From NCBI GenBank assembly GCA_025361425.1, contig JANYAH010000165.1, forward strand, positions 1-52,777: a stretch of 52,777 nt of DNA. Direction: 5' to 3'. Positions within the stretch are counted from its first letter, which is position 1. Each line of letters starts with the position of its first letter. Below the pieces are notes generated by a model. The model did not search any database. It worked only from the letters and a program-made list of their open reading frames with translations, and was not told the DNA's origin. The position numbers were made by a program, and so were the translations under genes. This document shows, piece by piece, positions 1 to 52,777 of this stretch. This stretch comes from Candidatus Solibacter sp. (GTDB lineage Bacteria; Acidobacteriota; Terriglobia; Bryobacterales; Bryobacteraceae).

Positions 1-361
1 GCGCCAACATTTCATCGAAGGCCAGCCTCACATGCTTGATGCCGCTTGCTGTTTTGTAAGATGTCGAATCCGATTTGGCGTAGTCGTTTCGGCCTTGCTC
101 TTTACGCTTGAGGTCAGCAATGTAGTCGTCAAGTAGTTCCCTGATCTTCACCCGCCGTCCATTCTCGGAAAGTTCACCAGTGTTGAGTGCCTTGATCTTC
201 GCATCACGAACTAGCAGAGCCTTCTTCCATTCATCGGTGCCAGTCGCAAACCTCAATGCGGGACGGCCATCGTGGAGCGAGACCGTGCAGTAGATTTTTG
301 ATCCGTTCCAGTACAAGCCCGAACCAATTGGTAGACCATTCTTGCCAAGGTTGGTTGCCAC
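1..361 (-). CDS. Tyrosine recombinase (phage-type integrase), N-terminal part
   Basis: The minus frame from a GTG at 361 runs open to the window edge, so only about 120 N-terminal residues are seen. They begin VATNLGKNGLPIGSGLYW, then a short beta-rich stretch, then a helical segment (VKIRELLDDYIADLKRKEQG, later IKHVRLAFDEML). This resembles the arm-binding plus SAM-like core-binding domains of tyrosine recombinases. The catalytic R..H..R..Y part would lie beyond position 1. No strong ribosome site precedes the GTG; the frame is also open further upstream, so the start is uncertain. It lies about 190 bp from a tRNA 3' fragment, the classic place for an integrase of an element inserted in a tRNA gene. 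The family call rests on the core-binding pattern and this context. Confidence 0.72.
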   Translation of the reverse strand, partial: MATNLGKNGLPIGSGLYWNGSKIYCTVSLHDGRPALRFATGTDEWKKALLVRDAKIKALNTGELSENGRRVKIRELLDDYIADLKRKEQGRNDYAKSDSTSYKTASGIKHVRLAFDEMLA

Positions 362-546
362 GAACCCACTGTAGCAGAAAAGGAGAACAAGTCCGTTATA
401 TCTGCTACAGAAATCCTGCCATTGTAGCAAAATCGTAGCACGCCAACCAGATAGAAGCAGATAAAAGTAGATGGCGTTGTTTCGTAAACTGTTGAAAAAA
501 CAGGGAAACTAGATAGGGGTAGATAGCACCAGACAGGATTGATTCG
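362..546. promoter_or_regulatory. Integrase-att intergenic region with short repeated motifs
   Basis: Between the recombinase start and the tRNA fragment there are several repeats of two short words. GTAGCA/TGCTAC occurs at about 371, 408, 424 and 436. AGATAG or TAGATA-type words occur near 449, 460, 468, 511 and 520. A small inverted repeat, CTGTT-GAAAA-AACAG, lies near 489-503. Clustered short direct repeats beside a core attachment site are the usual form of integrase arm-type binding sites. The assignment here is inference from position and repetition. Confidence 0.4.
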
Positions 547-593
547 GATTTGTAATCAGAGGGTCGGGGGTTCAAATCCCTCCGCCGGCTCCA
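547..593 (+). other. Attachment site: 3' fragment of tRNA-Thr(TGT)
   Basis: Starting at GATTTGTAATCAG, the sequence reads as the 3' side of a tRNA: anticodon TGT in loop TTTGTAA, variable region, T arm GGGGG-TTCAAAT-CCCTC, acceptor CGCCGGC, discriminator T and encoded CCA at 591-593. No matching 5' half (an acceptor strand GCCGGCG with D arm) lies upstream; the preceding 30 bases are unrelated. This is therefore a displaced 3' end, as left when an element integrates into a tRNA gene and rebuilds it at the other junction. With the recombinase at 1-361 it marks the right end of an integrated element, whose other end lies left of the window. Confidence 0.8.
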
Positions 594-621
594 AAAAATC
601 AAACACCTACAGGTCAATTGA

Positions 622-1578
622 GGCGGACGGCCAGCGTGCCAAGGTACGCAGGCGGCGCTGGATCTGTTGAACCAGGCTCCCGCCCCGCAGAAGACCGTTC
701 CAGCATACCTCGCCGCGCGAAATTGGATTCTCATGTCGCTGGACAACACCGCTGAGTTGCGCAAGGAGATCGACGCCGGGCTGGCTATCTCGAAGACACC
801 CGAGCTTCGATATCAGGATGCGCTGCTGCGGACCACTCAGAAAGATTACGCCGGCGCGCGCGGTGTGCTCGAGGAACTCATGAAAGAGTATCCAGAAAGC
901 GTATCTTCACTGGACTTACTCGCCCAAACCTATGCCGCGCAAGACAATAACATGCTCCGCGCGCGGCAGGTGGTCAACGACTACGCTTCGCGCCGGCCCA
1001 AATCGGCGTATCTGAAATACGTAGTCGGAATCTGGCAATTGAAGGCAAACCACGCCGGGTTGGCGCGCCAGGCGTTTTTAGAAGCCGTGGCGGCTGGTCC
1101 GAATTACGTCGGCCCGGCACTTCTGCTTGCGGAGATGGATCTGTCTGAAGGGAACCTGAAGACGGCCCGAACTGGATTGAACGGGGGCCTCTCGCATCAG
1201 CCCGGCAATCTTCGAGCCGAGTTTCTGCTGGGACGGGTCGAACAGAAAACGGGTAACCGTGAGGAGGCTGCGAAGTTGTACCGGGCAGTCATCGACCGTA
1301 ATCCGTCTCACGCGCAGGCACTCAACAATCTGGCATTCGGACTGATTGTAAATCACCCGGATGAGGCGCTCGAATACGCGCAACGGGCGGTGGGCGCCGA
1401 TCCAGAAGACGCGGCGGCGCAGGATACCCTCGGCTGGGTCTATTACCGAAAGGGCAACTACCGGTCAGCCATTACCTATCTAAAAAGCGCTGTGGACAAA
1501 GAGCCAACTGCCCGCGCCCACCGTGTGCAGCCTGGCGCGCAGTGTGCGGTTCCCGGTAGCACGGGCCAGTCGTATTAA
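622..1578 (+). pseudogene. TPR-repeat protein remnant, PEP-CTERM system PrsT-like C-terminal part
   Basis: The frame is open from just after a stop at 619-621; the first usual start is TTG 667, giving 303 aa. The translation is a run of tetratricopeptide repeats (for example AEFLLGRVEQKTGNREEAA and AAQDTLGWVYYRKGNYRSA). It resembles the C-terminal third of the PEP-CTERM-associated TPR lipoprotein PrsT, a family of roughly 900 aa. Similarity seems to begin before the TTG (ALDLLNQAP), no signal peptide or lipobox is present, and the C-terminus decays after KEPTARAH. The fragment begins right after the tRNA-Thr fragment, so a 5' truncation by an integration or deletion event is likely. The PEP-CTERM gene downstream fits a former PEP-CTERM locus. 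A short functional TPR protein cannot be excluded. Confidence 0.6.
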
Positions 1579-1810
1579 TCTGAGGAAGAATCAAGTCGGT
1601 TGTGTAATATAGCGGCCGCCAGAGAATGGCCTTTGGCTCCCCATTGGGGCCGCTTGCCGCGCTTTGCCATGGAAGCCCAGAATCTTCGACCGATTCCTGA
1701 ATATTGGGAACATTGCGAGCCGACTCTGAGAGCAAAGTCCAGAACCATCACCAAGTTAGGACATGGAAACTGAATTGCTATATCAGAAGGATTTTTTCTG
1801 GAGGAGAACA

Positions 1811-2464
1811 ATGAAGAGACGCCTGTTTCACTTTACGAGCGCGATTGTAATGCTCTGTCCGTTGGCTTTCGCCGATGATTTCATTAACGGAAGTTTTGAA
1901 ATCGATGCGACGACGGGCTTCCAATCGGTGAATGCAACCGGTTGGGTCACAAACCGTACCCTCGGACCGCCGTATCTCATCAATAACGCAACTTACGGGA
2001 ACACACCCTACGGACACCAGTTCCTTGCAATCGGAGGGATTGAAGATGGCGCGTCCTCATGGATCGAACAGACCGTTGCAGGATTTAGCGCGGGAAATAC
2101 TTATCTCCTGACGTGGGCCCAGTCCTCGGAGTACATTCCCTCAGACGAGCTCCGGAGCAGCTTTACTTCCGGATCCTCGACTCCAGGCCAGATCTTCACT
2201 ACTGCTCCATACCCGGGCGGCAATCAGTTCTGGTATGGGTGGACAAATGAGTCGATGTCGTTCGTCGCTAACGCCTCATCGGTTACCTTCCACTTTCAAG
2301 GGGTGCCGGGTTCCGGCAGTTATGAGGTCGGTGTCGACAACTTCCACGTCTCAGCCTCTAACAGCACGGTTCCGGAGCCCTCCTCGGTCCTGCTGCTTGC
2401 GAGCGCTGTTCTGCTAGTCGGAGGCGGTATCCGGCGGCGCTTCGCGAGTTCCAAAGCGCTGTGA
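1811..2464 (+). CDS. PEP-CTERM sorting-domain exported protein, DUF642-like
   Basis: 217 aa. The ATG at 1811 is chosen because GGAGGAGA lies just upstream and the protein then begins with a typical signal peptide (MKRRLFHFTSAIVMLCPLAFA). An upstream in-frame ATG at 1763 would hide that signal. The body starts DDFINGSFE and contains a GWV segment, like the galactose-binding-like fold of DUF642 and related PEP-CTERM proteins. The C-terminus is a complete sorting tail: VPEPSS, a hydrophobic helix (VLLLASAVLLVGGG) and a basic end (IRRRF). Such proteins are recognised by exosortase (EpsH/XrtA family), cleaved and delivered to the envelope or exopolysaccharide. No exosortase is in this window. The specific role is unknown. 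Confidence 0.85.
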   Translation: MKRRLFHFTSAIVMLCPLAFADDFINGSFEIDATTGFQSVNATGWVTNRTLGPPYLINNATYGNTPYGHQFLAIGGIEDGASSWIEQTVAGFSAGNTYLLTWAQSSEYIPSDELRSSFTSGSSTPGQIFTTAPYPGGNQFWYGWTNESMSFVANASSVTFHFQGVPGSGSYEVGVDNFHVSASNSTVPEPSSVLLLASAVLLVGGGIRRRFASSKAL

Positions 2465-2521
2465 TTCTGGCGTGCGCGTTCTAGCTGAGACGCTTATTGG
2501 AAAAGATGAAAAAAGGATTGT

Positions 2522-2561
2522 CTCCCCCAGGGCAGTCCCCCTGCGGATCTGCCTGGGGGAG
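2522..2561. terminator. Strong hairpin between convergent genes
   Basis: CTCCCCCAGGGCAG (2522-2535) and CTGCCTGGGGGAG (2549-2561) form a stem of about 13 base pairs with one bulged G and a 13-nt loop. It sits between the PEP-CTERM gene (+) and the MCE-domain gene (-), where a bidirectional terminator would be expected. No clean U-tract follows on either strand, so an intergenic palindromic element is the alternative. Confidence 0.45.
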
Positions 2562-2640
2562 GACAAAATGCCTGGAGAGGAAGGTCATGCACCGCCACGG
2601 GCCTGGCCTTGGTCGCTGGCGCGGTTTATGCCACGCTGCA

Positions 2641-3660
2641 TTAGAAGAGTTTGATGCGCAGGAATTTCCGGGGATTCTCGCGAAACTCCTTAGTGGTGGT
2701 TTGGAGTTCCTTCGCCATCCCCTGTAAATTGTCATAGACGGCGGAGGTGGTGAGCAGCGGTCCGGCGTTGAACTGATCCACCTGCCGGATGAGGGCGGCC
2801 ACCTGCCGCGTCCAATCGTTATAGGAGCGCTCCCCGGTGATCATTTCGGCGCCGTGCAGGCCATCGATGGAGCGCCGCAGGGCGGACACCTGGGTCAGCG
2901 CCTGCTCATACTGCAGGGGATTGCGGAGCAGAGTCCCGCCGGCTCCCTGCCCGGATTGGAGGCGTGCCAGGCTTGCGTCCAATTGGCGCAAGGGTTCGGT
3001 GATCTTGCGATACAGCGCGTCGGTGTAGAGCGCTTGCCCGACGGCCGTGGTAGTGTCGGCGGCGACGTGGATGCCGCGTTGCAGATCGGTGACCTTGTCG
3101 CGCAGGCCGTTGTAGATGGTCTCGCCCATGATTAATTCACCGAGCGGGCTTTTGCCCTGCTCGATCTCGTCCAGCAGGACCTCCATCAAATGGAGACGCT
3201 GCTGGAACTGGGCGAGATCCAGGCGCTGCATCACGTCTCCCGAGCCTTTGAACTGGATCTCGCCGCGCGGCATCAGGTGCTTCGGGCCGGCACCGCTGGT
3301 CACATCGATAAATTTATCGCCGATGATGGTGTCGGAAGTAGTCTGGGCGGTGGAATCGTCGGTGATGCTGGTCAGCCGGTCGCGCTCGATGCTCATGGTG
3401 ACTTTGACCACGCGATTGGGCTCATTGGAGCCGGAAAGTTCGACCAGTATGACCTTGCCGACGCCGATGCCATCGACGCGCACGGGAGAGCCAGGGGCCA
3501 CGCCGGTGGCATCCGGCAGGTAGAGATAGATTTGAGTCCTGGGCTCAAGGAAAGTGCCCCCGGTGAGCAGGTAGACCACGGTTCCCAGAATCACCAGTCC
3601 CGCTAGAATCACGGCGGAAGCGCGAACTTTCGCCCAATTCACCTGCTGAGCCGACGGCAT
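2641..3660 (-). CDS. MlaD/MCE-domain lipid transport protein
   Basis: 339 aa. One N-terminal membrane helix (about residues 12-34, VILAGLVILGTVVYLL) is followed by an MCE/MlaD domain at roughly 40-120 (YLPDATGVAPGSPVRVDGIGVG, then IIGDKFIDVTSG). The long C-terminal part (about 130-339) is largely helical with heptad character, as in MCE proteins that build an inter-membrane tube or needle. MCE proteins are the periplasmic substrate-binding part of Mla-type ABC transporters that move phospholipids between inner and outer membranes. The ATPase and permease partners (MlaE/MlaF) are not adjacent, so this copy is unlinked or pairs with a system elsewhere. Start ATG at 3660. Confidence 0.85.
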   Translation of the reverse strand: MPSAQQVNWAKVRASAVILAGLVILGTVVYLLTGGTFLEPRTQIYLYLPDATGVAPGSPVRVDGIGVGKVILVELSGSNEPNRVVKVTMSIERDRLTSITDDSTAQTTSDTIIGDKFIDVTSGAGPKHLMPRGEIQFKGSGDVMQRLDLAQFQQRLHLMEVLLDEIEQGKSPLGELIMGETIYNGLRDKVTDLQRGIHVAADTTTAVGQALYTDALYRKITEPLRQLDASLARLQSGQGAGGTLLRNPLQYEQALTQVSALRRSIDGLHGAEMITGERSYNDWTRQVAALIRQVDQFNAGPLLTTSAVYDNLQGMAKELQTTTKEFRENPRKFLRIKLF

Positions 3661-3736
3661 TCACTTCGGATTGTACCGCGACCTTGCCGGTAACGCGGGT
3701 TACAATGAAAGCGTATAAAGATAGCGAGGTAATCGG

Positions 3737-3922
3737 ATGTCGTCACTTGGTTTCCCGGAATTGCTGGTGATCCTGGGGGTCGCCGTGCTGTTGTTTGGGG
3801 GGAAGAAAATCCCGGAATTGGCCAAAGGGCTCGGCGAAGGGATTCGTCATTTTAAGACTGCGTTGAAGGGCGATCCCGAAAAGCCGGATGCCGCGGAGGC
3901 AGTGAAGGGCGAGAAGCCCTAG
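3737..3922 (+). CDS. tatA: Twin-arginine translocase subunit TatA/TatE
   Basis: 61 aa, full length for TatA. It has a short N-terminal tail, a single membrane helix ([12 protein letters not shown]), the FGGKKIPEL hinge and an amphipathic helix ([16 protein letters not shown]) before an acidic/lysine tail. TatA oligomers form the size-variable pore of the Tat pathway, which exports folded, often cofactor-containing proteins. GCGAGG just upstream of ATG 3737 is a ribosome site. The gene stands alone, without tatB or tatC. TatE-like or TatA cannot be told apart from sequence alone. Confidence 0.93.
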
Positions 3923-4059
3923 CCGCGAGGCCGCGTTTGGGCTATGGCCGCTCTCCCACGCGGCCAGCGTTGGGGGCACGCCAACCAGCCACACAGCGTT
4001 TCGAAAACATTTTGGTTCATACCATGCGGGCGCGACCTGCTAATGTATGGAGAGAAACG

Positions 4060-4305
4060 TTGAAGATCCGAGCCCGCAAATTTGAAGGCCGCTGTGCCCG
4101 GCACAAGCGATACAATCCCTCTGTCGATGGGTTCGGCGCCATCCGAGGCGCCTGCCCGCGATGCATCCTGCTGTTTGAAATCTGTGAAGCCTCCCTGCGT
4201 TTGAACAAACTGATCCGCAGTTTTGACCCCAAGTACGACGACCTACGGCGTCGGGTGGAGAAGGCGCCGGCTGTGGACCCGCGCCAGATGCGTCTGATCG
4301 ATTAG
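4060..4305 (+). CDS. Small conserved-looking Cys/His protein, function unknown
   Basis: 81 aa from TTG 4060, preferred because GGAGAG precedes it at good spacing; an in-frame ATG lies at 4024. The region FEGRCARHKRYNPSVDGFG followed by GACPRCILLFEI shows C-x2-H and C-x2-C pairs about 20 residues apart, as in a small zinc finger. The C-terminal half (LRLNKLIRSFDPKYDDLRRR) is predicted helical. I do not recognise a named family. It is convergent with hpnD, 3 bp from its end. Zinc binding is inference from spacing of the Cys and His. Confidence 0.6.
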   Translation: MKIRARKFEGRCARHKRYNPSVDGFGAIRGACPRCILLFEICEASLRLNKLIRSFDPKYDDLRRRVEKAPAVDPRQMRLID

Positions 4306-4308
4306 CCG

Positions 4309-5145
4309 CTACGACGACAGGGCGCGAACCACGATCCAGGATTTTTCGAATAGGCTGAGGCGGACGCGGTGCGAAAAGACGTCGTAATTGGTGGCTGCGA
4401 TGCGCTCTAGAAGGCGGGAGTAGATGGAGATGAGCGCCCACAGGGATGAACGGCTGCGGGGATGAACCAGATCAAGCAGGGGCAGCGACTCGTCATAATA
4501 GGCGCGGGCACGGGCGGATTCAAAGCGCATCAGTTGGAGAAACGCCGGAGTAAGGTTTCCGGCGCGCAAATCGTCTTCGGTGACGCCGAAGCGGCGCAGG
4601 TCTTCGGCCGGCAGATAGATGCGGCCTAGTTCGGCATCTTCGCGGATATCGCGCAGGATGTTGGTCAATTGAAACGCCACGCCGCATTTTTCGGCGAGCG
4701 GCAGAGCGCTGCGCGTATCGAAGCCGAAGATGTGGATGATGGCGAGGCCCACCACCGACGCCACCTGGTAGCAGTAGCGGTACAACTCGTCGAACGTCTG
4801 CAGGCTGCGCGGTTCCAGATCGGACGAAATGCCGGTGATCATCTGCCGGAAATAATCGTGCGGGATGGCGAAACGGCGCACCGTGTGGTGAAAGGCGGGC
4901 CACACGGGATGGTCGGCGAATCGGCCCTGGAGCGCCTCTTCCATGTCTGCGCGCCAGTGGTCCACGGCGGAACGGGAGGCGCCGGGTTCGTCGCTCAAAT
5001 CGTCACAGTAGCGCATGAAGGCATAGATGGCGCACATGGCTTTACGCTGCTGGGCGGAAAGCAGGACGAACGAATAATAGAAGTTCTTGGCGCGGCCGCG
5101 GGCCACTTGCAGGCAGTATCGGTAGGATTGCTCGACGGTGACCAT
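4309..5145 (-). CDS. hpnD: Presqualene diphosphate synthase HpnD
   Basis: 278 aa, normal for the family. It starts at ATG 5145, overlapping the stop of hpnC (TGATG), and begins MVTVEQSYRYCLQVA. Both aspartate-rich motifs of squalene/phytoene synthases are present: MRYCDDLSDE (about 46-53), and QLTNILRDIREDAELGRIYLP in the middle. HpnD condenses two farnesyl diphosphates to presqualene diphosphate, the first step of the HpnCDE route to squalene. It is the last gene of the hopanoid operon. Assignment to HpnD rather than HpnC rests on the NFYYSF N-terminus and ATNYDVF-type C-terminal segment. Confidence 0.9.
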   Translation of the reverse strand: MVTVEQSYRYCLQVARGRAKNFYYSFVLLSAQQRKAMCAIYAFMRYCDDLSDEPGASRSAVDHWRADMEEALQGRFADHPVWPAFHHTVRRFAIPHDYFRQMITGISSDLEPRSLQTFDELYRYCYQVASVVGLAIIHIFGFDTRSALPLAEKCGVAFQLTNILRDIREDAELGRIYLPAEDLRRFGVTEDDLRAGNLTPAFLQLMRFESARARAYYDESLPLLDLVHPRSRSSLWALISIYSRLLERIAATNYDVFSHRVRLSLFEKSWIVVRALSS

Positions 5146-6083
5146 CAGGCTGCCCGCGTGGAGAAGGCCACGCGCACGACCGAGCCGATTAGCAGGCCGA
5201 CGCGCTCCATTTTGGAAATGGCTGGGCGGGCGCCAAGCACGTCGTAGCCCTGTTGTTGGATTTTTTCCAGCACGCGCATGCCGCCGCGGCTGAAGAGATC
5301 CAGATCGATCGCCAGGCGCCGGTCCACCATGCCGGCAAGCGGCAGACCCTCGAGGAAAAGTTGGCGCGCGCGGGCGACAATTTCGCGCATCACGCCGGCG
5401 AAGGCGGGGGTGAAGCGCCGCGCGAAGAGTTCCTCCAACGTGTAGCCGTGGCGCTCCATGACCTCGAGGGGAATGTAAACCCGATTCTTGAGCAGATCCA
5501 CGGACACGTCCTGCCAGAAGTTGGCCAGTTGCAGTGCCGTGCAGGTGGCATCGCTTAAGCTCTGGCGCGCGGGGTCGCTGAAGCCTGCGAGATAGAGCAC
5601 GAGGCGTCCGACGGGGCTGGCCGAATTGCGGCAGTATCCGAACAACTCGTCCCAATTGCGATAGCGGGTCACGGTCTGATCTTGCATGAAGGCGTCGATC
5701 AGGTCGGAGAAGGGCTGCGGGGGGATGGCGTATTGGGTGACGGTGGACGCGAGGGCCGCGAAGACGGGGTGAGTGGCGCGCCCGTGGTACATTCCATCCA
5801 GTTCGCCGCGCCACCAGGCGAGGAGGCGGAGGCTTTCGGCGGTATCGGCGATCTCATCGGCGAGATCGTCGGCCCAACGGCAATAAGCGTAGACGTTGTA
5901 GAAATCCTGGTGGAGGCGCTTGGGGAGGAGAAAGCTGACGACGTGAAAGTTCTCGTAGTGGTTGGTGGCCAACCAGCGGGAATAGGCACGACCTTCCGAG
6001 GCCGACCAAGTCCGAGTCATCGCCGCCGGCGACCGGACAAAGGCCGCGGGGGGCAAAAACGCGGGTGAGCCCACGCCGGACAT
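5145..6083 (-). CDS. hpnC: Hydroxysqualene synthase HpnC
   Basis: 312 aa. Squalene/phytoene synthase fold with NHYENFHVVSFLLP near residue 41, the aspartate motif YCRWADDLADE (67-77) and LQLANFWQDVSVDL as second motif. HpnC converts presqualene diphosphate from HpnD to hydroxysqualene. The ATG at 6083 follows the stop of the upstream dehydrogenase directly (TAAATG), and the TGA overlaps the hpnD start, so the genes are translationally coupled. Another ATG at residue 22 (MTRTWSASEG) is a possible start, since the first 21 residues look non-conserved. The third partner of the pathway, the flavoprotein HpnE, is not in the window. Confidence 0.9.
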   Translation of the reverse strand: MSGVGSPAFLPPAAFVRSPAAMTRTWSASEGRAYSRWLATNHYENFHVVSFLLPKRLHQDFYNVYAYCRWADDLADEIADTAESLRLLAWWRGELDGMYHGRATHPVFAALASTVTQYAIPPQPFSDLIDAFMQDQTVTRYRNWDELFGYCRNSASPVGRLVLYLAGFSDPARQSLSDATCTALQLANFWQDVSVDLLKNRVYIPLEVMERHGYTLEELFARRFTPAFAGVMREIVARARQLFLEGLPLAGMVDRRLAIDLDLFSRGGMRVLEKIQQQGYDVLGARPAISKMERVGLLIGSVVRVAFSTRAA

Positions 6084-7124
6084 TTACGGAACGATGGCCG
6101 TTTTCAGGTGGCCGTTGTGGCTCATCAGGTGGCGCATGACTTCCAGCAGGTTGGCGAGCGGCTCCTCGTTGTTGACGAAGAAGGATGCGGTGATGTGACC
6201 CGCGCAAACCAATTCGAGGGCCTTGCGGATGTAAGCCGGGGTGTGATGGAAGCTGGCCTTGCAGGTGATTTCGGAGTAATGGAGGAGGGCGGTATCCAGG
6301 TTCACCTTGCTCTCATTGGGGCAGCCGCCGAAGAAATTGACGGTACCGCCGCGGCGGACCATGTTGACGGCCCACTGCCAGGTTTGGGGCTTGCCGACGG
6401 CTTCGATTGCCACGTCGACGCCGCGCCCGTGGGTCATTTCGCGGATGGATTTCACGGGGTCGCTGTGCTCACCGGCCACGATGAGGTCATCGGCGCCGAT
6501 GGCGGCGGCGCGATCTAACTGGGTCTGTCTGCGGCCCACGGCGATCACGCGGCAGCCGTAAAGCTTCGCCAGTTTGACGAACATCAGGCCGATGGGACCG
6601 AGGCCCACAATGGCGACGGTATCGCCGGCGCGGGGAGCCGATTCCTCAAAACCGCGCACTACACATGCCAGGGGTTCGACGAGGGCTGCATCCTGATAGC
6701 CGACTTTGTCGGGGATCAAGTAAGTATTGCTTTGCACGATGCGGGCCGGAATGCGGATGTACTGGGCGTAGGCGCCGTTGTTGAAGAGCAGGTCTTCGCA
6801 GAGATTCTCCAGGCCGCGGCCACAGAAGAAGCACTCTCCGCAGGGCGCCGAATTCGCCGCCACCACGCGCTGCCCGACGGTGAAATTCTTGACGTCCTCG
6901 CCAATTGCGACGACATCCCCGGCCAGTTCGTGCCCGAACACAGCCGGGGGCACGATCATCCGAGCGTGGTAGCCGCGCCGGAAGACTTTGACATCGGTGC
7001 CGCAGGTGAGTGCCACCTTTACGCGTACGAGGATGTCTCCGCTTTGAATTGTGGGAACAGCTACCGGCTCTACCTGCAAGTGTTCCTTGCCGTAAAGCAC
7101 AGCAGCCATCATGTGGTTATTCAC
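6084..7124 (-). CDS. Zinc-dependent MDR alcohol dehydrogenase in the hopanoid operon (second copy)
   Basis: 346 aa from GTG 7124, which follows the preceding stop directly (TAAGTG) and has AGAGGTGG upstream; ATGs at residues 5-6 are alternatives. Medium-chain dehydrogenase: catalytic zinc ligands C41 (LTCGTDVK) and GHE at 64-66; structural zinc cysteines at 95, 98, 101 and 109; nucleotide-binding VGLGPIGLMFVKLA. It resembles polyol/threonine dehydrogenase-like enzymes that oxidise or reduce a secondary or primary alcohol with NAD(P). It sits between another MDR gene and hpnC inside the operon, so a substrate in hopanoid side-chain metabolism is likely by context. Its exact substrate is unknown. 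Confidence 0.85.
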   Translation of the reverse strand: MNNHMMAAVLYGKEHLQVEPVAVPTIQSGDILVRVKVALTCGTDVKVFRRGYHARMIVPPAVFGHELAGDVVAIGEDVKNFTVGQRVVAANSAPCGECFFCGRGLENLCEDLLFNNGAYAQYIRIPARIVQSNTYLIPDKVGYQDAALVEPLACVVRGFEESAPRAGDTVAIVGLGPIGLMFVKLAKLYGCRVIAVGRRQTQLDRAAAIGADDLIVAGEHSDPVKSIREMTHGRGVDVAIEAVGKPQTWQWAVNMVRRGGTVNFFGGCPNESKVNLDTALLHYSEITCKASFHHTPAYIRKALELVCAGHITASFFVNNEEPLANLLEVMRHLMSHNGHLKTAIVP

Positions 7125-8180
7125 TTATGACCACCTCTGTGGCTGAACCACTATTTTCAACGATTTAGGTCTTGGATGCAATGCCATTTCAAATCCTGAA
7201 CGGATTTTAACCAACGGCAGACGATGAGAGATCAGCGCTTCCACCGGAATCTCGCCACCGAAAACCAGTTTCGCCGATTCTTTTTGCAAGTCTACTGAAG
7301 CACTATAGCACCCAAAAAGGGTACGTTCACCTACACAAAGGTCCGCGCCGGAAGTTTCTATGCGTTCGGTGGCGGAAGTTTGGGCAAAAAGCAGAATGCG
7401 CGCGCCGGGCCGCGAGCAGGCCATCGCCTGGTCCACGATAGAGGGAACCGAGGTGGCCACGATCACCAGATCGGCGCCACGGCCATCGGTGAGCCGACGG
7501 GTCTCGGCGGCGACATCGACCTTGCGAGGATCCCAGGCGAATTCGGCGCCGCATTGGGAGGCCAACTCCAGGCGGGCGTCAATTGTGTCGGTGGAGGCAA
7601 CGCGCGCCCCCGTGCGGCGGGTCAGCATGGTGAACATCAGGCCGATGGGCCCCTGCCCGAGGATGACGACGAACTCTTCGGGCCGGGGGTTGCATTGCAC
7701 CACGGCTTTGAGGCAGGTGTTGAGCGGCTCCACCAAGGTGGCGCGTTCGAAGGAAACTCCGTCGGGAATCTTCTCGACGCCGTCTTCCACAATCCAATCC
7801 ATCACGCGCACGTACTGGGCGAAGCCTCCGCCGGCGGGCTCAAACCCGGCGGTGATCCCCACTTTCTTGTATACGGGACACTGGGCGTAGATCTTTCGGC
7901 GGCAGTAGAAGCACTGGCGGCACGGGATGTGATGAAAAGCGACTACCCGATCACCGAGGCTGAACTTGGTAACACCGCTGCCCACGGCAGCCACGACGCC
8001 GGCGGTTTCATGCCCATAGACGCGGGGCGGGGCCAGCAGATTGTGCTCGATCTTCTTCAGATCGGTGTGGCAGATGCCGCAGGCCTCCACGCGAATCAGG
8101 ATCTCGCCGGGACCGATCACGGGCGTTGGGATCTCCTCAACGCTTACAACACCGCTACCGCGGTAGACCGCTGCGTGCAT
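7125..8180 (-). CDS. Zinc-dependent MDR alcohol dehydrogenase in the hopanoid operon (first copy)
   Basis: 351 aa from ATG 8180 (MHAAVYRGSGVVSVEEIP), chosen because it is the normal MDR N-terminus and lies 22 bp after hpnG; a longer frame to 8312 would overlap hpnG deeply. Catalytic zinc residues C37 (CGICHTD) and GHE 56-58; structural zinc cysteines at 87, 90, 93 and 101; cofactor site VVILGQGPIGLMF. It differs clearly from the neighbouring MDR gene, so the two are not a recent duplication. They may act in sequence or as a hetero-oligomer. The setting between hpnG and hpnC points to modification of the ribosyl-derived hopanoid side chain; this is inference. Confidence 0.85.
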   Translation of the reverse strand: MHAAVYRGSGVVSVEEIPTPVIGPGEILIRVEACGICHTDLKKIEHNLLAPPRVYGHETAGVVAAVGSGVTKFSLGDRVVAFHHIPCRQCFYCRRKIYAQCPVYKKVGITAGFEPAGGGFAQYVRVMDWIVEDGVEKIPDGVSFERATLVEPLNTCLKAVVQCNPRPEEFVVILGQGPIGLMFTMLTRRTGARVASTDTIDARLELASQCGAEFAWDPRKVDVAAETRRLTDGRGADLVIVATSVPSIVDQAMACSRPGARILLFAQTSATERIETSGADLCVGERTLFGCYSASVDLQKESAKLVFGGEIPVEALISHRLPLVKIRSGFEMALHPRPKSLKIVVQPQRWS

Positions 8181-8202
8181 GGTTTCCGGTATGACGAATC
8201 CG

Positions 8203-8898
8203 TTAGAATCGGCAGTCGGCAATAAAATCTCCCAGTACAAGCGCGGCCCGGAGACAACGGTTACGCAGGCGGAGCAACTCCGGCAAACGAACCAGCGGAT
8301 GACGCAATGCACCTTTTAAAATACTTATTGTAGCGAAGTGGCCGTCCGGGCGCAGAGCCCGGTTGAAGTTGTTCGCCATGTCTTCGTCCGCCAGGTCGGT
8401 TACGACCCGGACACAGTAGAAGGGAACGCCGCGCGCGGCGGCGCGTTCGGCCACCCCGCCGGCTTCCATTTCCACCACGGTGCCACCGGCTGCGCGCAGC
8501 CGGCTCTTCTCTTCGGCGGTCTGCGCAACGTGATCTATAGAACAAACCACACCCATGCGATGCTGCCGGTCACTGGCAGGGTGCAAAGTCTGGAAAGTGC
8601 GCGATCCGGTTGAAATTGCGGTACCCACGACTACGTCGGCAATCTTGAGTTCCTGGGCCAGGGCACCGCAGAAGCCAGTGCTGACGATGACTTCCGCGGG
8701 AAAGTATTGCAGGGCGGCTTCGACGGCGGAAGCGGCGCGTTGGGCGCCCGCTCCGTTGGCCGCCAGCACCAGCTCGTGGGTGCCAAGGCGGGCGGAGCGC
8801 GACCAATCTAGCGCGAGATGCCCGGAGGACACGCAGGCAGCGTGCGCCAGGATGCCGGGGAACTCCATGGGGTCTGAGGCTACCATGAGGATTCTCAT
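8203..8898 (-). CDS. hpnG: Hopanoid phosphorylase-family protein HpnG (adenosylhopane nucleosidase)
   Basis: 231 aa. Nucleoside phosphorylase/MTAN-like fold: STGFCGALAQELKIADVVVG (about 72-91) is the glycine-rich strand-loop, and VVEMEAGGVAERAAARGVP holds the ribose-binding Glu, followed by RVVTDLADE with the catalytic-type Asp. In hopanoid producers HpnG removes adenine from adenosylhopane made by HpnH, leaving a ribosyl-type hopane. The ATG overlaps the stop of hpnA by one base (TGATG). Its C-terminal tail is rather basic. Gene order hpnH-hpnA-hpnG supports the assignment. Confidence 0.88.
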   Translation of the reverse strand: MRILMVASDPMEFPGILAHAACVSSGHLALDWSRSARLGTHELVLAANGAGAQRAASAVEAALQYFPAEVIVSTGFCGALAQELKIADVVVGTAISTGSRTFQTLHPASDRQHRMGVVCSIDHVAQTAEEKSRLRAAGGTVVEMEAGGVAERAAARGVPFYCVRVVTDLADEDMANNFNRALRPDGHFATISILKGALRHPLVRLPELLRLRNRCLRAALVLGDFIADCRF

Positions 8899-9893
8899 CA
8901 GGCGGCCGGCTTATGGAGAGGCCGGAGGCGTGTGCTACTGAACCATTCGACGGCGCGAGAGAGGGCCTGTTCGGCCGGTGCGGGGCTGAAGCCAAGATCG
9001 CGCTTCGCCTTTTCGTGGGTCACCCACATTTTCTTCTTCGCCATGCGGACGGCATCGAGCGGTACGCGCGGCGGCTTGCCGGAAACGCCGGCCCAGGCGG
9101 TGCTGCACGCGCCGGCGCAATAGGCCACCAGATAGGGAAGGCGAAGGGTGGGCGCTTTTCTTCCGGTGAGGCGCGCGAGTTTTTGCAAGATCTCCGCCAG
9201 GGTGAGATTCTCCGAGCCCAGGATGTAGCGCTCGCCGGAGAGGCCGTGCTGGCAGGCCTGCCAGTGGCCTTGCGCGGTATCGCGGACGTCCACCACGTTG
9301 AGGCCGGTATCGATGAAGGCCGGCATATCGCCATTGAGGAAGTCGAGCACGATTTTGCCTGTCGGGGTGGGCTTGACGTCGTGATCGCCCAGCGGGGCGG
9401 TGGGGTTCACAATCACCACGGGCAGCCCGCCGTGGGCAAACTCCATAGCCACCTGCTCGGCGAGAAACTTGGAACGCTTGTAATCTCCGGCCATATCCTG
9501 GAGCGTCACGGGCGCCTGTTCATCGCCGACGCCGCCGGGCGGCACGCCGATGCAGCCTACGGTGCTGGTATAGACGACGCGCTCGATACCCGCGTGCTTC
9601 GCAGCCTGCAAAAGATTTCTGGTGCCGTCGACATTAGAGCGGTACAGTTCGCCGGGATCCCGGGCCCACAGGCGGTAATCGGCAGCCACATGGAAGAGGA
9701 GCCCGCAGCCCGCCAGTGCACGTTCGAGCGACGCGGGGTCGCGCAGGTCTCCGGTGACGCTATCGACATCGAGAGCGTCCACGCGGCTGCCGGGGCGAAC
9801 CAGGGCGCGCACGCGGAACCCCCGTTCCAGAAGTACGCGCGCCACATGCCAACCGAGGAACCCGGAGGCTCCGGTGACGAGTACGGGCTTCAT
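8898..9893 (-). CDS. hpnA: Hopanoid-associated sugar epimerase/dehydratase HpnA
   Basis: 331 aa extended SDR protein. It begins MKPVLVTGASGFLGWHVARV with the GxxGxxG NAD(P) site; the DLRDPASL segment follows at about 50; the active-site pair is in YKRSKFLAEQ (YxxxK), where the family more often has YHRSKF. HpnA is found almost exclusively in hopanoid gene clusters; its substrate is not firmly established. It starts 3 bp after the stop of hpnH and overlaps hpnG by one base, so it belongs to the same transcript. Confidence 0.9.
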   Translation of the reverse strand: MKPVLVTGASGFLGWHVARVLLERGFRVRALVRPGSRVDALDVDSVTGDLRDPASLERALAGCGLLFHVAADYRLWARDPGELYRSNVDGTRNLLQAAKHAGIERVVYTSTVGCIGVPPGGVGDEQAPVTLQDMAGDYKRSKFLAEQVAMEFAHGGLPVVIVNPTAPLGDHDVKPTPTGKIVLDFLNGDMPAFIDTGLNVVDVRDTAQGHWQACQHGLSGERYILGSENLTLAEILQKLARLTGRKAPTLRLPYLVAYCAGACSTAWAGVSGKPPRVPLDAVRMAKKKMWVTHEKAKRDLGFSPAPAEQALSRAVEWFSSTRLRPLHKPAA

Positions 9894-9896
9894 TCG

Positions 9897-11012
9897 CTAC
9901 TTCAGGGTCCAGGCCAACATCTTGAGGTTGTCGGCCAGACCGACATTGATTCCGAGGGCGGCCGAGGGTTCGTACCCGCAATGCACCATACAGTGGTCGC
10001 AACGCGGATCGTTCCCGTGGCCGTAGTTTTCCCAGGGGGTCTGCGTCATGAAATCCTCGAAGGTTTTGTAGTGGCCGTCGGTGATCAGGTAGCAGGGGCC
10101 CTTCCAGCCCTTGACGTTATAGGTGGGGTTGCCCCAGGCGGTGCAGGGCAAGTCGCGCTCGCCCTTGAGGAACTCCAGATAGACCGGCGTCTGGCGGATG
10201 GCGAAACGCTTGGCGAGGCGAGCGATGTCCTTGAATTTTTCGTGGACGTCATCGCGCGTCAGGAAGATTTCGCGATCGTTGACCGCGCTGTAGCCGTAAG
10301 CCGGGGCGATCTGGTGACCGTCCACGCCGAGGGTTTCGAGGTACAGGAACAACTCCTCAATTTCCTTCATGTCGGTCTCTTTATAGACCGTGGTGTTGGT
10401 GCAGACCTGGAAGCCGGCCGCCTTAGCGAGCTTGATGCCTTCGATGGCTTGCTTAAATACGCCCTCGCGCTCCACGGCGATATCGTGATTCTTCTCCATG
10501 CCATCGAGGTGCACGTTGAAGTAGAGGCGCTTGTCTGGCTTGAATTCGTGGAGGCGCTTCTTGATGAACATGCCGTTGGTGCAGAGGTAGATGTAGCGGT
10601 CGCGTTGCAGGATTCCCGCCACGAGTTCGCCGATTTGCGGATACATCATGGGCTCGCCGCCGCAAATCGAGACCACCGGCGCCCCGCACTCATCCACCGC
10701 CATCAGGCACTCTTCGAGCGGCACGCGCTCTGTGATGGTGCTCTCGTACTCACGGATGCGGCCGCAGCCGGTACACGTGAGGTTGCATGCGTGCAAGGGT
10801 TCAAGCATCAGCACGATGGGGAACCGCTTGTTGATCATGGGATGCGGCTGGCGCTTCTCGCCGGGCTTGGCGGGCATGGTGGACAGGATACGGAACGGGT
10901 TAGACGCATCCGGCACGGCCGCGACGGTCTTCTGCCACTCCGGGCGGGGACGCATCTTATTCTTGAAAATGTACCCGGCCAAGCTGGCGGTCATCGAGAT
11001 AGGAAATTTCAT
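9897..11012 (-). CDS. hpnH: Adenosyl-hopene transferase HpnH (radical SAM)
   Basis: 371 aa. The radical SAM cluster motif is CNLTCTGC at residues 76-83 (C76, C80, C83), followed by CGGEPMMYP, typical of the SAM-binding GGE. The conserved C-terminal segment has YGHGNDPRCDHCMVHCGYEP, a cysteine-rich part seen in HpnH. HpnH adds the 5'-deoxyadenosyl group to diploptene to give adenosylhopane, the first step of extended hopanoid side-chain synthesis. It starts 3 bp after the shc stop. Length and motifs are full. Confidence 0.94.
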   Translation of the reverse strand: MKFPISMTASLAGYIFKNKMRPRPEWQKTVAAVPDASNPFRILSTMPAKPGEKRQPHPMINKRFPIVLMLEPLHACNLTCTGCGRIREYESTITERVPLEECLMAVDECGAPVVSICGGEPMMYPQIGELVAGILQRDRYIYLCTNGMFIKKRLHEFKPDKRLYFNVHLDGMEKNHDIAVEREGVFKQAIEGIKLAKAAGFQVCTNTTVYKETDMKEIEELFLYLETLGVDGHQIAPAYGYSAVNDREIFLTRDDVHEKFKDIARLAKRFAIRQTPVYLEFLKGERDLPCTAWGNPTYNVKGWKGPCYLITDGHYKTFEDFMTQTPWENYGHGNDPRCDHCMVHCGYEPSAALGINVGLADNLKMLAWTLK

Positions 11013-11015
11013 AAT

Positions 11016-12941
11016 CTATCCATTCGAAGTTGCACGAGCCTTCACGAACGAAGACAAAGCAAGCAGCGGGAAATAGTCCTTGTAGAGATGGTAATTCAAG
11101 TAGAAAAGGCGCGGGAAGCCGGTGCCGGTGGCCAGTTCCTCTTCCCAGCTTCCGTCGCCGCGCTGGGTTTCGAGCAGGTATTCGATGCCGTGGCGCACGC
11201 TGAGGCTGGCCGGATCGCCGCCCGCGATCAGCCCGAGAATGGCCCACGCGGTTTGCGAAGGCGTGCTGGGTCCGGCGGTGAAGATGCGCTTGTCGTAGCT
11301 CTGGCAGCTTTCGCCCCAGCCGCCGTCGGCGTTCTGAATGGAGCGTAGCCACTCGCCGGCGCGCAGGATGTGGGCCTCGCGATCGTTCTCACCCGCGGCG
11401 GCGAGTCCGCGCAGGGCGAAGCAGGTGCCGTAAATGTAGGCCACGCCCCAACGGCCGTACCAACTGCCATCGGCCTCCTGGTGTTTGATTAGCCAGTCCA
11501 TGCCGCGCCGCACGGCCTTATGGCTGGCGTCTAACTGGTGGGCCGCCAGAGCTTCCAACACGCGGCCGGTAATATCCGCGCAGGTGGGATCGAGCATGGC
11601 GTTGTGATCTGAAAACGGCACCTGGCTGAGGAATTCCCAATTATTATCGACGTCAAACGCGGCCCAGCCGCCATCGCCAGATTGCATGGCCAGCAGCCAA
11701 TCGAGCCCGCGCTGCAAAGCCGACCGCTGCGCCGCGGGATCGGAGGCGTGGATTTCGCTGAGCGACAGGATGACCATCGCGGTATCGTCGATATCCGGAT
11801 AGAATTCGTTAGAGTACTCGAAGGCCCAGCCGGAAGGCTCGGTATTGGGACGTTTAACGCTCCAATCGCCCTTGCGCCGGATTTCCTTGTGAAGCAGCCA
11901 GTCCGCCGCCGGGGTCAGCGACTCGTGCTGGGGATCTGCCAGGGCCAGGGCGTAAGCCCCGATCGCGGTATCCCACACGGGTGAGAAGCAGGGTTGGAAG
12001 AAGAAGCGGTCGCCGTCATCGACCATGAGGTTGTTGAAGTGGCGCAGCGCATCGACACGCAGAGGGTCGTCCTTGGCGAAGCCCAGGACATCCAGCGCCA
12101 TAACCGAATACATCATTGGCGGATAGATCGCGCCCAGGCCGTCGGAGTGGTGAAGGCGCTCCAGCATCCAGTTTTTGGCCTTCTCCACGGCGCGGCGGCG
12201 AACGGCTTTACTGCCGCTGCGCTCCCACCACTTGAGCAGCTTGTCCACGCTAAGGAAAAAATTGTGCCAGGTGAAGAGCGAGGGGTCGTGGTGAAAGGCG
12301 GGGCTGACACCGGGCAGCCAGAGTTCCTCCAGGGTAAGGCCGGCGGGCACGGGGCGTCGCGGATTGGCGGCGTGCACGATGGAAAGCGAGATCACGATGG
12401 CGCGGGTCCATGCCGACATCTGGTAAAGCAGGTCGAAGGGCATCAGCGCGACTTCGGGTGGAATGCTGGGGCAATATTCCCGCGGATAGAGATCGAAGAG
12501 GCTGAGGTTGACCTTGACGTAGCTGTTGGCCGCCTGGATGCCGCCGAGTTCCAGGATGCGCTGGCGGAGGGGTTGCATGCGCTGGCTGTCCACGGCCACG
12601 CCGGCCAGTTTCAGAGCGAAATAGGCCTTCACCGAGGCGCTGACTTCGGCGGGGCCGCCGGTGCAGATATTGAAACCGCCATCGGGCAGTTGACGCTGCA
12701 GAATCGAGATCACGGCCTTATCGATGAGGGGGCGGGTCTCGGGCGACCACTGGCCGTTGACCGGCGGGTGGAGCCAGAGCTGAAACAGGATGTAATCGGA
12801 TTCCAGGGTGGTGTCGGCGGTGAGTTCCGCACACCAGTGGCCGTCGCGTTCCTGGAGGCAAGTCAGGTAGTCCGCCGCCTTGCGACAGGCGCGCCCGGCC
12901 TCGTGCTGTAGCGTGTTGCCGACTTGGGACGGCGCACTCAT
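11016..12941 (-). CDS. shc: Squalene-hopene cyclase
   Basis: 641 aa from ATG 12941 (MSAPSQVGNTLQ), which overlaps the ispH stop as ATGA. A longer open frame to 13118 has a non-conserved arginine-rich extension inside ispH and is rejected. The catalytic acid motif PDIDDTA lies near residue 380. Several QW-type repeats are visible (QERDGHWCAELT, QSGDGGWAAFDVDNNW, QEADGSWYGRWGVAYIYG, QNADGGWGESC, QRGDGSWEEE). The enzyme cyclises squalene to hopene/hopanol at the inner membrane. It is followed by hpnH after 3 bp. All main features of a working class II cyclase are present. Confidence 0.96.
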   Translation of the reverse strand: MSAPSQVGNTLQHEAGRACRKAADYLTCLQERDGHWCAELTADTTLESDYILFQLWLHPPVNGQWSPETRPLIDKAVISILQRQLPDGGFNICTGGPAEVSASVKAYFALKLAGVAVDSQRMQPLRQRILELGGIQAANSYVKVNLSLFDLYPREYCPSIPPEVALMPFDLLYQMSAWTRAIVISLSIVHAANPRRPVPAGLTLEELWLPGVSPAFHHDPSLFTWHNFFLSVDKLLKWWERSGSKAVRRRAVEKAKNWMLERLHHSDGLGAIYPPMMYSVMALDVLGFAKDDPLRVDALRHFNNLMVDDGDRFFFQPCFSPVWDTAIGAYALALADPQHESLTPAADWLLHKEIRRKGDWSVKRPNTEPSGWAFEYSNEFYPDIDDTAMVILSLSEIHASDPAAQRSALQRGLDWLLAMQSGDGGWAAFDVDNNWEFLSQVPFSDHNAMLDPTCADITGRVLEALAAHQLDASHKAVRRGMDWLIKHQEADGSWYGRWGVAYIYGTCFALRGLAAAGENDREAHILRAGEWLRSIQNADGGWGESCQSYDKRIFTAGPSTPSQTAWAILGLIAGGDPASLSVRHGIEYLLETQRGDGSWEEELATGTGFPRLFYLNYHLYKDYFPLLALSSFVKARATSNG

Positions 12942-13909
12942 TGGATGGAGACGGTCAACTCCGCGGGTAGAGAGAACCGCACATCTTCGTCCACAAGATC
13001 GATCTCTTCCATTTGTTGGAACCCGCGATCGCGCAGAAACTCGATCAGTTCCCGCACGAGGTGCTCTGGCGCCGATGCCCCGGCCGTAACCCCGACGTTG
13101 GTCACGCCGTCCAGCCAAGCCGAATCCACATCACGGCGATCGTTCACCAAGTGGGAATTCACGCCAAAATTCTCACCCACCTCCACCAGGCGCTTGGAGT
13201 TGGAACTGTTCTCCGAACCCACCACCAGGAGCAGGTCCACGTTTGCCGAGACAGCCTTCACGGCCATCTGGCGGTTTTCCGTGGCGTAGCAGATATCCTG
13301 CGATTGCGGACCTTCGATCAGGGGAAAGCGTTCTTTCAGGCGGTTGACGAGATGGGTGGTCTCATCCAGGCTGAGGGTGGTCTGGGTGAGGTAGCGGACG
13401 TGCGTGGGGTCGGGGAGTTCCAAGTTGTCCACGTCCTGCAAGGTCTCCACCAGATAGCTGCGCTCGGGCACTTCGCCGAGCGTGCCGATCACCTCATCGT
13501 GATCCCGGTGCCCGATGAGCACGATACTGAAGCCGTCGCGGGCGAAACGGACGGCTTCCAGATGTACCTTGGTGACCAGCGGACAAGTGGCGTCGATCAC
13601 GTCCAGACGGCGTTGCTTGGCTTGGCGGCGCACCGCGGGCGAGACACCGTGCGCGCTGAAAATGGCGCGCGCGCCCGACGGGACTTCGTCCAGTTCCTCT
13701 ACAAACACCGCACCGGCCGCGCGCAACTCCTCCACGACGTGCTTGTTGTGCACGATTTCCTTGCGGACGTAGACCGGCGGACCGTACAAATCGAGAGCGA
13801 TCTTGACCACATCGATAGCCCTCACGACACCGGCGCAGAAGCCACGGGGCTTGAGCAAAAAAATCTTCTTACCCGCGCCGTGATTCGGTGCGAAAGGCTT
13901 AAGAGGCAT
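12938..13909 (-). CDS. ispH: 4-hydroxy-3-methylbut-2-enyl diphosphate reductase (IspH/LytB)
   Basis: 323 aa from ATG 13909; a TTG at 13927 gives a slightly longer form. Neither has a clear Shine-Dalgarno. The three iron-sulphur cysteines are visible: PRGFCAGVVRAI near the N-terminus, DATCPLVTKVH in the middle, and DICYATENRQ towards the C-terminus. IspH makes IPP and DMAPP in the last step of the MEP pathway. As first gene of the hopanoid operon, overlapping shc by 4 bp (ATGA), it ties precursor supply to triterpenoid synthesis. Any operon promoter must lie in the 160-500 bp upstream. Confidence 0.95.
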   Translation of the reverse strand: MPLKPFAPNHGAGKKIFLLKPRGFCAGVVRAIDVVKIALDLYGPPVYVRKEIVHNKHVVEELRAAGAVFVEELDEVPSGARAIFSAHGVSPAVRRQAKQRRLDVIDATCPLVTKVHLEAVRFARDGFSIVLIGHRDHDEVIGTLGEVPERSYLVETLQDVDNLELPDPTHVRYLTQTTLSLDETTHLVNRLKERFPLIEGPQSQDICYATENRQMAVKAVSANVDLLLVVGSENSSNSKRLVEVGENFGVNSHLVNDRRDVDSAWLDGVTNVGVTAGASAPEHLVRELIEFLRDRGFQQMEEIDLVDEDVRFSLPAELTVSIQ

Positions 13910-14070
13910 AGAAGTTATAAGGTTCAATTATAACAGGTGGATGACGCTGGGCGCTCCCGCCGGAGCGCCAGGAGACAGCAGCGGGCTGCCGGTTACAGAC
14001 TGAGTGCATACTCCATTGTACCGAGGTTACAGTGACAGATGGCCTGACCTTGCGTCTGGTTGCAAGCGAT

Positions 14071-14428
14071 TCAGGGCTGCGCGCCATTGACCGGCTGAAA
14101 GATGGATGCGCTTGTCGCCGCCTTCTTGGGGTCGGCATCGCGCGGCATTCCCAGCGCAAACTGTCGGGGGAAGTACTCTTCACCGGGGTCTTCCACCTTG
14201 GCCATAGGAGTCTGACTGGCGGGCTCGGGGGCATCCAAAGCAGTGGAAAATGAGGCAGTGTAGTCCTCCGCAACTCCCGTCGCCGCGATGACCACATACC
14301 GGCCGCTGCGATTGCGTTGAATGGGATCTCGTTCGAGCTCACCTTGAGCGGTCGCGGCACCGCTGGAGCGTAATGGCGTCCACGAACTCAACTGCGCCGA
14401 GAATTCGGTTGTCCAGCCGCACTCTCAC
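14071..14428 (-). pseudogene. Frame-disrupted Pvc16-associated carboxypeptidase-regulatory-like gene
   Basis: A GTG overlaps the stop of the DUF4255 gene (GTGA) and reads VRVRLDNRILGAVEFVDAIT, then hits a stop. In a second frame the sequence continues VPRPLKVSSNEIPF, and in a third RNRSGRYVVIAATG through PRQFALGMPRDADPKK and IFQPVNGAQP to TGA at 14071. Joined, the pieces match the layout I recall for the small protein next to Pvc16 homologues (RNRSG, LPRxFxLxLPRDPDP, FQP). Two frame changes in about 70 bp suggest decay, or sequencing/assembly errors. The reconstruction is by eye. Confidence 0.5.
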
Positions 14429-15015
14429 GACGTCTCTCCGGGTTCCCCCATTTCGCCGGTACTAAACCGTTCCGCAATCGCCTGGAGCGTCTCGGGCATC
14501 GAAGCCTCCTCAACTAGTACGAGGCGCGCCGTGTACGCCACGCTCAGCCGGTACGAAGAATGCATTCTGTCCCAGATGCGCGCCATCTGCTCGAGCGTCA
14601 ACTCCGCGGGAATGATCTCGATTTTCTCCGTGGGCTTCCACGACGCGTCGCCGCGCAGGGTGGATCCGTCCAGAATCGGGTGGAGCTGCAATTGCCGCAT
14701 CGCCCAAGTCAGGATCACATGCTCGTCACCCGGCGCTTTCGACCACACGGTCAGCAGGTACTCAAGATCGAGCGCCAGCGGGGGCCGCCGGTTGGAAAAT
14801 GGCGTGGGGCGCGCCTGCCGCAGATGCTCGTTCGACTGAATACGGTACAGCAAAAGCGATAGGGTAGTATCGGCTTCATCGGCGCTAGCGAGAAAACCAG
14901 TCGAGGATTGCTTGAAGATACATGGGAAGTCGTGGCGCAAGTCGTCGGGATAACTGTTATCCAGCAACCGCACGATTGATTCGCCGACAAAGTGGACGGC
15001 CTTTACGTTCGCCAT
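14425..15015 (-). CDS. DUF4255/Pvc16-like protein
   Basis: 196 aa. The N-terminus is a helix with GESIVRLLDNSYPDD, followed by LSLLLYRIQSNEHLRQ and PPLALDLEYLLTVWSKAPGDEHVILTWAMRQL. This is the pattern of the Pvc16 N-terminal domain (DUF4255), a cap/terminator-type protein of extracellular contractile injection systems. No sheath, tube, baseplate or AAA+ genes of such a system are present in the window, so this is an orphan or displaced copy. The start at 15015 lies inside a short upstream ORF and has no own ribosome site, which suggests coupled translation. Family call is fairly secure; function here is not. Confidence 0.72.
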   Translation of the reverse strand: MANVKAVHFVGESIVRLLDNSYPDDLRHDFPCIFKQSSTGFLASADEADTTLSLLLYRIQSNEHLRQARPTPFSNRRPPLALDLEYLLTVWSKAPGDEHVILTWAMRQLQLHPILDGSTLRGDASWKPTEKIEIIPAELTLEQMARIWDRMHSSYRLSVAYTARLVLVEEASMPETLQAIAERFSTGEMGEPGETS

Positions 15016-15086
15016 GCGGTAACATCCCCTTCCACGGTGGATTTCCGTGTGGCGTAGGCCATGACGTCGCGCGCGACGGCGTTCAT
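15003..15086 (-). CDS. 27-aa leader ORF upstream of the DUF4255 gene
   Basis: ATG 15086 is preceded by a strong ribosome site (GGAGGGAG, 6 bp away) and gives MNAVARDVMAYATRKSTVEG plus seven residues, ending in TAA at 15003. The DUF4255 start codon lies within its last codons (overlap 13 bp), in another frame. The strong site here and the lack of one for the larger gene suggest a leader whose translation delivers ribosomes to the next start. It may also be the trimmed end of a lost gene. Confidence 0.4.
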   Translation of the reverse strand: MNAVARDVMAYATRKSTVEGDVTAWRT

Positions 15087-15224
15087 ATAACTCCCTCCAC
15101 TTCTATCTGGCTCCGGTCCCATGGCGCGTTCAGCCACCACTCGAAGATCCCGACGAGCCCATCAGGTTACACGTTGCCAGTCGCTGGCTGACAGCGGGCG
15201 GCAGCCAGGATTGGCTGCCCCAAA

Positions 15225-18200
15225 CTACTCGCCGCTGAGGCGTGCGGCCGGCGGATTGCTCGCGGCCAAGGCCGCGATGGAAACGTGAATCTGCGGCATC
15301 GAACCGTGTTCGAAGCTCTCCTGAACGCGCGAGTCTTCCATCCGGTCGCGCAGCATCTGGCGGCGGAGTTTGGCTTCGAATTCCTTGAGCTGCTGGTCGA
15401 TGTTGCTGGTTTTCCGCTTGTTGCGCACCATGTCTTCGCGGTAGCGCTTCAGGAAGTAACCGATAGTCTCCACACGAATCCTGATGGAGCCGGTGGGCTT
15501 GTTTTCGTCGATGTCCTTGAAGCAGAAGTACGGCGTCCCGGAGTGCTCCACAATCTCTTCGACCACCGAATAAATCGGCGCGTCGTGGCCGCATTTGAAA
15601 CTGGAAAGCTCCAGCGCAACCAGGTTGGGGTGGCGTGCCACGTACTTGGCGGCCCACACCTTGCGGCTGGTGTTTTCGCTGTAGCTGTTCTTCCAGACAT
15701 CGTTGATGGCCATGGGCGCGGAGCACTCGCCGGCTACCACTTCCGGACCGAAGAGACGCCAGATAATGTCGTCGTCGATGGGCAGGCAATCCTGTGCGAA
15801 GACGGGGTAGCCCAGCTTCTGGAACTCTTCCAGGATTTCGTGGTTGACGCCGGGATCGTTGTGATACGGACGGCCCAGCAGCACCACGCCGAGGCGGTCC
15901 TCGTGCTCCAGTTGCTCCAGCACCTGGCGTGCCTCGCCGCGCATGGTGACGTTATCGAAGAATTCCAGGGCGCGGTAGCCGGCGTCCACGGCGCGCTTAT
16001 TCTCTTCGGGGCTGAGGCCCAGGATATCTTTGAACTCCTCGTACATCTGGCGCTCGAAGAGGTCCGCCTTGGAGAGGTTGACGAAGGTATCCAGGAAGCG
16101 AATGCCTTTCTCCTTGAAGAGGTCGCCTTCCTTGACAAACGCCGCTTTGACGGCGGCCGGCGTAGTCGCGACGGTGGGACAGGTTCGCGTGGCCTGCACG
16201 TGCGAGAGCGGGCTGGTGAGGCAATCGATCATCGGGAAGAAGATGAGGTCGAGCGGCTTTTTGGCGTGCGCGCGATACAGCAGGTTGTGAACGTGCGGGA
16301 TGCCCAGTTTACTGGGGAAGCAGGGGTCGATGGCGCCGCGTTTGGCGCCTTCCTTGTACATCTCTTCACTGGTGTAATCGCTGAAGACGATGTTCTCCGC
16401 TTTGATGCCGAGAGCGGCGAAGTAGCCGGTGAAAATCGGCGTCTGCGAGTACATATTGAGGACGCGCGGCATGCCGATGCGGATGTCGGCGCGCTTCTTC
16501 ATCAGTTCCACGCGTTTCTTCTGCGCGGCGGTGATCTGGAATTTGGGCAGCGGGTCGGCCAGGCTTGGGATGTCCGGGACGCGGAAGACCTGCTTGGCGG
16601 CGATCTCGACGAAGTTGGGGTTGGCCTTCTTGATTTTGTCCAGCCCGCCCTTGATGCCGCGCATCTCCTCGATGTTTTCGACGGTGCCCTTTTCGCAGGT
16701 AGCGATGATCAGACGCTGCGCGCCTTCTTCCAGCGGGACCTTGGTCTTGGCCGGGCGCTTGTAGTCGGCCGGAATCTGGTTGGTCTTGACGTCGATGAAG
16801 GTGCGCAGGCACTTGTTCTTACAGAAATAGCAGCGGGTGGCCTCTTCGCGCGTGGTCTTGTACTGGATGTTGGCGCACGCGTCCAGACCGATGAAGGTGC
16901 TGACGCGGCCGTTATCCCAGAGGCGTCCGGCTTCGAGCGCGGCGCCGATGGCTCCGGCTTCGCCGCAATGCTCGTGAACAATCACATCGGCCGGAACATC
17001 CTTGCCCTTGAAGCGCGATTCGATGAAATCCACCTGCGCTTTGACGGCGGCCAGGTTGTACTGCGTGCCGCCCTGTAACAGGAAGCGCGTGCCGATGGCG
17101 GAAATGTTCGGAATCTGCGAAACGTACAGCCAGATGTTCTTGGGCAGCACGTTGCAGAGACCCGCCATGATTTCTTCCGGCTTCCAGCCTTGACGCTGGA
17201 AATCCACAATGTCGCTCTGCATGAACACCGCGCAGCCGTAGCCAAAGCTGGGGAAGCCCTTGGCGCCGAAAGCGACGTCGGCATACTCTTCCACCTTGAC
17301 GTTGAAGCCCTGCGCGGTGGATTGCAGGAAGTAGCCGTTGCCCGCCGAACACTGCGTGTTGAGCTTGAAATCTTTGACGCGGCCGTTCTTGAGAATGATG
17401 ATCTTGATGTCCTGCCCGCCCACGTCGCAGATGACATCCACGCCTTCATAGAAGTGCAGGCCGGCTTCGGTGTGGGCCACGGTTTCCACGAGCGCGGCAT
17501 CGGCGCCGACCACGTCCTTCAGGATATCCTTGGCGTAGCCGGTGGTGCCGACGCCGAGAATCTTCAGCTCCGCGCCGGAATCTCGAATCTGGCTGTCCAG
17601 CTTTTGCAGCACTTCCACGGTATCCTCGATCGGGTTGCCCTTGGAGAGCTGATAGGTCTTGGCAAGGATGCGCCGCTTGTGATCCTTGGACATCAGCACG
17701 GCCTTGGTGGAGGTGGAGCCGCCGTCAATCCCGATGAAGCCTTCGATGATTTCGCCTTTGTGGAAGGGCTGCGGCGTGAATTTCCTGGTGCGGTACTTTT
17801 CCTTGAATGCGGCGAGGTCGGCATCATCCTTGGCGAGCCCCACGCCGCCGCCGCGCTTGGTTTTTTCTTCGTCGCGGCCCACGTTGACGTACCACTCGAG
17901 TTTGCCGTAGCCGGTGTACTGGCCGACGTTGTCGTCCTCGCTCTTGCCGAACTCCACGCTGCCGATGGCGGCGAAATACTGGGCGTTATCGGGGGTCTTG
18001 ATCAGGTCCTCCGGCGGAATGCCGTCGGGCAGCGAGGTGCCGCGCTCTTCCCAGATTTTGGGAATGTTCGCCTTCCAGCAATCGCGCATGCCCTTGATGT
18101 AGCAGTTGGGGCCGCCCAGCAGAAGCACCACGGGCAGCAGCGTGTTGCCGCGCGTCAGCACGCTCAGGTTCTGCATGACGATGGCTTCGAACAGGGAGGC

Positions 18201-18791
18201 CATCAATTCGTCGGGCGGGACGCCCATTTTTTGCAGACCGTTGATATCGGTTTCCGCGAAGACGCCGCACTTGCCGGCCACGGGATGGAGCTTGACGCCT
18301 TTGTAGCCCATCTCGCAAAGCTGCTCAGTGGGGATGCGCAGCTTGGCGTTGATCTTGTCGATAACGGCGCCGGTACCGCCCGCGCACTTATCGTTCATCG
18401 AGGGCATTTTCTTCTTGCGGCCAGTCTCCGGGTCCGTCTTGAAGATGATGATTTTGGCGTCCTGCCCGCCCAGTTCGATGACGCTACCGCACTCAGGGTA
18501 GAGTTTTTCCACGGCAAGCGAGACGGCGTTGACTTCCTGCACGAACTTGCCGCCAAGATACTTGGTGAGGCCGTTGCCGCCGGAACCCGTAACGAACATT
18601 CTGGAACGCGTCGCATCGAAACCTTCGACTTCAGTTTCGAAACGCTTGCAGAATGCCAGCACCTTCTCGGGCTGCCTGGTGTCGTGCCGCTGATAGTCGG
18701 ACCACAGAATTGCATCCGTTGCAGCGTCGATCACCACGGCTTTTACCGTGGTGGAGCCTACGTCCATTCCAATCAGGAAGTTTTTGTCCAT
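15225..18791 (-). CDS. Fused acyl-CoA dehydratase activase (two ASKHA ATPase domains plus DUF2229)
   Basis: 1188 aa from ATG 18791 (MDKNFLIGMDVGSTTVKAVV); a longer open frame into the upstream repeat is rejected. It carries two BadF/BcrA/HgdC-type ATPase domains. The first has MDVGSTTVK, ELGGQDAKIIIF and DKCAGGTGAVIDKINAKL. The second (from about 385) has GIDGGSTSTK, CDVGGQDIKIIIL and CSAGNGYFLQSTAQGF. Then come CYFCKNKC, a likely iron-sulphur cysteine set, and a C-terminal DUF2229 region (about 790-1150). HgdC-type activators use ATP to push one electron into 2-hydroxyacyl-CoA dehydratases or double-cubane proteins. The likely partner is the upstream gene. The substrate is unknown. Confidence 0.88.
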   Translation of the reverse strand: MDKNFLIGMDVGSTTVKAVVIDAATDAILWSDYQRHDTRQPEKVLAFCKRFETEVEGFDATRSRMFVTGSGGNGLTKYLGGKFVQEVNAVSLAVEKLYPECGSVIELGGQDAKIIIFKTDPETGRKKKMPSMNDKCAGGTGAVIDKINAKLRIPTEQLCEMGYKGVKLHPVAGKCGVFAETDINGLQKMGVPPDELMASLFEAIVMQNLSVLTRGNTLLPVVLLLGGPNCYIKGMRDCWKANIPKIWEERGTSLPDGIPPEDLIKTPDNAQYFAAIGSVEFGKSEDDNVGQYTGYGKLEWYVNVGRDEEKTKRGGGVGLAKDDADLAAFKEKYRTRKFTPQPFHKGEIIEGFIGIDGGSTSTKAVLMSKDHKRRILAKTYQLSKGNPIEDTVEVLQKLDSQIRDSGAELKILGVGTTGYAKDILKDVVGADAALVETVAHTEAGLHFYEGVDVICDVGGQDIKIIILKNGRVKDFKLNTQCSAGNGYFLQSTAQGFNVKVEEYADVAFGAKGFPSFGYGCAVFMQSDIVDFQRQGWKPEEIMAGLCNVLPKNIWLYVSQIPNISAIGTRFLLQGGTQYNLAAVKAQVDFIESRFKGKDVPADVIVHEHCGEAGAIGAALEAGRLWDNGRVSTFIGLDACANIQYKTTREEATRCYFCKNKCLRTFIDVKTNQIPADYKRPAKTKVPLEEGAQRLIIATCEKGTVENIEEMRGIKGGLDKIKKANPNFVEIAAKQVFRVPDIPSLADPLPKFQITAAQKKRVELMKKRADIRIGMPRVLNMYSQTPIFTGYFAALGIKAENIVFSDYTSEEMYKEGAKRGAIDPCFPSKLGIPHVHNLLYRAHAKKPLDLIFFPMIDCLTSPLSHVQATRTCPTVATTPAAVKAAFVKEGDLFKEKGIRFLDTFVNLSKADLFERQMYEEFKDILGLSPEENKRAVDAGYRALEFFDNVTMRGEARQVLEQLEHEDRLGVVLLGRPYHNDPGVNHEILEEFQKLGYPVFAQDCLPIDDDIIWRLFGPEVVAGECSAPMAINDVWKNSYSENTSRKVWAAKYVARHPNLVALELSSFKCGHDAPIYSVVEEIVEHSGTPYFCFKDIDENKPTGSIRIRVETIGYFLKRYREDMVRNKRKTSNIDQQLKEFEAKLRRQMLRDRMEDSRVQESFEHGSMPQIHVSIAALAASNPPAARLSGE

Positions 18792-18814
18792 GGTTGTGAT
18801 CTCGTCAAGCCAAT

Positions 18815-18906
18815 GATTGTGGGGCGGCCCCCCTGGTCCGCGGCCGCCGCCCTGGTCGGCCTGCTCGCACCGTAACCCACGCGGCGGGACGGGGGTCCGC
18901 CCCACC
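18815..18906. repeat. Imperfect inverted repeat, member of a dispersed GC-rich family
   Basis: GTGGGGCGGCCCCCCTGGTC (from 18819) and the facing GGGACGGGGGTCCGCCCCAC (18885-18904) are near reverse complements and would fold into a long hairpin. The left arm, 18815-18872 read on the minus strand, closely matches parts of the 172-bp tandem units near 23880-23937 and 24052-24109 (AGCAGGCCGAC, GGCCGCGGACC, CCGCCCCACAATC). It lies in the 119-bp gap between the dehydratase-like gene and the activase gene, so it may act as a processing or attenuation hairpin within that operon. Confidence 0.7.
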
Positions 18907-18910
18907 CTGC

Positions 18911-20680
18911 TTAGTTCGCCCTGGCCCCCGCGGAGGCCCTACGCGCTGCGATGTGGTGAACGAAATTCGCGGCGCCGCCGACTACGCCCTTCTTGTGGGG
19001 GACGCGATACAGCGGGCGCTTGGTTTCGGGGTTGGCTTCCACCCAGGCGCGGCACTGGTCCAGCGTGAGACCGGTCTCTTCCAGGGCAGCGGCGAATTCC
19101 TTCTTGGCCTTGTTCTTGGCTTCGCCGAGCGCCATCTGTACGCGGCTATGGGCGTTGATTTCGCCTTCGCCCGAGGTCTCCACGGGCAAATAGATCATGT
19201 CCTTGTAGTTGGAAACCACGGCCGACTGCGCGCCATCGCTCTGCGTGCTGGGCATGCAGCCGAAGGGCTTCAGCGAAAGCACCATGTGCGCCAGATCCTT
19301 ATTCGAATAATAGATATTCTTGGCTACTTCCAGGTGGCCTTCGCCGCCACCCGCGCGCGAGTTATAGAAAGGGTGGCCCAGACGCTGCAACTCGTACTGG
19401 TCGGCAAGGTGGTGCGCGATGCCGCCCAGCGAGTTCACAATCTTGTGATATTCACTTTTGAAAATGGCTTCGGCGAGCTTCAGTTTGGCCACCTTCTGGC
19501 GGAAACCGAACTCGATTTTCGCGCGCGTGCCCAGCTTCCAGAGGGGAGGCAGCACCGCGCCTTCTTCCAGACCCTTCAAGTCTTTGTATTTCTGGATGAC
19601 CTGGTGAATCATGTACATGATCCAGGTGCCGATGGGCTCCACCAGGACCTGCGCGCCTTCGCGTTCCAGGAAGTTGAACATGTTGAAATTGCCGTCGCCT
19701 TCGGTGGTCTGCGCCCAGAACTCGCCGGTGATCTTGACGATCGGCTTCACGCGCAGGCGATCCACGTCGATCTTGTCGAAGCTGTCGCGGCACTTCTCCA
19801 GAGCGGGCACGTATTCGTCGCCCTTCAACTGGTTGACGAACTTGCCGACGTATTCCGCGGTATCGCTGAAACCACCCAGGTACTTGCCCATGCCTTCGTC
19901 GAGTTTCCAGGGGCGCTTCTTGCGGAACACCTCATGGAGGTAGTCCATTTGCTCGTCCAGGATGCGGTCGGTCTCACCGGCGTTCACCTCGAAGGGGCGC
20001 AGCGCGTAGGCCACTTCGTTCATCACGTCGCCGCAGTTGAGTGAGTTGAGGATGCCGAGGAAGAAATCGATGTTCATTTCCAGGCCGGCTTCGGCGTCGG
20101 ATTGCGAAAGGCCGCCGGACTGCTGGAACAGGAGGACGCGGAAGCCATCGAACCCGGCGTTGCGCAGGGCTAGGCGATATTCGGCTTCATACATGCCGAA
20201 ACGGCAGGGTCCGCAGGCGCCGGCGGTGAAGAAGACGTAGCGGTCGATGATTTCCTGCTTGGGAATGCCCTGCTCTTCCAAGGTTTGCAGATACTGCACC
20301 AGGTTGCCGACGGTGAAGTACGTGGGGTTGCACTGGCCGTTGTTGCCATACTCCTTTCCCGCCTGGAAAGCCTTGACGTTCGGCGTGGGAACGGCTTCGG
20401 CGCGATAGCCGAGCCCTTCCAGGGCGCCATGCACCAGCTTCTCGTGCTTCCAGGTCAGTCCGCCGAAAAGCAGGGTAGTCTGGGCGCGCTGATCTCTGGT
20501 GAAGTGACGCTCGGCGGGACGCTTGAAGTGGTGAAACTCGTGTTTGGCCACACCGGCTTCACTCTCCAGGCGGGCGCGCTCTTCCGCCAGTCGCTGCTGA
20601 ATGGTGTCTTCGATGGTGGAGCCGATCTGTACGAGGTTGGCAGACGCTTGGGGTTTCGGATCTACAGTCTGAGTGCTCAT
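18911..20680 (-). CDS. 2-hydroxyacyl-CoA dehydratase / double-cubane-like protein (HgdB-related)
   Basis: 589 aa. Conserved cysteine segments are NNGQCNPTYFTVGNLVQYL, FTAGACGPCRFGMYEAEY, LNSLNCGDVMNEVAY and LKPFGCMPSTQSDGAQ. These match the CoA-dehydratase D-component family (HgdB/BcrB/FldC) and the related double-cubane cluster proteins, in which Cys residues bind iron-sulphur clusters. With the activase 119 bp downstream it forms a two-gene operon. It is longer than classical HgdB (about 380 aa) because of an added N-terminal part (residues 1-80) and C-terminal part. No CoA-transferase or acyl-CoA dehydrogenase is nearby, so an amino-acid fermentation role is not supported by context. Confidence 0.8.
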   Translation of the reverse strand: MSTQTVDPKPQASANLVQIGSTIEDTIQQRLAEERARLESEAGVAKHEFHHFKRPAERHFTRDQRAQTTLLFGGLTWKHEKLVHGALEGLGYRAEAVPTPNVKAFQAGKEYGNNGQCNPTYFTVGNLVQYLQTLEEQGIPKQEIIDRYVFFTAGACGPCRFGMYEAEYRLALRNAGFDGFRVLLFQQSGGLSQSDAEAGLEMNIDFFLGILNSLNCGDVMNEVAYALRPFEVNAGETDRILDEQMDYLHEVFRKKRPWKLDEGMGKYLGGFSDTAEYVGKFVNQLKGDEYVPALEKCRDSFDKIDVDRLRVKPIVKITGEFWAQTTEGDGNFNMFNFLEREGAQVLVEPIGTWIMYMIHQVIQKYKDLKGLEEGAVLPPLWKLGTRAKIEFGFRQKVAKLKLAEAIFKSEYHKIVNSLGGIAHHLADQYELQRLGHPFYNSRAGGGEGHLEVAKNIYYSNKDLAHMVLSLKPFGCMPSTQSDGAQSAVVSNYKDMIYLPVETSGEGEINAHSRVQMALGEAKNKAKKEFAAALEETGLTLDQCRAWVEANPETKRPLYRVPHKKGVVGGAANFVHHIAARRASAGARAN

Positions 20681-20799
20681 TAAGATATTTCCTTCCCAGT
20701 TTGGTGCAAGTTTGCCGCTTTAAACGATTGAACGAAATAGGATTCCATTGAACGGCGCATTGGTAGGGGGAACGGAGGAAAAATGGGTGTGAGCGGAAC

Positions 20800-20822
20800 T
20801 GGCGGCGCAGGCGCTTCCGCCA
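20800..20822 (-). terminator. Weak hairpin after the amidase gene
   Basis: TGGCGG (20800-20805) and CCGCCA (20817-20822) form a 6-bp stem. On the minus strand it lies about 25 bp after the amidase stop, and a run of five T follows some 15 bases later. It could end amidase transcription before the dehydratase gene. The short stem and distant T-run make this a weak call. Confidence 0.3.
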
Positions 20823-20846
20823 GCGTCACTGATTCTTGGCGGGCTT

Positions 20847-22016
20847 CTACTCCACCCGATAGCTCGCCATGATCTTCAGATAGCGTCTGTGTAGTGCTTT
20901 CCGGTACGCTGCGAGGCTCAGGTGCACCGCCTGGGCCCGTGCGGCCAGTGCGCGATCGGCATCCATGGCCCCCGCAGCAAGACGGACCCCGGCCCGATGT
21001 TCGAAACTCGCGTTGAAGGCGAAGCCGAACAGGGAGATGGCGGGCGAAGGCATGGCGTAGTTATCGGGCAGTCCCAGCTTCTCGAATGGGAAACTGGACG
21101 CCCAATCGACGTGATAACCAATTTGCATGTTAGAAGGATTCACCGAAACCTGCGCATGCGTGACACAGTTCCTCCCCGAAATCTTATACCGGCTCCGTAA
21201 CATCTCGGTGAGCATGGCCGCGGCGCGGACTTGCGCGTTGCCGGCGTTGGTGCTGGCCTCGCCGGCTCCGGTTTGCGCCTCGAATGAAATGCCGATGAAA
21301 CTATCATTCAGATTGACGTAGAAATACCGGTCATCGGCCCACACCGAGTGACCCGCATGGTAGGCCGCATCGCTTTCCTTGACAATGCGGAATACTCGTC
21401 CGAAGCGATCGATCAGGAAGTTATAGCAGCGACGGCGGCGCACGTAGTCGATCAAGGATTCGCCGACCCGCTTCAGCCGGTTGTTCTCACTCGATTCGAA
21501 CGGGGCCTGGAGGCTTTCGGTGGTGTGATACACGATTCCGGCCGGGTCGGTCCGCTTCTCACCGCCGCTCCCTTCCGCGTCTGCCATGGAAAATGCTACG
21601 TAAGCGCGCGGCCGGTTACTGACGGCATACTGGTTTTCGATGCGCAAGCCGTTGCTGTACGCCTCAAAGTCGCTGGCCTTTTCCACCGACCAGACGTCCG
21701 CGGAGGGGGCCACCGCAGGTTCCACAAGATGGATCGGCGGCAGCTTGGGCGGCGCGGGCAGCATGGGCAGTGTGGGCAGTGTGGGTGGTGCGGCATTGGC
21801 CGCGCCAAGCCTGCGCAGAGACAACGGCGCGGCCACCAACCCGAGCGCCAAAAGAGTGAGAAGCCCGATTGTTTTCCGTGATTTCCAGCGGGATACCGGG
21901 TGCGGCACCGGAGCCACGGATTGCAGGTAGCGTAAGCGCCACACAGGGTCGTGAATCTGCCGGGCTGTCCAATCCACCCATGGCCGGGTGAGTTGATTTT
22001 CGTCTGGCTGGCTCAT
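20847..22016 (-). CDS. Membrane-anchored N-acetylmuramoyl-L-alanine amidase-like protein
   Basis: 389 aa. Residues 1-45 are cytoplasmic, a membrane helix follows (IGLLTLLALGLVAAPL, about 50-66), then a proline-rich linker. The periplasmic Amidase_2/PGRP-like domain has GIVYHTTES, YNFLIDRFGRVFRIV, DAAYHAGHSVWAD and CVTHAQVSVNP; the His residues match the zinc-binding pattern of this family. It would cut the amide bond between muramic acid and the peptide stem, unless zinc ligands are incomplete. The N-terminal 45 residues (WTARQIHDPVWRLRYLQ, then SRWKSRK before the helix) resemble the small protein encoded divergently at 22238. That suggests joint function with that operon. Confidence 0.8.
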   Translation of the reverse strand: MSQPDENQLTRPWVDWTARQIHDPVWRLRYLQSVAPVPHPVSRWKSRKTIGLLTLLALGLVAAPLSLRRLGAANAAPPTLPTLPMLPAPPKLPPIHLVEPAVAPSADVWSVEKASDFEAYSNGLRIENQYAVSNRPRAYVAFSMADAEGSGGEKRTDPAGIVYHTTESLQAPFESSENNRLKRVGESLIDYVRRRRCYNFLIDRFGRVFRIVKESDAAYHAGHSVWADDRYFYVNLNDSFIGISFEAQTGAGEASTNAGNAQVRAAAMLTEMLRSRYKISGRNCVTHAQVSVNPSNMQIGYHVDWASSFPFEKLGLPDNYAMPSPAISLFGFAFNASFEHRAGVRLAAGAMDADRALAARAQAVHLSLAAYRKALHRRYLKIMASYRVE

Positions 22017-22237
22017 GACTACCCACTCTATCGGCTGAACCCCAAAAATACCTTAGTATCCGGTACTACATAAATATGGAAATCTTGATGAGAGAAATGG
22101 AGTGCCGCCCCTACTATTCCAGTACTTCTCCAGGTAAGCAGTCACGGCGCACCTGGCGCTGCCGTGCTTCCGGGCCGGTCTTTTAGGCCGGATAGGGAGT
22201 TTGGCGAGTGAATGTGACTTGATGAGCGAGAACCAAC

Positions 22238-22456
22238 ATGACGGTGCGATTTCGGTGGAGACAGCCGGAGACCTTGCGCTGGATCGAAAAACGGGCGCGC
22301 GAGACCGCGGACCCGGTGGAGCGGTTGCGCTACGTGCGCGACCGGATGGACTCAAGGGAACCGCCGGAGGAATCCCGGTGGCGGCCAGTAAGAAGGATCG
22401 CCGCGGCGATAGCGGCCGCGATCGGGACGGCACTTCTGGTCTGGCGAATACTTTAG
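22238..22456 (+). CDS. Small membrane-anchor protein related to the amidase N-terminus
   Basis: 72 aa. It reads RWIEKRARETADPVERLRYV, then SRWRPVRR and a C-terminal membrane helix (IAAAIAAAIGTALLVW). The order W-x3-R, DPV-x-RLRY, SRW and a basic stretch before a helix is the same as in the first 65 residues of the amidase at 20847-22016, so the two share a module. The larger frame across this region in another phase is rejected as the start of the actin-like gene, because that gene has its own ribosome site at 22455-22459. It lies 11 bp before the actin-like gene and is probably co-transcribed. Confidence 0.65.
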   Translation: MTVRFRWRQPETLRWIEKRARETADPVERLRYVRDRMDSREPPEESRWRPVRRIAAAIAAAIGTALLVWRIL

Positions 22457-22467
22457 GAGAATCGGCA

Positions 22468-23475
22468 ATGAGCAACGGTGAACAGGAAAGCAACCTGCCA
22501 CTCGGCCTGGACGTTGGCACCAGCCGCATCGTGGTAGCGCGTAGCGTGGACAAAACCCAGCAGCCGCAATACGAATCGCAATTGAACGCCTTCATTACGA
22601 TGCCGTATTCGAAGCTGGCGGACAGCCTGTTGGAGCGGGAAGGCGTGTTCCACGAAGTATGCGGCGGCGAGCTGGTGGTGGCGGGCAACGACGCGCAGCG
22701 ATTCGCCGAGGTCTTTCACGTCGAGACCCGGCGGCCTATGCTTCGGGGCGTGCTGAACCCCCAGGAGCCGCACAGTCTGCCGGTGATGCGCAGCATCATC
22801 ACGCGACTGGTGGGAAAGGCCGGGGTGGCGGGGCGGAAGGTCTTCTTCAGCATTCCGGCGCCGTGCGCTGAGGGCGATCAGTCGATCGCCTATCATGAAG
22901 CTTCCCTCCAGCAGATTCTGAAGCAGTTGGGTTTCGACGCCCAGCCGATTCAAGAAGGCTTAGCCGTAGTGTTCGGCGAGTTGGGCAGTTCCAACTATAC
23001 GGGGATCGGAATTTCGTGCGGCAGCGGCCTGTGCAACGTCTGCCTGGCGGTGCTTTCGGTGCCGGTAATTAATTTCGCCATTGCGAAGGCTGGCGATTTC
23101 ATCGACACGCAGGCGGCGGCGGTCACTGGAGAACTGGCCACCCGGATGCGCGTACTGAAGGAATTGAACTTCACCGTGAACGGGCTTTCGGGAGACCGCG
23201 TGCAGAACGCGCTGGCGGTGTATTACGACGACGTGATCCAGACCCTGGCGAACACTTTGCGGTCCACGATTTCCTCCGCCCAGCGTCTGCCCAAGCTCGA
23301 TCAATCCGTGCCCATTGTACTGAGCGGCGGGACGGCAATGCCCAAGGGCTTTTTGAAGCGCTTTGCCACTGCGTTGCGGCCCGATGATTTCCCTCTCAAG
23401 ATTTCCGAAATCCGCTTGGCGGAGGACCCGCTGAATTCTACCGCCCGCGGCGCCCTGATGGCCGCACTCTGCTAA
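22468..23475 (+). CDS. Actin-like ATPase-fold protein (FtsA/MreB/ParM superfamily)
   Basis: 335 aa from ATG 22468 with AGGAGA upstream. It has LGLDVGTSRIVVARSVD as phosphate-1 motif, KVFFSIPAP and EGLAVVFGEL in the middle, and VLSGGTAMPKGFLKRF as adenosine motif. At the phosphate-2 position the sequence is GIGISCGSGLCNV, where actin-fold ATPases usually have D-x-G-G-G-T; the Asp is replaced, so hydrolysis may be weak or absent. It is co-directional with a small membrane anchor and divergent from an amidase carrying the same anchor module. A scaffold for cell-wall work is a reasonable inference. The closest named family is uncertain. Confidence 0.75.
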   Translation: MSNGEQESNLPLGLDVGTSRIVVARSVDKTQQPQYESQLNAFITMPYSKLADSLLEREGVFHEVCGGELVVAGNDAQRFAEVFHVETRRPMLRGVLNPQEPHSLPVMRSIITRLVGKAGVAGRKVFFSIPAPCAEGDQSIAYHEASLQQILKQLGFDAQPIQEGLAVVFGELGSSNYTGIGISCGSGLCNVCLAVLSVPVINFAIAKAGDFIDTQAAAVTGELATRMRVLKELNFTVNGLSGDRVQNALAVYYDDVIQTLANTLRSTISSAQRLPKLDQSVPIVLSGGTAMPKGFLKRFATALRPDDFPLKISEIRLAEDPLNSTARGALMAALC

Positions 23476-24187
23476 ATGCCTGGCGGCTCCGATTGGAGCC
23501 GCGACCGTAAGAAGCTGGGAACGAATCGCTGGGACCGCCGTGTGGACAGACGAGAGCGTCTGGCACAAGTTGACACGAAAGGGCTCGCGCTTTTGTGGGG
23601 CAGGCGTTTCGCCTGCCAACCCGTGATGTTCTAGCGCGGAAAGCTTCCCCACTGGCATCCGGATCTCACCGACGCATCCTTCCTGTTTGTTGCCTGGCGT
23701 TTGGCCGGTTCCCTCCCGCGGGCTCCACCTCCCCTCCCGCCCACGGGGGCGCCTCTAGCCGCCAGTCAGCGCTGGCGTGGCAGCGAATCCACGGGCCTGG
23801 CCTTGGGCCAGCGCGGGGTTGGCAGGCGAAAGCGCCTGCCGCACGATTGGCGCAGGCGTTTGCCGAGTGTGGGAACGCCGGGGGCGAGCAGGCCGACGGG
23901 GGCGTCGGCCGCGGACCGGGGGGTCCGCCCCACAATCAATGCGGACGGTGCCGTAGTGGCAAAACTACGTGGGCTTGGGTCAGGGCGGAGTTGGCAGGCC
24001 AAAGCGCCTGCCGCACGATTGGCGCAGGCGTTTGCCGAGTGTGGGAACGCCGGGGGCAAGCAGGCCGACGGGGGCGTCGGCCGCGGACCGGGGGGTCCGC
24101 CCCACAATCAATGCGGACGGTGCCGTAGTGGCAAAACTACGTGGGCTTGGGCCAGCGCGGGGTTGGCAGGTGAAAGCGCCTGCCGCA
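23476..24187. repeat. Non-coding GC-rich repeat region with 172-bp tandem unit
   Basis: No gene is supported in these 712 bases. A unit beginning TTGGCAGG starts at 23819, 23991 and 24163, giving two full copies of 172 bp and a partial third, nearly identical. Each unit holds a hairpin of the type GGCAGGCG-AAAG-CGCCTGCC, and the palindrome CGGACC-GGGG-GGTCCG. A single related hairpin (GGCAGGCG-TTT-CGCCTGCC) lies at about 23601-23619. Parts of the unit recur at 18815-18872 in inverted orientation. Open frames here translate to Gly/Pro/Arg-rich strings and are not genes. Confidence 0.85.
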
Positions 24188-25375
24188 CTACAGGGCCCGG
24201 CCGGCCGCTGCGCCGGAGGCCCACGCCCATTGGAAATTGAAGCCGCCTAACTGGCCGGTCACATCCACCACTTCGCCGATGAAGTAGAGACCTGGCACAT
24301 CGCGGCACTCCATCGTCTTTGACGACAACTCGCCGGTGTCCACGCCGCCGCCGGTGACCTCGGCCTTCGCATACCCCTCGGTTCCGGCCGGCTGGACGCG
24401 CCACGCGTGCAGGCCCGCCGCCATTGCCGCTACCTCGCGATCGCTCAGCGCGACGACGGCTGGCGATACGCCCGGCACCTGGCACCACCGGTCGGCCAGG
24501 CGCTTCGGCAGATATCGCGCCAGCACCGTGCGCACCTCGGTACGCGCGCCGGCCGCCCGGCATGCGGCGAGCGCCGCCGCGAAATCCACGCCGGGCAGCA
24601 GATCGATCTCCACATACTCCCCGGCGCGCCAGTAGGACGACACCTGCAATATCGCGGGTCCGCTGAGGCCGAGATGCGTGAACAGCAGCTTTTCGCGGAA
24701 CGCGTGCCCGGCCGCGCCCGCCGTGACATCCGCCGAGACTCCCGCCAGGCCGGCGAAGCGCTGGCGCTCCGCTGCCCCGAAGGTAAACGGCACCAGGCCG
24801 GGATAGCACTCCACCGTGTTGAGTCCGAACTGGCGCGCCACGGCGTAGCCGAACGGCGTGGCCCCGATTTTCGGAATCGACAGCCCGCCGGTCGCGATCG
24901 CCAGCGCCGCGCATTGGAACACCCCGCGGGACGTCTCCAATTGGAACCGGCCGCCGTGTGTCTGGCCAATCCGCGCCACCTCGCACGCCGTTTCGATGCG
25001 CACGCCCGCCGACGCGCACTCCGCCTCCAGCATCCGTACGATTTCGCTGGCCGCACCGTCGCAGAACAACTGGCCGAGGGTCTTCTCATGGTAGGCGATG
25101 CCGTGCCGCTCCACCATGGCGATGAAATCCCGCGGCGTGTATCGGGCCAGCGCGGATTTGGCGAAGTGCGGGTTGCGCGACACGAAGTTCTCCGCCGTGG
25201 TGTGCCGGTTGGTGAAATTGCAGCGCCCGCCGCCGGAGATGAGGATCTTGCGCGCGATCCACGGGCTGTGCTCCAGCACTACCACGCGCCGCCCGCGCTT
25301 GCCCGCCTCAATGGCGCACATCAGCCCGGCGGCACCCGCCCCCACGATCACCGCGTCCGCCGTCTCTTGCGCCAT
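24188..25375 (-). CDS. HI0933/YhiN-like NAD(P)/FAD-dependent oxidoreductase
   Basis: 395 aa from ATG 25375 (MAQETADAVIVGAGAAGLMC). The dinucleotide-binding GAGAAGLMCAIEAGKRGRRVVVLE is followed by the family signature KILISGGGRCNFTN, and near the C-terminus EVTGGGVDTGELSSKTMECR and GLYFIGEVVDVTGQLGGFNFQWAWASG. These are the hallmarks of the HI0933-like flavoproteins, whose cellular reaction is not settled in most bacteria. Length is normal. Its stop lies at the edge of the tandem repeat region. It is divergent from the DJ-1-like gene, with starts 42 bp apart. Confidence 0.92.
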   Translation of the reverse strand: MAQETADAVIVGAGAAGLMCAIEAGKRGRRVVVLEHSPWIARKILISGGGRCNFTNRHTTAENFVSRNPHFAKSALARYTPRDFIAMVERHGIAYHEKTLGQLFCDGAASEIVRMLEAECASAGVRIETACEVARIGQTHGGRFQLETSRGVFQCAALAIATGGLSIPKIGATPFGYAVARQFGLNTVECYPGLVPFTFGAAERQRFAGLAGVSADVTAGAAGHAFREKLLFTHLGLSGPAILQVSSYWRAGEYVEIDLLPGVDFAAALAACRAAGARTEVRTVLARYLPKRLADRWCQVPGVSPAVVALSDREVAAMAAGLHAWRVQPAGTEGYAKAEVTGGGVDTGELSSKTMECRDVPGLYFIGEVVDVTGQLGGFNFQWAWASGAAAGRAL

Positions 25376-25417
25376 CCCCTTACATTCTGGCAGAGCGGCG
25401 CGGTATGCTGGCTTCGG

Positions 25418-25975
25418 ATGACTCGCAAGGTTCTGATTGTCACCGGTGACGGCGGCGATAGCTACGAAGCGCTGTACGCCTGCCAGAGATTCCGGGAGGC
25501 GCACTGGGAACCCGTAATCGCGGCGCCCGCGCGGCGCCGGCTGCACATGGTCTTCCACGATACCGAGCCGGGCTGGGACACCTACGTGGAACGGCCGGGC
25601 CACACGGTGGACGCCCACATGGCCATCACCGCGGTCTCGGCCAAGGAATTCGCCGCCATCCTGGTGCTGGGAGGACGTGCTCCGGAATACCTGCGCAACG
25701 ATGCCAGCCTGCTCTCGCTGGTGCGCGAGTTTGCCGCCCAGAACAAGTGCGTCTGCGCCATCGGGCACGGCATACAGGTGCTGGTGGCGGCGGGGCTGAC
25801 CAGCGGGCGCACGGTCACGGGGCACCCGCACGTCGGCGTGGAAGTGGAGCGCGCCGGCGGCACGTACAGCGAGAAGATGGCGGTTCGCGATGGCCGCCTG
25901 ATCACGGCGCAATCCTGGGAGGCGCATCCGGAGTTCTACCGCGAGGTCTTTGCCGCCCTGGAAGCCCCGAAATAA
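25418..25975 (+). CDS. DJ-1/PfpI-like protein lacking the nucleophile Cys
   Basis: 185 aa. It starts MTRKVLIVTGDGGDSYEAL and has AAILVLGGRAPEYLR, typical of class I glutamine amidotransferase-like PfpI proteins. At the nucleophile elbow, where the family normally has A-x-C-H-G, the sequence is CVCAIGHGIQVLVAAG: Gly replaces Cys and the nearest Cys is three residues earlier. The His of the HG pair is kept. The usual protease/deglycase/hydratase chemistry is therefore doubtful; a binding or shifted-nucleophile role is possible. GYVTGHPHVG-like C-terminal features (VTGHPHVGVEVERAG) are intact. Confidence 0.85.
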   Translation: MTRKVLIVTGDGGDSYEALYACQRFREAHWEPVIAAPARRRLHMVFHDTEPGWDTYVERPGHTVDAHMAITAVSAKEFAAILVLGGRAPEYLRNDASLLSLVREFAAQNKCVCAIGHGIQVLVAAGLTSGRTVTGHPHVGVEVERAGGTYSEKMAVRDGRLITAQSWEAHPEFYREVFAALEAPK

Positions 25976-26063
25976 AGCGCTTTCTTTAAGAACCGATGGG
26001 GGCACGCGCTGCCGCCGCACAGTCCGCCGGCGACGCCTACCCAATCTCGATTAGGATAGATGA

Positions 26064-26363
26064 ATGGCACAAGGTATGTTCGATGTGGCATGTCCCTGCT
26101 GCGATGCCGTTCTGAAGATCGATCCGGAAACGTGCGCCGTAATTGCGCACACGGTTCCAGTGAAGGCTCCTCTGATCGAAGACCTCGCTGCCGAAGTGGC
26201 CAAGCTCAAGGGTGCGGGCGACCGGCGCGAGCAGCTCTTCCAGAAACAGTTTGAGGCCGAAAAGACGCACGGCAAGGTGCTGGAAAAGAAATTCGACGAG
26301 CTCTTCAAGCGCGCCAAGGAAAATCCGGACAGCAAGCCGCCCACACGAGATATCGATCTGTAG
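26064..26363 (+). CDS. Small CPCC-motif protein, function unknown
   Basis: 99 aa. The N-terminus MFDVACPCCDAVLKID holds a C-P-C-C knuckle like half of a zinc ribbon, and a third Cys follows in DPETCAVIAH, so a C-x2-C..C..H site is conceivable. The middle and C-terminal parts are a charged helix (LIEDLAAEVAKLKGAGDRREQLFQKQ), likely a coiled coil. The C-terminus is KPPTRDIDL. I do not recognise a named family, though it has the look of an Acidobacteria-conserved hypothetical. It is convergent with egtD, 10 bp from its stop. Confidence 0.75.
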   Translation: MAQGMFDVACPCCDAVLKIDPETCAVIAHTVPVKAPLIEDLAAEVAKLKGAGDRREQLFQKQFEAEKTHGKVLEKKFDELFKRAKENPDSKPPTRDIDL

Positions 26364-26373
26364 GGGCAGAGAA

Positions 26374-27324
26374 CTACCGGCACACCAGCAGGTTTTCCGC
26401 AAAGCCCCACTCTTCGTCCACCCACTGCCGTTCCAGCCGGAACCCGGCGGCACCCGCCATGGTTTCCACCTGCTCCCGGTAGAACTTGTGGCAGGCCTCG
26501 GTGCAGATGGTCTCGCCCGCGGCGAAATCCACAATCAGGTCCGCCTGGCGTATGCTGACGATCTGGTAGACGCGCGAGCGCAGGTGCATCTCGATGCGCT
26601 GCGCCTCTTCGTGGTATCGGATGACGTGGGCAAACTGGCGCAGATCGAAATCGCCCTGGAGTTGGCGATTGATGCGGCCCAGAAGGTTCAGGTTGAAGGC
26701 GGCGGTGACACCGGTTGGGTCGTCGTAGGCATCCAGCAGTTGCGCGGTCGGTTTCACCAGGTCGGTACCGAGCAGCAGTGCGTCGCCTGGCGCCAGCACT
26801 TGGCGGATGGAATCCACAAACTCGATGGCGGCTTCGGGTTGGAAATTGCCGATGGTGCTGCCCAGGAAGAGCGCCAGCAGGTGCTGACCCGGCGCGCGCA
26901 GGGCGGCGACTCCGCGCAGCCCATCGAGATAGCTCATCTCCAGCGGCATGACGATGCCCATTGGGCTCAGTTCTTTCGCGCAGCGGGCGAGCGCGGCGGC
27001 GGACACGTCGATGGGGTAGTAAAGCGCCCGCTGCCGCTTGCCCACGGCTTGCAGGATGGTGCGGGTTTTGGCGCCCGAGCCGCTGCCCAGCTCCGCGACG
27101 ATCAGGTGGGAAGGCAGGCAATCGAGAAGATCTTCCGCGTGCTGTTCGATGATGCGGGCGTCGGCGCGCGTCAGTCCGTATTCGGGCAGCAACGTGATGG
27201 TTTCGAAGAGCGCCGAACCGATGTCGTCGTAAAGATAGCGGCAGGGCAGGGTCTTTTGCTCGGGCTGGGTCAGGCCGGCCCGCACGTCGAGCGCGAATTG
27301 GGTGTCCAGCGCTTGAGCCAGCAT
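26374..27324 (-). CDS. egtD: L-histidine N-alpha-methyltransferase EgtD
   Basis: 316 aa from ATG 27324, which overlaps the egtB stop (TGATG). It is a SAM methyltransferase with LPCRYLYDDIGSALFETIT at about residue 30 (substrate and fold signature), AELGSGSGAKTRTIL (SAM site), PIDVS, and FLGSTIGNF, all typical of the EgtD family. It trimethylates histidine to hercynine, the first step of ergothioneine synthesis. It is translationally coupled to egtB, and no egtA or egtC is adjacent. Confidence 0.93.
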   Translation of the reverse strand: MLAQALDTQFALDVRAGLTQPEQKTLPCRYLYDDIGSALFETITLLPEYGLTRADARIIEQHAEDLLDCLPSHLIVAELGSGSGAKTRTILQAVGKRQRALYYPIDVSAAALARCAKELSPMGIVMPLEMSYLDGLRGVAALRAPGQHLLALFLGSTIGNFQPEAAIEFVDSIRQVLAPGDALLLGTDLVKPTAQLLDAYDDPTGVTAAFNLNLLGRINRQLQGDFDLRQFAHVIRYHEEAQRIEMHLRSRVYQIVSIRQADLIVDFAAGETICTEACHKFYREQVETMAGAAGFRLERQWVDEEWGFAENLLVCR

Positions 27325-28505
27325 CAGGATTTCACCATGCGGAATGTCGCGTAGACGTAAGGATACGAAGGGCGGAACCAATTGCGGAAGCTGGGGCGGA
27401 GAAAACATGCCGCGGTGCGCGGCGAGGCGCCTTTCAACACGTAGTGCGCGCCATCGAAAAACGGCTCGGAGTAGTTGGGGTAGAACGGGAACGGCGTGAA
27501 GCCTTGGAAAGGCGCAAACACGGTGGACGTCCACTCCCAGCCGTTGCCCGCCAATTGCATGGGTCGCGGCGTGCCATCGTCATCGGCGGTCACGGGGATG
27601 GGATCCCAGTAACGGAAATTCAGATTGCTGGAGCGCGGCGAATGGTAGGCCGCACGATGATATTCGGCCTCGCTGGGCAGGCGCATGCCGAGCCTGAGGG
27701 CATATGCGGTGGCCTGGCCGTGGGTCACGTACACCGGCGCGTCGAGCGGCAGGGGATATTCGGAGAACATTCCGCGGAAGACCCAGCCGGCGCCGCGGTC
27801 AGCCCAGAAGAATGGCGGATCGGCACCCTGCTTGACAAACTCGAGGTACTCGCCATTGGTGACCTTATGCTGTGCCACCGAAAACTCAGGGACCTCCACC
27901 GTATGCGCCTGGAATTCGTTATCCCAGCCGAAGGCGTCGCCTGAGGCGTCGCCAGAGGCCAGACCCAAATCGGCGGGCCCCGCCGGGATGGGGAAGAATT
28001 CCGCCCGGTAGGCCGCGTGGTTCGCGGAGCGGTCGGCTGGCCGCCCCTGGTGGGGTGCCACCTTATTGCCGTATTCCAACTGATGGAGGATATAGGCGAA
28101 GGTCTCGGCGTGCATCAGGCGGTGTTCGATGGCCACGTGCAGGAATTGCTCCGGAACGTCGCCCAGCAGTTGGTCGATGCTTGCTCTGGTGCGCCGTTGG
28201 TAGTGCTGCAGCTCGGCGAGGCCCGGCCAATCGGTGGGCTGGTCGCTGGGCAGTTCGCCGGGCGGGGGATCGATGCCGAAGGCGAACAGGCGGTCAAACG
28301 CCTCGTGGAAGGCGGGAACGTCGAGCGCGTAGCGCGCCAGCAGGTTCCAGTCGAAGGCGTCCATGTGCCCCAGGTAAAAAATGACGCGATGGCGCTCCCC
28401 GATGGGGCGCTTATAGAGCGAGCCGGGCCGCACCACACGGAACAGTGCGTCCGTCTGCTCGCGGGCCTGCTGAAGTGCGCGGCCTGATTCAAGTGGGATC
28501 CGCAT
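27324..28505 (-). CDS. egtB: Hercynine oxygenase EgtB (DinB plus formylglycine-type domain)
   Basis: 393 aa. The N-terminal DinB-like half holds the three iron-binding His: H47 in YLGHMDAFDW, and H128 and H132 in IEHRLMHAET. The C-terminal SUMF1-like half has the typical GWEWTSTVF and LKGASPRTAACFLRPSFRNW. EgtB joins a cysteine-type thiol to the imidazole of hercynine and oxidises it to the sulphoxide. Absence of egtA and egtC in the window, and the C-terminal variant FRPSYPYVYATFRMV, suggest a form that uses free cysteine, as reported for EgtB of Chloracidobacterium. A final C-S lyase is not seen. It is divergent from the TonB receptor at 28731. Confidence 0.9.
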   Translation of the reverse strand: MRIPLESGRALQQAREQTDALFRVVRPGSLYKRPIGERHRVIFYLGHMDAFDWNLLARYALDVPAFHEAFDRLFAFGIDPPPGELPSDQPTDWPGLAELQHYQRRTRASIDQLLGDVPEQFLHVAIEHRLMHAETFAYILHQLEYGNKVAPHQGRPADRSANHAAYRAEFFPIPAGPADLGLASGDASGDAFGWDNEFQAHTVEVPEFSVAQHKVTNGEYLEFVKQGADPPFFWADRGAGWVFRGMFSEYPLPLDAPVYVTHGQATAYALRLGMRLPSEAEYHRAAYHSPRSSNLNFRYWDPIPVTADDDGTPRPMQLAGNGWEWTSTVFAPFQGFTPFPFYPNYSEPFFDGAHYVLKGASPRTAACFLRPSFRNWFRPSYPYVYATFRMVKS

Positions 28506-28678
28506 AAACCGATCTACCAGTGTACAAAACCATCAACGGTACCGCTGTGCCATTCCTCCCACTTTGAATTGGGCTACGACCATAGATCGTCGGCCCAGGT
28601 TGGCTTCGGCAAGGAGACAGCTGCCAATGAGGCCCTCTCCGCGGGCGCACCCGTTTCCGGCAGGCACCCCTATTTTTC

Positions 28679-28706
28679 TTGCTTGGATGAACCGCCAGGG
28701 TACAAT
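28679..28706 (+). promoter_or_regulatory. Sigma-70-like promoter for the TonB receptor gene
   Basis: TTGCTT (28679-28684) and TACAAT (28701-28706) are separated by 16 bp and lie 25 bp before ATG 28731. A ribosome site (AAGGGG) follows. The match is good but not perfect; no operator-like palindrome is obvious beside it. Confidence 0.5.
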
Positions 28707-28730
28707 AACGGGAGGGGAACATAAGGGGCT

Positions 28731-31664
28731 ATGAACAAACAATTACTAACGCGCTACATGTGTGTCTTCGCACTGGCGGCCACGGCTTTCGCGCAGTCTG
28801 AGATCGGCAGCGCATCGCTTAACGGGACCATCACGGACGCCTCGGGCGGCGCCGTACCCACCGCCAAGGTGTCCGCGCACAACGCGGCAACCGGCCTGGT
28901 GCGGAACACGCAGACCAGCGACCTGGGCCTTTACACCTTCGCCGGTCTTCCGGTGGGAATCTACGACCTGACGGTGGACGCGCAGGGTTTCAAGAACACC
29001 AAACGCACGGCTGTGCAGCTCACGGTGGGGTCGGCGACCACGCTGGACGTCCGCCTGGAAGTGGGCACGGCGCAGGAAACCGTCAGCGTTGTGGCGGATA
29101 TCTCGGTGGTCGAGACGACACGCACCACCGCGGCCTCTAACGTGACCGAGAAGGCAGTAGCGAATCTGCCGGTGAGCGGGCGCAACTTCATCGATTTTTC
29201 GCTCTTGACGCCGGGAGTGGTGCGGGACAATCGCAACCAGGGCGACATCTCTTTCGCCGGGCAGCGCGGAACCTGGAACACGCTTCTGGTGGATGGCGCG
29301 GACAGCAACAACCTGTTCTTCGGGCAGGCCACCGGCCGCACCGGTTTGCGTCCTTACGCCTTCAGCGAGGACGCCGTGCAGGAATTCCAGGTCAACACCG
29401 TGGGGTACCCGGCGGAGATGGGGCGCGCCGGCGGCGGCGCCATCAACGTGGTGACCAAGAGCGGCACCAATATGGTGCACGGGTCGGCATTTGAGTACTA
29501 CCGCGATAAGGGGATGAACGCGAACAGCTTCACCAACAATCGAGCCGGCATCAAGAAACAGCCCTACCACTTCAACCAGTTTGGCGGCACGGTGGGCGGG
29601 CCCGTGGTGCAGGACAAGCTGTTTTTCTTCGGCAGCTATGACGGGCAGCGCAACACCAGCAACCAGCCGATCGCGCCCAATATTCTGCCCGCGGGCGCGG
29701 CCCTGGCGGCGCTCGCCAAGTATCTGGCGCCCTACCAGCTTGGTCTGAACAACAACGTATATCTGGCCAAGCTGGATTGGAACGCGAGCGCCAATAACCG
29801 CATCAGCGTGCGTTACAACGCCAGCCGCTACACCGGCAAAAACTTCGAAAGCAACGGCGCCACCAGCGCTTTGGAACACACCGGCGACAACGAAGTGAAC
29901 ACCGATAACATCGCCGGCCTGTATACCCGAATCTTCGGTACCCGCCTGGTGTGGGACGCGCGCTTCAACTATGTGCGCGACGGCGAACCCGGCGCCGCGA
30001 ATACGACCGGCCCGGAGGTGGCGATCACCAACGGCGTGACTTTCGGCAAGAACAACTACAGCCCGCGGTACACCAACGCATTCACCTACCAGCCGGTGAA
30101 TACGCTGAGCTACCAGCGCGGCGCGCACAGCCTGAAGTTCGGCACCGATATGAACTTCGAACGCGTGGTGAATTTCTTCCCCGGCTACTTCGCCGGCGGT
30201 TACACCTTCCCGAACTACGACGCCTACCTGGCGGGCACGCCCTCCATTTACCGGCAGGCCTTTGCGGCGGCCGGCTCCACCACGCCGCCCATCAGCCATC
30301 CCAACGTGAACGAATACGCGTTCTTCGCGCAGGACAACTGGCGCGCCACCTCGCTGCTGACCATCAACATGGGGCTGCGCTACGATTTCTTCGATTACAA
30401 GCAGCCCACCACGCTGAACGGCAACGCGCAACTGCTGGCCGCCAACCTGCGGACAGACCGCATCGCCAAAGACAAGAAGAACTTCGCGCCGCGCTTCGGC
30501 CTGGCCTACAAACCCTTCAACGACGACAAGACGGTGATCCGCGCCGGTTACGGCTTCTTCTTCGGCCGCACCCCGGGCCTGCTGCTTTCGACGGCGCTTT
30601 TGCAGAACGGCATCGACGTGCTGACCTACGCGCTGACCTCGGGTTTTCCGGCTTACCCCAACATCTTGAGCGCCGCGCCGGTCAATAACCCCACGGCCGA
30701 TATTTATATCGCCGATCCGAACTACCGGACGCCGCGCCTGGCGCAGTGGAACTTCCAGGTGGAGCGCGCGCTGGGCGGGAACTTCTCGCTGACCGCGGGC
30801 TACCTGGGCGTGCATGGCACCCATCTCACGCGCAGCCGCGACCTCAATCTTTACCCCAGCGAGCTGACGCAGGGTACGCTATCGACTGGCGGCAACATCG
30901 CCTACTGGCGCCATCCCGGCGGCTTCGGCACGCCGCAGCGCGCCAACACCGGGTTCGGCCGCATCACGGAATTCGATAGCGGCGCTTCCAGTATTTATCA
31001 CGGGGGGTTCCTGCAAGTCACTAAACGTTTCAGCAGCAACTTCCAGTTGCTGGCGAGCTACACATTCAGCAAAGTGATCGATACCGCGCCGGACGCCACC
31101 AGCGTGGTCTCTGGCAACGGCGGCGACGATTCCAAGGTGGCGCAGGACACACTGCTGCCGAACCTGGACCGCGGCCCGGGCGTGAACGACATCCGCCAGC
31201 GCTTCGTTTTCTCGGCGGTGTGGGATCTGAATTACGCCAAGTCGATGTCCAACGCCGCGGCCAAAGCGCTCTTGGGCGGCTGGACGCTTTCCAGCATCTC
31301 GCAATTGCAGAGCGGGCGCGCGCTGAGCGTCACCACCAGCGGCGACCCCGGCAACGACACCAATACGGCGAACGACCGCGCGCCACTGGTGGGCCGCGGC
31401 ACCTTGCGCGGTCCCGAACTGATGGCCGTGGATGTGCGCATGACGCGGGATCTCCCGCTGTATAAGGAGCGCGTACGCCTGCGCCTGATCGTGGAGAGCT
31501 TCAATCTCACCAACCGGGCAAACTTCGCCAACGTGCAGACCAACCTCTACACCTTTAGCCGCGGCGTCTTCACGCCGACCACGAACTTCCTGTTCAAGCA
31601 GACGACGCAGCCCGAAGGCCTGGGATCGCGTACGTTCCAGCTTGCGGCGAAGATCACGTTCTAA
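28731..31664 (+). CDS. Oar-like TonB-dependent receptor with carboxypeptidase-regulatory domain
   Basis: 977 aa. A signal peptide (to about residue 21, ending TAFAQ) is followed by a CarboxypepD_reg-like beta domain (about 25-105: GTITDASGGAVPTAKVSAHN). The plug has LPVSGRNFIDFSLLTPGVV and INVVTKSGTNMVHGSAFEYY. A large beta barrel runs to the C-terminal aromatic end (AAKITF). This is the expanded receptor type of Acidobacteria, thought to import sugars or oligomers, though substrates are rarely known. It stands alone with its own promoter. The nearest genes do not reveal a substrate. Confidence 0.92.
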   Translation: MNKQLLTRYMCVFALAATAFAQSEIGSASLNGTITDASGGAVPTAKVSAHNAATGLVRNTQTSDLGLYTFAGLPVGIYDLTVDAQGFKNTKRTAVQLTVGSATTLDVRLEVGTAQETVSVVADISVVETTRTTAASNVTEKAVANLPVSGRNFIDFSLLTPGVVRDNRNQGDISFAGQRGTWNTLLVDGADSNNLFFGQATGRTGLRPYAFSEDAVQEFQVNTVGYPAEMGRAGGGAINVVTKSGTNMVHGSAFEYYRDKGMNANSFTNNRAGIKKQPYHFNQFGGTVGGPVVQDKLFFFGSYDGQRNTSNQPIAPNILPAGAALAALAKYLAPYQLGLNNNVYLAKLDWNASANNRISVRYNASRYTGKNFESNGATSALEHTGDNEVNTDNIAGLYTRIFGTRLVWDARFNYVRDGEPGAANTTGPEVAITNGVTFGKNNYSPRYTNAFTYQPVNTLSYQRGAHSLKFGTDMNFERVVNFFPGYFAGGYTFPNYDAYLAGTPSIYRQAFAAAGSTTPPISHPNVNEYAFFAQDNWRATSLLTINMGLRYDFFDYKQPTTLNGNAQLLAANLRTDRIAKDKKNFAPRFGLAYKPFNDDKTVIRAGYGFFFGRTPGLLLSTALLQNGIDVLTYALTSGFPAYPNILSAAPVNNPTADIYIADPNYRTPRLAQWNFQVERALGGNFSLTAGYLGVHGTHLTRSRDLNLYPSELTQGTLSTGGNIAYWRHPGGFGTPQRANTGFGRITEFDSGASSIYHGGFLQVTKRFSSNFQLLASYTFSKVIDTAPDATSVVSGNGGDDSKVAQDTLLPNLDRGPGVNDIRQRFVFSAVWDLNYAKSMSNAAAKALLGGWTLSSISQLQSGRALSVTTSGDPGNDTNTANDRAPLVGRGTLRGPELMAVDVRMTRDLPLYKERVRLRLIVESFNLTNRANFANVQTNLYTFSRGVFTPTTNFLFKQTTQPEGLGSRTFQLAAKITF

Positions 31665-31696
31665 CTCGGGGAGACGGAACTATGCGGGAGTGTGTG

Positions 31697-31741
31697 TTCA
31701 CCGCAGAGACGCAGAGGCGCAGAGGAAAGCGCAGAGAAAAC
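31697..31741. repeat. Short GCAGAG-rich repeat of a widely scattered type
   Basis: After the receptor gene the sequence reads CACCGCAGAGACGCAGAGG and continues with GCGCAGAG words. From memory, strings of this kind occur between genes in many unrelated bacterial genomes and yield spurious proteins reading HRRDAEAQRK. The surrounding 31665-31832 shows no gene. Confidence 0.5.
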
Positions 31742-31832
31742 TAGAGATAGTCAACACCGGAGAAAGCGGAGGGAGCGGAGATAAGTGGGCTGGCGCCATC
31801 GACCTTTCGCGGAAAGTGGAGGGTGCTAAGGG

Positions 31833-33836
31833 CTATCGTAACACTTGGAATAAGTTGCTGTAGTCGTCCGTCCAGAGGCGCAACCCACGGGCCGGCGGGA
31901 GCGGAGTAGCCTTGTCCGACAGGCTGGCAAGGAATTCCGGATCGGTGGCGGCGAGCACCCAGGTGGCCCCGGAGATACCACGCTCCGGGTCCGCCGCGCT
32001 GCGAATCAGCCGCGATTGCATGCGGCGCTCCCCGGCCAACCCTTGCACCACGGGAGCCAAGTCCAGGTACCGGTTGGTGACGTGCATCGCCAGGATGCCG
32101 CCCTGCCGCAGGTGCGCGAGATAGGCGGCAAAAGCTTCGCGAGTCAGCAGGTGGACGGGAATCGAATCGCCGTTGAAGGCATCCACAATCAAGACGTCGA
32201 AACTCTGACTGGGCTCCCGCTCGAGCGCCAGGCGTCCATCGCCGGGCACCACCGCCACTGAGCACGGGCACTCGCGCAGATAACGGAATTCCGCTTGGGC
32301 CAGCGCAATCACGGCTGGATTAATTTCGTAGAAGCGATAGGTATCGCCCGTCCGTCCGTAGCTGGCGAGCGTGCCGGCCCCAAGCCCGATGACCCCGACC
32401 CGCTGCGGCCGGGTGCGCTGAAAACGGATGGCTAGTCCAGCGCCCGAGTCCGGCCCGTAGTAGGTGGTGGCCCAGCGGCCCTTCTCCGGGGAAAGGAACT
32501 GGCTACCGTGATTGATCGGTCCATTGCCGAGCATCCGCACGGCCATGTTGCCCAGGCCGGCATCGCTAACCTGCAAAGCTCCATAGAAGTTGCGAAGCCT
32601 GAGCCGGTCGCCCGCCACGTATCCGCCGATCTGCGTGGCTGCCACGAAGCCGAGAGCTGCCATCACTCCGAGGCGCACGAGGCGGCGTGGCGGGTATCCG
32701 TATAAAAGGCCGGCGGCCAGCACGACGCAGGCGGTGATTCCGATGGGCAACTCCAGATACCGGCTGAACAACAGGGGCGCGGCCACGCCCACAAACAGGC
32801 CGCCCAGGGCGCCGCCCAGCGCCAGCATCAGATAGAAGGAAGTCAGTTGCTCCGGGTGTGGCTTGCGCCGGGCCAGTTCGCCATGGCAGAACATACAGCA
32901 AGCGAAAAGGGCGGCCGAAAACACCACCATGACCCATGTCAGCGGCAGCGTCGAGCCTTGCCGGGACAGACAAAAGCCCATCAGGAGCCAACTCGCCGGG
33001 AGCGCGATTCGGTAGAGCGCGGGCCGGTACCAACCCTGGCGGTCGAAGCAAAGCATGAAACTGAGCAGATAGATGCTCAAGGGAAGGATCCAGAGCAGCG
33101 GAATGGGCGCCACATTTTGACTAAGTTCGTTGGCGACGCCCAGCCACAGGACGGAGGGACAGGCGGCCAGCGCGATCCAGAGCAGGCGGTCCACCAGGTG
33201 AGGCGACGCGCGATTGGCCGGCTCGGGCGCTAGCTTGGCGGCGCTCCGCCAAGCCGCCAAGCTAACCAGCGCCACTACGGCGGCATAAGCCACCGACCAC
33301 GCGAACAACTGTTGGCGCACCGAAATCACCGGCTCGATGGCAAATGGATACAGCATTAAAGCCGCCAGTGAGCCGGCATTGGAAATCGCGAATAGGCGGT
33401 ATGGAAAGCCCGTGCCATCGCGACGGGCGTACCAGCGCTGCAAGAGGGGCCCGGTGGCGGCTAACAGCAGATACGGTAACCCGACCGAGAGCGCCAGCAC
33501 CGCCACAATCCGGGCAACGGGTTCGGTCCCCGCGGCCGGTCTCCAGATAGGCGATGGGGCAATCGGAAGCACGATGAGGCTCGCCGCCAGCAACAACAGA
33601 TGCAGACCCATCTGGCGCCGCGGCGCGAGGTACCGGGTGGTGGCGTGTGCGTAGGCATAGCCCAGCAGGAGAAACGCCTGGAAAAACAAGATCGCGGTGG
33701 TCCAAACCCCGGCCGAACCGCCGAACCACGGCAGAATCGCCTTGGTCATGATGGGCTGTACCAGAAACAGCAGCAGCGAACTGCAGAAGATAGTGGCGCC
33801 GTAGAAGAGCGTGAGCAACATGGTTTGGCTCATCAT
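31833..33836 (-). CDS. Fused MFS-like membrane / spermidine synthase-like protein
   Basis: 667 aa. The first about 420 residues contain ten or more membrane helices (for example GATIFCSSLLLFLVQPI, LIVLPIAP, LLWIALAACPSVLWLGV, SFYLMLALGGALGGLFVG). The C-terminal about 240 residues form a Rossmann methyltransferase/aminopropyltransferase domain: VGVIGLGAGTLASYGR, YRFYEINPAVIALA and FDVLIVDAFNGDSIPVHLLT. Fusions of this kind are annotated as spermidine synthases with a transporter-like domain. Whether they make polyamines is unproven: the acidic residues of real spermidine synthases are only partly recognisable here. No speD is nearby. Confidence 0.85.
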   Translation of the reverse strand: MMSQTMLLTLFYGATIFCSSLLLFLVQPIMTKAILPWFGGSAGVWTTAILFFQAFLLLGYAYAHATTRYLAPRRQMGLHLLLLAASLIVLPIAPSPIWRPAAGTEPVARIVAVLALSVGLPYLLLAATGPLLQRWYARRDGTGFPYRLFAISNAGSLAALMLYPFAIEPVISVRQQLFAWSVAYAAVVALVSLAAWRSAAKLAPEPANRASPHLVDRLLWIALAACPSVLWLGVANELSQNVAPIPLLWILPLSIYLLSFMLCFDRQGWYRPALYRIALPASWLLMGFCLSRQGSTLPLTWVMVVFSAALFACCMFCHGELARRKPHPEQLTSFYLMLALGGALGGLFVGVAAPLLFSRYLELPIGITACVVLAAGLLYGYPPRRLVRLGVMAALGFVAATQIGGYVAGDRLRLRNFYGALQVSDAGLGNMAVRMLGNGPINHGSQFLSPEKGRWATTYYGPDSGAGLAIRFQRTRPQRVGVIGLGAGTLASYGRTGDTYRFYEINPAVIALAQAEFRYLRECPCSVAVVPGDGRLALEREPSQSFDVLIVDAFNGDSIPVHLLTREAFAAYLAHLRQGGILAMHVTNRYLDLAPVVQGLAGERRMQSRLIRSAADPERGISGATWVLAATDPEFLASLSDKATPLPPARGLRLWTDDYSNLFQVLR

Positions 33837-33911
33837 CGCAGAGTTACGCGTGGGGGGTAAAGTGCATCGCCTGCTCTGCCTCCGCTACAATCTGATAAAC
33901 CACAGATCACT

Positions 33912-34364
33912 ATGGGAACAGTTCTCATCAAGAAACCGGCGATCGACCCAAGATACGCCCAGTTCAAGCTCTCCATCCGCGAGTCCAAGATTCACCGGCG
34001 CGGAGTTTACGCAGAAGAACCTATCCCCGCGCAGCGCAAAGTCATCGAGTACACGGGCGAGAGAATCAGCCGCCGCGAGACCAAGCGGCGGGGCGATGGA
34101 CCGGTCACGTACCTCTTCACGCTGGACGATTACTGGACGCTCGACGGCGCGTTCGGCGGCAGTGGCGCCGAGATCATCAACCACAGCTGCGATCCCAATC
34201 TCCGCGCCATGAACACCAAGGGCCACATCCTCTACATGAGCAAGCGCGCTATTCGCGTTGGCGAGGAATTGACGGTGGACTACCGCTTCGCCAAAGACAT
34301 TGAGCAGGCGCGGTGCCGCTGCGGCGCCAAGACCTGCCGCGGCGTCATCAATCTGTTGAAGTAG
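33912..34364 (+). CDS. SET-domain protein lysine methyltransferase-like
   Basis: 150 aa, essentially a bare SET domain. It has HRRGVYAEEPIPAQRKVIEY near residue 29-48, the core AEIINHSCDPNLRAMN (about 95-110) and GEELTVDYRF (about 127-136). A post-SET cysteine cluster follows, CRCGAKTCRGVI. These residues bind S-adenosylmethionine, the target lysine and zinc in SET enzymes. Bacterial free-standing SET proteins are a minority and their substrates are mostly unknown. Start ATG 33912; the M28 peptidase follows 24 bp after the stop. Confidence 0.92.
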   Translation: MGTVLIKKPAIDPRYAQFKLSIRESKIHRRGVYAEEPIPAQRKVIEYTGERISRRETKRRGDGPVTYLFTLDDYWTLDGAFGGSGAEIINHSCDPNLRAMNTKGHILYMSKRAIRVGEELTVDYRFAKDIEQARCRCGAKTCRGVINLLK

Positions 34365-34388
34365 GCCCGCGGCAGTTATCATAGGTTC

Positions 34389-35885
34389 GTGCGTTCCGCG
34401 AAATTCCTATTCACCGCCCTCGCCGCCGCCGGCATGCTCGCTGCGCAGGGCCAGCCTCCGCTCGCCCAGCGTATCGCCGCGCGCCTGCGCCCCAACGATC
34501 TGAAGGCCGACGTCTCCTTCCTGGCGTCCGACGCCCTGCAGGGCCGTGCCACGCCTTCGCCCGGGCTCGAGATAGCGGCTGAGTACATTGCCGCGCAGTT
34601 CCGCCGTGCGGGCCTCGAACCGGTGGGCGATGACGGCTACTTCCAGAGCGCCGCTTTCCAATCGGTGAAGCCGAATCCGGAGGGCCTTGAGTTCACGCTG
34701 GACACCGCCAACGCGGAGCAGGGCACCGTGGTGATTCAAGAGGCCGTGGCCACCGACCTCAATCGCGCAGCCGCTTTCAAGATCACGCTGAGCGACACGG
34801 CGGCGCTGGATGCCTTGACCGCTGAAGAGGTGCGCGGCAAAGTCCTGCTAGTCGAAGTGCCAGATGTTGGCGGTGCCGGCGGCGGGGGCATGGCCGCGTT
34901 TCAGGCGCAGCGCCGCATGCTGGCGCTGGCCGCAAAACTGGAGCCCGCGATGGTGGTGATGGTGCGCGCCGCCGGGCAGCAGAGCAATCCGAACGCCCGC
35001 GTGCCGCTGCGCGACGCTACCGCGCCGGCGCCCAAGGTGCCCGTCCTCAACGTGTGGGACAAGGCGATTCACGATACGGTGGCCGCCGCCCAGCCGGGAC
35101 CCATGGAAGCCATGGTATCGGCACATATCGCCGCGCCCATCGTGCAGCCCGTGAAATTGCGCAACGTGGCCGGCGTGCTGCGGGGCACCGACGCGGAGTT
35201 GAAGGACACCTACGTCGTCGTGACCGCCCACTACGACCACCTGGGCGTGCGCCCCAACGCGCAGGGCGACGGCATCTACAACGGCGCCAACGACGATGCC
35301 TCCGGCTCCGCCAGCGTGATCGCAATCGCCGGCGCGCTGGCGGAACTCGAGGAGAAGCCCAAGCGCACCATCGTCTTCGTGACGGTGTTCGGCGAGGAAC
35401 TCGGCGGATTGGGCGCGCGCTGGTATACCTCCCACCCCATCTTCCCGATCGCCAAAACCGTCGCCGATATCAACCTGGAACAACTGGGCCGCACCGATGA
35501 CAGTGAAGGTCCCAAGGTGGCGCAGTTCAATCTGACCGGCTTCGACTATACGGACATCGCCGCCACCTTTGCCAAGGTGGGCGCGGTGACCGGCGTGCAG
35601 GCGATCAAGCACGAGAAGAATAGCGATTCGTTCTTCAACCGCAGCGACAACGCGAGCTTCGCCGATGCCGGCATTCCGTCCACCACGCTCTCCGTGAGCT
35701 ACATCTTCCCGGATTATCACCAGCCCGGCGACGAATGGCAGAAGTTGGACTACGACAACCTGGCCAAGGTGGATGTGACGGTAGCACTCGGCATCCTCGA
35801 TATGGCCAACAGCGCACAGGCCCCGCAATGGAACAAGGAGAACCCCAAGACGGCGCGCTACGTGCAGGTTCGCGAAAAGCAATAG
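34389..35885 (+). CDS. Exported M28-family zinc peptidase
   Basis: 498 aa from GTG 34389. Signal peptide to about residue 19-20 (LFTALAAAGMLAAQG). A PA-like inserted region lies between about 120 and 250. The catalytic domain shows all M28 zinc-site elements: TAHYDHLG, GANDDASGSA, FGEELGGLGA, ADINLEQLG and PDYHQPGDEW. Such enzymes remove N-terminal residues from peptides in the periplasm or outside. The length is normal for this subfamily. It follows the SET gene closely and may share its transcript. Confidence 0.92.
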   Translation: MRSAKFLFTALAAAGMLAAQGQPPLAQRIAARLRPNDLKADVSFLASDALQGRATPSPGLEIAAEYIAAQFRRAGLEPVGDDGYFQSAAFQSVKPNPEGLEFTLDTANAEQGTVVIQEAVATDLNRAAAFKITLSDTAALDALTAEEVRGKVLLVEVPDVGGAGGGGMAAFQAQRRMLALAAKLEPAMVVMVRAAGQQSNPNARVPLRDATAPAPKVPVLNVWDKAIHDTVAAAQPGPMEAMVSAHIAAPIVQPVKLRNVAGVLRGTDAELKDTYVVVTAHYDHLGVRPNAQGDGIYNGANDDASGSASVIAIAGALAELEEKPKRTIVFVTVFGEELGGLGARWYTSHPIFPIAKTVADINLEQLGRTDDSEGPKVAQFNLTGFDYTDIAATFAKVGAVTGVQAIKHEKNSDSFFNRSDNASFADAGIPSTTLSVSYIFPDYHQPGDEWQKLDYDNLAKVDVTVALGILDMANSAQAPQWNKENPKTARYVQVREKQ

Positions 35886-36015
35886 GGGCTAACGGCCGCA
35901 GGTGTGGACTGCCACGCCGGCAAGCGTGCCAGCGTCGCCTGCAACTTCTGCCCCGAACCGCGTTAACGGGCCGCTCCGCACAGACGTGGGCGGGGATTGC
36001 CGCTATCATCGAGAT

Positions 36016-36783
36016 GTGCGGACCTTGTCCATTTACTGTCTGGCGGTCTTTTGTTGCCTCGCGTACGGGTATGCGGCGTCCGGGCCGCAGCCGCCCTGCG
36101 GCGTGGATTCCACTCCGCCCCATCCCAGCCTGGCCGAGTCACCCGCGGTGAAGTTCTGGAGCCCTGCGGAACTCGGCGAGAACTGGCGTCCGCCTGCGTG
36201 TACCGGATGGACGGGCGTGGGCTTTTCGACGCTGGTCACCACGGCCGCACGATTCCGCCATGCCTCGGGAATGGAAGATTTGCTGCGCCAGAGCGGCGCG
36301 ATCTCCTCACTGGCCGGCATGCGTTATTGGTCCACCACGCACAAAAAGTGGCAGACGTTGATCCCGGAGGCCTATGCGGTCACCAACGCGCACGGGAACC
36401 AGCGGCGCAACGACTTTACGCTGGAGGAACTGAAGCCGGGTAACGTTGTCTACTTCCAGCAGGCGGACAACCTCTCCGGTAAGGCCATCTTCCGGCTGCA
36501 CATTGTGGAGGCCACCGCCGACCGGCTGGTCTTCGACGTGGCCAACGTGACGCTGATGCGCTATCTCTTTCTTCCGCTCTTCCACCCCGGCGAGATGCAG
36601 TCCATCTACTACCTGGACCGTGAAGGGGAAGACGTCTGGCGGTATTACGGCATAGCCCGCACCGGCAAGAACGCGAGCAGCCTTACCACCGGGCATGAGT
36701 CTTCCTGGATCAACCGGTCCGTGGCGTTCTACCGCCGAGTCGCCGGAATTCCTACGGACCAGGAACCGCCCGCGGCGCGATAG
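36016..36783 (+). CDS. Exported DUF6675-like protein, function unknown
   Basis: 255 aa from GTG 36016, chosen because it opens directly into a signal peptide (LSIYCLAVFCCLAYGYAA); the upstream frame to 35902 is not signal-like. Characteristic segments are ESPAVKFWSPAELGENWRPP, RYWSTTHKKWQTLI, VYFQQADNLSGKAI, LFLPLFHPGEMQSIYYLDRE and ARTGKNASSLTTGHESSWIN. I recall the same block order from acidobacterial and myxobacterial proteins under DUF6675; no activity is known. It probably acts in the periplasm. It lies between the peptidase and a LacI-type regulator, with no tight operon spacing. Confidence 0.78.
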   Translation: MRTLSIYCLAVFCCLAYGYAASGPQPPCGVDSTPPHPSLAESPAVKFWSPAELGENWRPPACTGWTGVGFSTLVTTAARFRHASGMEDLLRQSGAISSLAGMRYWSTTHKKWQTLIPEAYAVTNAHGNQRRNDFTLEELKPGNVVYFQQADNLSGKAIFRLHIVEATADRLVFDVANVTLMRYLFLPLFHPGEMQSIYYLDREGEDVWRYYGIARTGKNASSLTTGHESSWINRSVAFYRRVAGIPTDQEPPAAR

Positions 36784-36873
36784 CCTGGCGGTATCCCGGT
36801 TAGGCGGCAGTCAACGGTACAGTTTCCGTTTTTCCTCCGCATGGGGATAGAATGGGAGACTCGCGGATACGAC

Positions 36874-37905
36874 ATGCCCGCACGCCTCAAGGATATCGCC
36901 CAAGACCTTAACCTCTCCGTGGTCACCATCTCGAAGGTCTTGCGAGATCACCCGGACATCAGCCAGCAAACGCGTGAGCGCGTGCTGAAGCGCATGAAAG
37001 AGCTCAACTACCGCCCGAACCTTGCGGCGCGCGCGCTGGTCACCGGCCGTAGCTACATCGCGGGTCTGGTAGTGCCGGACCTGGTTCACCCGTTTTTCGG
37101 CCAGGTGGCCAAGGGCCTTTCCAACGGGTTGCGCAAGAAGGGGTACAGCCTGGTGCTGTCTTCTTCGGAGGATGACCCCGAACTGGAGCGGCAGGAGATT
37201 GAACAGCTTCTGGCGCGGCGCGTGGACGTGCTGATTGTGGCTTCCACGCAGTCCTCGGTGGAGACCTTCCACCGCCTGCAAGAGCAGAAGATTCCGTATG
37301 TGCTAATCGACCGCAAGTTCGACGGGCTGGCGGCGAACTTCGTGGGCGTGGACGACGCGGCGGTAGGCGAACTGGCGACGGCGCACCTGATCGACGCCGG
37401 CTGCCGGCGGATCGCCCACATCGGCGGCCCCAACGTGAGTACCGCGCTGGGCCGCGTGGCGGGCTTCCGGCGCGCGCTTCACGCGCGGGGCATCGCCGTG
37501 CCACCCGAGTATATCGAGATGCGGGAGCACGGCGACGACGCCGGGGATGCCAGCGGCTACACTGCGATGCAACGCTTGCTGACGCTGAATCCGCCGCCGG
37601 ACGGCGTTTTCTGCTACAACGACCCGACCGCCATGGGCGCCATGAAGGCCGTGTTGGAAGCCGGTCTGCGCGTGCCCGAAGACGTGGCCATCGCCGGGTG
37701 CGGCAACGTGGCGTACGCGGATTTTCTGCGCGTTCCGCTGACCAGCGTGGACCAGCAGAGCGGCGCCATCGGGGAACGAACCGCCCGCATGGCGCTGGCG
37801 CTGCTGGAAGGTGGCGCGCCGTCGCGTCCCAAGACGGTGCTGTTGGAGCCCAAGCTGGTGGTGCGGGCCTCTACGCTGCGGCCGCGGTTGAAGCCCCGGA
37901 AGTGA
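36874..37905 (+). CDS. LacI-family transcriptional regulator
   Basis: 343 aa from ATG 36874 (MPARLKDIAQDLNLSVVTIS); an in-frame ATG at 36841 adds 11 residues. The N-terminal helix-turn-helix is complete with hinge residues (SKVLRDHPDISQQTRERV, then ELNYRPNLAARAL). The periplasmic-binding-like effector domain follows (IAGLVVPDLVHPFFGQVAKG, RIAHIGGP, GVFCYNDPTAMGAM, PLTSVDQQ). LacI regulators repress sugar-use genes and respond to sugars. No target genes are adjacent, so it may act elsewhere or on the region upstream. Confidence 0.92.
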   Translation: MPARLKDIAQDLNLSVVTISKVLRDHPDISQQTRERVLKRMKELNYRPNLAARALVTGRSYIAGLVVPDLVHPFFGQVAKGLSNGLRKKGYSLVLSSSEDDPELERQEIEQLLARRVDVLIVASTQSSVETFHRLQEQKIPYVLIDRKFDGLAANFVGVDDAAVGELATAHLIDAGCRRIAHIGGPNVSTALGRVAGFRRALHARGIAVPPEYIEMREHGDDAGDASGYTAMQRLLTLNPPPDGVFCYNDPTAMGAMKAVLEAGLRVPEDVAIAGCGNVAYADFLRVPLTSVDQQSGAIGERTARMALALLEGGAPSRPKTVLLEPKLVVRASTLRPRLKPRK

Positions 37906-38158
37906 GGGGCGGTAAAGAGCAGGCTCGGCGACCGCGGCCGCTACGACCGGCTCGAAACGCTGCGCGCGGAAGCGGTGGCGAATCTGGCGGCGCGGCAGAG
38001 CGGAAATCGAGGCGCTACGCGGCTCCTCCACTTGGCGACGAAGCATTGCGACGGCTGCGCCTGCGGCAGGGGTCGGCATCGCCTACCGGGCCGGCAGGCC
38101 AATTGAACTCCGGTAAATGCCGACAAAAAGGCGAAGGCCACGCAAGTGATTGAAAACA

Positions 38159-38235
<77 letters not shown>

Positions 38236-38654
38236 TTAGAATCAATACTTTACGAGACTTCCGAACGGATGAGAGCGTCTGTCCAGCAATCCACCAGCGA
38301 ACGAAAATACCTGCTTATCGTCACGCCCAAGACCATTATATGGTATCGATGGGGCTGGAAAGCCTTTGAGTGCCCTGGATTCACTGGAGGCGGCCAAGCA
38401 GCGAGTGGGCGTACCCGACTGCGGGAGCGCGGCGTGTCGATAGTTCTTTACTCCAGACATAATAGCCGAAAGAATTAGAATTAGTACGACAACGTCAACT
38501 TAAGCAAGCCGCACTTAGAAGTTTCGGTGGCAAACATTGAAACAACATAATGGGTTTGTAAAACTACGACGCCATGCGGCCATATCGGTAAGTCTGTCTT
38601 AATGTAACTACTACATTCATACAAACATCCCGCGCCTTTACAAGCGCCTAATTC
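38236..38654. other. Gene-poor, AT-richer interval
   Basis: About 420 bases upstream (in tRNA sense) of tRNA-Arg, with lower GC than the surroundings. I see no supported gene, tRNA fragment or clear long repeat. The composition shift next to a tRNA would fit an old insertion point. Confidence 0.5.
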
Positions 38655-38765
38655 TTAGAGAACGTATACTCTTAACATCCAAATTACGAGCCAGAGGGCG
38701 ATGATCCCGACAGTGATGTAACGAATCCACTGCCAGAAAGTTCTTGGTTCGGTTCGGTTTGCCAT
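38655..38765 (-). CDS. 36-aa single-pass membrane peptide
   Basis: ATG 38765 gives MANRTEPRTFWQWIRYITVG, then IIALWLVIWMLRVYVL and TAA at 38655. The N-terminus is polar, then come a Trp-rich interface and one hydrophobic helix, a sound membrane-peptide pattern. AGAGG lies 2-6 bases upstream, rather close. Such small proteins are often missed. Coding status rests on composition only. Confidence 0.45.
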   Translation of the reverse strand: MANRTEPRTFWQWIRYITVGIIALWLVIWMLRVYVL

Positions 38766-38944
38766 GCCTCTGTTATACCGCAACTTCATTGGGAAGCGGA
38801 ATGTTCAGCAAATACTCGACGAAGTCTATCGTGTCCAGGCAAGTGGTTGAGGTTGGTATGCCGTCCTGTCATCGTGAAAAATGCCACTTAGGACCAAACT
38901 CCTGTGATAACTTAGAAAGGTCCACACGCTCCCCGGCAAAGCGG

Positions 38945-40723
38945 CTACGTTCCGCTCTCCCCCACCGTTCGCTCTTGCGGCTGCGTGGCGTGCGCGCCGG
39001 GCAGGCGAAAGCTGAATCGCGCGCCGCGGCCGGGGGCCGATTCCACCCACATGTCGCCGCCGTGATCCAGCACGGTCTGCCGCGACAAAGCCAGGCCCAA
39101 GCCCAGCCCGTTGCGCTTGCCCGCGCTCACGAAGGGCTGGAACAATTGCGCGCGAATCTCCTGCGCGATCCCAGGGCCGGTATCTTCCACGTGCACCACC
39201 GCCGCCCCATCCTGCATCTCCGCCGTGATGCGAACCTCGCCGCCGCCCGGCATCGCTTCTAGCGCATTACCGATGAGGTTGGCGAACGTACGCTCCACCC
39301 GGCTGCGCTCCAGGGGCACTTCCATCTCCGCGGGGATCTCCAGCGCCAGCGTCACTCCCTGCTGCTCCGCCGCCGTGGCCAGCATTTCGCACGCCGCCGA
39401 CGCCACTTCGCGCAGCCGGCACATCTCTGGCGCCTTGCCCTTGCCGCGCGATACGTTGAGCAGATCTTGCAACAGTTCCTGCATGCGCCGCGAGGCGCGA
39501 TAAATATTGCCGGCCAGGCGCTTCACGTTCGCGGGCGGCAGATCGCCATCCACCAGCATCTCCGCGCCCCCGTAGATCGCCGCCAGCGGATTGCGTAGAT
39601 CGTGCACGATTGATCCGGAAAGCCGCCCGATGGTGGAGATTCGCTCCTGCCGGATTAGCTCTTCGCGCGCCTGGCGAATGCTGGCGCACATGGTGTTGAA
39701 CGTGCTTGCCAGCCGGCCCAACTCGTCTTCGCCGCGCACCGGCACTTCGATGGCGTAGTTCTGCCGCGCCACTTCCGCCGCCGCCCGGTCCAACTGCTCC
39801 ACCGGCTCCACAATGCGCCGCGCCAGCAGGTAGGTGAGCACGAACCCCACCGTCATCGCGCACAGCCACAGCAGAATGATATTGGCGTAGAGGCTGGCGA
39901 TGCGCCGCTGCGCGCCCTCGAAGGAACGCAGAATGCAGATCTTGCCTACGGGGCGGCCCATGATGTCTGTCAGCGGCGTCTCGAAACGCGCGTATTGCAC
40001 CACGCCGTCGCTCACCTTCTGGCCGCCGCTCTTCCTCGCCAGGTCGGCCACCACCGCCGCCGTGGCGCGCGGGTTCAAGGTGGAAGCGATCACCCCCGAG
40101 GGCGCCAGGAAAAGAAACTCGCTGGTGGTGGCCGCCTTCAATCGCTGCGCCACAATCGCGTCCACGCGTTCGCCCGCCACCAGCACATTCAGCAGATCTT
40201 GTCCGCCCCCCGACTGTACGTAAACCGGCGTCACCGAGAGGTGATACAGTTCGCCCGAGTCCAGAAAGAAGCCCGACGATTGCTGCGGGAATCGCGCTTC
40301 GGCGGACTGCACCAGATCCAGGTCCTCACGCAGCGATGGCGCCGTCACCCCGCCCAGCGATGCAATCACCCTGCCCCGCGGGTCAGTCACCAGGAAGAGT
40401 CCGGCCGACGTGGAAATCCGCGACCACAACTCGCTCGCGCTATCGCGGATGGTGGCCTGGTCGCGCGTGCCGAACGCTGCCCGGACATCCGACATGCTGG
40501 CCAGCAAGCGGCTCACCGAGTTCAACAGTTCGGTGCGCGCGTCCCACAGCGAAGCGTAGGCGTGAAAGCTGCTCTGCACCTCCGCCTCCAGGCTGTCCGA
40601 CATGCTCTTGGTGATACTGCGCAGCACGAGTTGCCCGGTGATGGCGAACAACACCGTGATGGCGACCGACGTGGAGAGCATGATCTTGGTCAGCAGCGAG
40701 AGTCGCGAGAATCGCCATCTCAT
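38945..40723 (-). CDS. Sensor histidine kinase with Cache-type sensor and HAMP
   Basis: 592 aa from ATG 40723, which overlaps the stop of the cupredoxin-like gene (ATGA). Membrane helix 1 is at about 10-30, then a periplasmic Cache-like sensor to about 270 (AGLFLVTDPRGRVIASLGG), and helix 2 (IILLWLCAMTVGFVLTYLLA). HAMP follows (RIVEPVEQLDRAA), then the HisKA site SIVHDLRNPLAAI with His near 374, and HATPase boxes NLIGNALEA, VEDTGPGI and GLGLGLAL. It would sense an envelope signal and phosphorylate the regulators encoded at 42696 and 43142. It is the last gene of this five-gene operon. Confidence 0.92.
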   Translation of the reverse strand: MRWRFSRLSLLTKIMLSTSVAITVLFAITGQLVLRSITKSMSDSLEAEVQSSFHAYASLWDARTELLNSVSRLLASMSDVRAAFGTRDQATIRDSASELWSRISTSAGLFLVTDPRGRVIASLGGVTAPSLREDLDLVQSAEARFPQQSSGFFLDSGELYHLSVTPVYVQSGGGQDLLNVLVAGERVDAIVAQRLKAATTSEFLFLAPSGVIASTLNPRATAAVVADLARKSGGQKVSDGVVQYARFETPLTDIMGRPVGKICILRSFEGAQRRIASLYANIILLWLCAMTVGFVLTYLLARRIVEPVEQLDRAAAEVARQNYAIEVPVRGEDELGRLASTFNTMCASIRQAREELIRQERISTIGRLSGSIVHDLRNPLAAIYGGAEMLVDGDLPPANVKRLAGNIYRASRRMQELLQDLLNVSRGKGKAPEMCRLREVASAACEMLATAAEQQGVTLALEIPAEMEVPLERSRVERTFANLIGNALEAMPGGGEVRITAEMQDGAAVVHVEDTGPGIAQEIRAQLFQPFVSAGKRNGLGLGLALSRQTVLDHGGDMWVESAPGRGARFSFRLPGAHATQPQERTVGESGT

Positions 40724-41430
40724 CGCTTGGGCGCTCCCGGATAGGTGCCGTCGTTGGCCACGGGCGGATAGTCTTTGCCGTACTTGTCGAGATGCGGCGC
40801 CGGAATAAAACCCGTCTCCGAAATGGAGATCAGCGGCAGCACCAGGCCGCTCTCCGGCACCGTGATGCGGCGTTCCAGAAACTTCAAGTTCTCTGGCATC
40901 GCGCGCTCGTGAAACAGGCGCAACTGGTATTCCCCCGGCGGCACCGCGGCGATGGCGTACTTTCCGGTCGCCTGGGTCACGGCATACCACGGGGTGTTCA
41001 ACACCGCGATAATCGCACTCATCGTGGCATGAATGTTACAGAAGACGCGGACGATGCCGGCGTGCCGGAACGTCACGCTCTTCGAGGTGCGGGGCGGATA
41101 CAGGCCGACGTCGAACGGCTGGCCGCTGAAATTGGAAAACGCGTTATGGAAAATCAGGTCGAGATTCGGCAGGTCCACCGTGCTGCCCAGTGAGATCGCC
41201 ACCACGTGCGGCTGGAACAGTTTGTCCTTTTGCCGCATCTCCACGCGCTTCGGCGGCAGGGCAGGCACGGCGCGGCCCACGGGCTCCAGCCACAGCACCA
41301 CCCCTGCGTAGTCCTTGTGCTTGCGCACCGCGAGATTCTTGGAATTGGTCAGCTCCACTTCGCCCGAGACGAGTGCGCCGAGCGCCACTCCCAAGGCCAC
41401 GCTAGAACAGATAAGCCAGCGCCAGATCAT
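40720..41430 (-). CDS. Exported cupredoxin-like (methylamine-utilisation-type) protein
   Basis: 236 aa. An N-terminal hydrophobic signal (LICSSVALGVALGALV) is followed by a beta domain with a type-1 copper pattern: LIFHNAFSNFSG, then VRVFCNIHATMSAII, giving His..Cys-x2-His-x2-Met. A second beta domain of the carboxypeptidase-regulatory kind follows (GKYAIAAVPPGEYQLRLFHE). Similar proteins are labelled methylamine utilisation or plastocyanin-like. The gene overlaps the porin-like gene by 29 bp and the kinase by 4 bp, so all three are made together. Copper binding is inferred from motif spacing. Confidence 0.75.
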   Translation of the reverse strand: MIWRWLICSSVALGVALGALVSGEVELTNSKNLAVRKHKDYAGVVLWLEPVGRAVPALPPKRVEMRQKDKLFQPHVVAISLGSTVDLPNLDLIFHNAFSNFSGQPFDVGLYPPRTSKSVTFRHAGIVRVFCNIHATMSAIIAVLNTPWYAVTQATGKYAIAAVPPGEYQLRLFHERAMPENLKFLERRITVPESGLVLPLISISETGFIPAPHLDKYGKDYPPVANDGTYPGAPKR

Positions 41431-42712
41431 AGTGATTGTTGATTCGCACTCCCTGCCCCAGATACATGGTCCGCACCTGCGAGGCTTCCAGCCCCACTAG
41501 CACATTCGGCGCCACGCGGAAGTAGGCGTTGCCGCCAAATAGCAGGTTCTTGCCGATTGAGCCCGTGAGCAGATCGTGGTTGGCATCGTCCACCTGCCCG
41601 GTGAAGAAATGGAAATCCAGCCGCGGCAGAGTATGCAGCGTCAGTTGTCCCCATCCGCCCCGGCTCGCCACCGCGTACCCGTAGTTCTTGCCGATCGCGA
41701 ACCCCTGGCGCGTGCCGCTGCCCAGGTGAGCCACGTTCTGCCCGGAAAAGAACACGCCGGTGAACTCCACCGCCTTCCACGGATTAAAGAACCAATCCAT
41801 GGCGAATAAATTGGAGGGTATCGATTGGCTGCCCGCATGAGTGGTGCTCGCGTGGAATCCCGCCGCGATCTCCATCCGCCGCTGGTCGTCCAGCTTGTGA
41901 TGGAAGTTGACCCGGCCTTCCGCCGCGGGGCGCACCGCTTCCGGCACTACGGTCCCGGTATACGGCCCGATCTCGCGCGTCTGCACGGCGCCCAGTTGCG
42001 CGCGCAACCCGCTGGAGGCGCCTAGCCGGACCTCCTGTTCGAAGCGCACCTGCGGCAGCCAAAACCACAGATTCCCCGCGCCGGTGAGCGGAGAAAGGCC
42101 CACCTGCGCCAGCGAACTCGGCTCGCGCGGATTGAATATGGGCTTCTCCAAGCCGGCAATCACGCTGCGACTCTTCCACGCGATTTCGAGCGAGGCTGTG
42201 CGGATGCGCATCGCGGAGTTGGTCCCCGCCGCGGCAAAAAAGTCCATGTACACCGAGCCGTTTACCTTGCCGCCCCAGATCGCCCGCGGCCCGCTGAATT
42301 CCAGGCCCACGATGGTCTGGCGCACGGTCGCTCCGGAGTGCGCGGCGCCGGTCGCCGCGGCGGTCACCGGGTAGTCCGCCCCGCCGCTCTGCCTGGAGTT
42401 CAGGAACGCGTTGAACAGCGCCATCCCCGTCACCCGAATGGGAAACTTTTGCGACGCCTCCACTTTGGTTTGCGCCTGCTCTTCGATGCGCTGCTGCTGG
42501 ATATCGAGCCTTTCCTCCACCGTGGTTGGCGGCGGCGCGGGCGTTCCCAACTGCGCCTGCAACGCGCGTACCTGCTCAGAGAGCGCGCGATTTTCCTGTT
42601 CCAGCCGGTCCAGCCGCTCCAGGATTCTGGCCAACTCCGGCGCCGTCTGCGCGCACAATGCGACCGGCGCCAGGCATAGCGCCAGGCAAACTAAACTAGT
42701 GCGTCCTGCCAT
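41402..42712 (-). CDS. Outer-membrane porin-like beta barrel with N-terminal coiled coil
   Basis: 436 aa. Signal peptide to about residue 21 (CLALCLAPVALCAQ), then a coiled coil (LARILERLDRLEQENRALSE, continuing QVRALQAQL), then alternating beta strands to a C-terminal aromatic end (YDLALAYLF). This build resembles porins that bind peptidoglycan or trimerise through the coiled coil. Its gene overlaps the CheY-like gene by 17 bp and the cupredoxin gene by 29 bp. Substrate unknown; the neighbouring copper-type protein hints at a metal or electron-transfer link. Confidence 0.75.
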   Translation of the reverse strand: MAGRTSLVCLALCLAPVALCAQTAPELARILERLDRLEQENRALSEQVRALQAQLGTPAPPPTTVEERLDIQQQRIEEQAQTKVEASQKFPIRVTGMALFNAFLNSRQSGGADYPVTAAATGAAHSGATVRQTIVGLEFSGPRAIWGGKVNGSVYMDFFAAAGTNSAMRIRTASLEIAWKSRSVIAGLEKPIFNPREPSSLAQVGLSPLTGAGNLWFWLPQVRFEQEVRLGASSGLRAQLGAVQTREIGPYTGTVVPEAVRPAAEGRVNFHHKLDDQRRMEIAAGFHASTTHAGSQSIPSNLFAMDWFFNPWKAVEFTGVFFSGQNVAHLGSGTRQGFAIGKNYGYAVASRGGWGQLTLHTLPRLDFHFFTGQVDDANHDLLTGSIGKNLLFGGNAYFRVAPNVLVGLEASQVRTMYLGQGVRINNHYDLALAYLF

Positions 42713-43097
42713 CGAGAAGTTGCTCCAGTTTCTGGCGCACCAACGCCGGCGAAAACGGTTTCGGGAAAAATGCTTCCACTCCCAACGCCGCGATTCGTTC
42801 CGGAGTTGCCGGGTCGGTATCGGCGCTCACTACGATGATAGGCACACCCGAGAGCCTTTGGTCCGCCCGCACGCGGCGGATCAGTTCGTACCCATCCATG
42901 CGCGGCATATTCAGGTCGGTGACGATCACCCGTACCGCCCCCGAAACGCCGTCCAGAATGCGCAACGCTTCCACCGCCGAGGGCGCCATCAGCACGCTCA
43001 CGCCGGGAATTCCGAGAAATGCGATCTCCAACATCGCCGCGCTGTTTTCGGAATCCTCCACAATCAGGACGGCAGGCATTCTGCTATTGTCGCCCAT
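42696..43097 (-). CDS. Single-domain response regulator (CheY-like)
   Basis: 133 aa receiver domain only: AVLIVEDSENS (acidic pocket), VIVTDLNMPRMDGYELI (phospho-Asp), PIIVVSADTD (Ser switch) and FFPKPFSP (Lys). There is no output domain, so it would act by protein contact or in phosphorelay. The stop lies inside the start of the porin gene. The OmpR-type regulator is 45 bp upstream. Confidence 0.93.
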   Translation of the reverse strand: MGDNSRMPAVLIVEDSENSAAMLEIAFLGIPGVSVLMAPSAVEALRILDGVSGAVRVIVTDLNMPRMDGYELIRRVRADQRLSGVPIIVVSADTDPATPERIAALGVEAFFPKPFSPALVRQKLEQLLDGRTH

Positions 43098-43141
43098 CCT
43101 GAACAGCGCGGACCCGCTGGTATAGGGGACAACCTGTAAAT

Positions 43142-43816
43142 TCAGGGCACGAAGCGATAGCCAACCCCATGCAAGGTGAGAAAGTGCCGCGGCGCGTTGC
43201 TATCCGGCTCCAGTTTTTGCCGCAACTTCACCACGTGCGCATCCACCGTCCGTGTGTTCGGGAAGAACTCGTAGCCCCAAACCGAATTCAGAATCATGTC
43301 GCGCGTCAGCGGACGGTCTGGATTGTGCAGGAAATATGTCAGCAGATTATATTCCGCAGGCGTCAGCTTGAGATCTTCACCCTTGCGCTTGACGATGCGG
43401 CGTTCGAAATCCACCTCGACGTCGGAGAAGTGGATCACCTTGCGCGCGTCGCTGGAGGCTCGCCGCAGCACGGCGCGGATGCGCGCCATCAGTTCGCGCG
43501 TGCCAAACGGCTTGACCACGTAATCGTCCGCGCCGATTTCGAGCAGCAGGACCTTGTCGATTTCATCGCCCATGGCGCTCAGCACGATAATCGGCGTGGC
43601 CATTCCCGCGGCCCGCAACTGCTTGCAGATCTCCGTGCCGCTCATCCGCGGCAGGCGCAAATCCACCAGCACCAAGTCGGGCTTCAGCGAAAGGGCCATC
43701 TCGAAGCCCTCGCGCCCGTCGCCGGCCTGCACTGCGCGAAAGCCTTCCTGTTCCAACATCACCCCGATTGTGTCGCGCAGGTTTTCATCGTCATCGATTA
43801 CGAGAATCGTCTGCAT
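43142..43816 (-). CDS. OmpR/PhoB-family response regulator
   Basis: 224 aa. Receiver: ILVIDDDENLRDTI, LVLVDLRLPRMSG with the phospho-Asp, IIVLSAMGDE, DDYVVKPFGTREL. Winged-helix output: LKLTPAEYNLLTYFLHNPDR, RTVDAHVVKLRQKLE and LHGVGYRFVP. It binds DNA after phosphorylation and likely controls its own operon and envelope genes. It is first in the operon. Its cognate kinase is very likely the one at 38945-40723. Confidence 0.95.
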   Translation of the reverse strand: MQTILVIDDDENLRDTIGVMLEQEGFRAVQAGDGREGFEMALSLKPDLVLVDLRLPRMSGTEICKQLRAAGMATPIIVLSAMGDEIDKVLLLEIGADDYVVKPFGTRELMARIRAVLRRASSDARKVIHFSDVEVDFERRIVKRKGEDLKLTPAEYNLLTYFLHNPDRPLTRDMILNSVWGYEFFPNTRTVDAHVVKLRQKLEPDSNAPRHFLTLHGVGYRFVP

Positions 43817-43993
43817 TGTTGGTACTCCTGATTGTATCCGATCCCACCGGGTCCGCTGTTACAGGGAAGCTGCCGTAATTTGAACCGGAGCCCGATATGT
43901 GGGCGCGTGCAGCGAGGTAAACGTGTCACTCTGCCTCAAGCAACACAACGGGTCGGGACTGTCGGGAAGCGGTTGCGACGGCGGCTGAACGTG

Positions 43994-44323
43994 CTACTTC
44001 ACTTTGTGGCTTTCCTCACGGATCGTCACGCCAATCGCGGTACCCAGCACTTCGGCGCCGGGAGCCACGCGTCCCGTCACCGTGACCCGGGACCCGCGCG
44101 AGGGCACGCCGGTACCGGAGATCACAATGATTTTACCGGTCCCATCTTCAATCTGGTACCCGCCCTTGCCCATCAATCCCACCGATGTGGTCACTGTCCC
44201 GGTGACCCGCACCGTCTGGTTTCGAAATCGCGAGGGATCGGCATTGATGCGTCCGATCGTCATTGGCGCGCACCCCGCCAATACCACAGCGGCCATCGCT
44301 ACACTTGTCAGTTTCAGGTTCAT
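43994..44323 (-). CDS. Small lipoprotein with OB-fold-like domain
   Basis: 109 aa from ATG 44323, preceded by GGAGAGG. Signal with lipobox LAGC (MAAVVLAGCAPM), then a domain with RVTGTVTTSVGLMGKGGYQI, GKIIVISGTGVP and RVTVTGRVAPGAEVL, similar to the short OB-fold (tOB) proteins. A longer open frame to 44908 is antisense to the Rieske and mutM genes and rejected. It is divergent from the Rieske gene, 60 bp apart. Role unknown. Confidence 0.8.
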   Translation of the reverse strand: MNLKLTSVAMAAVVLAGCAPMTIGRINADPSRFRNQTVRVTGTVTTSVGLMGKGGYQIEDGTGKIIVISGTGVPSRGSRVTVTGRVAPGAEVLGTAIGVTIREESHKVK

Positions 44324-44383
44324 CGATGCCTCTCCTTCAGCCAGCGCGGCAGTCTCCCGCAGGTTCCACCTTACAATATAAAG

Positions 44384-44689
44384 ATGCCGTTTCTCAAAGT
44401 GGGCACGCTGGCACAGCTGGCACCGAATTCCGTCATGGAGGTGATGGTGGGCGACCAGCCCTATGCCGTGTGTAATGCCGACGGGGCCATCCGCGCTCTC
44501 AGCGGCGTGTGCATCCATCGCGGCGGACCGCTCGGCCAGGGACAGATTCACGATGGCCGCGTGGTCTGCCCCTACCACCTCTGGGAATTCGATTGCGCCA
44601 CCGGCGAGTACGATTACGACCCTACCAAACGCGTACCCACTTTTGAAGTGAAAGTGGAAGGCGAAGACATCTACCTGCAGGTTCCCTAA
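44384..44689 (+). CDS. Rieske [2Fe-2S] ferredoxin-type protein
   Basis: 101 aa. The cluster motifs are CIHRGGPL (C-x-H) and CPYHLWEFD (C-x2-H). It resembles the small ferredoxins of Rieske oxygenase and nitrite-reductase small-subunit families. A TACAAT box ends only 6 bp before the ATG, so the transcript may be nearly leaderless. The mutM GTG follows its stop directly (TAAGTG), so the two are probably co-translated. Partner oxidoreductase unknown. Confidence 0.92.
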   Translation: MPFLKVGTLAQLAPNSVMEVMVGDQPYAVCNADGAIRALSGVCIHRGGPLGQGQIHDGRVVCPYHLWEFDCATGEYDYDPTKRVPTFEVKVEGEDIYLQVP

Positions 44690-45484
44690 GTGCCCGAACT
44701 CCCCGAAGTGGAAACCGTAGTCCGCTCGATTGCGCCGCTCACGGGCCAGCGCATCCTCCGCGCCGAATTTCGCAATCTCCGCATCCTCCGCGGCGGCGAC
44801 CCCGCGCGCTTGTCCGCGCGCCTGCAGGGCCACCGCATCCTCGCCGTCAAACGCTATGGCAAGTTCATCGTGGCCTGCATCGAAGACGGCGGCTATTTGA
44901 CGATCCACCTGGGCATGACCGGCCGTCTACTGCTCGGCGGAGCTTGCGGCAAACACACCCACGCCATCTTCACCTTCGACCACGCCACCCTCCAGTTTGA
45001 CGACAGCCGCCAGTTCGGCTGCATCGAGTTCAGCGAAGACTTCCCGCACCGAGTCGCCCGCCTTGGACCCGAACCGCTCGAAATTCCCTTCGACCAGTTT
45101 GCCGCCGCGCTGCAACGCCACAAGACGCGCATCAAGTCGCTGCTTCTCAACCAGACCTTCGTGCGCGGCGTCGGCAATATTTACGCCGATGAAGCCCTCT
45201 TCCGCGCCGGCATTCATCCGCAGGCGCTCACCCAACGCATAGGGCGCTACCGCGCCCGCAAACTCTACGACGCCATCGTCGCCGTGCTCACCGAAGCCAT
45301 CGCCGCCGGAGGGTCTTCGATCTCCGATTACGTCGATGCCGAAGGCCGTAAAGGCTTCTTCCAGATCAGCCACCGCGTGTATCGGCGCACCGGCGAAGCG
45401 TGTACCGCGTGCCAGACACCCATCCGCCGCGTGATGGTCACCCAGCGCAGTTCGCACTTCTGCCCCAAGTGCCAGAAGCGGTAG
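44690..45484 (+). CDS. mutM: Formamidopyrimidine-DNA glycosylase (MutM/Fpg)
   Basis: 264 aa from GTG 44690. The catalytic N-terminus after Met removal is PELPEVETVVRS, with Pro as nucleophile and Glu following. The helix-two-turn-helix is present (NQTFVRGVGNIYADEALFRA), as is the C-terminal zinc finger with C-x2-C (CTACQTPIRR) and C-x2-C (FCPKCQKR). It removes oxidised purines such as 8-oxoguanine. Full length. Coupling with a Rieske protein upstream is unusual but gives no clear functional link. Confidence 0.96.
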   Translation: MPELPEVETVVRSIAPLTGQRILRAEFRNLRILRGGDPARLSARLQGHRILAVKRYGKFIVACIEDGGYLTIHLGMTGRLLLGGACGKHTHAIFTFDHATLQFDDSRQFGCIEFSEDFPHRVARLGPEPLEIPFDQFAAALQRHKTRIKSLLLNQTFVRGVGNIYADEALFRAGIHPQALTQRIGRYRARKLYDAIVAVLTEAIAAGGSSISDYVDAEGRKGFFQISHRVYRRTGEACTACQTPIRRVMVTQRSSHFCPKCQKR

Positions 45485-45565
45485 TCTCGTAAGAAGCTGA
45501 AACCCCGGCGCGACGCAACGCATCTCAAGGTGTGTGGTGCACTAATTTTGAGGAGATTTCCAAAC

Positions 45566-46201
45566 GTGAATCGAATTTGCCGTTTCCTTCCCCTGCTGTT
45601 TTGTGTTTCCTTCGCCTACGGGCAAAGCTCGCTAGATGTCAACCTGGGCTTCGGAACCGTCCACGATAAGGCGGCCGGAGGCGGCATCGATGCCAGCACT
45701 GGCTCCACCTGCATTACCGGCGCTAATTGCCTGCAAACGCCGTCGCTGGGCGGTTTTTTCATGGGCTTCGGAGGCACCATCATGCTCAGCAAGCATTTTG
45801 GCGTTAGCGGCGAAGCCACTCTTCAGCCCAAGAAGCAGGATTATGCCATCCTGCAATCGAGGCAGATTTTCTACGATGTGAATGGCGTTTTCGCCCCGGT
45901 GAACCAGAAGAAAGTCATAGTGCGATTGGAGGGTGGGCTTGGCGGCGCGACCAGCAGTTATTCCATCACGCAGAACTCTTGCGTGGGCAACGCGGTGTGC
46001 CAGTCCCAGTCGCAATCGTATGGCAGCGCCAAACACTTCCAGGTGCATACTGGGCTAGGTGTCCAGCTCTACGTGACCGAGCACATCTTCATCCGTCCGC
46101 AAGTCGACTTGCACTACGTTCCCAACTTTACGAACCAGTTCGGCAGCACCATGGCTCCGTCAGCCATGGTCTGGATTGGCTACAGCATGGGCGACAGATA
46201 G
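45566..46201 (+). CDS. Outer-membrane beta-barrel protein
   Basis: 211 aa from GTG 45566, with AGGAG about 11 bp upstream. The signal peptide (CRFLPLLFCVSFAYGQ) follows at once, which supports this start over 45530. The mature part begins SSLDVNLGFGTVHDKAAGGG, has a Cys pair in GSTCITGANCLQ and a second in QNSCVGNAVCQ, and ends in barrel strands (HIFIRPQVDLHYVP, MVWIGYSMGDR). It resembles OmpA/OmpW-size eight-strand barrels. No known family is recognised. It is convergent with the zinc-ribbon gene, 37 bp apart. Confidence 0.72.
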   Translation: MNRICRFLPLLFCVSFAYGQSSLDVNLGFGTVHDKAAGGGIDASTGSTCITGANCLQTPSLGGFFMGFGGTIMLSKHFGVSGEATLQPKKQDYAILQSRQIFYDVNGVFAPVNQKKVIVRLEGGLGGATSSYSITQNSCVGNAVCQSQSQSYGSAKHFQVHTGLGVQLYVTEHIFIRPQVDLHYVPNFTNQFGSTMAPSAMVWIGYSMGDR

Positions 46202-46238
46202 TAGGCGCAACAATGCGGCGAGATGCAACGACCGCGGC

Positions 46239-47003
46239 TTAGTCGCCCAACTCGACGCGAGTGCCGTCCGACGCGTTCGCCAGATCGTCAAATGACTGCG
46301 GCGGATTGAAGTAGAGAATGCGCTGGCAGCTCTCGCAGAAAAGAATGGTTTCGGTGCGCTTCACGTCCTGGAAGTATTGCGGCCGCAGCACCATGTAGCA
46401 CACCGTGCAGCGGCCATCCACCACCTCTGCCACCGCGATTCCCTTGCGACCCTTGCGCACGCGCTCATACTGCTGGCAGGTCGCTGGCGTAATCTCTTTG
46501 GCGACACCTGCCCGCTCAGTCTGCAACTCGCTGGCCGCCTTCTGATCCACTGCCGTGCGCTCGCGAGCCAACGCCTTCTCAGCGTCCACCTGCGCCTTCT
46601 CTTCCTTTAGCGCTGCCTCCGCCGCCTTCACGTTCTTCTCCAGCGGTTCGGATTCGGCCATCAGTTCCAGAATGCGGTCTTCCAGTTTGCGGGTTTCCGC
46701 CTGGCAGAATTCGATCTCGTGCTGGAAGGCGCCGTACTGCTCATTGGTCTTGGCCGTGAGCATCTGGTCTTTGAGCTTCGAGATCTTCTGATCTTGCAAC
46801 GGAATATCGGCTTCGCACTTCTTGCGCTCTTTTTGATTGGCCGCAAGAGCGGCGCGGTCGGCATCGAGCTTGCGCTCGTGCGTCCCCAGTTTTTTCTGAA
46901 TTTCGGCGATGTGTTTGGGCAAGGAGGCGATTTCGCGTGCGAGTTCCGCAAGGCGATTATCGATTTCCTGCAGGCGGACCACCAACTTCAAGTCGAGGAG
47001 CAT
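46239..47003 (-). CDS. Coiled-coil protein with C4-type zinc ribbon
   Basis: 254 aa. The first about 180 residues form a long antiparallel-type coiled coil (LQEIDNRLAELAREIASLPK). The C-terminal ribbon has C-x2-C in GRCTVCYMVLRP and C-x2-C in LFCESCQRILYF. This is the CT398/zf-RING_7 family. Members bind other proteins, including secretion and RNA-handling partners, but a general function is not established. ATG 47003; the PfkB gene ends 22 bp upstream, so the order thiL-pfkB-zinc ribbon may be one transcript. Confidence 0.9.
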   Translation of the reverse strand: MLLDLKLVVRLQEIDNRLAELAREIASLPKHIAEIQKKLGTHERKLDADRAALAANQKERKKCEADIPLQDQKISKLKDQMLTAKTNEQYGAFQHEIEFCQAETRKLEDRILELMAESEPLEKNVKAAEAALKEEKAQVDAEKALARERTAVDQKAASELQTERAGVAKEITPATCQQYERVRKGRKGIAVAEVVDGRCTVCYMVLRPQYFQDVKRTETILFCESCQRILYFNPPQSFDDLANASDGTRVELGD

Positions 47004-47024
47004 TACTAATGGCAGTGTAACACC

Positions 47025-47954
47025 CTATTCCGAGCGCCGCAGTTCCACCTGCTTGTAGATCTCCTGCGTCTGCTCCAGAGTGGCGAAGTTCATGCCCGGC
47101 AACCGCGCCGACGCCGTCCCCGCCGCCACTCCCCAGCGCAGGGCTTCCACCTCATTATTTTTACGTTCCATCGCCCAGGTAAAGGCCGCCGACAGCGCGT
47201 CTCCGGCGCCGATGGGACATACCGCATCCACCCTCGGCGGTAGCGCCTCGTACAGACCTTCGCGAAACGCGCCCACCGCGCCGCGGCTGCCGAGCGAGAG
47301 CACCACCGATTCCGGCCCCATCTTGCGCATCCGCTCCGCCGCCTCCAGATAGTGCGTGCGCGTCAACAGCGTGCGCCCCAGCAACCGCTCCGCCTCCTGC
47401 TGATTCGGCGTCGCCAGCGTCGGCCGCTCTTCGATTCCCAGGCGCAACGCCTCTCCGTCGGCATGCAGTAGCGTCTTCACCTTCTTTTTACGCGCCGCCG
47501 CGATCAGCCTCCCGTAGAAGGACGGCGGCACACCCGGCGGAGTGCTGCCGCAGATCATCAGCCACGAGGCGCGGTCCAGGGTCTCCTTCACCGCCCGCTC
47601 CACGCGCGCCACTTCCACCTTCGATAGCGTAGGCCCGCCCGCGTTGAGGTTCACCGTGAGCCCGTGTTTGTCGGTGATGGTGAGGTTGGTGCGGATCTCG
47701 TTCTCCACCGGCACCACTTGGAACGGCAGACCGTCGTGCTGCAAATGCTCTTGCAGACGCTTCCCGGCGTCGCCCCCGCAAATCAGCACAGCGAGGGTTT
47801 GCCCGCCGAAGGAGTGAATCACGCAGGATGCGTTGATGCCGCGCCCGCCCGCCGATTCGCGGTTGGAATTAATGTAAGCGCGGTCTTCAAACGCCAGGCG
47901 GTCGACGCTGATCACCCGGTCAATCGTTGGGTTAATAGTGAGAGTAACAATCAA
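47025..47954 (-). CDS. PfkB-family hexose/phosphosugar kinase
   Basis: 309 aa from TTG 47954 (TIVTLTINPTIDRVI-like opening, typical of 1-phosphofructokinases). It has ESAGGRGINASCVIHSFG near residue 35, LMICGSTPPGV in the middle and PIGAGDALSAAF with the catalytic Asp. Such kinases phosphorylate fructose-1-P, tagatose-6-P or fructose-6-P. The opening NPTID and GGRGIN fit the FruK/LacC/PfkB-2 group. No PTS or sugar transporter is adjacent, so the substrate is unresolved. Confidence 0.88.
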   Translation of the reverse strand: MIVTLTINPTIDRVISVDRLAFEDRAYINSNRESAGGRGINASCVIHSFGGQTLAVLICGGDAGKRLQEHLQHDGLPFQVVPVENEIRTNLTITDKHGLTVNLNAGGPTLSKVEVARVERAVKETLDRASWLMICGSTPPGVPPSFYGRLIAAARKKKVKTLLHADGEALRLGIEERPTLATPNQQEAERLLGRTLLTRTHYLEAAERMRKMGPESVVLSLGSRGAVGAFREGLYEALPPRVDAVCPIGAGDALSAAFTWAMERKNNEVEALRWGVAAGTASARLPGMNFATLEQTQEIYKQVELRRSE

Positions 47955-48000
47955 GTCTAAAGTTTACCCCGCAATTCGGGCCTTGGCGGATTTGGCAGGC

Positions 48001-48909
48001 TCATGAGCGGCGCAGGTGGTCGTACCCAAGGGGCGGGAGCGGCTCGCCGTCCAGTTCCACGGCACCGGCGGTTCCCTTACGCATCGTACCAATTCGTGTC
48101 AGCGCCAGCCCCTCGAATGCTTCCGGCACCCGGACGCGGGCCGGCGCCGTGAATAACAGCTCGTAATCTTCCCCGCCGTGCAGCGCCTGTTCGAGCGTGG
48201 CCCCGCGATACACCGGCGGCGCCGAAATCTCCGCGCGCAGCCCCGAAGCCGTACACAGCCGGTGCAGATCCAGGGAGAGCCCGTCGCTCAGGTCCATCGC
48301 CGCCGTGGCGCCCAACCGAGCGCGCAGAAACCGCCCCAGTGCCAGGCGCGGCTCCGGCCGCTTATGCCGCAGCCAAGCCCTGCCGCGCCCCGCCGCGAGA
48401 CCCAGCGCAGACCCGCCAAGCGCACCGGAAACATAGACGGCGTCGCCGGAGCGCGCCCCGTCCCGGCGCAGGGCCTTCCCCCGCGGCACGGTTCCCGCCA
48501 CCACGATGTCGCACGTCACGCGCTCCGTCCGCGCCAGGTCCCCGCCAATCAACGCCACCCCGGCGCGCTCGGCCAGCGTTAGCAGCCCGCCATAAAACCC
48601 GTCCACCCATCGGGCATCCACCCAACTTGCCACGGCCAGCGAGAGCAGACAGAACCGCGCCTCGCCACCCATCGCCGCGATATCGCTGAGCCCGCGCGCC
48701 AGAGCCTTCCAGCCGACATCCGCCGCCCCGTGCGTTGGGCGAAGAAAGTGCGTCCCTTCGATCAACATATCGGTGGTGTAGAGCCAGTCTTCCGTGGCCC
48801 CGCGCGGCCGCACAATGGCGCAATCGTCGCCGATCCCCAGCACCACTCCGGCCGCCCGCGGCAGGGTCACCCGACCGCGCAATTTCTCTATCAATTCCGG
48901 TTCGTTCAA
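48001..48909 (-). CDS. thiL: Thiamine-monophosphate kinase ThiL
   Basis: 302 aa from TTG 48909. AIR-synthase-like fold with GIGDDCAIVRP, TTDMLIEGTHF, KALARGLSDIAAMGG, LIGGDLARTE, AMDLSDGLSLDL and HGGEDYELLFT, all diagnostic of ThiL. It phosphorylates thiamine monophosphate to the active diphosphate. Other thiamine genes are absent here, and no TPP riboswitch is visible in the 48910-49040 leader. The start has only a weak GAAGAGG ribosome site 12 or more bases upstream. Confidence 0.95.
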   Translation of the reverse strand: MNEPELIEKLRGRVTLPRAAGVVLGIGDDCAIVRPRGATEDWLYTTDMLIEGTHFLRPTHGAADVGWKALARGLSDIAAMGGEARFCLLSLAVASWVDARWVDGFYGGLLTLAERAGVALIGGDLARTERVTCDIVVAGTVPRGKALRRDGARSGDAVYVSGALGGSALGLAAGRGRAWLRHKRPEPRLALGRFLRARLGATAAMDLSDGLSLDLHRLCTASGLRAEISAPPVYRGATLEQALHGGEDYELLFTAPARVRVPEAFEGLALTRIGTMRKGTAGAVELDGEPLPPLGYDHLRRS

Positions 48910-49040
48910 AGGTGCAAGCCTCTTCTCGAAAAGGTGGTTGAAAATACTAGTACCATCTGAGAGAATACCGTACGCAGACCAACCAGGGGGCTATCTGGCC
49001 CCTCTGCGCGCCCTCTTTTTCGGGTACACTTACCGTTAGA

Positions 49041-49328
49041 ATGTCATTCGAGGGGAAGTTCCGCGGGAAACTGCTGCTTATCCTATGGCTGCTGTGCGCC
49101 ACATTAGGCGCGCAGACTAACTCCCTCGCCTCGGAACAGGAAACTCACCACGGTTCCCAACACTGTTGCCGGCTGTGTCACCTCGGTCCCGCCCCCATTG
49201 TGCCCTCGGCAGCCGTCGCCGTCGTAGCCCCCATCTTCTCGGCAGTCTGGGTGGCCCCGTCGAGCGGACCGGACGCACCCCGCCAGGTTCTGCTCGCCGC
49301 GGCGCCTTCCCGCGCACCTCCCGGTTAG
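49041..49328 (+). CDS. Small exported Cys/His peptide with CXXCH motif (copy 1)
   Basis: 95 aa. A signal peptide (LLLILWLLCATLGAQT) leads to HHGSQHCCRLCHLGP, a dense metal- or haem-binding type motif (H, H, H-C-C-x2-C-H). The tail is Ala/Pro rich and ends SRAPPG. A very similar protein lies at 51965-52261, on the other side of the receptor gene. C-x2-C-H is the c-type haem attachment pattern, but the size and the extra Cys/His would also suit copper or zinc. DUF2946-like exported peptides have a comparable motif. Confidence 0.75.
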   Translation: MSFEGKFRGKLLLILWLLCATLGAQTNSLASEQETHHGSQHCCRLCHLGPAPIVPSAAVAVVAPIFSAVWVAPSSGPDAPRQVLLAAAPSRAPPG

Positions 49329-49421
49329 TCTAGTTCGCATTTATCGGCAGCCCCGCTCCGGGCAATCGGCGCGAGGCTCGATTTCTATTCATAGCGACAA
49401 CCAGACTAAGCAGGAGTAAAT

Positions 49422-51908
49422 ATGTTCTCGAAATCCATCCCCGCACTTGCGGGATTCGTCTTCTTTGCATTCACTATTTCGGCCGCCGCGCAATCTTCCG
49501 GCGTGGCGGGCACAATCGATGGCCTCGTCACCGACCCCGCCGGAAGCGTCATCCCCGGCGCGAAGGTGGAACTCAACAACCGACTCAGCGGTTATCAGCG
49601 CGCCACCCTCACCGACGCTTCCGGCGCTTTCCACTTCCTCAACATCCCGCCGAATCCCTACCATGTTACGGTCTCCTCCACCGGGTTCTCGGCAAACTCC
49701 CAGGACGTGGCGGTGCGCTCCAGCATCTCGGTAGCGCTCAAATTTTCGCTCCCGCTGGCTAGCGAACGGACCACCGTCACAGTGGAAGGCGGCAGTGTCG
49801 CCATGCTCGAAAACGTCCCCTACCCGCACAGCGACGTGGACCGCGAACTCTATTCGAAGCTGCCCACTTCCGCACCCGGCAGCGGACTGAGCGACGCGAT
49901 CACGCTGGCAAGCCCCGGCGTGGTGGCAGATTCCAACGGCTTCTTCCACCCGCTGGGCGACCACGCGCAGACCAGTTTCTCGATTGATGGCCAGCCGATC
50001 TCAGATCAGCAGAGCAAGCAGTTCTCCACGCAGATTCCGCTCAACGCCATCCAATCCATGGAACTCATCACTGGCGCACCGGGCGCGGAGTTCGGCGGTA
50101 AGACCAGCCTCGTGGTAAACGCCGTCACGCGTTCCGGACTCGGCCAGAAGCCCTTCGGCAGTTTCGCCGCGCAGTACGGTTCCTTCGGCTCCGTAGGCGA
50201 GGAAGCCACCCTCGGACTGGGCGGCGCGAAGTTCGGCAATTTCCTCTCCGCCAACGCCCTGCGCAGCGGACGCTTCCTCGACAGCCCGGAATTCCGTCCC
50301 CGTCACGACGTGGGCAACAGCGAAACCATCTTTGATCGCGTCGACTGGCAGCCCGACGGCAGGGACTCGTTTCACCTCAACCTGCTGGCCGCGCGCAACT
50401 GGTTTCAGGTGCCCAACACCTACGATCAGCCATCTCAGGACCAGCGCCAGAGGGTTCTCACTTACAACATCGCGCCCGGCTATCAGCGCACCTTCGGCGC
50501 CGGCGCCCTACTCACAGTCAATGCCTTTTTGCGCCGCGACCAAGTCTACTACGATCCGTCCCGCGATCCCTTGGCCGACACGCCGGCCACGGTCGGCGAA
50601 TATCGGAGCCTCGCCAACTACGGAATTCGCACGGATTATAACTATGTCCACAAGATCCACAACGTGAAGATCGGCACGCAGGTGATGCAAACGCGCCTGC
50701 GCGAACGCTTCTCGCTCGGCATCACCGACCCCGGCTTCACCAGCGGCCAACCGGGCCTGGCACCCTACGACCTCACCGCGGGCGGCTCGCCCTTCCAGTT
50801 CACCGGCAAGGCCAATGTGAACGAGTACGCCTTCTACATTCAGGACACCATTACCCTGGGCCACTTCACCTTCACCCCCGGATTGCGCATCGACCGCTAC
50901 GCCGGACTCAGCAAGGCCACCGCCGCCGAACCGCGGCTGGGAGCCTCGTACCTGCTGAAGCCCACCGGCACGGTGTTGCGCGCCGCCTATTCGCGCAGCC
51001 TGGAAACCCCGTACAACGAGAACCTGATTCTTTCCAGTTCCACCGGCGCCGGCGGACTCGCCACCAATATTTTCGGCGCATTCGCGGCGCGCCCCATCGA
51101 GCCCGGCCGGCGCAACCAGTACAACCTGGGGCTGGAACAATCGCTCGGCAAGTACCTCCAACTGGACACCGACTACTTCTGGAAATTCACTTCCAACGCC
51201 TTCGATTTCGGCACGCTGCTCAACACTCCGCTGGTCTTCCCCGTCTCCTGGCAGAAGTCCAAAATCGACGGAGTCTCCCTGCGCCTCAGCACCATTTCCA
51301 TTCACGGGTTCCAGGCGTACACCACGATGGGCCATACCCGTTCGCGCTACTTCGCCCCTTCCAACGGTGGCCTGATCTTCAACTCACCGCTCGATACCTC
51401 GGTCTTCCGCATCGACCACGACCAGGCCTTCCAGCAAACCAGCCATGTGATCTACCGGCGCCCGCACAACGGACCGTGGATGGCCTTCACGTGGCGCTAC
51501 GATAGCGGACTGGTCGCCGGCGCGGTGGGCAGCCTCGGCGATGCGCTGGGCCTCACCGGCGCCCAACAAGCCGCCATCGGCTTCTACTGCGGCAGCCAGT
51601 TTGCCACGATGGGCAACCCGATCGGCGCGTGCGCGTCGCCGAACTACGGGGCGACCCGCCTGGTCATCCCCGCCGCTGGAACGGGGAACCCAGACCAGAA
51701 TCCGCCGCGCATCGCTCCGCGGAACCTCTTCGACCTGGGCGCCGGTACGGACAACCTGTTCCACGCCGAACGTGTGCGCACCACCTTGAAGCTCACCGTC
51801 ACTAACCTGACTAATAAGGTGGCCTTGTATAACTTCCTTTCCACCTTCAGCGGCACGCACTTCGTCTCACCGCGCGCCTACCAGATGGAACTGGGCTGGA
51901 CTTGGTAG
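49422..51908 (+). CDS. TonB-dependent receptor with carboxypeptidase-regulatory domain
   Basis: 828 aa. Signal peptide to about 23 (FFAFTISAAAQ), regulatory beta domain 28-110 (GLVTDPAGSVIPGAKVELNN). The plug contains SFSIDGQPISDQQSKQFSTQ and SMELITGAPGAEFGG, followed by a barrel to the aromatic end YQMELGWTW. Compared with the receptor at 28731 it is shorter and of a different subgroup. It is flanked by two near-twin Cys/His peptides and followed by another outer-membrane protein, so a metal, metal-complex or haem-type substrate is suggested by context. AGGAG lies 6 bp before ATG 49422. Confidence 0.9.
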   Translation: MFSKSIPALAGFVFFAFTISAAAQSSGVAGTIDGLVTDPAGSVIPGAKVELNNRLSGYQRATLTDASGAFHFLNIPPNPYHVTVSSTGFSANSQDVAVRSSISVALKFSLPLASERTTVTVEGGSVAMLENVPYPHSDVDRELYSKLPTSAPGSGLSDAITLASPGVVADSNGFFHPLGDHAQTSFSIDGQPISDQQSKQFSTQIPLNAIQSMELITGAPGAEFGGKTSLVVNAVTRSGLGQKPFGSFAAQYGSFGSVGEEATLGLGGAKFGNFLSANALRSGRFLDSPEFRPRHDVGNSETIFDRVDWQPDGRDSFHLNLLAARNWFQVPNTYDQPSQDQRQRVLTYNIAPGYQRTFGAGALLTVNAFLRRDQVYYDPSRDPLADTPATVGEYRSLANYGIRTDYNYVHKIHNVKIGTQVMQTRLRERFSLGITDPGFTSGQPGLAPYDLTAGGSPFQFTGKANVNEYAFYIQDTITLGHFTFTPGLRIDRYAGLSKATAAEPRLGASYLLKPTGTVLRAAYSRSLETPYNENLILSSSTGAGGLATNIFGAFAARPIEPGRRNQYNLGLEQSLGKYLQLDTDYFWKFTSNAFDFGTLLNTPLVFPVSWQKSKIDGVSLRLSTISIHGFQAYTTMGHTRSRYFAPSNGGLIFNSPLDTSVFRIDHDQAFQQTSHVIYRRPHNGPWMAFTWRYDSGLVAGAVGSLGDALGLTGAQQAAIGFYCGSQFATMGNPIGACASPNYGATRLVIPAAGTGNPDQNPPRIAPRNLFDLGAGTDNLFHAERVRTTLKLTVTNLTNKVALYNFLSTFSGTHFVSPRAYQMELGWTW

Positions 51909-51951
51909 CGACATCAGGCCGCGCCGGAGGGTGGATCCACACTCTCCCGTG

Positions 51952-51957
51952 TATAAT
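51952..51957 (+). promoter_or_regulatory. Consensus -10 box giving a near-leaderless transcript
   Basis: A perfect TATAAT lies 7 bp before the ATG at 51965. Transcription from it would begin at or next to the start codon, and no Shine-Dalgarno is present, so leaderless translation is likely. No convincing -35 box is seen. Confidence 0.45.
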
Positions 51958-51964
51958 AGACGCA

Positions 51965-52261
51965 ATGTTCCAGGTGTGGCGTAGAACGAGGAGCCTGTTT
52001 GTCGTGCTCTTTCTTTGCGCGCTGATCTGTGCGCAGACGGCATCGTTCGCCGCGGAACATTCGCACCAGCATTCGTCGCAACATTGTTGCGGATTGTGCC
52101 ACGCAGGACCGTTGGCGCTGCTGCAACCCGTGACCTCGGCCGGATTCGCGCCGACGGTGGCGGTGGCGTGGCTTTCCTTATCCCGCGATTTCGACACGCC
52201 CCACGAAGCGCTGCTCACGGCAGGCTCGTCGCGCGCGCCGCCATTCTCACTTCCGGTTTGA
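51965..52261 (+). CDS. Small exported Cys/His peptide with CXXCH motif (copy 2)
   Basis: 98 aa from ATG 51965; the frame is open upstream but TATAAT and the signal peptide support this start. Signal (SLFVVLFLCALICAQTASFA) followed by HSHQHSSQHCCGLCHAGP, then a hydrophobic and Ala-rich tail ending SSRAPPFSLPV. Block order, the H-C-C-x2-C-H-x-G-P core and the SRAPP end match copy 1 at 49041. The two flank the receptor gene and this one precedes an outer-membrane protein gene by about 75 bp. Confidence 0.75.
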   Translation: MFQVWRRTRSLFVVLFLCALICAQTASFAAEHSHQHSSQHCCGLCHAGPLALLQPVTSAGFAPTVAVAWLSLSRDFDTPHEALLTAGSSRAPPFSLPV

Positions 52262-52334
52262 TTCGCATGCCGGTCCGGGCTTTTATGGCCGGCCTGGCAT
52301 GTTTGTATTTTTTGTCGGGAACCAGGAGAGAACT

Positions 52335-52777
52335 TTGAGAACACCGTGTAAGCTCATGCTCGCGCCGGTCGCGGCATTGCTGTTTGCCACCGCACTGGGG
52401 GCACAGGACACCACCGAATTATTGAACCGCATGAAGGCCATGGAAGACCGTATCCATGCGCTTGAAACCGAGGTCCAGACGCTGAAGGGGCAGCAGACTG
52501 CCGCCGTCGCCCCGCAACCGCAACCCGTGATGGCGGCCCCGGTGGTGGCGCAGACCGCGCCGCCCGAACTTACCTCCCTCGGCGGCGCCGGCGGGGCTGC
52601 CGCCAAAGTACTCAACCCCGATATCAGCGTGATCGGCGACTTCATCGGCGCGGTTGGCAGCCACGGCGGACGCGCCACGCCCGCGCTCGAAATGCACGAA
52701 AGCGAGGTGGGCTTCCAGGAAGTGATTGACCCCTACGCGCGCGCAGATTTCTTCCTCTCCTTCGGCGAGAAGGGCGT
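52335..52777 (+). CDS. Outer-membrane channel/receptor-like protein, N-terminal part
   Basis: Cut by the window end; about 147 residues are visible. TTG 52335 has AGGAGAG at ideal distance; ATG 52356 is an alternative. It has a signal peptide (LAPVAALLFATALGAQ), a coiled coil (LLNRMKAMEDRIHALETEVQ), a Pro/Ala linker, then NPDISVIGDFIGAVG and EMHESEVGFQEVIDPYARAD. The last block is like that of outer-membrane proteins annotated as zinc-regulated receptors or porins. With the upstream Cys/His peptide it suggests a metal-related locus. The C-terminal barrel is outside the window. Confidence 0.75.
   Translation, partial: MRTPCKLMLAPVAALLFATALGAQDTTELLNRMKAMEDRIHALETEVQTLKGQQTAAVAPQPQPVMAAPVVAQTAPPELTSLGGAGGAAAKVLNPDISVIGDFIGAVGSHGGRATPALEMHESEVGFQEVIDPYARADFFLSFGEKG

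Follow-up and report, generated by a model that had tools for sequence, protein, structure and literature searches.

Two zinc-dependent dehydrogenases in an acidobacterial hopanoid operon as candidate enzymes of side-chain completion

What is the role of two genes for zinc-dependent medium-chain dehydrogenases (MDRs) in the middle of an acidobacterial hopanoid operon, and might one of them convert ribosylhopane into bacteriohopanetetrol (BHT)? The preliminary description of this locus considered that the step has no firmly assigned enzyme, and the literature agrees. Sinninghe Damste et al. (2017; PMC5462960) describe the enzyme as still unknown and suggest HpnA, and the sections consulted of a 2025 paper (PMC12583986) treat it as not established. 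No assignment of an MDR enzyme to the step was found in the literature covered, which included the consulted parts of PMC6373157, PMC10301674, PMC8970348 and PMC6226438 and left subscription papers mostly outside its scope.

The window, i.e., the whole stretch of DNA analysed here, comprises positions 1-52,777 (52,777 nucleotides) of the forward strand of contig JANYAH010000165.1 from Candidatus Solibacter sp. (GCA_025361425.1). NCBIfam and Pfam models place on its minus strand, from 13927 to 4309, the operon ispH-shc-hpnH-hpnA-hpnG-MDR1-MDR2-hpnC-hpnD, in agreement with the gene positions and order described before. The gene ispH (12938..13927) codes for HMBDP reductase; its frame begins with TTG, and the real start may be further in. 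It is followed by shc (hpnF; 11016..12941) for squalene-hopene cyclase (TIGR01507, 640 bits), hpnH (9897..11012) for the radical SAM protein adenosylhopane synthase (TIGR03470, 430 bits) and hpnA (8898..9893) for a hopanoid-associated SDR or “sugar epimerase” (TIGR03466, 473 bits), all of which score above the cut-off. The product of hpnG (8203..8898) belongs to the adenosylhopane nucleosidase/phosphorylase family (TIGR03468, 165 bits; curated cut-off 187). Directly downstream of hpnG, after a gap of 22 bases, lies MDR1 (7125..8180, ATG start), predicted to be of the NAD type. MDR1 abuts MDR2 (6084..7124, GTG start), predicted to be of the NADP type, which in turn abuts hpnC (5145..6083) for hydroxysqualene synthase (TIGR03464, 354 bits, above the cut-off). 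The last gene, hpnD (4309..5145), overlaps hpnC by 1 base and codes for presqualene diphosphate synthase (TIGR03465, 264 bits; cut-off 279). HpnG and HpnD score below the curated cut-offs, yet these are their best models. The genome also harbours a second squalene-hopene cyclase above the curated cut-off (G000:C233:13799-15658).

The association of both genes with hopanoid clusters is already known. For the Acidobacteriota, Sinninghe Damste et al. (PMC5462960) termed the gene after hpnA-hpnG ug1, and the gene preceding hpnC ug2. They note that ug2 frequently carries the annotation of a Zn-binding alcohol dehydrogenase (approximately 350 residues) and link it to hpnC, hpnD and hpnE. MDR1 is probably ug1, judging by position, and MDR2 matches ug2 by position and family. 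The sections of that paper used here give no function for either gene and no family for ug1. Moreover, ug2 is described in one place as absent from SD3 clusters and in another as present in all SD1 and SD3 clusters, whereas we find MDR2 behind MDR1 in all 73 readable loci among the best 80 of at least 537. New here, and bearing on the role, are the opposite cofactor signatures of the two proteins, a locus with MDR2 only and the persistence of the pair without HpnC and HpnE.

To obtain these loci, named bacterial genomes were scanned with an alignment of 17 MDR1 sequences, and at least 537 relatives were confirmed. The best 80 were kept; their MDR1 is 94-65% identical to that of the window, and as the closest relatives they form a biased sample. 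All are titled Acidobacteriota except one bin titled Bordetella parapertussis (L266, CALQCC020000014.1), which carries an acidobacterial-type hopanoid operon and is probably mislabelled. A gene counted as a neighbour if it shared the strand, lay no more than 600 bases away and had no other modelled gene in between. Among these best 80 of at least 537, 79 loci can be read upstream of MDR1, and all have hpnG there; 73 can be read downstream, and all have MDR2 as the next gene. Behind MDR2 comes hpnC in 70 of 70 loci, and behind hpnC comes hpnD in 67 of 68. As controls from outside the operon, the window gene for an MlaD/MCE-type lipid transport protein (2641-3660) lies behind hpnD in 3 of 55 relatives, and the window ORF at 14425-15015 recurs in none of 50. 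Since the order is repeated in every readable locus of the best 80 while the outer neighbours vary, its conservation is beyond chance. Placement in hpn operons thus makes MDR1 and MDR2 members of the hopanoid cluster across species; hpn neighbours flank the pair in all readable loci of this sample, and the contrary outcome envisaged in the preliminary description, a pair beside unrelated genes in most relatives, did not occur. In the same sample the place between shc and hpnA is taken by hpnH in just 33 of 63 loci and lacks it in 30, and therefore the MDR pair is more firmly placed than hpnH.

In the genomes sampled across the phylum, close relatives of the pair were confined to those with squalene-hopene cyclase. 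In a census of 129 genomes, shc (TIGR01507) was found in 32 and HpnH in 31. The same 17 genomes contain a close relative of MDR1 (at least 48% identity) and one of MDR2 (at least 53%). All 17 are shc-positive (0 of the 97 shc-negative genomes), and each of them carries hpnA and hpnD. Weak matches comprise three to MDR1 (37-38%), in shc-negative genomes, and five to MDR2 (40-43%), in four shc-positive genomes and the shc-negative G078. In a class census of 299 genomes, 221 possess MDR1 and HpnH, 5 only MDR1, 27 only HpnH and 46 neither; four of the five MDR1-only genomes are 79-85% complete. TIGR03468 detected HpnG in 8 of the 129 genomes at E 1e-30, a low number because acidobacterial HpnG is divergent. 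An HpnG model built from 15 sequences matched in 32 of 33 examined genomes, weakly (E 1e-16 to 1e-35) in the groups f28, f32, f45 and f50. HpnH itself comprises deeply separate types within one family (f2, f62, f64).

Both MDR proteins contain ADH_N and ADH_zinc_N domains above the Pfam gathering score. They had been regarded as unrelated; yet they share 31% identity over 331 residues (E 1e-50), and therefore this designation is wrong. By sequence, they are paralogs that have diverged within a single superfamily. Each has its own clade in a midpoint-rooted tree (support 0.78 for MDR1 and 0.96 for MDR2), where the nearest relatives of MDR2 are MDR2-like proteins of group f32, with modest support (0.69). 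Two f32 genomes with two replicons each (G123, G096), whose replicon sizes fit Chloracidobacterium thermophilum, carry their MDR2-like gene with no hpn genes nearby. According to PMC5462960, C. thermophilum produces BHT and its cyclitol ether, and bacteriohopanepolyols and/or C30 hopenes occur in this organism and in all SD1 and SD3 strains tested.

The claim that the catalytic (C, H, E, E) and structural (four Cys) zinc sites are intact holds for the window pair and extends to 105 of 105 MDR1 and 97 of 97 MDR2 proteins; the ligand roles were assigned by the usual MDR motifs. Predicted models display the MDR fold (pLDDT 90.4 for MDR1 and 86.8 for MDR2), and Foldseek searches with both retrieved MDR enzymes as top matches (E ~1e-31), i.e., the general fold, with no pointer to the substrate. 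The two proteins differ where the second beta strand of the nucleotide-binding fold ends. An acidic residue there usually goes along with NAD(H), and a non-acidic residue followed by Arg or Lys with NADP(H). The window MDR1 has Asp198 at this place and the window MDR2 Gly-Arg-Arg. All 105 MDR1 proteins are acidic here (103 Asp, 2 Glu); in MDR2 this residue is non-acidic in 96 of 97 proteins, the next position is Arg or Lys in 94 of 97, and the one after that is usually Arg (89 of 97). These residues mean opposite cofactor signatures, predicting an NAD(H)-type MDR1 and an NADP(H)-type MDR2.

Comparison with named enzyme families renders the proposed sugar or polyol chemistry plausible. The best PDB sequence match of MDR1 is L-threonine 3-dehydrogenase (TDH; 2dfv, 2d8a; E 3e-38), with which it shares the MDR fold and the zinc ligands. 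Yet the window pair scores 151 and 167 bits against the TDH model TIGR00692 (cut-off 458) and is thus not TDH, and it sits among hopanoid genes rather than in amino-acid metabolism. The top two PDB sequence matches of MDR2 are a member of the NADP(H)-dependent ketose reductase/sorbitol dehydrogenase family (1e3j) and a Thermus ADH (4cpd), at approximately 30% identity. 1e3j is a polyol/ketose-type MDR and has NADP in its name, which parallels the NADP-type signature of MDR2. For both MDR1 and MDR2 the top NCBIfam model is IolM, scyllo-inosose 3-dehydrogenase (NF041097; 156 and 170 bits, cut-off 450), which indicates a common superfamily but no membership of the pair in the IolM family. Outside the phylum, a plasmid collection holds 86 records of MDR2 relatives (best 45% identical) and 3 of MDR1. 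The closest MDR2 relative resides on Rhodococcus opacus plasmid pLPS8 (L303, 9007-10056), between genes for a DeoR regulator and a class II aldolase, and an FGGY kinase and an MFS transporter are encoded nearby. This neighbourhood, the one plasmid setting that was read, is of the sugar/polyol type and not hopanoid.

The arrangement is broken in several genomes, and accordingly the view that both genes are locked into the pathway holds for the closest loci, but not throughout. In G134 the order is hpnG-MDR2-hpnC, with no MDR1 in between and none found elsewhere in the genome (91% complete) at E 1e-100; MDR1 is dispensable in at least one lineage. An obligate pair, as suggested by the co-occurrence in the same 17 of 129 genomes, is contradicted by this locus. 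The cluster falls into two parts in six genomes that belong to a single genus: MDR1 accompanies shc-hpnH-hpnA-hpnG and MDR2 accompanies hpnC-hpnD, with hpnE also beside the latter group in five of the six. Four f28 genomes have the order ispH-hpnA-MDR1-MDR2-hpnD, with hpnG-like matches elsewhere; neither HpnE nor HpnC above the cut-off was found in them, and a second protein of the squalene/phytoene-synthase family is present. Their hpnD has been retained beside MDR2 despite these missing genes (L059, L060, L061, L064). In G066 the pair lies apart from hpn genes, and in G137 hpnC is missing behind it, on a contig that is cut upstream. Seven of the 27 HpnH-only genomes of the class census were read (G268, G007, G142, G376, G139, G201 and G134). 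The contig of G268 stops just beyond hpnA, G142 and G376 contain hpnH alone, and G139 and G201 have hpnA with no hpnG or close MDR nearby. G007 harbours shc and HpnH, and lacks matches to MDR, hpnC/E, HpnG and the squalene-synthase family. It was considered as a case of co-loss and set aside: its contig ends 2.3 kb beyond hpnH without hpnA, and true loss and a missing contig look alike here.

Ten acidobacterial genomes contain shc, HpnH and HpnG and neither MDR at E 1e-60 (G029, G059, G071, G089, G092, G099, G108, G117, G119, G126). A ribosylhopane reductase would be expected wherever these three genes co-occur in the phylum, and by this measure the MDR pair falls short; a general role of the MDR genes in BHT formation is not supported. 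A different enzyme could serve in these genomes. Nine of the ten have hpnA, and G059 has shc-hpnH-hpnG with no hpnA in between. All ten are without HpnE and without HpnC above the cut-off, and show a short match to the squalene-synthase family; in G029 there is, in addition, a fuller HpnC/HpnD-like match of 208 bits, which is below the cut-off. Several of these loci carry further genes. In three of four genomes of an MDR-free genus (f47), a gene for an F420-dependent LLM-class oxidoreductase lies directly downstream of hpnG (L181, L184 and L186 in G089, G108 and G126; assigned by family scan on L181 and for the others by phmmer to L181), and its product could be an alternative side-chain redox enzyme. 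Downstream in the hopanoid locus of G119 (L091) lie genes for IDI2 (type 2 IPP isomerase) and HMG-CoA reductase, and two further genes resemble, by eye, mevalonate kinase and decarboxylase. In G092 (L182) a squalene-synthase-like gene follows hpnG, and L180 and L183 show, again by eye, an IPP-isomerase-like start.

Taken together, one of the MDR proteins appears to be a good candidate for the enzyme that finishes the hopanoid side chain. Our leading reading, held tentatively and with somewhat less than even confidence, is that the pair acts on the side chain after HpnG, with MDR2 as ribosylhopane reductase. MDR1 and MDR2 would take over from HpnH and HpnG and work on the C5 side chain, which is sugar-like. 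With NADP(H), MDR2 would reduce the aldehyde (lactol) end of ribosylhopane to yield BHT, and MDR1, with NAD(H), would be its partner on the same side chain, e.g., by oxidising one carbon, to leave a keto or aldehyde intermediate that MDR2 may reduce. We infer the substrate, the reaction direction and the order of steps. The predicted NADPH-type cofactor makes MDR2 the better candidate for a biosynthetic reduction, and it appears the likelier ribosylhopane reductase of the two. This reading is favoured because of the fixed place of the pair behind hpnG, the hpnG-MDR2 junction in G134, the sugar and polyol dehydrogenases among the relatives and the Rhodococcus setting. The census distributions, the persistence of the pair in the four f28 genomes, the opposite cofactor signatures and the f32 relatives of MDR2, two of them in genomes that fit a BHT producer, speak for it as well. 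Against it stand the six split genomes, where MDR2 goes with hpnC-hpnD and not with hpnG, the remote MDR2-like gene of the Chloracidobacterium-like genomes and the presence in all 17 MDR-positive genomes of hpnA, which was proposed for the step (PMC5462960). It is further weakened in that polyol-type MDR enzymes often work on C2 ketoses rather than C1 aldehydes, and in that BHT is made outside the phylum by bacteria that are not known to carry such a gene pair. The ten MDR-free genomes and the lasting tie of MDR2 to hpnC/hpnD argue against a general side-chain role. A bolder version, in which MDR2 is the ribosylhopane reductase of the Acidobacteriota and the two proteins form an NAD/NADPH pair that fixes the stereochemistry of the BHT side chain, is possible but doubtful.

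Among the rival explanations, a lineage-specific tailoring function survives best, although we regard it as rather unlikely in its own right. A general enzyme, HpnA or an unclustered reductase, would make BHT, and the MDR pair would remodel the side chain, for instance by inverting one hydroxyl through NAD-dependent oxidation and NADPH-dependent re-reduction, or by preparing it for a head group. The opposite cofactor signatures fit such an oxidise-then-reduce pair, and clusters with shc-hpnH-hpnG and no MDR do exist, nine of ten with hpnA, a gene that PMC5462960 reports in all surveyed acidobacteria with BHT-synthesis genes. However, the MDR2-only locus of G134 implies that the pair is not obligatory. 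Furthermore, the literature covered yielded no isomer or head group specific to MDR-positive strains, and the Rohmer degradation used in the 2017 study would miss an epimer.

MDR2, and perhaps MDR1, might instead belong to the squalene branch, acting between presqualene diphosphate and squalene or supporting HpnC, HpnD or HpnE. With few exceptions among the clusters read, the gene right after MDR2 is hpnC or hpnD. In addition, MDR2 moves with hpnC-hpnD in the six split genomes, and hpnD accompanies the pair in all 17 MDR-positive genomes of the phylum census. The ten MDR-free genomes, which lack HpnE and an HpnC above the cut-off, point in the same direction, as does the link of ug2 to hpnC, hpnD and hpnE (PMC5462960). 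Yet in 15 shc-negative genomes HpnE occurs with no MDR at E 1e-60, and squalene formation in E. coli by HpnCDE has been reported (Pan 2015, as told in PMC5462960). The pair tracks hpnD but is not kept and lost along with HpnC and HpnE, as the four f28 genomes, which have another squalene/phytoene-synthase-family protein, retain it without HpnE and without HpnC above the cut-off. This function is less likely, and on the whole improbable, because the pair persists in genomes where HpnC and HpnE were not found and is absent from the 15 shc-negative HpnE genomes. The operon itself has no hpnE, and a replacement of HpnE by an MDR protein was considered and dropped for the window's genome, since a full HpnE (476 bits) is encoded elsewhere in it.

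Finally, a reading in which HpnA reduces ribosylhopane, and the MDR genes ride along without a metabolic link and stay because of operon co-expression, is very unlikely: HpnA is an SDR that occurs in MDR-positive clusters and in nine of ten MDR-free ones and has been proposed for the step (PMC5462960), but it is missing between the genes of G059, the same paper cites evidence that it is non-essential for BHT in Burkholderia cenocepacia and missing in Rhodopseudomonas, and passengers would drift, whereas the MDR pair stays fixed where even hpnH often does not.

The constant position of the pair behind hpnG across a large group of soil bacteria provides a short, concrete list of candidates for the BHT step, and the MDR2-only genome G134 points to MDR2 as the first of them. 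If the bolder version is true, bacteria would have arrived at BHT formation more than once, each time with unrelated enzymes. Hopanes, which are widely used as molecular fossils, have BHT and its derivatives as their parent compounds.
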